Source: Acidobacteriota bacterium
GTDB taxonomy: Bacteria > Acidobacteriota > Terriglobia > Acidiferrales > 2-02-FULL-67-57
Length of the DNA stretch: 34,632 bases
Assembly (NCBI GenBank): GCA_022571295.1
Contig: JACZYA010000015.1
Location: forward strand, 1-34,632
Direction of reading: 5' to 3'
Made by a program: the position numbers and the translations under genes. The notes beneath the pieces were generated by a model. It saw only the letters and a program-made list of their open reading frames with translations, searched no databases and was not told where the DNA came from. Below are positions 1 through 34,632 of this stretch, in pieces; the stretch's first letter is position 1; each line of letters opens with the position of its first letter.

Positions 1-1
1 C

Positions 2-583
2 GGCGGCGCTGCCCTCACCGTCCGCCACGTCACCGGCCAAACCATCAAGTTCATCGGCGTGGGCGAAAGCTACGACGCGCTCGAACCCTTCCACCCCGAC
101 CGCATGGTCAGCCGCATCCTGGGCATGGGCGACATGCTCTCGCTGATCGAGAAGGCGGAAGAAACCGTTGACCGCGCCCAGGCGGAAGAAATGGAGCGCA
201 AGCTCCGCCGGGCGGAGTTCACGCTGGAAGATTTCCGCGACCAGTTGCGCCAACTGAAAAAGATGGGCCCGCTCGACCAGGTGCTGGGCATGATCCCCGG
301 CGTCGCACAGGAAGTCCGCGGCGCGGAAGTGGACGAGCGCAAGCTCACGCGCTTGGAAGCCATCATCAATTCCATGACGCCGCAGGAGCGCCGCAAGCCC
401 GACGTCCTCAACGGCAAGCGCCGCAAGCGCATCGCCCGCGGCAGCGGCACCAGCGTGCAGGAGATCAACCAACTGCTGCGGCAGCACGCCGACATGCGGC
501 GGATGATGAAAGCCATGCGCGGCGGCAAGGCCATGCGCAAGCTGGCCGCGCGCTTCGGCGGCAAGATGAGACTTCCAATTTAG
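2..583 (+). CDS. ffh: Signal recognition particle protein Ffh, C-terminal part (5' end outside window)
   Basis: This is the 3' portion of the SRP54-type GTPase that binds 4.5S RNA and signal sequences during co-translational membrane targeting. The reading frame is open from base 2. It begins in the last strands of the G domain (the stretch TIKFIGVGE followed by the DALEPFHPDRMVSRILGMGD linker) and continues through the methionine-rich M domain. That domain contains the RNA-binding helices (RRKRIARGSG) and a Met-rich end (MRRMMKAMRGGKAMRK). The N domain and the P-loop of the G domain lie before the window. The stop codon sits inside a small inverted repeat at 568-587. rpsP, rimM, trmD and rplS downstream are the usual partners of ffh, here separated by inserted genes. 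The identification is secure from sequence pattern. Confidence 0.97.
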   Translation, partial: GGAALTVRHVTGQTIKFIGVGESYDALEPFHPDRMVSRILGMGDMLSLIEKAEETVDRAQAEEMERKLRRAEFTLEDFRDQLRQLKKMGPLDQVLGMIPGVAQEVRGAEVDERKLTRLEAIINSMTPQERRKPDVLNGKRRKRIARGSGTSVQEINQLLRQHADMRRMMKAMRGGKAMRKLAARFGGKMRLPI

Positions 584-587
584 TCTC
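563..587. repeat. Short hairpin at the 3' end of ffh; its left part recurs at 13662
   Basis: GAGACT (568-573) and AGTCTC (582-587) form a perfect 6-bp inverted repeat around CCAATTT, overlapping the ffh stop codon. The 20-mer at 563-582 recurs at 13662-13681 with one mismatch. No T-tract follows, so a terminator role is doubtful. A dispersed repeat is more likely. Confidence 0.6.
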
Positions 588-593
588 GGCACT

Positions 594-653
594 CTCTGCG
601 CCTCCGCGGTGAGTTCAAGAGCAAAATACCGCAGAGGCGCCGAGGACGCAGAG
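594..653. repeat. Palindromic intergenic repeat, family A copy 1
   Basis: The left arm (594-610, CTCTGCGCCTCCGCGGT) is largely complementary to the right arm (628-653, beginning ACCGCAGAGG and ending GACGCAGAG), with an A-rich loop. A second copy with the same arm sequence lies at 1699-1768. The transcript would form a long imperfect hairpin between ffh and the epimerase gene. Confidence 0.8.
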
Positions 654-673
654 GAAAAACGGAGACGGCATAA

Positions 674-1657
674 ATGAAAGTTCTGGTAACGGGCGCAACC
701 GGTTTTCTGGGCGCGAACCTCGTGCACCACCTCGTCAAGCGCGGCGACCAGGTCCGCATCCTCAAGCGCCACAAGACGCTGCCCACGCTATTGGAGGGCC
801 TGCCGATCGAAATCGTCGAAGGCGACCTCACCGACTACGACTCGGTGCTGGCGGCCAGCAAAGGCGTGGAAGGTATCTACCACGTCGCCGGCCTGATCAG
901 CTACTGGCGTCCCCGGCGCGTGCGGCAGCATCAGGTGAACGTCGAGGGCGCGCGCTTCGTGGTGGAGGCGGCGCTGCGCAGCGGCGTCCGCCGCGTAGTC
1001 CACACTAGTTCGATTGCCGCCATCGGCTTCCGCACCGACAGCCAGCCTGCCGACGAAGAGACTCGCTGGAACTGGGGCCCCTACGACATCTACTACTCCA
1101 CCACCAAATACCTGGGCGAGCGCGAAGCGCTGAAAGCGGTCGAGCGCGGACTGGAAGTGGTGGTGGTGAACCCGGCGCTGATCTTCGGCCCGCGCGATGC
1201 CCACTGGAACGCCGGGCGGCTCTTCAAGATGGTGGCGGAGCGCTCCACCATCCGCGGGCTGGAAGGCGCCACCACCACCTGCGACGTGGACGACGTCTGC
1301 CACGGCCACATCGCCGCCATGGAGCGCGGCCAATCGGGCCGGCGCTACATCCTGGGCGGCGAGCCGCGCCGCTACTCCGAGTTGATTCGGGAAATCGCCG
1401 CCGTGATGGGCAAGCCGGTGCGCATCCAAACCGTCCCCTACTGGGTGGCGCAGGCGGCGGCCTGGGGCGCTTACGGCGTCTCGCTCCTCACGCGAAAAGA
1501 GCCGCCCCTGACGCCGGAGCTGGTCCGCATGACGCGCTTCGCCCGCACTTACACCTGCCAGCGCGCCATCCGCGAGCTGGGCTACCCGCAAACTCCGCTG
1601 CGCGAGACGCTGGAGAAAACCTACCGCTGGTACCGCGACCACGGCTACCTGAAGTAG
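674..1657 (+). CDS. NAD-dependent epimerase/dehydratase, HpnA / dihydroflavonol-reductase-like
   Basis: A 327-residue extended short-chain dehydrogenase. The N-terminus carries the Rossmann dinucleotide motif GATGFLG (residues 7-13). An acidic D51 in EGDLTD follows the second strand, the catalytic Ser lies in HTSSIAA (about residues 110-116), and the catalytic pair is Y141-x3-K145 (YSTTK). The second half (NPALIFGPRD, RYILGGE, and RELGY near the C-terminus) matches the hopanoid-associated sugar epimerase HpnA and related NAD(P)-dependent sugar or flavonol reductases. Substrate is not readable from sequence. No other hopanoid gene is in the window, so a hopanoid role is only suggested. It sits between two copies of a palindromic repeat and is probably expressed independently of ffh. 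Confidence 0.88.
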   Translation: MKVLVTGATGFLGANLVHHLVKRGDQVRILKRHKTLPTLLEGLPIEIVEGDLTDYDSVLAASKGVEGIYHVAGLISYWRPRRVRQHQVNVEGARFVVEAALRSGVRRVVHTSSIAAIGFRTDSQPADEETRWNWGPYDIYYSTTKYLGEREALKAVERGLEVVVVNPALIFGPRDAHWNAGRLFKMVAERSTIRGLEGATTTCDVDDVCHGHIAAMERGQSGRRYILGGEPRRYSELIREIAAVMGKPVRIQTVPYWVAQAAAWGAYGVSLLTRKEPPLTPELVRMTRFARTYTCQRAIRELGYPQTPLRETLEKTYRWYRDHGYLK

Positions 1658-1698
1658 CTTCCGCAACAAATCTTTCTGCCTCCTGGCTCTTGTTCTTT

Positions 1699-1768
1699 CT
1701 CTGCGTCCTCCGCGCCTCTGCGGTGAACCAAAAAGAACAGCAACCGCAGAGACGCAGAGAGCGCAGAG
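1699..1768. repeat. Palindromic intergenic repeat, family A copy 2
   Basis: Arms 1699-1724 and 1743-1768 are inverted and nearly complementary (CTCTGCGTCC...CTCTGCGGT against ACCGCAGAG...GCGCAGAG), separated by an A-rich loop. The same element occurs at 594-653. A TACAAT hexamer at 1770-1775 directly abuts the right arm and could act as a -10 for the following gene, but no clear -35 was found. Confidence 0.8.
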
Positions 1769-1825
1769 CTACAATGGCGAGACCTTGCCGCTGACGAGCG
1801 GGCTGGTGTAGGCTGCCAGTCGAAG

Positions 1826-2911
1826 ATGAGCGACGCCGCCGCACCCACTCCGCAGACGCCCGACGCGGAAATGCTGCTGGGCTTTTGGTATCCCGCCCTG
1901 CGCAGCCCGCAGGTCAGCGGCCGCAAGCTGCACAAAGCCATGCTGCTGGGCGTGCCGCTGGTTGTGGGCCGCACCGACCAAGGTCAGGTCTTCGCCCTGC
2001 GCGACACCTGCCCGCACCGCAGCATGCCGCTCTCCGACGGCCAGTTCGACGGCGCGCAGGTCGAGTGTTGCTACCACGGCTGGCGCTTCGAAGCCACCAC
2101 CGGCCAGTGCCGGGAGATTCCATCACTCGTCGGCCACGAGAAGCTCAAGGTCGAGCGCATCCATGCTTCCAGCTTTCCCTGCGAAGAGGCTGACGGTTAC
2201 GTCTGGGTTTACCTGCCCGACCCCGCCACGCGCAACTCCTCGCCGCCGCCGGTGCCGCGCCTGCCGGTCTTCAGCCAGCGTTACCGCATTACCCACCTCG
2301 CCGCCGATCTGCCCTCGAACGTGGACCACGGCATCATCGGACTGATGGACCCCGCCCACGGCCCCTTTGTGCACCAGTCCTGGTGGTGGCGCAGCCGCCG
2401 CAGCATCCAAGTAAAGGAAAAGACCTTCGAGCCCATCCCCAACGGCTTTCGCATTCAGGCCCACTCGCCCTCGCCCAACAGCGCTCCCTACAAGCTGCTC
2501 AAGGCCCACGGCCAACCCACCACCACGATCGAATTTGTCCTGCCCAACATGCGTTTCGAGCAGATTCGCGCCGGAGACAAGTGGTTCTCGAGCCGCGCCA
2601 CCGTCACGCCCATCGAGCGCAACCTCTGCCGCATTGACGTCGTGGCCGCGTGGAACATCTTTCCGTGGTTTCCTTTCACCGTGTCGCTGCTGCGCTTCTT
2701 CGGGCGCATGTTCATCGAACAGGACCGCCTGACGATGGAAAAGCAGGCGGTCGGCCTGCGCCACAGCCCCACCCTGATGCTGGTGGACGACGCCGACCGG
2801 CCCGCCAAGTGGTACTTCCAGTTGAAGGCGGCGCACCTGGAGGCCCGGCGTACCGGCCGCCCGATGGAGCATCCCCTCAAGGGGCCGGTCACACTGCGCT
2901 GGCGCAGCTAA
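1826..2911 (+). CDS. Rieske [2Fe-2S] non-haem iron oxygenase
   Basis: A 361-residue oxygenase with an N-terminal Rieske domain and a C-terminal mononuclear-iron domain. The Rieske cluster ligands are visible as C62-x-H64 (TCPHRSMPL) and C81-x2-H84 (CCYHGWRF). The catalytic iron site is marked by NVDHGIIGLMDPAHGPFVH: H178 and H183 form the H-x4-H pair, and D167 or D175 is the bridging/ligand Asp. The layout resembles the pheophorbide-a-oxygenase/VanA-like single-component group more than ring-cleaving dioxygenases, since no separate small subunit or reductase is adjacent. Substrate is unknown. It is an insertion relative to the usual ffh-rpsP neighbourhood. Confidence 0.9.
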   Translation: MSDAAAPTPQTPDAEMLLGFWYPALRSPQVSGRKLHKAMLLGVPLVVGRTDQGQVFALRDTCPHRSMPLSDGQFDGAQVECCYHGWRFEATTGQCREIPSLVGHEKLKVERIHASSFPCEEADGYVWVYLPDPATRNSSPPPVPRLPVFSQRYRITHLAADLPSNVDHGIIGLMDPAHGPFVHQSWWWRSRRSIQVKEKTFEPIPNGFRIQAHSPSPNSAPYKLLKAHGQPTTTIEFVLPNMRFEQIRAGDKWFSSRATVTPIERNLCRIDVVAAWNIFPWFPFTVSLLRFFGRMFIEQDRLTMEKQAVGLRHSPTLMLVDDADRPAKWYFQLKAAHLEARRTGRPMEHPLKGPVTLRWRS

Positions 2912-2940
2912 GGAACGCAAGCCGGGGGCCGATCCTCTCC

Positions 2941-2969
2941 TTCCCCAACCGGGTAAAAACCGCTATAAT
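2941..2969 (+). promoter_or_regulatory. Likely promoter of the rpsP gene group
   Basis: A perfect -10 hexamer TATAAT lies at 2964-2969, 17 nt after a weak -35 (TTCCCC, 2941-2946). It is about 30 nt before the rpsP start, whose Shine-Dalgarno sequence GGGGAGG follows. The -35 is poor, so sigma-70 recognition is inferred mainly from the -10. Confidence 0.5.
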
Positions 2970-2998
2970 GGAGCAATCCTTTTGGGGAGGAAACGAGC

Positions 2999-3238
2999 TT
3001 GCTGAGGATCCGCTTAACACGTGTGGGAAAAAAGAAGCAGCCTGTCTATCGCATCGTTGTGATGGAAAAGAAGCGCGCGCGGGACAGCCGATTCGTTGAG
3101 ATCGTGGGGCAGTACAACCCGCGCCAGGAACCGGCGTTGATCAACCTGAAGGCGGAACGTGTGCAGTACTGGCTCAGCAAGGGCGCCCAACCCTCCGAGA
3201 CGGTGCGGAGCTTCCTGCGAAAGAACAAGCTGCTTTAG
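2999..3238 (+). CDS. rpsP: 30S ribosomal protein S16
   Basis: A 79-residue basic protein with the typical S16 opening ([20 protein letters not shown]), the central VGQYNP element and the [16 protein letters not shown] helix near the end. S16 binds 16S rRNA early in 30S assembly. The start is a TTG codon, supported by GGGGAGG about 8 nt upstream and by the expected N-terminus; no ATG fits. It is followed by the KH-protein gene and rimM on the same strand, as in most bacteria. Confidence 0.97.
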
Positions 3239-3315
3239 GGGATTACGGCACTTCAAGTCCAGGATCATTCGGCTCCTCGGGGCGAAAGCAGAAAGCGGAG
3301 TCGAGGGGGGAAGGC

Positions 3316-3546
3316 ATGAGGGAGCTGATCGAGCAGATCGCCAAGGCCCTGGTGGACAATCCCGATCAAGTGCATGTGAATGCCGTAGAAGGCGAACAGG
3401 TGACGGTGCTGGAGTTGCGCGTCGATCCGTCCGACCTGGGCAAGGTGATCGGCAAGCAAGGCCGCACCGCCCGCTCCATGCGCACCATTCTGGGCGCTGC
3501 CGGAACCAAACTCCGCAAGCGCTTCACCCTGGAAATCCTGGAGTAA
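3316..3546 (+). CDS. khpA: KH-domain RNA-binding protein (KhpA / YlqC family)
   Basis: A 76-residue single type II KH domain with the GxxG loop at residues 46-49 ([16 protein letters not shown]). Members bind RNA, often pair with KhpB/Jag, and are found between rpsP and rimM, as here. AAGGC lies just before the ATG and the preceding sequence is purine-rich (GAGGGGGGAAGG). The stop is followed within 2 nt by the rimM TTG start, so the two genes are almost certainly translationally coupled. Confidence 0.93.
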
Positions 3547-3548
3547 GC

Positions 3549-4115
3549 TTGCCCCAAGGGCGCAGCTCACCCAGCGGCAGCGCCGGCCCAGCCTCCGCTT
3601 GGCTCACGGTCGCCCGCATTACCAAGACCCAGGGCCGCCGCGGCGAAGTCGCAGCCCAAATCTTAACCAGCTTTCCCCAAGCACTGGCCGAGCGCGCTGA
3701 AGTGTTCCTGTGGGACGGCCGCGGCCAGCCCACTCCCGCGCAGGTGGAAAAAATCTGGTTCCACAAGAAATATCTGATCTTCAAGTTTTCCGGCTGCGAC
3801 TCCATCTCGGCGGCGCAAGAGCTGGTCGGGCGCGAAATCCAGATTCCCCGCGCCGAAGCCGCGCCCCTGCCCGAGGCCAGCTACTATCTCGACGACCTGG
3901 TGGGCTGCCGGGTGGTGGAAGCGGCGAGCGGCGCCGAGTTGGGCCGCGTCCGTGCGGTGCAGGACGACAGCGGCGCGGCTCGCCTGGTGGTGGAGACACC
4001 GGAGGGCAAGGAGTTGCTGATCCCCTTCGCGCAGGAGTTCTGCCCTCGCATCGCCCCCGAAGAAAAACTCATCGAAGTCATACTCCCCCAAGGCCTCCGC
4101 GACCTCAACCCTTAA
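3549..4115 (+). CDS. rimM: 16S rRNA processing protein RimM
   Basis: A 188-residue RimM that assists maturation of the 30S head and interacts with S19. The N-terminal barrel opens with WLTVARITKTQGRRGEV. The C-terminal PRC-like barrel contains YYLDDLVGCRV, an LGRV strand, and the closing KELLIPFAQEFC / LPQGLRDLNP segment. I chose the TTG at 3549: GGAG at 3540-3543 lies 5 nt upstream and the start follows the KH gene by 2 nt. The longer open frame upstream overlaps rpsP and khpA and is not coding. trmD, normally next, is displaced by about 2 kb. Confidence 0.93.
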   Translation: MPQGRSSPSGSAGPASAWLTVARITKTQGRRGEVAAQILTSFPQALAERAEVFLWDGRGQPTPAQVEKIWFHKKYLIFKFSGCDSISAAQELVGREIQIPRAEAAPLPEASYYLDDLVGCRVVEAASGAELGRVRAVQDDSGAARLVVETPEGKELLIPFAQEFCPRIAPEEKLIEVILPQGLRDLNP

Positions 4116-4131
4116 CGGCAAGCGATGAAGG

Positions 4132-4539
4132 ATGAAAAAAATGAAAAGCAAGTTACATAAGACCGAGAAAGAATGGAGAGAGCTGCTCACGGCGGAGCAA
4201 TTCACAGTCTGCCGGCGGAAGGGCACCGAGCCGGCCTTCACCGGGGAGTACTACGACTGCAAAGAGGAAGGGATGTACCGGTGCGCGTGTTGCGGCGCCG
4301 ACTTGTTCAGCTCGGAGACCAAGTACGATTCCGGCACCGGTTGGCCAAGCTTCTGGGCGCCGACTTCACCGGAGAACGTAAGCGCCGAAACTGACGACAG
4401 TCTCTTCATGCAAAGGACTGAAGCGCTGTGCAGCGCCTGCGACGCCCATCTCGGCCACGTCTTCGATGACGGCCCCCCACCCACGCGCAAGCGCTACTGC
4501 ATCAATTCCGTCGCCCTGAAACTCACGCGGGAGAAGTGA
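4132..4539 (+). CDS. msrB: Peptide-methionine (R)-S-oxide reductase
   Basis: A 135-residue MsrB that reduces methionine-R-sulfoxide in proteins. Zinc is bound by two CxxC pairs (C51/C54 in YRCACCGADLF; C100/C103 in LCSACDAHLGH). The family signature SGTGWPSF is at residues 67-74 and the catalytic Cys is C123 in RYCINSVAL. No signal peptide is evident, so it is probably cytoplasmic. An internal ATG at 4141 is better spaced from the AAGGA at 4128-4132 and may be the true start, removing three residues. It lies 16 nt after rimM and may be co-transcribed with it. Confidence 0.95.
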   Translation: MKKMKSKLHKTEKEWRELLTAEQFTVCRRKGTEPAFTGEYYDCKEEGMYRCACCGADLFSSETKYDSGTGWPSFWAPTSPENVSAETDDSLFMQRTEALCSACDAHLGHVFDDGPPPTRKRYCINSVALKLTREK

Positions 4540-4545
4540 GCGCAG

Positions 4546-6048
4546 TTAAAAGCAGAGGGCGAGGCGGAAGGGAATCTCAACCAAAACGTCAACGGCGATG
4601 GGACGCCCCTGCTTGCGCGCAGGCTGGAAACGCGAGCGCGTGAAGGCGTCTTTCGCTCGCTCGGCCAGCCGCTCCTCGGTCGCACGCACGACGGTGACGT
4701 CTCCCACGGTGCCGTCAGCGCCAATCACGCCGTAGAGCAACACCGTACCCTCCACCCGCTCGGTGTAGGCGTCGGAGGGATAGCACGGGTCAACTTTCTG
4801 CGCCACCACCGGAGCAGTGAATCCCTGACCCTGACCGGCCTCGCCTGCCGCCGGGTTGCCGGGTTCTCGTTCGATAAACCGCAGCAGCCAGCTCGACGAC
4901 TGGGCGGTCAGGTTGGACAGAAACAGGTATGTGGTATGTACCCGCGTGCTCTGCGCCCCCGGCTCAGTTGCTTCCAGCAACTCCTGGATGCGCTCCTCCC
5001 GACTCCTCTCCGGCGGGGGTGCCGCCGGTGGTGGGGGGGCCGGGCCGACAATGGCGAGGCCACCCACACCCGCACCACTCCCGCCGCTTACGTAGGCGTC
5101 GGGCAATTCAATTCCCATCCCCGCGCCGATTTCCACTGCGCCCCCGCCACCCTCACCGGGCTTGAGCCCGGTGGAAAAGCGCGCCTGCAAGCGGGCCTGA
5201 GGAATCTCCAGCAAAGGGGTGGGCACAGCGGGATTGGCGCTGAGCGCCACCAAGCCGCCCGGCACACCCACGGCCTGGCGCGAAACTTCAGGCCCGCCCA
5301 CGCCTACTTCAGGAGCGGAAACGTCGCGACCGCTCCCCGGATGAACAGGCAGGCGGGGACGGAAGTTTTCCAGTTTGGTTTCGGCCAGCATGATTTCGCC
5401 CGGGCTGGGGAGCCGCGGGAGAGAAGCGGGCATTGGCTGCGGCGACAACCGCACCACCGGTTTCAGGTTCACCTCCGGCGCGTGGGGAATGACCATGTTG
5501 GGCAGGCGCAGATCGGCCGGCTGCACAGTGGCGGCGTCGAGCTTGGTCAGGAGTGTCTGAGTAGGATGGTTGGGCTCGGGAGGATTGGAGACAATCGCCT
5601 GCGGCTGGTAGGACTCCGCCGCCGGCGCGGGCGACGCCTTCTTCGGCTTTGGCCGAGGAGGTTTTCTGCGCCGCGCGCGTTTGGGCGCAATCAGCGGCAG
5701 CCGCCGCGGTTGGGTCCACTGTACATCGTACTCGATGCGCAACGCGCTTGCCGGTTTCTGCGGGGGCGGCGCGAACAGGAACGCCGGCAGCGGCAGTACC
5801 GCCGCCAAGACGTGCAGCGCCACCGAAAGCATCAGCGCCCGACGCGGCAGCCACGCGGACAGGCGCGCCTCATAAAAGGGCGCTTCCCCCTCTCCCGGCG
5901 TTCCTGGCGGAAGCTGCGGATCCACGCCAGAATTTTGTCTGGGCCGACCACTTCGCCATCTCCCCCACGGCTGGAAAAAAGCGCGCTGCGCCTTCCAAAC
6001 ACCAGTGGAATCGGCGCAGGGCTGGAGGCATTTTAATAGAGACTTCAT
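4546..6048 (-). CDS. TonB family protein (energy transducer)
   Basis: About 500 residues with classic TonB architecture. A single hydrophobic anchor spans residues about 71-92 (ALMLSVALHVLAAVLPLPAF). A long Pro/Ala-rich, Lys/Arg-containing periplasmic spacer follows (RRRKPPRPKPKKASPAP and later VGPAPPPPAAPPP). The C-terminal TonB domain covers roughly residues 410-495 (VDPCYPSDAYTERVEGTVLL ... GTVGDVTVVRA ... SRFQPARKQGRPI). Such proteins couple the proton-motive force to outer-membrane TonB-dependent transporters. It faces msrB convergently, with stops about 6 nt apart. The first 60 residues are poorly family-like and no good Shine-Dalgarno was seen at 6048, so the start may lie further downstream. 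Confidence 0.9.
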   Translation of the reverse strand: MKSLLKCLQPCADSTGVWKAQRAFFQPWGRWRSGRPRQNSGVDPQLPPGTPGEGEAPFYEARLSAWLPRRALMLSVALHVLAAVLPLPAFLFAPPPQKPASALRIEYDVQWTQPRRLPLIAPKRARRRKPPRPKPKKASPAPAAESYQPQAIVSNPPEPNHPTQTLLTKLDAATVQPADLRLPNMVIPHAPEVNLKPVVRLSPQPMPASLPRLPSPGEIMLAETKLENFRPRLPVHPGSGRDVSAPEVGVGGPEVSRQAVGVPGGLVALSANPAVPTPLLEIPQARLQARFSTGLKPGEGGGGAVEIGAGMGIELPDAYVSGGSGAGVGGLAIVGPAPPPPAAPPPERSREERIQELLEATEPGAQSTRVHTTYLFLSNLTAQSSSWLLRFIEREPGNPAAGEAGQGQGFTAPVVAQKVDPCYPSDAYTERVEGTVLLYGVIGADGTVGDVTVVRATEERLAERAKDAFTRSRFQPARKQGRPIAVDVLVEIPFRLALCF

Positions 6049-6194
6049 CCGATGGGAATCAGCGAATTGGCCCGGCCGGAAGCGCGCAGATGACCAAGAC
6101 CCCCCGCTTGCACTTGCGTTCCCTCGCGCCGGAGACTCTTTCCCCCGGCTAAAGAGAGCTGTGAAAACTTCTCAGCGGGAAGAAACCCTGCGGT

Positions 6195-6977
6195 ATGATT
6201 CCGGGCGTGATCTTCGACATCATCACTATTTTCCCGGACTTCTTCGCCGGGCCGTTCGACCACGGCATCGTGCGGCGCGCGCGCGCGGCCGGCTTGGCGG
6301 ACATTCGCATCCACGACCTGCGCAACTTCACCACTGACAAGCACCGCACCGTAGACGACCGCCCCTTTGGCGGCGACGAAGGCATGGTGTTGAAGCCGGA
6401 GCCTATCTTCGCCGCGGTGGAAAGTCTCTTTTCCGACCAGCCCGCGGAGGAGCGCCGCCAGACGGCGGTGGTGCTGCTCTCCGCCCAGGGGCGGCTGTTG
6501 AACCAACGGGTCGCGCAGGAGCTGGCCCAGCGGCCCCGGGTGGTGCTGCTGTGCGGGCGTTACGAAGGCGTGGACGAACGCGTGGCCGAACACCTCGCCA
6601 CGATGGAGTTGTCAATCGGGGAGTACATCCTGAGCGGAGGCGAGCTGGCCGCGGCAGTAGTGGTGGACACGGTGACGCGGCTGCTGCCCGGCGCGCTGGG
6701 CGACGCTCGCTCGGCAGTGGAGGAATCCTTCGCCACCCATCCCGACGCCACCGTCAGCGCCGGCGGCATCCTGGATTGCCCCCACTACACGCGGCCCGCC
6801 GACTTCCGTGGCCGCAAGGTGCCGGAAGTCCTTCTGAGCGGGAACCACGCAGAGGTGCGACGCTGGCGCCGTCGCCAAGCCCTGGCCAAAACCCGGCGCA
6901 ACCGCCCCGACCTGCTGGAACGCGCGGCCCTCAGCGATGACGACCGCGCTCTGCTGAAAGAGCTGGGACAGCCCTGA
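6195..6977 (+). CDS. trmD: tRNA (guanine-N1-)-methyltransferase TrmD
   Basis: A 260-residue SPOUT methyltransferase making m1G37 in tRNAs. The N-terminus has FDIITIFPDFF. The trefoil-knot SAM site is shown by LLCGRYEGVDERV (118-130), SIGEYILSGGE (140-150) and LPGALGD (164-170), whose Asp is the conserved catalytic candidate. An alternative GTG start at 6207 would give the family-typical (M)IFDIITIFP N-terminus. Neither start has a strong Shine-Dalgarno. In most bacteria trmD directly follows rimM; here msrB and a reverse-strand tonB lie between, so it needs its own promoter. Confidence 0.96.
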   Translation: MIPGVIFDIITIFPDFFAGPFDHGIVRRARAAGLADIRIHDLRNFTTDKHRTVDDRPFGGDEGMVLKPEPIFAAVESLFSDQPAEERRQTAVVLLSAQGRLLNQRVAQELAQRPRVVLLCGRYEGVDERVAEHLATMELSIGEYILSGGELAAAVVVDTVTRLLPGALGDARSAVEESFATHPDATVSAGGILDCPHYTRPADFRGRKVPEVLLSGNHAEVRRWRRRQALAKTRRNRPDLLERAALSDDDRALLKELGQP

Positions 6978-6991
6978 ACCGGACGCCAAGC

Positions 6992-7291
6992 TCAGACCGA
7001 GCGCTTCACCTCAAACACGCTGCGGGGATGCGCTTTGGCAATCCGCTCCAGGCCCCAGAGCTGCGCCTCTTCCCCCTCCTCCTTCAGTTGCCGGAAGGAG
7101 ATGGTATTGATGCTGTCGCAGCGCAGACACTTCACGTACGCCCGCCCGTTGATTTCCACCGACGGGCCGTCGTAGCGGAAGATTGCCTGCATCGCATCGG
7201 GATTCCCTTCGCGCCCGCTGTGCCGCATGCACTCGTAGCACAGGAACCAACACTGCCGATCAAGTTTGCGAAAAAGACCTAACAAGCTCAT
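6992..7291 (-). CDS. Small zinc-ribbon-like protein of unknown function
   Basis: A 99-residue protein, not recognised as a named family. It has two Cys pairs, C18-x2-C21 (FLCYECMRHSG) and C55-x2-C58 (VKCLRCDSINTISFRQL), spaced as in a zinc ribbon. An intervening strand-rich segment (IFRYDGPSVEINGRAYVKC) lies between them. A GAGG sequence 8 nt before the ATG supports the start. It is convergent with trmD (stops about 15 nt apart) and divergent from the DUF2911 gene. A rubredoxin-like or regulatory metal-binding role is possible, but nothing shows a specific function. Confidence 0.7.
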   Translation of the reverse strand: MSLLGLFRKLDRQCWFLCYECMRHSGREGNPDAMQAIFRYDGPSVEINGRAYVKCLRCDSINTISFRQLKEEGEEAQLWGLERIAKAHPRSVFEVKRSV

Positions 7292-7511
7292 TAGAAAAGC
7301 CTCAAAAAATGTTGGATTGGTGCATCGCGATGGAATTCTCCGTCATCTGTGGGGCCGTCGTCAAGCCGGTAGTGGCCCAAACGGCGGAAGCGCGTCCGGC
7401 CCCAGCCAGACCAACCTCTCTGCCAGAACCGGCATCAATCTCTGGTAGCCTATGCGACCGAATTGCGTATACAATCCCAGATTCAGTGAAACTGCCCGGA
7501 GGAGGAAACCG

Positions 7512-8054
7512 TTGCGAAAACTTAGACACCTATTCTTTCCCGTTGTGATTCTCGCTTTTGCCACAGCACTGCCCACCCTGGCCCAAAGGGGTTCTGATGC
7601 GGCCCGGCCCAGTCCCAATGCCGGTGTCTCGCAAACCATCGGAACCACCGAAGTGACCATCAGCTATGGCCGGCCGGGCGTGAAAGGCCGCACCATCTGG
7701 GGCGAGCTTGTGCCCTACGGCCAGGTCTGGCGCGCGGGCGCCAACGAGGCCACCAAGATTACCTTCAGCGGCGACGTCCTTATCGAAGGACAGAAGTTGC
7801 CCAAGGGCACCTACTCGTTTTACACCATCCCCACCGAGGGCGAGTGGACCCTCATCTTCAACAAGGTCGCAGACCAGTGGGGCACGAACTACGACGCCGA
7901 CCAGGACGCCCTGCGGGTCACGGTGAAGTCCCAAGCCGCAGGCCAAACCGAGTGGATGGGTTTTAGCTTTGAGGGCCTGTCCGCCAAGGCTGCTACGGTC
8001 GTGCTCCGCTGGGAAAAACTCAAAGTGCGCTTCAAAGTTGAAGCGGCGCAGTAA
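7512..8054 (+). CDS. Secreted DUF2911 domain protein
   Basis: A 180-residue exported protein. I chose the TTG start at 7512 because GGAGGAGGA lies 6-8 nt upstream. It also gives a clean signal peptide (RKLRHLFFPVVILAFATALP, cleavage near TLAQ). The mature part matches DUF2911: SQTIGTTEVTISYGRPGVKGR near the start, GELVPYGQVWRAGANEATKI, LPKGTYSFYTIP, EWTLIFNK, and a C-terminal beta strand LRWEKLKVRFKVE. Function of DUF2911 is unknown. Members are common in Bacteroidetes and Acidobacteria and look like periplasmic beta-sandwich proteins. A longer in-frame ATG start at 7452 would spoil the signal peptide. Confidence 0.88.
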   Translation: MRKLRHLFFPVVILAFATALPTLAQRGSDAARPSPNAGVSQTIGTTEVTISYGRPGVKGRTIWGELVPYGQVWRAGANEATKITFSGDVLIEGQKLPKGTYSFYTIPTEGEWTLIFNKVADQWGTNYDADQDALRVTVKSQAAGQTEWMGFSFEGLSAKAATVVLRWEKLKVRFKVEAAQ

Positions 8055-8128
8055 AAGAAAACCTTCCGCGATCTGCGTAGAAATTTAGGCCAGAGCGGTA
8101 GCGGGTCTTTTTGAAAATGGGAAGCTCA

Positions 8129-8205
8129 CGCCGAGCCCCGTGGCACCTGCCACGGGGCGCTCGTACCGCTTTTCCGCCCGGCGGCAGGTGCCGCCGGGCT
8201 CAGCG
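8129..8205. repeat. GC-rich double-hairpin repeat, family B copy 1
   Basis: Two adjacent perfect 10-bp hairpins are present. CCCCGTGGCA/TGCCACGGGG spans 8136-8157 with loop CC, and CCCGGCGGCA/TGCCGCCGGG spans 8177-8198 with loop GG. They are enclosed by near-complementary outer arms (CGCCGAGCCC and GGGCTCAGCG), giving a three-way cruciform. The same element, with a 19-nt insert, recurs at 22369-22463. It lies just before rplS. Confidence 0.85.
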
Positions 8206-8315
8206 CCAAATCAACATCGTGAAACTCACCCACTACCGCCGAGCCGGGCCCCTACCCAAACCGCCCCAGCTGTGGTAGAGTACGAGCTTCGATTTCCGCC
8301 TGGGGAGAAATTCCA

Positions 8316-8693
8316 ATGTCTGCGGTAGAGAAGGTCGCTCAAGCGCAACTGCGCGAGGATCTGCCCCAGTTCCATCCCGGTGACACGCTGCGCGTGCACG
8401 TGAAGATCAAAGAAGGCGACAAGGAGCGCGTGCAGCCCTTTGAAGGCGTGGTGATCGCTCGCCGCGGGCGCGGCATCCAGAAAACCTTCACCCTGCGCCG
8501 GGTCTCGTTCGGCATTGGGGTGGAGCGCATCTTCCCGCTGCACTCCCCCACTCTGCAGAACATCGAGGTCATCCGCTCCGGCAAGGTGCGCCGGGCCAAG
8601 CTCTATTACCTGCGCGAAAAGAAAGGCAAGAAAGCCACCCGCATCAAGGAAAAAACCCGCAAGGTCAAAGTCAAAGCGCCCAGCGCGCAGTAG
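8316..8693 (+). CDS. rplS: 50S ribosomal protein L19
   Basis: A 125-residue L19 located at the 30S/50S interface. Typical elements are [35 protein letters not shown], the [21 protein letters not shown] strand-turn, and the basic C-terminal [22 protein letters not shown]. The Shine-Dalgarno GGGGAGA lies 8-9 nt before the ATG. It terminates the dispersed ffh-rpsP-rimM-trmD-rplS set. A C-terminal Lys-rich extension of about 10 residues goes beyond the common end. Confidence 0.97.
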
Positions 8694-8768
8694 GCAACCC
8701 CACCCATCTCACACCAAACAGAGTAAAAGCGGCGGAGCAGTGCAGCCCTCTATCTTTCTCTAGAGCTC

Positions 8769-8839
8769 GTTGCATAACTTCATTTCAAGAGAAGCCTCAG
8801 GGGCTGAAGTCCTGACCCGCCAAGCAGAGGTTATGCAAC
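8769..8839. repeat. Inverted repeat GTTGCATAAC...GTTATGCAAC downstream of rplS
   Basis: GTTGCATAAC (8769-8778) and its exact reverse complement GTTATGCAAC (8830-8839) flank 51 bp. The interior contains a small hairpin, AGCC/GGCT around TCAGG. It may be a miniature mobile or dispersed repeat, or a bidirectional 3' structure. No transposase is present. Confidence 0.6.
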
Positions 8840-8844
8840 TGCTT

Positions 8845-9642
8845 CTAATCTTGTTTGATGAGCGGGCCTTCGCGGACGCGTCCCTCGCCTTTCCCGGCCT
8901 CCTCCACCAACTGGCGCAGCCAAGCGCGCCAGTCGCGCTCCAGCGTGCCGACCGGGACGCCGTACACCAACCGAAGATTCTCCAGGAAGTTGTCCGGCCG
9001 CTGCGCCACCAATCGCAGGAGCTGGCGCAGAAGCCCCAGGCCGCCGCGGGCTTCGGCCAGGTAGCGGACCGCCCAGTAGCCCACGGCGGGGTCGCTTTCC
9101 TCGCTCTGGGCCAGCAGCAGCGCCGCTCGACCCTCCACCAGATCGGCGGTGGTGGGCGGAAAGGAGCGCCTAGTCAAAACGCTGACCAACCCTTCTTCCA
9201 GCCACGCGGGCAGACGGTGGCCTCCGGCCAATTGATTGGCAGCATAGCGCGCCACGGCTTGCTCCATCTCGTGCTCGAGAGCTTCTTCGGTGGGATTGCC
9301 CTCCCAACTCAAGGGCGACAGGAACAGGATGCCGTGGACGTAGCTGATCCCCGCCAGCGCGCCGGCCCGCTGCGGGCCGAGCCGCAGGTCGAGCTCCCGC
9401 TGGCTACGCACAATCACCACCTCAATGTGTTCCACGTCGTACAACTGATCGGCCAGCGGTTTCACGCGCAGCACCAGATCGCGCAGGCGCTCGGCCTGGC
9501 CCTGCTCGGCCGGGTCGGTGTAGGTGACGTTGACCGAGCCGCTGGGCGCGGGGATTTCCACCCGCACCTGAGCCGAAAGGCTCGACGCCAGTCCGGCCAA
9601 AACGAAACTGAGAAGCAATCGCACGCGCAGGGGCTTCCTCAT
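8845..9642 (-). CDS. Secreted peptidase-MA-like protein with degenerate metalloprotease motif
   Basis: A 265-residue exported protein. The signal peptide is about residues 1-24 (RVRLLLSFVLAGLASSLSAQ). The body follows the peptidase-MA-like (gluzincin) pattern: IEVVIVRSQREL, the strand GILFLSPLSW, the helix EEALEHEMEQAVARYAA, and LPAWLEEGLVSVL with the glutamate that would be the third zinc ligand. The HExxH metal-binding motif reads HEMEQ (residues 124-128), so the second His is replaced by Gln. Catalysis is therefore doubtful and the protein may be a binding or scaffolding relative. It is divergent from the site-2-protease gene, with about 60 bp between starts. Confidence 0.78.
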   Translation of the reverse strand: MRKPLRVRLLLSFVLAGLASSLSAQVRVEIPAPSGSVNVTYTDPAEQGQAERLRDLVLRVKPLADQLYDVEHIEVVIVRSQRELDLRLGPQRAGALAGISYVHGILFLSPLSWEGNPTEEALEHEMEQAVARYAANQLAGGHRLPAWLEEGLVSVLTRRSFPPTTADLVEGRAALLLAQSEESDPAVGYWAVRYLAEARGGLGLLRQLLRLVAQRPDNFLENLRLVYGVPVGTLERDWRAWLRQLVEEAGKGEGRVREGPLIKQD

Positions 9643-9702
9643 GTTTTTCCTCTGCTGTGATACTATCCCGGTTGGAGTCGAACGTCAGCCCAAAAATTTG
9701 TC

Positions 9703-10410
9703 ATGGAAATTCTTACCCCGCACGCCCTGGTTCTGGGCGCCGTCTGGTATGTAGTCTTTCTGCTGGCCATCACCGCCCACGAAGGCGCGCACGCCTGGGC
9801 CGCCAAACTGGGCGGCGACCCGACCGCCTTCCACGCCGGGCAGGCATCGCTCAACCCGCTGCCGCACATCCGCCGCGAGCCCTTCGGGACGGTGCTGGTG
9901 CCGCTGGCTTCCTACTTCATGGGCGGCTGGATGATCGGCTGGGCCAGCGCGCCCTACGACCCCCACTGGGCGGAGCGTTACCCGCGGCGGTCTGCTTGGA
10001 TGGCGCTGGCCGGCCCGGGGGCGAACCTGGCGCTGATGCTGGCGGCAGCGGCGACCATCCGCGCGGGCGTCGCGCTGGGGGTGTTTACCGCCCCGGAGCG
10101 CGCCACCTTTACCCGCGTGGTGACTGCGACCGAGCCCGGCACGCTGGAGTTCGCGACCACCTTCCTGAGCGTGCTGTTCGTGCTCAACCTGCTGCTGTTC
10201 CTCTTCAACCTGCTGCCGGTGCCGCCGCTGGATGGCAACACCGCCATCACCTTGCTGATGAGCGAAGAGACCGGGCGGCGCTTCCGCGCATTCAGCCGGT
10301 CGTTCGGGCTGATCGGACTGCTGCTGGCGTGGTTCCTGTTCGGGCGGCTGTTCTGGCCCGTCTATACGTTGGCGCTGAACCTGCTCCACCCCGGCGCGGG
10401 CTACGGCTAG
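9703..10410 (+). CDS. Site-2-protease-type (M50) membrane metallopeptidase
   Basis: A 235-residue polytopic membrane protein. The zinc motif H26-E27-x2-H30 (AITAHEGAHAW) lies in the first membrane segment. The third ligand is in the NLLPVPPLDGN motif (D177). Further membrane segments cover roughly residues 62-80, 100-125 and 152-172, plus a C-terminal pair. This is the short S2P form without PDZ domain, common in bacteria (SpoIVFB/YwhC-like). Substrate is unknown. The Shine-Dalgarno is weak, and the ATG is the only start preserving the first helix. Confidence 0.88.
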   Translation: MEILTPHALVLGAVWYVVFLLAITAHEGAHAWAAKLGGDPTAFHAGQASLNPLPHIRREPFGTVLVPLASYFMGGWMIGWASAPYDPHWAERYPRRSAWMALAGPGANLALMLAAAATIRAGVALGVFTAPERATFTRVVTATEPGTLEFATTFLSVLFVLNLLLFLFNLLPVPPLDGNTAITLLMSEETGRRFRAFSRSFGLIGLLLAWFLFGRLFWPVYTLALNLLHPGAGYG

Positions 10411-10434
10411 CCTGCCGGCAATGCAACGAACGCT

Positions 10435-10965
10435 CTAGCTGGGGCCGCCTCCGCCCACGAACATCCGCAGCACCACACTGAGAGCGACAAAGAACAACCA
10501 GCCAATCGCGCAAACAGCCACGGCGCGCCCGGTACTGTGGTAGTCGAGCGCTTGCCGCACCGCAACCACAAACGCCGCCAGCATCCAGATCGAGACCACC
10601 AAGCTGACCAACACGCCGAGCACCGGAATAATACCCAGAACCAGCAGCACGCCCGGCGAGGCCGAAAAACCGATGGTGCGCAGCAGCTCGCCTACGTCCG
10701 ACCGCGTCTGGGGCTCGGGCAGAATCTTGGTTCCCACCAGGTAGGTGACAAAAGCCCACAGGAACCAACCGATAAGCGCCCCGATGGCGCCTACTGCTAA
10801 TCCGACACCGCCTCCGGTGCCCACAGCGCCGATGCCGGAAGCGATGCTGGAAAGCACCACTACCCCCATCGCCTGACCCGTGGCGGTGCGGTCTGCTTCC
10901 ACCTCTTCATAGGTGTGGACGTCCAGCTTGGCCGCCCCGATCATTCTTTGCGTGAAACTCGCCAT
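10435..10965 (-). CDS. YIP1-like integral membrane protein
   Basis: A 176-residue protein. A short N-terminal segment (FTQRMIGAAKLDVHTYEEVEAD) precedes four to five hydrophobic helices: about residues 28-50, 55-78, 102-125, 125-140 and 150-168. The pattern of YIP1-domain proteins is present, including a first amphipathic stretch, the AFVTYLVGTKIL segment and a GFSASPGVLLVLGIIPVLG turn. The ATG is preceded by GAGGAAAG. Role is unknown; bacterial members are thought to organise membranes. The gene is convergent with the S2P gene. Confidence 0.75.
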   Translation of the reverse strand: MASFTQRMIGAAKLDVHTYEEVEADRTATGQAMGVVVLSSIASGIGAVGTGGGVGLAVGAIGALIGWFLWAFVTYLVGTKILPEPQTRSDVGELLRTIGFSASPGVLLVLGIIPVLGVLVSLVVSIWMLAAFVVAVRQALDYHSTGRAVAVCAIGWLFFVALSVVLRMFVGGGGPS

Positions 10966-11058
10966 CTTTCCTCCTCTCGGCAGAGATTCCTCCGCCTGTT
11001 TGTAGCACCTCGAAAATCAAAGCTCAATACCCGAGCCGCTGCAAATACCCGGTCCAGC

Positions 11059-11769
11059 TTAAAAGTGCTCCTGTAAATCGCCGAACCGCTCCAGCTCCAG
11101 CAGGCGGCCGCCGCCCGGCCGGATTTCCTCGTTTTCGTAGTCCCAAGTCACCGGCGAGGGGATGAAGACCGCGTTCAGGCCGGCGGCCAGGGCCGGGTTG
11201 ACGTCCGAGCGCGGGCTGTTGCCCACCATCCAAACTTCGAGCCGCGACCACCCGTGCCGCTCGACCAACCCGTTATAGGTGGAAGCGTCTTTTTCGGCGA
11301 CGATTTCGCACCCGTGGAAGAAACCTTCCAGCCCAGAAGCTGCCAGCTTGGCGCTCTGCTCCTCGACGTTTCCTTTGGTCAGGAGGAACAGCCGGTGGCG
11401 CGGCTTCAGGTAAGTGAGTGTCGCCGCCACTCCATCGAACACTCGATGAGGCACCGGCAGCAGAATGCGCGACAGGCGGCGAATCTCTTCCAGCATCTTG
11501 TCTTCGGCGCGCTGCCCGGCCTGCCCGCCGCGGCGGGCGAGCTTCAGATAGACTTCCTCCAACGTGAGCAGAAAACTCCGGGTGCCGTACCCGCGCTGCT
11601 GGATGTTTCGGTGTTCGGCCCTGTCCACTTCCTGTCGGATGGTTTGCGGGTCGTTGCCGAGCGGAGCCAACAACTCCACATAGGCGGCAATCGTGCGCTC
11701 AAACAGGGCGTTGGTTTCCCAGAGGGTGTCGTCGGCGTCAATCAGCAGGATTTTCCGCTGATGGCGCAT
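11059..11769 (-). CDS. HAD-superfamily hydrolase
   Basis: A 236-residue soluble hydrolase. The four HAD motifs are visible. Motif I is D11-x-D13-x-T (LLIDADDTLWE) with nucleophile D11. Motif II is T131 in LFLLTKGN, motif III is K160 in VAEKDASTY, and motif IV is VGNSPRSDVNPALAAG with D189. The helical cap lies between motifs I and II. The closest pattern is the phosphoglycolate-phosphatase/haloacid-dehalogenase-like group, but the substrate cannot be assigned. A small 75-residue gene ends about 21 nt upstream on the same strand, so the two likely form an operon. Confidence 0.9.
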   Translation of the reverse strand: MRHQRKILLIDADDTLWETNALFERTIAAYVELLAPLGNDPQTIRQEVDRAEHRNIQQRGYGTRSFLLTLEEVYLKLARRGGQAGQRAEDKMLEEIRRLSRILLPVPHRVFDGVAATLTYLKPRHRLFLLTKGNVEEQSAKLAASGLEGFFHGCEIVAEKDASTYNGLVERHGWSRLEVWMVGNSPRSDVNPALAAGLNAVFIPSPVTWDYENEEIRPGGGRLLELERFGDLQEHF

Positions 11770-11790
11770 ACCTGTCCGAGTGCCGGCGGC

Positions 11791-12018
11791 CTAGCGCGCC
11801 GCGCGCGCGCCCGCCAGCCGCTCCAGGATCCGCTGGGCCACCTTCTGGGTTTCGCCAAAGTCGGCCAAATAGGTCTGAAGTTCGGCGTCCACTGTGCGCG
11901 TCGCTTCGACCGGCAGGCGGGCGCGGAAGATCATGTCGCGCACAAAGACCGGGTTGGGCAGGACCGCGTCCTCCTGCAATTCTTCCAAGGCTTGTTCAGG
12001 ATCGTAGTGATACGCCAT
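11791..12018 (-). CDS. Small hypothetical protein upstream of the HAD gene
   Basis: A 75-residue protein starting MAYHYDPEQALEELQEDAVL. The run GGGGGG 4 nt before the ATG serves as a Shine-Dalgarno, which supports this start over a TTG 12 nt further upstream. The sequence is helical and acidic at first and then mixed (FVRDMIFRARLPVEATRTVD, LADFGETQKVAQRILERL). No motif is recognised. It is probably co-transcribed with the HAD hydrolase. Confidence 0.6.
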   Translation of the reverse strand: MAYHYDPEQALEELQEDAVLPNPVFVRDMIFRARLPVEATRTVDAELQTYLADFGETQKVAQRILERLAGARAAR

Positions 12019-12144
12019 GATGCCCCCCAAAACTGATCGGCGAGTGTGCCGCTAGAGAAATTCCACTATAGCTCGCCGGTGCGGGGCAAGCAAGCCGGCC
12101 AACCCACCGGGCTGCGAGCAAAGCCGGGTACAACCGAGCCCAGC

Positions 12145-12633
12145 CTAGTACGTGTGCTTCTCCGACCACTTGCGGAGCAAGCGCCAGCGCCCGTCCGCTC
12201 CTTTGCGGAGAACCTCCAAGCTCAATTCAATTTCGCCCCGGCCGTCCTTCCACGCAAACTGGTTGCGGAGGGTGGCGATGGCCTCAGTGTCGCTGCGCGG
12301 AATCACGGTCAGCACCGAATGGCTCCAGCGCACTTCCTGACCGTAAACGGTTTGGAAAAACTGGCGCACACTCTCGACCGAGCGGCTCCTGTCAACTTGG
12401 GCAAGTCCCTGCCCGGGCACGTAGGTGAAAAGGGTGAACTCGGCTGCCAACCCCTCGGCCACACGCGCCAGGTCGCGCTCCCGCCAGGCTTTCCAGTACT
12501 CAGCATAGAAGTCGTTGACTTCAGCGGCCACGTCGGTGGCGGGAGCAACCGGCGCAGGAGGCGCTGCCGGCTCCTGCGCGCCGGCCATCGCCAGCACGGA
12601 GCACAAAACCACCAGGGTCAGTAGACGAAACAC
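12145..12633 (-). CDS. Secreted NTF2/SnoaL-like protein
   Basis: A 162-residue exported protein with a GTG start. AGGAGG at 12639-12644 lies 5 nt upstream. The signal peptide (VFRLLTLVVLCSVLAMAGAQ) precedes an Ala/Pro linker (PAAPPAPVAPATD). The NTF2-like fold follows: an N-terminal helix (VNDFYAEYWKAWRERDLARVAEGL), then the strands FTLFTY, SVLTVIP, EAIATLRNQFAW, GEIELSLEVLRK and GRWRLLRKW. The family includes SnoaL/DUF4440 proteins, many of unknown function. A roughly 95% identical copy of the first 139 bp, without the NTF2 domain, lies at 13716-13854. Confidence 0.8.
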   Translation of the reverse strand: MFRLLTLVVLCSVLAMAGAQEPAAPPAPVAPATDVAAEVNDFYAEYWKAWRERDLARVAEGLAAEFTLFTYVPGQGLAQVDRSRSVESVRQFFQTVYGQEVRWSHSVLTVIPRSDTEAIATLRNQFAWKDGRGEIELSLEVLRKGADGRWRLLRKWSEKHTY

Positions 12634-12668
12634 AATCACCTCCTGGGCCGGAGCAGCAGACGCCGCGC
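12530..12668. repeat. Direct repeat copy A: 5' end of the NTF2-like gene
   Basis: This 139-bp segment covers the ribosome-binding site, GTG start, signal-peptide codons and linker of the NTF2-like gene. It matches 13716-13854 in the same orientation with about seven substitutions and no gaps. The two copies flank 12669-13715. Confidence 0.92.
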
Positions 12669-12692
12669 TGCTGCAATTTTGTTGGGCCGCTC

Positions 12693-13190
12693 TCATTCTT
12701 CGATGCATTTGGTAGTCTTGAACATGCCAATCGTAGTAGTCTTGCAAGTTAACTCGCGCCGCGTCGGTGGCGAGGCAGGCATTGCGTTGCGGAACCTTTG
12801 CATCCGCAGCAGAAGCTCTTGCCCCATCTGAAGGGCACGATTTTCTTTGTGGAGTTCATCCATTTCCTTTATAGCTGCTTCAGCTGAGGATACTAGATCG
12901 CTGCTAAGGCGAAGCAATGTGTTGAAATTCTTGACGAGTTTGCCGTACTCTGCGAGGTAGACATTACTTTGGAGCATGAGCACCATGATGACTCGTTGCA
13001 GTTCTTTCTGAGAGCAGGGGCCGAGTTCCTTTTCAAGTAACGCGTCGTTGATGTCAGCAGATCTCACTATGCCTTTTTCCTGTTGCCATAGTCCTTTGGG
13101 GTTGCACTCAGCCGTGACTTGTTGCGGAGCCGCCGGAGCCGCAGTTGCTGTCAGGGTGCAGAAAAGCAGTGCAATTGCTGCGTGTCTCAT
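12693..13190 (-). CDS. Secreted protein of unknown function inside the repeat-flanked block
   Basis: A 165-residue exported protein with ATG at 13190 and AGGAGA 7-8 nt upstream. The signal peptide is about residues 1-21 (RHAAIALLFCTLTATAAPAAP). The mature part has scattered cysteines (AECNPKG, GPCSQKEL, LTCKTT, TTKCIEE) that could form two disulfides. The middle is strongly helical (QRVIMVLMLQSNVYLAEYGKL, SSAEAAIKEMDELHKENRALQ) and likely coiled-coil. Codon use is less GC-biased than in neighbouring genes, consistent with acquisition. No family is recognised. A longer open frame upstream to 13304 is unlikely to be translated. Confidence 0.65.
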   Translation of the reverse strand: MRHAAIALLFCTLTATAAPAAPQQVTAECNPKGLWQQEKGIVRSADINDALLEKELGPCSQKELQRVIMVLMLQSNVYLAEYGKLVKNFNTLLRLSSDLVSSAEAAIKEMDELHKENRALQMGQELLLRMQRFRNAMPASPPTRRELTCKTTTIGMFKTTKCIEE

Positions 13191-13715
13191 TTTTAGTCTC
13201 CTTGCATTGTCATGGCGTTCGTGCCGTGGCGGTGCTGGGATAGCTAAGTAGCACCGAGACGGTGCGAAAGTTGCGCCGCGCCAGCGGCAGTTTTTGTACT
13301 TCACAGCAACCGGTCACGAAATTTTGTGCTGAAATGGCTTCCGTACATGCCATCTTTACAACTAATAAACAAAAAATTATACCTCAATCACCCACTCCCA
13401 CCCCTACCTCCCCTAGAGATTGACAATTCTTATCGACAGCCTTCCTGCTGATTACACACACGACGTGACGTGGCTTTGTTCTGAGGGAGAATGATACTCA
13501 AAAAAAAATAAAATTCATTCTCCATGATGGCATGACATAAAAGGTGCTCAGTAGAAAGCGTGCTTTGTGGGGCGGGGGTGGGGTGGGTGAGGGTCATTGA
13601 CACCTTTATTTACATTTATTTATTGTTTTTCCCTGACACATCTGTCCCAACTTGGGACAATAAGATGAGACTACCAATTTATCATTAGCTCGTTATATCG
13701 TCGGAATAGTCTCAG
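13191..13715. other. AT-rich non-coding stretch with palindromes and G-rich tracts
   Basis: No convincing gene is present. Base composition drops sharply from that of the rest of the window (poly-A, TTTATTTA tracts). It contains two G-quadruplex-type tracts on opposite strands (13391-13413, 13569-13593) and a 9-bp inverted repeat GGAGAATGA/TCATTCTCC (13486-13494, 13515-13523). It also has a 17-bp palindrome (13643-13659) and an inverted repeat TGAGACTA/TAGTCTCA (13666-13673, 13707-13714) that abuts the direct repeat. It probably includes the promoter of the gene starting at 13190. Confidence 0.7.
13643..13659. promoter_or_regulatory. Operator-like palindrome TGTCCCAACTTGGGACA
   Basis: A perfect 8-bp inverted repeat around a single C, in an AT-rich context. 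Symmetry and length fit a dimeric helix-turn-helix regulator site, but no regulator gene is adjacent. A small cruciform in a mobile element is the alternative. Confidence 0.4.
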
Positions 13716-13854
13716 ACGTCGGTGGCGGGGGCGTCGGGCGCAGGAGGCGCGGCCGGTTCCTGCGCGCCGGCCATCGCCAGCACGGAGCACAAAACCACCA
13801 GGGTCAGCAGACGAAACACAATCACCTCCTGGGCCGGAGCAGCAGACGCCGCGC
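13716..13854 (-). pseudogene. Truncated duplicate of the NTF2-like gene 5' end
   Basis: A second copy of the 139-bp leader, start and signal-peptide segment found at 12530-12668. It retains the AGGAGG site and a GTG start at 13819. The frame runs only 35 codons (signal peptide plus linker, ending PATDV) before TGA at 13712-13714, just past the repeat junction. The NTF2 domain is absent. It could still express a free signal peptide but is best read as a duplication scar. It lies about 40 bp beyond the DUF5916 stop codon. Confidence 0.85.
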
Positions 13855-13894
13855 CGGCCATGCACCTCTCCCGTTGCCTAAGGCCAATCGAAAC

Positions 13895-16216
13895 CTAGAA
13901 ACGCAAGAGGTAAGAGAATTTGACGAAGAATTGCTTGGCATCGTTGATGAAGCGACGGCGCGGACGGACGATTCGAGCACCGGTGGCGGTCGGAACCACG
14001 TCCAGGTTCTGCGCGTTGCCGTTGTAGCCGACGAAGAGCGCCGTCCAGGGGTTGACCAAATAGGTGATCAAGATATCGGCATTGATGTTCTTGGTGGTTT
14101 CGAGTGCGGTCAGGTCGGGGTTGGCCAGTGTGGCATCGTATTGCAGGATGAAGCGCACAGAGAGTTCGCGGCTGAACTGCCAGTTCCAGCGCGAGCGCAG
14201 GATGTTGTTGTTGAAGATGCTGGCGCCGGTGTCGCGGTCCCGCAAGCGGGAAAACAGGTAGCTGTTGTCGATCCGCAGGGGAGTCAGAGGACGCAGGGTG
14301 AGTGTGAAGGTGGCGTCCCTTGTGTTGGCCAAGAAGGGCTCCCGACCGGCGGGCGGAGCGAAGTTGATGCCCTTTCCCGTTCCGGCAAAGCCGGAAACGG
14401 ACACGCGAGAAAAGTAGCTGCTGGAAAAAGTGAAGCCATAACCGGGCAGGGAGAAGTCGCGGTTCTGGGTCAGGCCCGAGAAATCCTGCGGGCGGAGACG
14501 TTCTCGGGCAGCGTTGTAGAAAATGCGGAAATTGCTCTGGCCGATGAACTCCCACTGGAAGCTCGGGCTCAAGCCCCAGTCCAATCGGGTGCCCTCGTGG
14601 TCGTACACACGCTCGAAAAACAACCCGGGGCCCCAGGAAATCAGGCGCTTGCCCTCGGGACGAAAGGAATATCCGAGGTTCTGGCCAATGCGGCGGACAT
14701 CGGGCCGGCGCAAAAAACCCGATGCGGTGCGGAAATCGGGGCTGCGGTCGTTGTATTCCAGGCTGTAGGAGAACTGGCGCCCGCTGCGGCGCACTCCGGC
14801 GTCAAAGGCGGTGCCGTTCAGGCGGCTGCCATCCAACTCCCGCGTCCAACTCCTCACACCCTGGAAGAGCGCAACCCAGTGGTTGTTCAGCCGCAACCGG
14901 CTGTCGGCGCCGCCCACACGGTTGTAGCTGCCCTCGAATTCCCGACTGGTGTAGATTGCGCCGAGGTTGGACTGCTGGAAGATATCGCGGCTGACGCGCG
15001 CAATAGCGAACAGCGCCCGCTTACCGTGCAGCGGGTCGCCGACAGAGACGCTCTTGCCGGGCGATTGGTCGTCCATCAGCAAAGCCCCGATGGCGTAGGG
15101 GCCGGTCTTGCCGGTGAGCCGCACACCAAACTGCGGGTCGGCAATCCGCCGGGTGAAGAGCAGGTTGATGGGAGTCTGGAAGAAGTTGGCGTTTTCGAGG
15201 AAAAACGGGCGCTTCTCCGGGAAGAAAACCTCGAAGCGCTGGTTGGTGGTGATTTGCGGCTGATCCGATTCCACTTGGTTGAAGTCTGGATTCGCCGTAA
15301 CGTCCAGCACCAAGCTGTCCTTGAACACAAACTTGGCATCCAAGCCGGCGTCGGGGTCGGCGCGGTCGCGGACGAAGAAGGGGCGGTCGGGGTCGCGGGT
15401 GTCCAGCGTGCGGAAAGAGCGGAAGGCTCCGTAGGGGATGAACTGGATGTTGCGCGCCGGGGAGATGTTCTCCAGGCCGCGCAGGGTGGCGGCTTGATTG
15501 AGGCGACCTTCAATGCGGCTGGAGCAGTGGGGCCAGAAGGATTGCTCATTGATGCGGGGGATGTTGCGATAGACGAAGATGCCCCACGTCTGCTGCGGGC
15601 GGGCGGGAAACCGCAGGCTCTTGAAGGGGATGGCCATCCAGACCACGTAGCCCTGGTCGGTAAGCTTACCCTTTGAGTGCCAGAGCGTATCGAAGGAGAA
15701 ATCAAACTGCCCACGGCAGCCACCTCTGCCTCCTCCTTCCGTGAAAAGTGCATCGCGTTGAATGCCGAATGGGTTGGCGTGGAAAGCGTAGGCCCGGCGC
15801 TGGTCGTGGAAGGTGTCGAGTATCACCTGGACGAAGTCATCACCACCGAAACCCTCGCGCGGCACCAAGCGTGCGCGCACCTTCTCCGGCTCGGCGTCGA
15901 AGGCGACAAAGATGATGTAGAGATTTTTATTGTCATAGCCGAGATAGACTTCGGTACGTTGGGAGGCCGGGGCGCCGTCGCTGGGCTCCCGCTGGATGAA
16001 GTTCGTCACTTTCGCCAAGCGACCGTCCACTTCGCGGTTGGGTTTCATTTCCAGAAAGTCTTCCAGCGTCGGCGGGCGATCCACTCGCGGAATGACCAAC
16101 TCCGGGCGCGGCCCGGCGGGAGGGGATTCTGCCGCCGGCGAGAGCGGCGCACAGAGGACTATGGCCAGCACCAGAACGGCGCGCGCTGCGACGCGGCATG
16201 TACCAGGAAATTGCAT
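13895..16216 (-). CDS. DUF5916 outer-membrane protein with N-terminal CBM9-like domain
   Basis: A 773-residue exported protein. The signal peptide is about residues 1-29 (RAVLVLAIVLCAPLSPAAES). A carbohydrate-binding family 9-like domain follows (about 50-250: TEVYLGYDNKNLYIIFVAFD, FVQVILDTFHDQRRAYAFHANPFG, YVVWMAIPFKSLRFP). The DUF5916 region then contains NPDFNQVESDQPQITTNQRFE and FFPEKRPFFLENANFFQ. It ends in alternating-hydrophobic strands typical of an outer-membrane beta-barrel, with terminal Phe (VKFSYLLRF). The ligand is unknown; despite the CBM9 name, sugar binding is unproven. The gene is monocistronic as far as can be seen. Confidence 0.92.
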   Translation of the reverse strand: MQFPGTCRVAARAVLVLAIVLCAPLSPAAESPPAGPRPELVIPRVDRPPTLEDFLEMKPNREVDGRLAKVTNFIQREPSDGAPASQRTEVYLGYDNKNLYIIFVAFDAEPEKVRARLVPREGFGGDDFVQVILDTFHDQRRAYAFHANPFGIQRDALFTEGGGRGGCRGQFDFSFDTLWHSKGKLTDQGYVVWMAIPFKSLRFPARPQQTWGIFVYRNIPRINEQSFWPHCSSRIEGRLNQAATLRGLENISPARNIQFIPYGAFRSFRTLDTRDPDRPFFVRDRADPDAGLDAKFVFKDSLVLDVTANPDFNQVESDQPQITTNQRFEVFFPEKRPFFLENANFFQTPINLLFTRRIADPQFGVRLTGKTGPYAIGALLMDDQSPGKSVSVGDPLHGKRALFAIARVSRDIFQQSNLGAIYTSREFEGSYNRVGGADSRLRLNNHWVALFQGVRSWTRELDGSRLNGTAFDAGVRRSGRQFSYSLEYNDRSPDFRTASGFLRRPDVRRIGQNLGYSFRPEGKRLISWGPGLFFERVYDHEGTRLDWGLSPSFQWEFIGQSNFRIFYNAARERLRPQDFSGLTQNRDFSLPGYGFTFSSSYFSRVSVSGFAGTGKGINFAPPAGREPFLANTRDATFTLTLRPLTPLRIDNSYLFSRLRDRDTGASIFNNNILRSRWNWQFSRELSVRFILQYDATLANPDLTALETTKNINADILITYLVNPWTALFVGYNGNAQNLDVVPTATGARIVRPRRRFINDAKQFFVKFSYLLRF

Positions 16217-16376
16217 CGCTCCCGCTCAATCTTCAGCAGCTTGCTTTGGGAAAAAGCTAGGGCCCCGCTTGCTGAGTAGTTTTGTCTTTCCTGCCCCGCG
16301 CCGGCGGCGTGCGTCCCACGCGCGCTGACAGCCTATGTTCCGTCGGCGGTCAGATCCAGACGGGGGCGAGGGCTCC

Positions 16377-16730
16377 TCAGGACGACAGGGGGAGAAACTC
16401 GTACTGGTCAATCACCGCAGCCACGCCCACCTCACCCATTGACGCCGGAGCATCTTCCGCTGAGCCCAACTGACCTTTATCCACTCGCACCACCCGTCCC
16501 GAGCACTCGATGGAAATTTCGTTGGCCAACAGGACGTGCTTCGGCAAGGTCAGCCGCAACTTGATCTGCGAGCCGGGCTGCACTTCCTGCTGCAGCATGA
16601 AATAGATGCCCTGGTAACTGATGTTCTCGGTGACGGTGGGTTCGGGGACGAACGTGGCCAAGCTGGGCACGGAAACCTCTAGCGGTAACCTCATGGAGAA
16701 GCGATGAGCTTTGCGGTGTTCCGCGGCCAT
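16377..16730 (-). CDS. PilZ-domain protein (candidate cyclic-di-GMP receptor)
   Basis: A 117-residue single-domain protein. Both parts of the c-di-GMP signature are present: RxxxR (R6-K-A-H-R10) and N-x-S-x2-G (N36-ISYQG41). Beta strands follow (GIYFMLQQEV, GSQIKLRLTLP, ISIECSGRVVRV, VGVAAVIDQYEFLPL). With both motifs intact, ligand binding is likely. Output is unknown; motility is one option because a flagellin gene is in the same window, though 18 kb away. A second, C-terminal PilZ domain occurs at 30499-32232. Confidence 0.88.
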   Translation of the reverse strand: MAAEHRKAHRFSMRLPLEVSVPSLATFVPEPTVTENISYQGIYFMLQQEVQPGSQIKLRLTLPKHVLLANEISIECSGRVVRVDKGQLGSAEDAPASMGEVGVAAVIDQYEFLPLSS

Positions 16731-16946
16731 CCCTCGGTTAATTCTGCCCTCCTCTTGGCCGCTACGGTACCACCCCTAGACCGGAATGCGCAACAAGAAT
16801 GCGCGCCTCACCTGCCAGCCAACGCCCACACACGTCCACCCGCAAGCGATCTTGGTGGCGGAAAATTCCACCCCGCAAACGCCTCCGGGTTTTGGCACAA
16901 TGGGCTGGAAGGACGCAAGGCGGGCAGCATTCCCAGTGGGAACAGA

Positions 16947-17606
16947 GTGAAGCGCACAGTCCAATCGCTGTTTCTTCCCGGACCGGCGGGTCAGTTGGAA
17001 GCGTTGCTGGAACGCCCCCAACCGACCCGCAAAAAACTGGCGGGGTTGGTCTGCCATCCGCATCCGCTCTATGGCGGCACGCTCCACAACAAAGTGGTAC
17101 ACCACACCGCGCTGGCCTTGCAGCACCTGGGGCTGCCTGTCCTACGCTTCAACTTCCGCGGCGCCGGGCTCAGCCAAGGCAACCACGACCACGGGCGCGG
17201 CGAGGCCGACGATGTGCGGGCCGCGCTCGCCTACCTGCAAGAGAAATTTCCCCGCACCGATATCGTGCTGGCCGGATTTTCCTTCGGAGCCTGGGTGGGG
17301 CTGCGGGTGGGTTGCAGCGAGCCGCGCGTGTCAGCCCTAATCGGCGTCGGCTTGCCGGCCGATAGCAGCGACCTGAGCTACCTCACTCAGTGCCGCAAAC
17401 CAAAACTGTTCGTCCAGGGCACGCGGGACCAGTTCGGCTCCCGGCCCAACGTGGAGGCTGCGGTCGAGCAGGCCGCCGGGCCCAAAGAACTCATCTGGGT
17501 CGAAGGCGCCGATCACTTTTTCGCCGGCCACCTCGACCAGCTCCGCCAAGCCATCGGCAGCCACTTCCCGCTCCCCTTGACCCCGGCAGCGGAGCCGCAG
17601 GAGTAG
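16947..17606 (+). CDS. Alpha/beta hydrolase of the HPHPLYGG family
   Basis: A 219-residue hydrolase with GTG start at 16947. An upstream in-frame ATG at 16704 would add 81 residues with no family resemblance. Hallmarks are VCHPHPLYGGTLHNKVV (oxyanion region, about 36-52) and FNFRGAGLSQG. The nucleophile elbow is GFSFGAW (S112), the acid is D161 in VQGTRDQFG, and the His is H190 in VEGADHFFAGH. These cytosolic serine hydrolases are dienelactone-hydrolase-like; substrates are mostly unknown. It stands alone between the PilZ gene (divergent) and a gene-poor gap. Confidence 0.87.
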   Translation: MKRTVQSLFLPGPAGQLEALLERPQPTRKKLAGLVCHPHPLYGGTLHNKVVHHTALALQHLGLPVLRFNFRGAGLSQGNHDHGRGEADDVRAALAYLQEKFPRTDIVLAGFSFGAWVGLRVGCSEPRVSALIGVGLPADSSDLSYLTQCRKPKLFVQGTRDQFGSRPNVEAAVEQAAGPKELIWVEGADHFFAGHLDQLRQAIGSHFPLPLTPAAEPQE

Positions 17607-18152
17607 AACTACCCACCCGCAAAAGAGTGTAAGCCTGTACGTGCATTCTTATCAGAGAGATACGGTAGCTGCGTCCGAGGCAGCAGAGCCCCAGCGGCGG
17701 CCTCGAACTCGGGTTGGGCTGACGCCTAATGAGCCGGCAGCGGGCCTTGGCCGTCCTTGGGGGAAAAACTTGATTTCTGGTTGGCAAACTTGTCCGCCTT
17801 GTGATAGCGTCTGCCCACTTTCCTTTAGTGTGGGGGATTGAGCCCAATGGAAGCGGGGGCTCAGATTGAGGGGGGTATATTCGTGCTGCAAGAGTTCCTG
17901 TGGTTTATTTTCGGCTTGGCGGCCTTGGCAGCAGTGTTGGCTTCATTTCCCGGCTTGTCGGACCCTGCGTCGTCTGGGGGCAGTCGGCGTGGCCGGAGGA
18001 AGTCACCCATAAAAGACTAGGCGCAAGAAGTCCGGCCAGAAGCGAGCGGCGCGCAAACGTTCGCTCGTCCGAGGAAAGGGCAGGACTGCCCGCAAACTTC
18101 CCCCGACGCGGAACAAAATCCCATTGACCCTCAACCGGCGGTTTTCCTATCG
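17607..18152. other. Gene-poor gap with one possible small membrane ORF
   Basis: The first 230 bp show no gene or RNA that I recognise. A hairpin TGAGCCC/GGGCTCA (17839-17845, 17857-17863) surrounds the ATG of a possible small ORF at 17848-18020. The remaining part is open in a strongly basic frame without a start codon up to 18156. Nothing else is supported. Confidence 0.5.
17848..18020 (+). CDS. Possible small membrane protein
   Basis: A 57-codon frame (MEAGAQIEGGIFVLQEFLWF...). One clear membrane helix (FLWFIFGLAALAAVLASF) is followed by a Ser/Gly and Arg/Lys-rich tail (GGSRRGRRKSPIKD). This is a plausible single-pass small protein, but there is no strong Shine-Dalgarno and no recognised family. 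A GTG at 17883 is an alternative start. A one-base shift in the AAAA run at 18011-18014 would join it to a 48-codon Lys/Arg-rich frame, so the annotated end may be wrong. Confidence 0.3.
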
Positions 18153-18473
18153 CTAGGATTGGACTGGGCGGGTGGCGTCCAGGCTGACCACTGCTTCCTC
18201 ACCGACCACTTCCGCGTTGTGCACGACGTGGGCGGGAATTTCGATGATGTCGCCCGGCGCCAGCACGAACTCCTGCCCCTCGGCCGCAATTTTCAGCCGC
18301 CCGCTGAGCACGGTGTCCTTCTTATCAACTTCATGGGTGTGGTCGGAGAAACAGGTGCCGGGAGGATAGACGTAGCGGCTGACGGCGTAGCCTTGCCGCT
18401 CCAGCCAGCGGCGCATGTTCTTTTCGTTCAGCGCCCCCCAAGCCGGGTCCCACTGTTGGACGCGCACCGGCAT
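18153..18473 (-). CDS. Cupin-domain protein
   Basis: A 106-residue single cupin. Motif 1 runs from G39 through H45-T-H47 to G58 (PPGTCFSDHTHEVDKKDTVL), and motif 2 has PAHVVHN with H82/H85, giving the usual metal-binding His set. The central APGDIIEIP is typical of small RmlC-like cupins. It starts only 2 nt after the stop of the aldo/keto reductase gene, so the two are translationally coupled. The substrate is unknown; small-molecule or redox homeostasis is a reasonable guess, not shown. Confidence 0.88.
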   Translation of the reverse strand: MPVRVQQWDPAWGALNEKNMRRWLERQGYAVSRYVYPPGTCFSDHTHEVDKKDTVLSGRLKIAAEGQEFVLAPGDIIEIPAHVVHNAEVVGEEAVVSLDATRPVQS

Positions 18474-18475
18474 GG

Positions 18476-19591
18476 CTAAACCCTCTGAAAAAGCTGCAAG
18501 AATTCCTCCTGTGACTGCACCGGGACTTGCAACAGGTGGAGGTTCTCCTCCACGTGCTCGACGCGGCTCATCCCCACCAGCGCAACGCCCACGCCGGGCG
18601 TGGAGCGCACAAACTGGATGGCGCGTTGAGCGTCGGTGCGGAGTTTCCCGTTCAGGCGGGCGCGAAATTGGTCGGGAAAGTTGCGCGTCACCTGGCCCTG
18701 TAAAGTCGACGCGCTGGCGAAGACGGTGATGCCCAACCGCCGCGCCGCCGCCAGCAGCGACAGCTTCTCACCCGCGACGGTCTGGTTGGGGCGCAGGAAC
18801 GCTTCCGGCATGGCCAGACTGTAGGGGAGTTGAATCGCCTTGAAGTGGTGGCCGGGCCCGCCGACTGCTTCCGCCAAGTTGACCAGCTCCTCCAGGGAGA
18901 GATAGTCCGGCGCCTCGGGGGGTTTGCGGTAGCCGTCCCAGGTGGCGGTGCCGTAGCGGCGAATGCGGCCGGCAGCCACCCATTTTTCCAACCTTTCGAA
19001 GGCGGCGCGCATCCGGCGCAAAAACTCCTCCCGCGGCACTACCGTCAACTGCATCTCGGGGTTGTGGAGATAGAAGACGTCGATGGTTTCCAGGTCGAGG
19101 TTGCGCCGGCTGCGCTCAAGCTGGTCTTCCAGAAAACGCGGGGTCATGCAATGCGCCCCGGCGGCAACATCGTCGGGGCTGAAGACGCCCGGCTGGACGT
19201 AGTGCTCCTGGAAGTAAGCCAGCGCGTCGGGCGCAGGTTGGCCGTCGAAAGTCAGAAAACCGGCTTTGGTGCAGACCACTACTTCATCGCGGGCCAGCTT
19301 GCCTTGCTCCATCAGCGTGCGCAGAGCTGTGGCGACGGAACGCTCGCTGCGCTGGAGGCGGTAGTTGATGGCGGTGTCAATGACGTTCGAGCCCAACTCC
19401 AAAGCGCGAGCAATGGCGCGCGCGTAGCGCCGGTCGGTCTCCGCGTCAGGCTCGCCCAAGTAGGTGCCCACACCGACGGATGACAACCAGAGACCGTCCT
19501 GTTGGCGGAAGTGCCCCGGGGCGGCGTGGGCGGCAAAGCGCTGGCGGTAGCGCGCCGTTCCCTCCGTGGTGGCAAAACCGGAAAGCACCAT
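18476..19591 (-). CDS. Aldo/keto reductase
   Basis: A 371-residue NAD(P)H-dependent aldo/keto reductase with the catalytic tetrad visible. D72 and Y77 lie in VIDTAINYRLQRSE, K109 in VVCTKAGF, and H176 in IDVFYLHNPEM. The C-terminal cofactor part has ITVFASASTLQGQV and TPGVGVALVGMSRVEHVEENL. It is longer than the typical 320 residues, because of an N-terminal extension (about 35 residues) and inserts around the PDALAYFQEHYVQ segment. The cupin gene follows directly. The physiological substrate is not inferable. Confidence 0.92.
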   Translation of the reverse strand: MVLSGFATTEGTARYRQRFAAHAAPGHFRQQDGLWLSSVGVGTYLGEPDAETDRRYARAIARALELGSNVIDTAINYRLQRSERSVATALRTLMEQGKLARDEVVVCTKAGFLTFDGQPAPDALAYFQEHYVQPGVFSPDDVAAGAHCMTPRFLEDQLERSRRNLDLETIDVFYLHNPEMQLTVVPREEFLRRMRAAFERLEKWVAAGRIRRYGTATWDGYRKPPEAPDYLSLEELVNLAEAVGGPGHHFKAIQLPYSLAMPEAFLRPNQTVAGEKLSLLAAARRLGITVFASASTLQGQVTRNFPDQFRARLNGKLRTDAQRAIQFVRSTPGVGVALVGMSRVEHVEENLHLLQVPVQSQEEFLQLFQRV

Positions 19592-19766
19592 TCGCCCCTT
19601 TCAAGTCAGCAAGCCAGTATAGCAAGGGCCGGAGCGGGCAACGCCCCGGCAGATGGCGCCGCGCTCGCTAACCGGAGGTGTCTGGCAGCGTCTAATCAAG
19701 GGGCGAAATGGGTGAACCAACCCGATTCAACTTTCGTATTCAACCACAGGGGAATGGTGTAGTGCG

Positions 19767-21041
19767 ATGAGTCTGCGCGAACTGCTGGCCGACACGCTGC
19801 GTACCCTGTGGACGCACAAGCTGCGCACCGCCCTGACCATGTTCGGGATTGCCTGGGGCATCGTCTCCATCACCCTGATGGTGGCCGCGGGCGAGGGACT
19901 GCGGGTGGGCCAGCGCCGGGCGGCGGAAACTTTCGGCAAGGACATCATGATCGTCTTCGCCGGCCGCACCAGTCTGCAGGCCGGGGGCACGCGCGCCGGT
20001 CGCCGCATCCGCTGGCGCGACACCGACCATCTGGCGGTGGCCGGGCAAGCGCCCTCCTGCCAGTACGTGCTGCCGGAGCTGGGCCAGGGAAGCACCCCGG
20101 TGCGCAGCCCCTACAACAGCGGCACCTTTTTGGTGACCGGCTCACTGCCGCCCTTCGCCGAGATCCGCAGCCTGACGGTGGGCGAGGGCCGCTTCTACAA
20201 CTGGGAAGACCAAGCGCAGGTGCGCCGGGTGGCGTTCATCGGCAGCGAGGTGAAAAAACAGCTCTTTGCTAAACGCGACGCGGTGGGCGAGACCATCCGC
20301 ATCCGCAGCTTCCCCTACTCCATCATCGGGGTGATGAAGGAGAAAGACCAGGACTCCAGCTACGACGGCCAGGACATTTCCAAAGTCTTCATCCCTTTCA
20401 GCTCGGTCCTGCGAGACTTCCCCAACAAGCCTCCCAGTCCCCCCAACGCTATTGACCGGCTGATCGCAGTTCCCAAGTCGCTCGAATACCACGAAGCCTG
20501 CAAGTGGGAGCTGCGGCGGGCGCTGGCCCGCATCCACAAGTTTGACCCCCGCGACGAAGAGGCCGCGTCCATCTGGGACACAATCGAGAACGCCAAGGCC
20601 TTTCGCATGATGACCGACGGGATGAAATACTTCATGGGGGCGGTGGGGGTGGTCACGCTCTTCCTGGGCGGCATCGGAGTGATGAACATCATGCTGGTGG
20701 CAGTGCGCGAGCGGACGCGGGAAATCGGCGTGCGCAAGGCGGTGGGGGCCAGCGCTCGCGCCATCCTGCGGCAGTTCTTTGCCGAGACGCTGATTGTGGT
20801 CTTTGCCAGCGGCGGGGTGGGGCTGGGAATCGCCTACGGCCTTTGTGCCCTGGTCAACGGCCTGCTGTTCAGCGACCAGACTTCAACTTCTTTCTTCGCC
20901 GGGTTGCTGCCCACGCTGGAGTCCGGCCTGTTGGCGTTTGTCTTGCTCGGAACGGTGGCTGTGCTCTCGGCGCTCTATCCCGCCAGCCGCGCGGCCGCGG
21001 TTGAGCCCATCGAAGCGCTGCGTTATGAGGCGGGAGGTTAG
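19767..21041 (+). CDS. MacB/FtsX-type ABC transporter permease 1
   Basis: A 424-residue permease. The first helix lies at about residues 20-40 (LRTALTMFGIAWGIVSITLMV). A large periplasmic MacB_PCD domain follows to about residue 285. The C-terminal FtsX domain has three helices, including the hallmark GGIGVMNIMLVAVRERTREIGVRKAVGA. Such permeases extrude macrolides, peptides or lipoprotein-like substrates with an ATPase of the MacB/LolD type and a periplasmic adaptor. No ATPase or adaptor gene is in the window. The next permease gene starts on the base after this stop, with its GGAGG inside this gene, so the two are coupled. Confidence 0.92.
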   Translation: MSLRELLADTLRTLWTHKLRTALTMFGIAWGIVSITLMVAAGEGLRVGQRRAAETFGKDIMIVFAGRTSLQAGGTRAGRRIRWRDTDHLAVAGQAPSCQYVLPELGQGSTPVRSPYNSGTFLVTGSLPPFAEIRSLTVGEGRFYNWEDQAQVRRVAFIGSEVKKQLFAKRDAVGETIRIRSFPYSIIGVMKEKDQDSSYDGQDISKVFIPFSSVLRDFPNKPPSPPNAIDRLIAVPKSLEYHEACKWELRRALARIHKFDPRDEEAASIWDTIENAKAFRMMTDGMKYFMGAVGVVTLFLGGIGVMNIMLVAVRERTREIGVRKAVGASARAILRQFFAETLIVVFASGGVGLGIAYGLCALVNGLLFSDQTSTSFFAGLLPTLESGLLAFVLLGTVAVLSALYPASRAAAVEPIEALRYEAGG

Positions 21042-22295
21042 ATGTTCCGAGAAATTCTGATCCAAGCCTGGGACGCGCTGTGGCGCAACCCGCTGCGCAG
21101 CTTCCTGACCATGCTGGGCATCGTGTGGGGCATCGTGGCGGTCACCGTCCTGATCGCCTACGGCAGCAGCTTCCGCGGGGTGCTGCTGGACGGCTTCAAC
21201 GCCTTCGGCAAGACGGCGGTGATCTGCTGGCCGGGGCAAACCAGCGAACAGGCCGGGGGCGAGCGCGCCGGCAAGCGGGTGCGGTTCGAGAAAGCCGATC
21301 TGGAGCAGGTGCTGGAGGAGGCCACGCTGGTCAAGCACGCCAGCCTGGAGACGGTGCGCTGGCGCCCCATCACCTACAACCAGCGCCTGCAAAACACCGC
21401 CATTCGCGGGGTCTATCCCATCTACGGGGAAATCCGCAACGAGAACCCCGAGCGCGGCCGCTGGCTGAGCCCGGAAGACTTCCGGGAGCGGCGGCGGGTG
21501 GCGGTGCTGGGCGGACGCCTCTACAAGAAACTCTTCAGCGGGCGGCCGGCGGTGGGAGAGATTGTGCGCATCAGCGGCGTGCGCTTTACCGTCATCGGGG
21601 TGATGGACCCCAAGATGCAATTCTCCAACTACTTCACCAGCGACGACGAGTCGGTGTTTATCCCCTACACCGCCGCCGGCGACCTCTGGAACACGCGCTA
21701 CGCCAGCGTGCTGGTGTTCGCCCCGGTGGCGCCGCAGTTCGAGCAGCGAGCCATGGCGCAGGTGCGGGCAACCATTGCCAAGCGCCAGCACTTCTCGCCC
21801 ACCGACGAGCGCGCCATCAAGATGTACGGGCGGGAAATGTTCCGCCCCATCATTGACGGCATCGGCATCGGGTTGCAGGTGCTGCTGCTGTTTATCGGCG
21901 CGCTCACCTTGGGCATCGGCGGGGTGGGGGTGATGAACATCATGCTGGTGTCGGTGAACGAGCGCACGCGCGAGATCGGCTTGCGGCGGGCGTTGGGCGC
22001 CCGGCGCCGCCACATCCTGGCCCAGTTTCTGGCCGAAGCGCTGGTGCTGACGCTGCTGGGCGGGTTGCTCGGCCTGGTTCTGGCTCAGCTTATCGCCACC
22101 GGCATCGGTACCCTGCCGATGTTGGGACATCTGTTCGAAGACACCTCCGGCAAGCGCGACATCCACCTGGAGCTTTCCCTGGCCACCGTGGCTCTTTCCA
22201 CCGGCGTGCTGGTATTGGTGGGCGTGCTGAGCGGGCTGGTGCCGGCCCTGCGCGCCTCCCGGCTGGAACCGGTGGCGGCCCTGCGTTACGAGTAG
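21042..22295 (+). CDS. MacB/FtsX-type ABC transporter permease 2
   Basis: A 417-residue paralogue of the preceding permease with the same layout. The first helix is at about residues 17-38 (LRSFLTMLGIVWGIVAVTVLIA), followed by a MacB_PCD domain and an FtsX domain with GGVGVMNIMLVSVNERTREIGLRRALGA. The pair probably forms a heterodimer, since both members keep the conserved FtsX segment. Both ends align with family ends, so it is intact. The cognate ATPase must be encoded elsewhere. Confidence 0.92.
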   Translation: MFREILIQAWDALWRNPLRSFLTMLGIVWGIVAVTVLIAYGSSFRGVLLDGFNAFGKTAVICWPGQTSEQAGGERAGKRVRFEKADLEQVLEEATLVKHASLETVRWRPITYNQRLQNTAIRGVYPIYGEIRNENPERGRWLSPEDFRERRRVAVLGGRLYKKLFSGRPAVGEIVRISGVRFTVIGVMDPKMQFSNYFTSDDESVFIPYTAAGDLWNTRYASVLVFAPVAPQFEQRAMAQVRATIAKRQHFSPTDERAIKMYGREMFRPIIDGIGIGLQVLLLFIGALTLGIGGVGVMNIMLVSVNERTREIGLRRALGARRRHILAQFLAEALVLTLLGGLLGLVLAQLIATGIGTLPMLGHLFEDTSGKRDIHLELSLATVALSTGVLVLVGVLSGLVPALRASRLEPVAALRYE

Positions 22296-22368
22296 AACCG
22301 CACCTGTTCCGCGAAGAAACGACCGCGGGTAGTGTATCCATTTGGCGCTGCTTCCTCCTGCCCTTAAT

Positions 22369-22463
22369 CGCCGAGCCCCGTGGCACCTGCCACGGGGCGC
22401 TCGGGCGTTCCTCCGCCCGGCGGCAGGTGCCTGCCTACCGCAGGCAGGCCGCCGGGCTCAGCG
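22369..22463. repeat. GC-rich double-hairpin repeat, family B copy 2 with an inserted hairpin
   Basis: Identical to the element at 8129-8205 over the first hairpin and the start of the second. The second hairpin carries a 19-nt insert (CCTGCCTACCGCAGGCAGG) that is itself an inverted repeat, CCTGCCT/AGGCAGG. The outer arms are conserved. Confidence 0.85.
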
Positions 22464-22551
22464 CGTGTTCAGGTTGGATCATTTGTTCAAGGAACAGAAT
22501 CTTTTTCCCGCCACCCTTCTCTCAAAATGGCCACTACCCAACCCAGAAACC

Positions 22552-22582
22552 AGTTGCACAATAGTTGTGCAACTGCTATTCT
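22552..22582 (+). promoter_or_regulatory. Promoter overlapped by a perfect operator-like palindrome
   Basis: Arms AGTTGCACAA (22552-22561) and TTGTGCAACT (22565-22574) around TAG form a perfect 23-bp palindrome. A TTGCAC hexamer inside it (22554-22559) is 17 nt from TATTCT (22577-22582), so the palindrome would cover the -35 and spacer of a sigma-70 promoter. This fits an autoregulated gene. Confidence 0.45.
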
Positions 22583-22586
22583 AGGT

Positions 22587-22724
22587 ATGGCTAAAGGAAA
22601 AAGATCGAGCACGTCCCCCGCAACAGGGGACTACACGAGGGGGTTCAGGGAGCGAAGTTCCACGGGGCCACGAGACCCCACCTCCCAAAGAGATTGGCCC
22701 CAACGCTCCCGCCCCCTTCCTTGA
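22587..22724 (+). CDS. Weak 45-codon ORF after the palindromic promoter, possibly a gene relic
   Basis: The frame starts MAKGKRSSTSPATGDYTRGF and is rich in Arg, Ser and Pro. The ATG lies 4 nt after the -10-like hexamer, so the transcript would be leaderless. The opening is basic, as in small DNA-binding proteins, but no fold is recognisable. It may be the remnant of a regulator gene that used the palindrome. Confidence 0.2.
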   Translation: MAKGKRSSTSPATGDYTRGFRERSSTGPRDPTSQRDWPQRSRPLP

Positions 22725-22809
22725 ATCCTGCCCCGTAGAGTGTTCCGCTGTACCCGCACTTCCGCTTGCTCGGTTGGGCGAAGAGACCAAAATGCCGGGG
22801 AGTTCGAGG

Positions 22810-23379
22810 TTAGTGCCAGTCCACGCTCACGCGTTGGGAGCCGATCACTACGTATCCATTCTTTCGGGCGAAGGCTACGAGGTCGATTAGAAGCTGGACA
22901 TCCTTTTCGCAATACTCGACTACCTTGGCTTTGTCCCCAGCCCGCCACCACGCGACCGCGTCCAGCCCGGAGCCGCTTTTGGTGGAACCCAGGGTTTGGC
23001 TCGCCAAGTTGTCCAACTTGACGCGGTGCCCCAGCCGGCGCTTCAGGTCGGCCAGCAGGTCGAACGATTTGGTTTGAAGCTGCTCGACCGAGGCATAGGC
23101 CCGCAGCACTTCGAAATCAAAGCGGTCACCATTGAAGGTGATGACACGAGGAAACCGGCCCAACTCAGAAACAAGTTGCCCCGCATCTTCCTCGAACCAG
23201 TGCCGGAAGCGGCGCTGCGCGTCCCAGGTCACAGCCAGCGCCAAGCCAAACTGCCGGATGTTCGACCAACCCCCCGGCACCTCGTGCGACAGCCGGAGGG
23301 TTTCCACGTCCAGATAGATTTCCGTTCGAGGGTCGGAATTACGTCCTGCGAGTCCGGTGGGTTGGGTGGAATTCTCCAT
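22810..23379 (-). CDS. DEDD-superfamily 3'-5' exonuclease (RNase H-like, YprB type)
   Basis: A 189-residue nuclease-like protein. Exo I is D24-x-E26 (IYLDVETLRL), Exo II is around FNGDRFDFEVL (D85/D88), and Exo III is Y156-x3-D160 (VEYCEKDVQLL). The spacing matches the ribonuclease-H-like YprB/predicted 3'-5' exonuclease group rather than DNA polymerase proofreading subunits. It should need two divalent metals. The substrate (DNA or RNA) is unknown. It ends in SQRVSVDWH without a further domain. The next gene on this strand (YbaK-like) ends about 65 nt upstream. Confidence 0.85.
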   Translation of the reverse strand: MENSTQPTGLAGRNSDPRTEIYLDVETLRLSHEVPGGWSNIRQFGLALAVTWDAQRRFRHWFEEDAGQLVSELGRFPRVITFNGDRFDFEVLRAYASVEQLQTKSFDLLADLKRRLGHRVKLDNLASQTLGSTKSGSGLDAVAWWRAGDKAKVVEYCEKDVQLLIDLVAFARKNGYVVIGSQRVSVDWH

Positions 23380-23444
23380 AAGCCCGGGCGGCGCTTGCGC
23401 GCGCCGTGCGCTGGGCGGGCGCGGCCGGCCTACTGCTTCCTCGG

Positions 23445-24188
23445 TTAGCGGCGACGCTTTCGAGTTCTGCGCCTGGCAGTCTTCTTCCGAGCCTTGCGGG
23501 TTTTCTTCCTGGGCTTGGTTTTCTTCTTGCTTTTCTTTTTGGCCCTGGGTTTCTTTCTGGATTTGGCCTTCTTCCGCGGCCTAGCTTTCTTCTTGGACTT
23601 GAGCCGAGCCTTCCTCTTGGGGCTGGCTTTTTTCTTACGCTTGGCCTTTTTCTTGGCTTTGGCTTTGGCTTTCTTTCTGGCTTTGGCGGTCGCGGCCTTT
23701 TTCTTGGCCGCCACTTCCACCGCTGGCGCCACGGCGAAGCTCCCCACGCGCGGCCGGGCCAGGCGGTTGAAATCAGAGTAGCGCACGCGGATGGCCTCGG
23801 CGTGGGTGCCGGCGTTGATGACGATGTTCTCGGCGGTGATCAGTTCCTGGTCCACGTAGGTGGGCAGGTTGTAGAGACTGCCGAAGGGAGGCATGGCGCC
23901 CAGCTCGCAGTCGGGGAAAAGCTGCTGGAACTCAGACTCGCTGGCGAGCGAGCATCTCTTGACTCCCCCGGTGCGCGCCAACTGCTTGAAATTCACGCGT
24001 CGCGGGGCCGGCAGCGCCGCCAGGGCGTAGGCCCCGTCCATCTTCACCACCACCACTTTGACAAACTCGTTCCCGGGCACGTGCATCCGGGCGGCCAGTT
24101 GTTGGGCGGTAAAGGCAGGGTCGTGCTGCATCAAATCGTAGCCCACTTGATTGTCGTCCAGGAATTGCTTGAGGCGGGTAGAAATCAT
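23445..24188 (-). CDS. YbaK/aminoacyl-tRNA deacylase-domain protein with long Lys/Arg-rich tail
   Basis: A 247-residue protein starting at the ATG at 24188, preceded by GGAGGG. Residues about 1-150 form a YbaK/prolyl-tRNA-deacylase-like domain (TAQQLAARMHVPGNEFVKVV, GAYALAALPAPRRVNF, AMPPFGSLYNLPTYVDQEL, VINAGTHAEAIRVRYSDF). The typical Lys after the VPG segment is K45 in FVKVVVVK. Residues 162-247 are an 86-residue tail: 57 are Lys or Arg, none acidic, the rest mainly Ala, Ser, Thr and Pro, like a histone-H1 tail. The domain suggests editing of mischarged tRNA. The tail suggests binding to nucleic acid, ribosome or nucleoid. Confidence 0.88.
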   Translation of the reverse strand: MISTRLKQFLDDNQVGYDLMQHDPAFTAQQLAARMHVPGNEFVKVVVVKMDGAYALAALPAPRRVNFKQLARTGGVKRCSLASESEFQQLFPDCELGAMPPFGSLYNLPTYVDQELITAENIVINAGTHAEAIRVRYSDFNRLARPRVGSFAVAPAVEVAAKKKAATAKARKKAKAKAKKKAKRKKKASPKRKARLKSKKKARPRKKAKSRKKPRAKKKSKKKTKPRKKTRKARKKTARRRTRKRRR

Positions 24189-24304
24189 GGTGCCCTCCTT
24201 CTCCACTGGCCCGGAGTCCGCGCCATCCCCAGGCCAATCCAGCATACCAAAGCTGGCGGCACGGAGCTAGAATTCAGTCTCTTTTTAATCTTCAGGGTTG
24301 GGCC

Positions 24305-24343
24305 AAAAAAGGGGCGGCGGGTGGGGGGAAACCACCCGCCGCC
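24305..24343 (-). terminator. Rho-independent terminator of the nrdJ-linked gene group
   Basis: A perfect 12-bp stem (GGCGGCGGGTGG at 24313-24324 with CCACCCGCCGCC at 24332-24343) and a 7-nt loop are followed, on the reverse strand, by CC and six T residues (24310-24305). The polarity fits termination of leftward transcripts from the small genes above 24416. Confidence 0.85.
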
Positions 24344-24415
24344 TGCGTGGGGTAGGCAAACCCTCCCGGGGAGGGAGGACTTACCATGGGGACATCCAAA
24401 TTCGTCGTCTTTTTG

Positions 24416-24631
24416 CTAGCGCCGACGGCTCCTGTGCTTCCCCCTAGCCGGCCCCGGGCCAACCCCAGGGGCGGCGCGTATGCTCAACTCTGCGTCCACC
24501 CGGAAGCGAATCATGGGGTGCCGGGTGCGCAAGCTGTGCGCTGTGTCAGCAGCAGTAGCGAAGTCGGGGAGCCCGCGCGCTCGCTCCCAGTGCTTCCCCC
24601 CGTCGTAGCTCTTCCAGATCACGAAGTTCAC
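24416..24631 (-). CDS. Small hypothetical protein, last gene of the nrdJ-linked group
   Basis: About 71 residues, read from a GTG at 24631 (a second GTG at 24622 is possible). The start region contains FVIWKSYDGGKHWERARGLPDF. The middle is IRFRVDAELSIRAAP, and the C-terminus is basic (ARGKHRSRRR). GGAGGA lies about 10-15 nt upstream of the start. No family is recognised. It begins about 26 nt after the preceding small gene and ends about 70 nt before the terminator. Confidence 0.5.
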   Translation of the reverse strand: MNFVIWKSYDGGKHWERARGLPDFATAADTAHSLRTRHPMIRFRVDAELSIRAAPGVGPGPARGKHRSRRR

Positions 24632-24657
24632 GATTGTGGTCTTTTTCCCGTCCTCCG

Positions 24658-24873
24658 TTAGGCCTTGCTTTGCGCCGAACTCTCCAGCAACCCCAGCACG
24701 GAACGAATCTCTTCCGCCTCCAGCCCCAGCGCCGCCACCGCGCTCAGGCCGCAGATGGCTGCGCCGATCATGTCTTCCCGGCGGACACACTCGATCAGTT
24801 GAGCCGAGAGGGCGACGGCACAGCCCCCCCGCACCGATTTCTCCAACTTCCCTATCTCCGCCCAATTTCTCAT
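24658..24873 (-). CDS. Small hypothetical protein in the nrdJ-linked group
   Basis: A 71-residue protein starting MRNWAEIGKLEKSVRGGCAV, with GAGGAG 9 nt before the ATG. The sequence is mostly helical and Ala/Leu-rich (VALSAQLIECVRREDMIGAAICGLSAVAALGLEAEEIRSVLGLLE). It is amphipathic rather than membrane-spanning. A four-helix or helix-hairpin fold is plausible. No homologue is recognised. It lies 26 nt after the preceding Cys-pair gene. Confidence 0.55.
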   Translation of the reverse strand: MRNWAEIGKLEKSVRGGCAVALSAQLIECVRREDMIGAAICGLSAVAALGLEAEEIRSVLGLLESSAQSKA

Positions 24874-24899
24874 GTGGCCTTGCTCCTCACCTGTCGTCC

Positions 24900-25217
24900 C
24901 TAGCTCGGCACCACCGCCGACGGGGCCAGCGCTTGCGCCCACACCTGCGCGCGCTGGTACCGCTCGGGCTCACACAACGAGCAAATGACGTCGCTGACTT
25001 CTCGTCCGGCCTCCCGCCCGCCCTCGACGAAGGTCAGCCAGAGCAAGGCGTGGGGAGCGCGGTGCCGGCAGCGGCTGGCGTCGGCACGCACAGCCGGGGC
25101 CAGCGGGCCGCTTGCGAACTCGATCTGGTAGCGGCCACTCCGGTTGGGGGGTGGGACTACGACCACCCGGATGTTTTCGAGAGAATAGAGTTCCGCCGTT
25201 GGAGCACTACCTGCCAT
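24900..25217 (-). CDS. Cys-containing small protein, paralogue of the 80-residue gene upstream
   Basis: A 105-residue protein with GGAGG about 10 nt before the ATG. The N-terminal half is strand-rich (LYSLENIRVVVVPPPNRSGRYQIEFASG). The C-terminal half carries CRHRAPHALLWLTFVEGG and then CSLCEPERYQRAQ. The same layout, C...HAVLF...CSICNPDRYWG, occurs in the protein at 25311-25553, so the two look like diverged tandem paralogues. This copy has lost one Cys of the first pair, so a zinc site would need the His. Function is unknown. Confidence 0.6.
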   Translation of the reverse strand: MAGSAPTAELYSLENIRVVVVPPPNRSGRYQIEFASGPLAPAVRADASRCRHRAPHALLWLTFVEGGREAGREVSDVICSLCEPERYQRAQVWAQALAPSAVVPS

Positions 25218-25310
25218 TGCGCACCATCCTCCCCCGTCGAGGGGGCCGTTCCTGCTTTCCCCGCCAACTCCGGCTCGACCGTCACACGGCCCGCGCGAGC
25301 CCCTTTGGGC

Positions 25311-25553
25311 TCACGAGACCTTGGGCATCCACCTCTCGGCCAGGAATTTTTCCTGATCGAACTCGGTGGCCAACTTCAATCCCCAGTAGCGGTCGGGGTT
25401 GCAAATCGAGCAGCCGCTGGAGAGCTCGTCCTGCCGCTCCACCCGGCCCCGCCGCCCGAAGTGCAACTGGAAGAGCACGGCGTGCTGGGTATCGATGCGG
25501 CAGACGGGGCAGTAGCGCTGCCGCAACTCAACTTTCAGGTCTGCCTTGACCAT
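25311..25553 (-). CDS. Small zinc-ribbon-like protein downstream of nrdJ
   Basis: An 80-residue protein from the ATG at 25553 (MVKADLKVELRQRYCPVCRI). Two Cys pairs, CPVC and CSIC, about 30 residues apart, form a convincing zinc-ribbon pattern. The second is embedded in GCSICNPDRYWGLKLATEFD. An upstream in-frame start overlapping the previous gene is less likely. It begins 20 nt after the 89-residue gene, in the same transcription unit as nrdJ. A link to ribonucleotide reductase redox or zinc handling is inference from position only. Confidence 0.65.
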   Translation of the reverse strand: MVKADLKVELRQRYCPVCRIDTQHAVLFQLHFGRRGRVERQDELSSGCSICNPDRYWGLKLATEFDQEKFLAERWMPKVS

Positions 25554-25573
25554 GGCTTCAGCCTTCTTCCCCG

Positions 25574-25843
25574 TTACGGCTGGGCTGAACGCTCCAGCCC
25601 GAAGTGGCACCCCTTGGCTTCGCAGTCATGCTCCGGATCCACTTCCCGCACGTAGTCGTGGCCGCGCGCCAGCGCGTCCTCGGGCTGCGCAAAACCCGCC
25701 AGTTGCGGCGCGCGGTCGAAGGGCGTGCGCAAATCCACCACGTTCAACTCCCACTTGCCGTCATCGGGCAGAACCAGAATGTGGATGCGCCCGTCCTCCA
25801 TCTCATGCACAAACGGTTCGTGCATCGCCGCTCCCTGAATCAT
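25574..25843 (-). CDS. Small hypothetical protein translationally coupled to nrdJ
   Basis: An 89-residue acidic protein. Its ATG shares the A of the nrdJ stop codon (TGATG), a coupling arrangement. An internal ATG at 25825 has a better Shine-Dalgarno (GGGAG, 5 nt) and may be the true start, giving MHEPFVHEMEDGRIHILVLP. Features are WELNVVDLRTPFDRAPQL, FAQPEDALARGHDYVREVDP and EHDCEAKGCHFGLE, which has a C-x4-C pair and neighbouring His residues. No family is recognised. Confidence 0.65.
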   Translation of the reverse strand: MIQGAAMHEPFVHEMEDGRIHILVLPDDGKWELNVVDLRTPFDRAPQLAGFAQPEDALARGHDYVREVDPEHDCEAKGCHFGLERSAQP

Positions 25844-28602
25844 CACGAGCACCCCGAGGTGCCGCCGCAGTTGTGGCACTTGTAGCAGGAGCCGTTGCGG
25901 GTCATGAGCGAGCCGCAATCGGGACAGGTGGGAGCGTCGGGCGAGACTTCCACCGGCGCAGGGGTGAACTGCATCCTGCGCTCCACCCGCTGCACTTCTC
26001 CCTCTCCGCTGATTTCCCCTGCCGCCGCCACCGCCGGCGTAGGCTCAGGGGCAGCCGTTTCCCCGTTGGCATTCAGGTCCACGGTCTTGTACTTGGGAGA
26101 GATGAAGCGCGCGCCCAGCCAGCGGAAGATATAGTCAATAATGGACTTAGCGATCGGAATCTCCGGGTTGTTGGTCCAACCGGAAGGCTCAAAGCGGACG
26201 TGCTGGAACTTGTCCACGTAGATCTTGAGCGGCACCCCGTGTTGCAGCGCGATGGAAATGCCCAGGGCGAAGCTGTCCATCACGCCCGAGAGGGTGGAGC
26301 CTTCCTTGGCCATGGTGATGAAGATTTCGCCCGGCAGGCCGTCGGGGTAGAGCCCAACGGTGATGTAGCCCTCGTGGCCGCCGACGGAAAACTTGTGGGT
26401 GACGGCCTGCCGCGTTTCCGGCAGCTTGCGGCGCTTGGGACGAGGGTGCAGGTCAGCCTCCGGGGCGGCCGCCGCCTGCTGCTCGGTCTTGGAGGTCCCT
26501 GCGGCGGGGGAGAGGGGCTGGACCTTCTTGGAGCCATCGCGGTAGATGGCCACGGCCTTTGCGCCCAGCCGCCAAGCCTCGATGTAGGTGTCCATGACCT
26601 CTTCCACCGTGGTCTCTTCCGGCATGTTGACGGTTTTGGAGATGGCGCCGCTGACGAAGGGCTGCACCACCGCCATCATCTTCAGGTGGCCGCGGTACTG
26701 GATGGAGCGCCGACCGTCGGCGGGCTTGAGCGAGCAATCGAACACCGGCAGGTGCTCTTCCTTCAGATGAGGCGCGGCTTCGATGGTGCCGGTGCGGTCG
26801 ATGTGGTCAACGATGTCGCTGACCTGATCGGGCTTGTAGCCCAAGCGCTGCAAAGCCATGGGGACGGTGTTGTTGACGATCTTGATGACGCCGCCGCCCA
26901 CCAGCCGCTTGTACTTCACCAGGGCGAGGTCGGGCTCGATGCCGGTGGTGTCGCAGTCCATCATGAAAGCGATGGTGCCGGTGGGCGCAATCACGGAGGC
27001 CTGGGCGTTGCGGTAGCCGAACTTCTTGCCCGCGGCCAGCGCTTGGTCCCAGGCGTCCTGGGCCGCGGCCACCAGCGGGGCGGGGACGTTCTCGGCGTTG
27101 ATGCCGCGCAGGGCGTCGCGGTGCAAGGAGATGACGTCCAACATAGCATCCCGGTTCTGCGGATAGCCGGAGAAAGGGCCGGTGACCTCGGCGATGCGGG
27201 CGCTGGTCTGGTAGGCCTGGCCGGTCATCAAGGCGGTGAGGACAGCGGCCAGGTCGCGCCCGGCGTCGCTGTCGTAAGGCAGTCCGGAAGCCATCAACAG
27301 CGCGCCCAGGTTGGCGTAGCCCAAACCCAGCGGCCGGTAGTCGTGGGAGTTGCGCTCGATTTTTTCGGTGGGATAGCTGGCGCTCCCGACGATGATTTCC
27401 ATGGCCGTGACGACTACGTCCACCGCGTGCCGGAACTTCTCCGCGTCAAAGTTCCCCGCCCCGTCCACAAACTTCATCAGGTTGAACGACGACAAGTTGC
27501 AGGCCGAGTCGTCCAAGAACATGTACTCCGAGCAGGGATTGGAGGCATTGATGCGGTCGGTGACTTTGCAGGTGTGCCAGCGGTTGACGGCGGTGTCGTA
27601 CTGCATGCCGGGGTCGCCGCACTGATGGGTGGCTTCGGCAATCTGGCGGAGCAGGTCGCGGGCGCGAAACTCTTGAGCCGGCTGGCCGGTCACCACCGAG
27701 TGGGTCCACCAGGGTTGATCCTCCACCGCCGCCCGCATGAACTCATCGGTCACGCGCACGGAGTGGTTGGCGTTCTGGAAAAAGACCGAGCCGTAAGCCT
27801 CGCCGTCAATGGAGGAATCGTAGCCCAGGCCGACCAGCGCCCAGGCTTTGCGCTCCTCGCGCGCCTTGCAGCCGATGAACTCCTCGATGTCGGGGTGGTC
27901 AATGTTGAGGATGACCATCTTGGCGGCGCGGCGAGTTTTGCCGCCCGACTTGATGACGCCAGCGAAGGCGTCGAACCCTTTCATGAAGCTGACCGGCCCG
28001 GAGGCGGTGCCGCCGCCGGAGAGAGTCTCAGTGGAGCCGCGCAGGTGGCTGAAGTTGGTGCCGGTGCCGGAGCCCCACTTGAACAGCATGCCTTCGCTCT
28101 TGGCGAGGTCCATGATGGATTCCATGCGGTCGTCGAGCGCTTGGATGAAGCAGGCCGAGCACTGCGGCCGCGGCATCACACCCACGTTGAACCAGACCGG
28201 GGAGTTGAAAGCGACCATTTGGTTGAGCAGCAGGTGGGTGAGCTCGTCGCGGAAGATGGCGTGGTCTTCGGCGGAGGCAAAGTAGCTGCCATCCCGGCCC
28301 CAGTCGGCCAGGGTATCGGCCACGCGGCCGATCAGTTGGCGCATGCTCGCTTCGCGCTCCGGAGTGCCGCGGTTGCCGTGGAAGTATTTGCTGGCGACGA
28401 TGTTGGTGGCGGTCTGCGACCAGTCCTTGGGGACCTCCACGTCATGCTGCTCGAAGATAACCTCGCCCTTCTCGTTGGCGATGGAGGCAGTGCGCTGCTC
28501 CCATTGCACCTCATCGTAGGGGGAAACGCCCTCGCGCGTGAACAACCGACGGAACTTCAACCCTGCTTGTGTACCGCTAGAAAGGACTTCCCGTTCACCC
28601 AT
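25843..28602 (-). CDS. nrdJ: Vitamin B12-dependent (class II) ribonucleoside-diphosphate reductase
   Basis: A 919-residue adenosylcobalamin-dependent reductase converting ribonucleotides to deoxyribonucleotides. GAGGAG 9 nt before the ATG at 28602 sets the start. Key elements are FNSPVWFNVG with the Cys pair C148/C151, KWGSGTGTNFSHLRG, KSGGKTRRAAKMV, the active-site NPCSE (355-359, C357) followed by C368 in DDSACNLSSFNL, and PTGTIAFMMDCDTTGIEP. A TSCPD domain (GHEGYITVGLYPDG) follows. The C-terminal zinc ribbon starts CPDCG and ends CYKCHNCGGTSGCS, supplying the regenerating cysteines. It heads a leftward group of small genes. Confidence 0.97.
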   Translation of the reverse strand: MGEREVLSSGTQAGLKFRRLFTREGVSPYDEVQWEQRTASIANEKGEVIFEQHDVEVPKDWSQTATNIVASKYFHGNRGTPEREASMRQLIGRVADTLADWGRDGSYFASAEDHAIFRDELTHLLLNQMVAFNSPVWFNVGVMPRPQCSACFIQALDDRMESIMDLAKSEGMLFKWGSGTGTNFSHLRGSTETLSGGGTASGPVSFMKGFDAFAGVIKSGGKTRRAAKMVILNIDHPDIEEFIGCKAREERKAWALVGLGYDSSIDGEAYGSVFFQNANHSVRVTDEFMRAAVEDQPWWTHSVVTGQPAQEFRARDLLRQIAEATHQCGDPGMQYDTAVNRWHTCKVTDRINASNPCSEYMFLDDSACNLSSFNLMKFVDGAGNFDAEKFRHAVDVVVTAMEIIVGSASYPTEKIERNSHDYRPLGLGYANLGALLMASGLPYDSDAGRDLAAVLTALMTGQAYQTSARIAEVTGPFSGYPQNRDAMLDVISLHRDALRGINAENVPAPLVAAAQDAWDQALAAGKKFGYRNAQASVIAPTGTIAFMMDCDTTGIEPDLALVKYKRLVGGGVIKIVNNTVPMALQRLGYKPDQVSDIVDHIDRTGTIEAAPHLKEEHLPVFDCSLKPADGRRSIQYRGHLKMMAVVQPFVSGAISKTVNMPEETTVEEVMDTYIEAWRLGAKAVAIYRDGSKKVQPLSPAAGTSKTEQQAAAAPEADLHPRPKRRKLPETRQAVTHKFSVGGHEGYITVGLYPDGLPGEIFITMAKEGSTLSGVMDSFALGISIALQHGVPLKIYVDKFQHVRFEPSGWTNNPEIPIAKSIIDYIFRWLGARFISPKYKTVDLNANGETAAPEPTPAVAAAGEISGEGEVQRVERRMQFTPAPVEVSPDAPTCPDCGSLMTRNGSCYKCHNCGGTSGCS

Positions 28603-28740
28603 GACTTGCCGCTCCTCAAGTAGTGTGCCCTGCTCTGCGCCGGATGGCTCCCACAACCCCATCCGGGGAAAAGAGGAGCGGGCTTCCCCGGCGCTGTCGC
28701 TACGGCTTCCCAGTACCTGAGGCAACCCCGCTGCGGTTGG
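28603..28740 (-). promoter_or_regulatory. Structured nrdJ leader, possible cobalamin riboswitch
   Basis: The roughly 130-nt untranslated leader can form CAACC/GGTTG, CCGGGGAA/TTCCCCGG (a perfect 8-bp stem) and GGATGG/CCATCC hairpins. The stretch GGTACTGGGAAGCCG followed later by GCCCGCTCCT partly resembles the GGGAA...CCCGC core of cobalamin riboswitches. The GGTG element and the B12 box are not evident. Class II reductase genes are sometimes under such control, so it is a candidate only. Confidence 0.25.
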
Positions 28741-28769
28741 CTTATACGCCCGCGACTTGGCGGTGTCAA
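28741..28769 (-). promoter_or_regulatory. nrdJ promoter
   Basis: On the reverse strand TTGACA (28769-28764) is separated by exactly 17 nt from TATAAG (28746-28741), a near-consensus sigma-70 promoter. The predicted start is near 28734, giving a leader of about 130 nt before the nrdJ ATG. Confidence 0.8.
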
Positions 28770-28807
28770 GAAAAAAGCGCATCCTGTAGGAGTTCTCCCC
28801 GAATATC

Positions 28808-28823
28808 CGCCTATATATTGTAT
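28808..28823. promoter_or_regulatory. NrdR-box-like site upstream of nrdJ
   Basis: The core CTATATATTGT (28811-28821) fits the NrdR consensus (acaCwAtATaTwGtgt) at the conserved core. It lies about 45 bp upstream of the nrdJ -35 box. NrdR boxes usually occur in pairs, and the expected second box is not clear here. Confidence 0.45.
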
Positions 28824-28950
28824 GGCGAACGCCCAGCGAAAGTCCAGCCCCCAAGCCGGCTCCTGGACACCCCCAGGGGGCGCGCGGCCCATAATGGCAC
28901 CCATACCAAAAGGAGCGTGCCTAGCTCGCTCTGCCGGAGGGGGGAACCTC

Positions 28951-29513
28951 ATGGTTAGCCGCTTAAGAAACGGAGGGCTTCTGGTGCTGCTGCTTGTGTT
29001 GCTGCTGGCGCTGCCGGCCCTGCTGGCCGGGCAGGAAGAGCCGCCGCCAGACGTCTGGAAGCCGTTGCGCGTGCTGGTGGGGTCGTGGGAAGGAACCGGC
29101 ACCGGTCGGTGGGGAGACACTCGACCGTCGAGCGCGAATACCGGTTCGTGCTGCGCGGCGCCTACCTGCGCGGCAGCACCAAGTCGGTCTATCCGCCGCA
29201 GGAGAAAAATCCCGAAGGCGAAGTGCACGAGGAGTTCAGCTTTTACAGCTACGACCGTCGGGCGGGCAAGTTCATGCTGCGCCAGTTCAGCGTGGAGAAG
29301 ATCGTCAACCGCTACGTGCAGGAGGAGATTTCCGCCGACGGGAAGACGCTGGTCTTCCGTACCGAAAGTATCGAAAACTTTCGCCCCGGGTGGCGGGCGC
29401 GGGAAACCATCAAGATTGTAAGCGACGACGAGTTTATTGAAATCTTCGAACTGGCCCCGCCGGAGCAGGACTTGCAGGAGTACCTGCGCAACCACTTCCA
29501 CCGGAAGAAATAA
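28951..29513 (+). pseudogene. Secreted DUF1579-like protein interrupted by a frameshift
   Basis: The gene starts at ATG 28951 after GGAGGGGGG and encodes a signal peptide (GGLLVLLLVLLLALPALLAG) followed by PPPDVWKPLRVLVGSWEGTGTG. Family-like sequence then continues in another frame (STVEREYRFVLRGAYLRGST ... EVHEEFSFYSYDRRAGKFML ... ADGKTLVFRTESIENF ... DEFIEIFELAPP) to the stop at 29513. Restoring one base near the GGGG run at 29111-29114 joins the halves into a protein of about 187 residues. The intact product would be a small lipocalin-like beta-barrel of unknown function. A sequencing error and a true mutation cannot be told apart here. Confidence 0.75.
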
Positions 29514-29531
29514 TCCTTTCGCAGAAAAGCA

Positions 29532-29770
29532 GATTCCTCGCCCCGCCGTTGGCGGGACTTTGCTCGGAATGACAAGGACCGGTTTGTCTGGCGGCCAAGT
29601 GCACAACACTTGCCCTCTTTGTCATTCTGAGGAGTCTGCCTCGGGCGGGCGACGAAGAATCCAACCGTGACCACTGGCGGTTCGATCCTCGAATTGGCTA
29701 CTCGCCCTACGGCCAAAGACGGGATTCTTCGCCTCGCCCCGCCGTTGGCGGGACTGCGCTCAGAATGACA
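29532..29770. repeat. Cluster of three dispersed repeat units
   Basis: Unit 1 (29532-29574) and unit 3 (29723-29770) are direct copies running from GATTC to GAATGACA, with an internal GCCCCGCC/GGCGGG hairpin. Unit 2 (29630-29661) is inverted, from TGTCATTC to GAATC. Conceptual translation gives Arg/Ser-rich frames (for example CHSERSPANGGARR) that should not be annotated as genes. Confidence 0.8.
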
Positions 29771-29810
29771 TGTGGGGCGGCCCGCAGATGGCATCGCCCA
29801 GCCCCTGCTT

Positions 29811-29888
29811 CTAGTGGGCGGCGGCGCGGACAAAGGCGGCCAAGTCCTGCTTGAGCTGCTGCAAAGACAGCTGGTGGATGTACATCAT
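29811..29888 (-). CDS. Possible 25-residue ORF with strong ribosome-binding site
   Basis: The frame MMYIHQLSLQQLKQDLAAFV plus five residues ends at TAG. AGGAGG lies 9 nt upstream of the first ATG. The sequence would form one amphipathic helix. It could be a genuine small protein or the truncated start of a lost gene. No homologue is recognised. Confidence 0.3.
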   Translation of the reverse strand: MMYIHQLSLQQLKQDLAAFVRAAAH

Positions 29889-29964
29889 GGGGCCGGCCTC
29901 CTGCCTATGATTTCTCTCACTGAGGTTCCCCGGTGAGACTGGCAGCATCCAATGGGAAGCAGTC

Positions 29965-30357
29965 ATGATCCGCAAAGCTATCTTCATCTACAACGCCGGC
30001 TCCGGGGCGCTGGCGGCCATGCTGGACAGCGCCAAGAAGCTGGCGCGTTCATCAAGCGCCTGCTCGCTCTGCGCCATCACCCACGGCGTTTTTTCCGAGA
30101 AGGCCGAGTGGCGCGACCTGGAGTGCCGCTTGGGGTTTCCTACTTCCTACTATCACCGCGACCAGATTCCGCCGCCGGTGCGGGGCTTCATCCAACAGCG
30201 AAGCCTCTCCTTGCCGCTGGTTCTGTTTGAATTGGAGGGTGGCGGCTACGAGCTGGCGTTGTCGTCCTGGGGGCTGGGCCAGTGCACCGGCGACCCCCGC
30301 TGCCTGAAGGCGCGGCTGGAAGCCTCCCTGAAACTGCTAGTGAAAAACCGGCGATGA
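29965..30357 (+). CDS. Conserved-looking hypothetical protein with CxxC motif
   Basis: A 130-residue soluble protein. GGGAAGC lies 5-6 nt before the ATG. The N-terminus IRKAIFIYNAGSGALAAMLDSAKKL leads into CSLCAITHGVFSEKAEWRDL, a C-x2-C-x3-TH element I have seen in small uncharacterised proteins. Further on are SYYHRDQIPPPV and LPLVLFELEGGGYELALSSW, then a Cys pair in CTGDPRCLK. Function is unknown; a metal or thiol role is possible. A 9-bp inverted repeat (ACCGGCGAT at 30347-30355, ATCGCCGGT at 30371-30379) covers its stop codon and may protect or end the transcript. Confidence 0.7.
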   Translation: MIRKAIFIYNAGSGALAAMLDSAKKLARSSSACSLCAITHGVFSEKAEWRDLECRLGFPTSYYHRDQIPPPVRGFIQQRSLSLPLVLFELEGGGYELALSSWGLGQCTGDPRCLKARLEASLKLLVKNRR

Positions 30358-30498
30358 ACCGTACCGGTTTATCGCCGGTACCACACCAGCGGAAGAGGTA
30401 GCGTCCAAAGGCGGGGTGCCCCGTGCAGGGATAAACGCCACACCCTCTTGCGGACAGGTGGGGAGGACACGAACAGCGGGGGCGGAGCGGGCCCGCGT

Positions 30499-32232
30499 CT
30501 ACGGCTTGGGCGGCGGGGCGGGCTGAAGGCTGGCGAGCAGGCGGCGCAGCTTGCGGCGCTCTTCTAGGTCAATCTTGACAATCTCAAAACCCACTTGATT
30601 GGACCGCCCACTCCGCACCAGAGCGGTGGCGCGCACCGGCACCACGCGGAGCTGCAACTCCAATTCAATTTCAGTGCCCGGCGGGGGCGGGGGCTGCCGG
30701 CACTCCGCCACTCCCCCACCCAGGCTGAGCACCTGAGTGGTGAGGGACCATTGGCCCCGCAGGGTGGTGGCGACCAAATTCATCTGCCGAGGCAGCACCA
30801 CGCGCTGGTAGCGGCGGTGCCGCACCCAGGGAGACTGGGGGGCGGGGTCGAGCGGCGCCAGGGCCAACTCGGCCTTGCTGAGCCCGCAGGGGGCGAGAAA
30901 CTTCCCCGCCCACTCAGGATCAATCTTCAGCAACGATTGCGCTGCGGCCACGCGAATTTCGCGCACTTCGGCCCAGCGCCACACCGCTTTGGATTCCACC
31001 ATCCGGCGCAGCAGCGGCGCAGCCGAGCGTTCGCGCAACCGCCCCAAAGCCTCCACCGCTTTCAGCCGCAGGTAGGGCTGGGCGAACTTCGGCAGCTCAC
31101 CCGCCGCCACGCGCATCAGGTAGGGTGAATTCTCCCGGTTGCCGCTCATGCCGATTGCGTCCAGCGCGCCCGGCACCACCAAAGGATCCAGCTTGTCCAG
31201 CATCTGCAAGAGCAGGCTGCCGCGCTCCGGCCCCCCGGCCGCCGCCAGCAACCGCACCGCCCAGTCCTGGTAGGAGCGTCCCCAGCCCGCCACGCGTTCC
31301 AGCAGCAGAGGGGCGAGCGCGTCGGGGTCGAGACGAGAGAAAAGTCCCAGCGTGGGCACGGAGGCGGCGGGCGGATCGCGGCGCAACCTGTCCTGCAAAT
31401 ACTCTGCTGCCGCCGGGCCCATTGCCCGCGCCAACTCCACCACACGCTCGCGTCCCTCCCGCTTGGTCTGGGCAGAAAAAGCTTCCGCCAGCACTTGGGC
31501 CGCGGGAGCGGGACGTTGCTGCAAACGCTGTACTACTTCGCGCGGGACTTCCGGCGACTGGAGCGCCTCCTGAACTAGTTCCCGCAAACGGGCCGTTGAT
31601 CTTGGCTCACCAACGGCGGCCCGGTCCGCGTGCCTGGCGGGCGGACGTTCTGACTTCGGAAGGGAGGACCAAAACTCTTGCTCCAGCAACTCGCCGTAGG
31701 AGTCCGGCACCGGAACCCCCAACGCGCCTCGCAGGTTTTCCACCTCGACGCCCAGCCGCCGCAGCAGTTCCCGGACCTCAGCCGGAGAGAGCGCGCCCTG
31801 CTGATAGGACTCCCGCGCCAGCCGCAACACCAGGCGCTCGGCCAGTTGCACCGGCAGAGGGAAATCCGCTTGCAGGTGCTGGGACAACTGCTGGAGAACT
31901 TGCTCAGTGGCGCTGATCAAGCCGGTCGGAAAATCACCTAGCTGCCGCTGGAACTGGTCGCCCAATTCGGCCGTCCGGGCAGGATCACCGGGCCGCTGCT
32001 GAGACCGGGCCGCTTGCACCAGCAGCCGCAGCAGGCCTGCGACATCCTGCTCCTGCAGGCGAACCGGTGCGCTCCCATTAGGGAGGGAGCCCCCCTGGGG
32101 CTCAACCCCGGTGGGCAGCATGGTCAGGAAAGTCTTGGGATCGGTCAGCCAGGATAGCGATGGCACCTGCTGCCCTCCGCTGTGGCGCGAGGCGGCTTGC
32201 GACAGGCTTTCCTCGCTCCGGTTGGGACACAT
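30499..32232 (-). CDS. Large helical-repeat (HEAT-like) protein with C-terminal PilZ domain
   Basis: A 577-residue protein without signal peptide. The N-terminal 200 residues are Gln/Leu-rich helices. Residues about 230-460 contain HEAT-like helical pairs (LVVPGALDAIGMSGNRENSP, YLRLKAVEALGRLRERSAAP, VREIRVAAAQSLLKIDPEWA). Residues about 465-570 form a PilZ domain with an RxxxR motif (RRYQR) and S-x2-G in VLSLGGGV, then strands EIELELQLRVVPVRATALVR and SNQVGFEIVKID. The Asp/Asn of the second PilZ motif is replaced by Leu, so c-di-GMP binding may be weakened. It may act as a scaffold responding to c-di-GMP. Confidence 0.75.
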   Translation of the reverse strand: MCPNRSEESLSQAASRHSGGQQVPSLSWLTDPKTFLTMLPTGVEPQGGSLPNGSAPVRLQEQDVAGLLRLLVQAARSQQRPGDPARTAELGDQFQRQLGDFPTGLISATEQVLQQLSQHLQADFPLPVQLAERLVLRLARESYQQGALSPAEVRELLRRLGVEVENLRGALGVPVPDSYGELLEQEFWSSLPKSERPPARHADRAAVGEPRSTARLRELVQEALQSPEVPREVVQRLQQRPAPAAQVLAEAFSAQTKREGRERVVELARAMGPAAAEYLQDRLRRDPPAASVPTLGLFSRLDPDALAPLLLERVAGWGRSYQDWAVRLLAAAGGPERGSLLLQMLDKLDPLVVPGALDAIGMSGNRENSPYLMRVAAGELPKFAQPYLRLKAVEALGRLRERSAAPLLRRMVESKAVWRWAEVREIRVAAAQSLLKIDPEWAGKFLAPCGLSKAELALAPLDPAPQSPWVRHRRYQRVVLPRQMNLVATTLRGQWSLTTQVLSLGGGVAECRQPPPPPGTEIELELQLRVVPVRATALVRSGRSNQVGFEIVKIDLEERRKLRRLLASLQPAPPPKP

Positions 32233-32354
32233 CTGGGGTTCTGCCCTCAGGCCACCCCTGTTTCGATTTTAATCCCGCCTAATTACGGCTGGTTTCGGTG
32301 GGCTAGGCAATAGGAGATTAGTCACACGGTAGGGGTCGGAGGGGCTATAACCGC

Positions 32355-32684
32355 TTAGCCGCCTAAACTCAGGTCGCGCCAGGCCCCGTAGCGCGTGAGG
32401 CGGCCTTCGCAGACATTGCCAATGTAGCGCCCCTGGCAGCTAAACTGCATCACGCGCTTGCCCCGACGGGCCAAGTGCGCCCAGCGCGAGGATTTCCGCG
32501 GGTTCTGCTCAATCCCGATCAGTTGCAGGTCGCCCTGCTCGAAGTCCACCGTCCGCAGGTGCTGCCCGCGGGTCTTCCCCACCGGGCAGGCCTGGCCCTC
32601 AAGCTGCACCACCTCTTTGCCCTCTGCCAGAACCTGCTGCCAGACCGCAATCAGGGTTTCCGCCAAGTTCAGGGCCGCGACCAT
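32355..32684 (-). CDS. Hypothetical protein
   Basis: A 109-residue protein with AGGA 7-8 nt before the ATG. The N-terminus is helical (ALNLAETLIAVWQQVLAEGK). It is followed by strand-rich sequence (EVVQLEGQACPVGKTRGQHLR, TVDFEQGDLQLIGIEQNP) and a basic segment (RKSSRWAHLARRGKRVMQF). The pattern VMQFSCQGRYIGNVCEGRLTRY suggests a small beta-barrel. No family is recognised. It is divergent from the small membrane gene at 32788. Confidence 0.6.
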   Translation of the reverse strand: MVAALNLAETLIAVWQQVLAEGKEVVQLEGQACPVGKTRGQHLRTVDFEQGDLQLIGIEQNPRKSSRWAHLARRGKRVMQFSCQGRYIGNVCEGRLTRYGAWRDLSLGG

Positions 32685-32787
32685 AGCGGCATCCTACGGT
32701 GAGCACCCCGCCGCGGTCAATGCTAATGGCAGCAATCCTTTTCGCCGATTAAAGAATCAAACTAAGTGGAGCAGATAAGGCAGAACG

Positions 32788-32949
32788 ATGCGAGAAAACC
32801 TCCTCCAACAGCCCTGGCAGGCTCGCCGGCGCGGCCCGGCTGAGGCCGGCTACGTCATCACCCGCGCCATCGGCTTTGGTCTGATTTGGCTGGGAATTCT
32901 GCTCTTGGGTGCTGCCACCGTGGCCCGCGCCCTGGCCCGCTGGCTCTAG
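32788..32949 (+). CDS. Small single-pass membrane protein
   Basis: A 53-residue protein. A basic, hydrophilic start (MRENLLQQPWQARRRGPAEA) is followed by one membrane helix (IGFGLIWLGILLLGAATVA) and a short basic end (RALARWL). AAGG lies 8 nt before the ATG. The topology would place the N-terminus in the cytoplasm. It ends about 100 bp before the DUF3179 gene on the same strand and may be co-transcribed with it. Unknown function. Confidence 0.55.
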   Translation: MRENLLQQPWQARRRGPAEAGYVITRAIGFGLIWLGILLLGAATVARALARWL

Positions 32950-33046
32950 TTTCCTCCCCGCCTCCCCAAAGCAGGCACAACCGTATGAAAAAGAACCTTC
33001 AAGCCACCCCTGCCTGCGCTAGACTGGAAACTTTACGGAGGCGTTC

Positions 33047-34102
33047 ATGCGGGCACCGCGTAGATTCTTACTCTTGGCACTGGCGCTGCTGCCGCTACTG
33101 GCCTGCTGGAGCCAGCAGCAGGAGCCCAAGCCGGAGCCGAAGCAGGAGCAGGTCGGGGACGGCATCCTGATGCACGTCCTGGAACCGGACACCATCCCGG
33201 CGATTGACAACCCCCAATTCGTCTCCGCCAAAGAAGCCAAAGCCTTCATGCACCCCAACGAGCCCGTGCTGGGCCTCTTCGACGGCAAGGTCGCCAAAGC
33301 CTACTCCCTCTGGCACCTCGACCGGCACGAAATCGTCAACGACTCCCTGCCCGGCCTGGGGCCGGTGGCGGTCACCTGGTGACCCCTGGCCTATACGGGT
33401 GTCGTGTACACCCGCGTGGTCAACGGGGAGGAGCTCACCTTCGGCGTCTCCGGCAAGCTCTACAAGAGCGCCCTGGTCATGTTCGACCGCCAGACCAACT
33501 CCCTCTGGACGCAGGTGGACGGCTCAGTCCTGCGTGGCGAAATGAAGGGCGCCCAGCTCCAGCCCGTTCCGGTGGTGCAGACCACCTGGCGCGAGTGGAA
33601 GCGGATGCACCCCGACACGCTGGTATTGAAAAAAGATCGCTCCATCAAAGATTCTCCCTACGCCGAATACTTTGCCGATCCCACCAAGCTCGGGATGCCG
33701 GGCAACACGAATCCCGACCAGCGGCTGCCGGGAAAAGAGCTGGTAGTGACTTTGCGCGCGGGCGACGACGCCCTGGCCGTGCCCCTCACCGCGCTCAAGA
33801 AGAAACCCTTGCTTGAGACCAGGCTGAACGGCACCCCGCTGGCCGTGGTCTTCAATCCCGCCGGCAACACCGCCCGCGTTTTTGACCGGCGCTTGAACGG
33901 GCGGACGCTGGAGTTTGTCGCCGTCCACCGCGGCAAGCAGGTTATCCTGCGCGACCGGCAGACCGGCACCCGCTGGTCCGGCCTGACCGGCAAAGCGGTG
34001 AAAGGCGAACTGGCCGGCCAGCAACTCCGACCGGTGCCCCACATGGTCAACTTCTGGTGGGCCTGGGTAGCCTACAACCCCCACACCCGCCTCGAACCTT
34101 AG
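33047..34102 (+). CDS. DUF3179 lipoprotein, candidate selenoprotein with in-frame TGA
   Basis: 351 codons if the TGA at 33380-33382 (residue 112) is read through. GGAGG lies 5 nt before the ATG. A lipoprotein signal ends at the lipobox LLAC (C20). The DUF3179 domain is continuous on both sides of the TGA in one frame: NPQFVSAKEA, AYSLWHLDRHEIVND and VAVTW precede it, and PLAYTGVVYTRVVNGEELTF, FDRQTNSLWTQVDG and TWREWKRMHPDTLVL follow. The family usually has a CPLC-like motif at this point, so TGA replaces the first Cys, while the second Cys position is Ala. A stem-loop follows the TGA. Selenocysteine is the preferred reading; a nonsense mutation is the alternative. Confidence 0.8.
33383..33428 (+). 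promoter_or_regulatory. Candidate bacterial SECIS element after the in-frame TGA
   Basis: Immediately after the TGA, CGGGTGT (33396-33402) and ACACCCG (33408-33414) form a perfect 7-bp stem with a 5-nt loop CGTGT. Weaker lower pairs follow, and CCCC (33383-33386) can pair with GGGG (33425-33428). The loop begins 20 nt after the TGA and has G as its second base, both within the general geometry described for bacterial SECIS elements. Confidence 0.55.
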
Positions 34103-34463
34103 CCCGCGCCCCCCGCCGCGCCCCTACCAAGCATCCCAGCACGTTGAGGAGATAAGAGACAGCGCGCTCTGAAACTGCCCTCCCCCCTGCGCTCGCAAGT
34201 CAAGACCTCTCGTCTGGGCAATCAGACGCAGGCTCCCGGCACTCCAATCGCGGCCAGGGCGATGTGAGCTCGCCGCAAGAGGGCGACGGGCGTATGGTTG
34301 TGCGCAAAGGTAAAGTTGAAATCGGAAATTCCGGCTAAATTCCGACTAAAGGTATGTCCCCAGGTGCCGATAGACCTAAGCAAGCTTGGTACTCCCAGGG
34401 CATGACCCCCGGAGTAACAGGCGCTTAGCCGAGTGCTGGAACCCTAAAAAGGAGCATACGACC
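34103..34463. other. Flagellin upstream region
   Basis: A non-coding stretch of 361 bp. Apart from the sigma-28 promoter and the flagellin ribosome-binding site (GGAG at 34451-34454), I see no gene. The part at 34210-34310 contains several short inverted segments but no riboswitch that I can name. Confidence 0.6.
34347..34373 (+). promoter_or_regulatory. Sigma-28 (FliA) flagellar promoter
   Basis: TAAAGGTA (34347-34354), an 11-nt spacer and GCCGATAG (34366-34373) match the sigma-28 consensus TAAA(GTTT)-N11-GCCGATAA with the canonical spacing. The predicted start is near 34380, giving a flagellin leader of about 84 nt. Confidence 0.88.
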
Positions 34464-34632
34464 ATGGCACTTAGCATTCTCAACAACATTCCGGCGTTGG
34501 CAGCTCAGAACCAGCTGACCATCACCGGGGCGGCACTTTCTCGAACGCTGTTTCGTCTGGCTTCCGGCACACGGATCAACTCCGGAGCGGACGACGCGGC
34601 CGGTCTGGCCATCGCCGACGGCTTGCGCGCCA
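34464..34632 (+). CDS. fliC: Flagellin, N-terminal fragment (runs off the window)
   Basis: The first 56 codons of flagellin, the filament subunit exported through the flagellar type III system. The D0/D1 N-terminal helix is clear: MALSILNNIPALAAQNQLTI, the LSRTLFRLASGTRINSGADD segment matching the canonical LSSGLRINSAKDD region, and AAGLAIADGLRA. GGAG lies about 9 nt before the ATG, and a sigma-28 promoter is 91 nt upstream. The rest of the gene lies beyond the window. Confidence 0.95.
   Translation, partial: MALSILNNIPALAAQNQLTITGAALSRTLFRLASGTRINSGADDAAGLAIADGLRA

Follow-up and report, generated by a model that had tools for sequence, protein, structure and literature searches.

An in-frame UGA very likely read as selenocysteine, and a hairpin conserved with it, in a putative DUF3179 lipoprotein gene of an Acidobacteriota bacterium

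The window analysed here, a stretch of 34,632 nucleotides from contig JACZYA010000015.1 of an Acidobacteriota draft genome (GCA_022571295.1), carries near its end a gene that almost certainly specifies a selenoprotein of the DUF3179 family, probably secreted and lipid-anchored, in which UGA at codon 112 would be read as selenocysteine (Sec) by means of SelB, tRNA(Sec) and a SECIS hairpin. Sec insertion at this codon is judged very likely from sequence comparison, because the genome encodes the machinery, the UGA position is shared with homologues, Cys and UGA alternate there, and the hairpin covaries only in the UGA forms. Sec is not new to this family. In the parts of two reviews that list selenoprotein families, DUF3179 appears with the motif UxxC/T (PMC9312934, PMC13188914), and the first of them credits the family to Zhang and Gladyshev 2007, from the Olavius symbiont (PMC9312934). 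An initial annotation made from the DNA letters mentioned a selenoprotein label for some family members, and these lists bear it out in substance; that the family is already known as a selenoprotein family, and that a UxxA motif is common among its Sec forms, were both absent from that annotation.

Translation of the frame shows one TGA only, at codon 112, and a terminal TAG (Table 1). The product matches PF11376 over residues 48–347 (E 2.3e-85; 287 bits against a gathering cut-off of 27; model positions 2–292 of 292), and the match runs across the TGA without a frameshift, as the initial annotation had read it from the family-like sequence on either side. No NCBIfam model matched the protein encoded at window 33047–34102. 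Plasmid records gave no match at the DNA level; at the protein level they hold DUF3179 relatives, mostly haloarchaeal.

Table 1. Features of the DUF3179 gene and its surroundings, in window coordinates
Feature	Position	Strand	Basis or remark
DUF3179 lipoprotein gene	33047..34102	+	PF11376 match; 351 aa with UGA112 read as Sec
Shine-Dalgarno-like GGAGG	33037-33041	+	Upstream of start 33047
Putative signal peptide with lipobox LLA-C, Cys20 the predicted lipidation site	33047..33106	+	MRAPRRFLLLALALLPLLAC; motif by inspection
First repeat, residues 74-196, containing the Sec site	33266..33634	+	Rieske-like fold inferred from homology with the second repeat and predicted models
In-frame TGA, predicted Sec112, motif VTW-U-PLA	33380..33382	+	Translation, homologue comparison
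Codon GCC (Ala115), position of the second Cys of the CxxC form	33389..33391	+	Translation, homologues
Predicted SECIS hairpin, 7 bp, loop CGUGU (33403-33407), G at 33404	33396..33414	+	Folding, covariation
Second repeat, residues 228-349, equivalent place without Cys or Sec	33728..34093	+	Profile match to Rieske domains

The family is widespread in the phylum, with DUF3179 matches in 130 of 396 genomes, and 114 copies drawn from the host genome and the phylum sample were compared. The host genome itself contains two further DUF3179 genes. One (L003, G000:C107, about 578–1330) again has an in-frame TGA, in the motif PTW-U-PLTGSG, followed by a perfect 7-bp hairpin, and the other (C44, L002) is a Cys form with CPLC. 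Among the 114 homologues, codon 112 is TGA in 63, Cys in 48 and another codon in three, which is the hallmark of a Sec gene, an in-frame UGA where homologues have Cys, and places the TGA at the first Cys of the CPLC-like motif, where it had been proposed to fall. The TGA and Cys states are scattered over the tree, with at least eight changes between them; the Cys/UGA alternation that had been named as a check is thus present, and TGA is not confined to this strain, a condition that the initial annotation had named as refuting. In L131, L132 and L133, Asn, Ser or Gln replaces Cys/Sec and the second Cys is retained (NPLC, SPLC, QPLC). The genome also holds a 46-codon fragment (L004, G000:C181:510-647) that is 91% identical to the C-terminus of the window protein (residues 306–351), with the rest of the gene absent; it could be a remnant, a strain variant or a stray assembly piece.

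Directly past the TGA lies the hairpin CGGGUGU-CGUGU-ACACCCG, and the arrangement described in the initial annotation, a 7-bp stem with a 5-nt loop that starts 13 nt past the TGA, places its loop at +20 and has G as the second loop base, is found exactly so at 33396–33414. The 19-mer folds with −9.8 kcal/mol (z −3.0 against shuffles), and the wider 56 nt around it gives a z of −1.9, such that folding of this single sequence is by itself only moderate evidence. No Rfam model matches the hairpin, and an Rfam search of the entire window likewise gave no match. Bacterial SECIS elements are stem-loops just 3′ of the UGA with a guanosine in a small apical loop (PMC1088965), and the predicted element resembles them in its position, in its small G-bearing loop and in the NGU loop of nearly all TGA forms; it shows no difference of consequence, and other bacterial SECIS elements likewise have their stem in the coding frame.

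That the hairpin is more than a chance fold follows from its behaviour among homologues, for which the ungapped stretch from the TGA onwards (T of TGA = 0) was compared in 62 distinct TGA forms and 45 Cys forms. At the same seven pairs, 80% of cells are paired in the TGA forms, and 96% in the subset with Pro after Sec, as against 26–48% in slid registers; none of 1000 shuffles, which do not control for relatedness, reached this level. In the Cys forms, by contrast, 48% of cells are paired, a value indistinguishable from their own shuffles. The full 7 bp are formed in 33 of the 62 TGA forms and in none of the 45 Cys forms; for the three loop-closing pairs the counts are 58/62 and 3/45, and the loop reads NGU in 59 of the 62 TGA forms. 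Most pairs show two-sided changes among the TGA forms: pair 21–29 is G-C, C-G or A-U; pair 19–31 is G-C, C-G or U-A; and pair 20–30 is C-G, U-A or A-U, the U-A of the window gene coming from a Thr codon at a place that is Ala or Val in many relatives. At a conserved Tyr codon the wobble base tracks its partner only in the TGA forms (31 G-C, 6 A-T, 1 G-T), while in the Cys forms it is mostly mismatched (15/21 A-C). In a more distant TGA subfamily, with the motif U-T-L-C-H, it is mainly the three top pairs that hold in this register, and the helix is different. Overall, the pattern resembles the mark of selection for RNA pairing within coding sequence, confined to the genes that have the UGA. 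With a hairpin directly past the TGA, a G in its small apical loop and compensatory changes that keep the pairing in TGA forms and not in Cys forms, the comparison strongly supports a SECIS element and agrees with the arrangement for Sec insertion that had been suggested from the single sequence.

These comparisons also bear on readings in which codon 112 does not encode Sec. A lone TGA in an otherwise intact frame, in an assembly that is a draft, might arise by nonsense mutation of a Cys-type gene, leaving a pseudogene, or by sequencing error. Such an origin is very improbable, given that 63 sampled homologues share the TGA and this genome has it twice, that hairpin covariation is confined to the TGA forms, and that 239 codons of intact frame follow the TGA. 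Equally slight is the chance that UGA is a real stop and that two proteins are made, one from 33047–33382 and another by restart at the GTG at 33404, from which the list of open reading frames does contain a frame running to 34102: the DUF3179 domain spans the TGA and its first repeat would be split in two, the hairpin conserved here would straddle the supposed start, and the Cys homologues are continuous at this codon.

The genome in question (3.24 Mb in 287 contigs, a draft estimated at 98.6% complete with 2.9% contamination) encodes the full set of components, SelA, SelB, SelD and tRNA-Sec, for which the initial annotation had advised a search. SelA matches with E 3e-146, SelB with 358 bits against a cut-off of 242, and tRNA-Sec, with the anticodon UCA, scores 67.9 bits. 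SelD (375 bits; L022, G000:C258:3829-4758) has an in-frame TGA of its own near the N-terminus (AAG-U-ASK) and is probably a selenoprotein too. Since the Sec genes lie on other contigs of the draft, they are linked to the window's contig by assembly or binning only. Among 14 control genomes, SelA, SelB and SelD each exceeded the cut-off in two, a rarity that supports the specificity of these matches; tRNA-Sec did so in five, and the anticodon assigned by ARAGORN is therefore the better evidence for this tRNA. In the window, ARAGORN also reported a tRNA-like stretch at 27180–27273, which has a two-base anticodon, lies inside a long open frame and found no support in an Rfam search of the window; it was rejected.

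Across the phylum, and among the matches listed, 48 of 51 genomes that carry a TGA copy have a strong SelA, compared with 42 of 58 that carry only non-TGA copies (p 0.004, from a hand-made table in which relatedness is not controlled). In each of the three TGA genomes lacking a strong SelA, tRNA-Sec scores above the cut-off, as does SelB in one of them, so that the missing SelA genes probably reflect assembly gaps. A further alternative, that UGA112 is read as some other amino acid through a code change to Trp or near-cognate read-through, is exceedingly improbable, in view of an aligned residue that is Cys and not Trp, the presence of tRNA-Sec(UCA) with SelA, SelB and SelD, the conserved hairpin, and the apparent use of UGA as a stop elsewhere, for example, by inspection, where the second DUF3179 gene terminates (L003 1328–1330).

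In the window gene, the residue three positions after Sec is Ala115, as the initial annotation had pointed out, and a thioredoxin-like CxxC or UxxC pair is accordingly lacking. This is not a peculiarity of one sequence. The +3 residue is Cys in 31 of the 63 TGA forms, Ala in 20, Thr in seven and another residue in five; in the 48 Cys forms it is Cys in 44, Thr in three and Ala in one (Cys versus not-Cys, Fisher p 1e-6). When the tree was used to ask whether the second Cys tends to be lost once Sec has been gained, the independent pairs were too few (median p 1), and so the UxxA contrast of 20/63 against 1/48 may in part reflect shared descent. The second Cys appears dispensable in Sec forms, judging from these alignments. 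The window gene groups among the UxxA rows L026, L029, L028, L032, L037 and L040, with limited support for its exact branch. Like the DUF3179 selenoproteins of the published lists, it belongs to PF11376, carries Sec at the same motif and has Cys homologues; it differs from them in its +3 Ala (UPLA), which the lists do not name although UxxA accounts for 20 of the 63 Sec forms. The gene is thus a well-supported addition to a family in which Sec was already known, and its UxxA motif is unnamed in those lists.

The literature passages found to name the family assign DUF3179 no function, and the domain's architecture offers a lead. DUF3179 is an internal duplication: residues 74–196 align with residues 228–349 (probability 99.9), and only the first of these halves contains the Sec site. 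Two AlphaFold2 models built from three-row alignments reached medium confidence (pLDDT 71 and 73). For both, Rieske ferredoxins were among the best Foldseek matches in the PDB and made up almost all of those with high probability (probability mostly 0.98–1.00, TM 0.53–0.64 by target length, E about 0.009–0.1 or weaker). A profile of the second repeat scored 37.2 against a profile of 28 Rieske domains from the same phylum, compared with 10.5 on reversal and no more than 14.7 across 60 column shuffles. The first-repeat profile alone gave no match to the Rieske profile (14.6, within its own shuffles), hmmscan found no Pfam Rieske match in the DUF3179 protein, and sequence searches of the PDB with the single sequence and the repeat-1 profile returned nothing useful and no solved DUF3179 structure.

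DUF3179 may resemble the Rieske [2Fe-2S] domain (PF00355) in fold, to judge from its predicted models and the profile score of its second repeat; it differs from it in lacking the cluster ligands and in the absence of a profile match for repeat 1 alone. The ligand pattern C-x-H...C-x-x-H occurs in 0 of 101 second-repeat rows, the Rieske CxxH aligning instead with a DRxT (D-x-x-T) motif whose first-repeat counterparts, D147 and T150, are nearly invariant. As the ligands are absent, DUF3179 is not a Rieske iron-sulphur protein; two predicted models and one profile comparison lead to the hypothesis that it may comprise two tandem Rieske-fold domains without iron-sulphur ligands. By the alignment with the Rieske domains, Sec would not occupy the place of a cluster ligand but would lie earlier, in a hairpin where the exact register is uncertain. 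One may speculate, as a tentative idea that we hold to be somewhat improbable, that a tandem Rieske fold lost its cluster and gained a Cys/Sec active site, with a lone Sec in the UxxA forms, and so brought an undescribed selenol chemistry to an electron-transfer fold. A true Rieske-domain protein (PF00355, 3e-21) is encoded at window 1826–2911, about 30 kb from the DUF3179 gene, and shows no sign of linkage to it.

In the proposed mechanism, SelB with Sec-tRNA(Sec) would decode UGA112 as selenocysteine under the direction of the hairpin 13 nt downstream, and the protein would be exported and lipid-anchored. Its selenol would perform redox chemistry at the site that is CPLC in other members. 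Ala at residue 115 makes it impossible for Sec to form an internal selenenylsulphide with a CxxC partner; an external thiol, or else some other residue, would presumably take part in the Sec intermediate. The best guess at function is a lipid-anchored redox protein in which Sec acts together with an external thiol.

For annotation, the consequence is that reading every UGA as a stop would split this gene at its putative active-site residue, and would do the same to dozens of relatives in the phylum. The SECIS of the family is now clear at the level of base pairs, and forms with Sec at the first position often lack the second Cys. As to the nature of the DUF3179 scaffold, the fold lead offers a hypothesis that can be tested.
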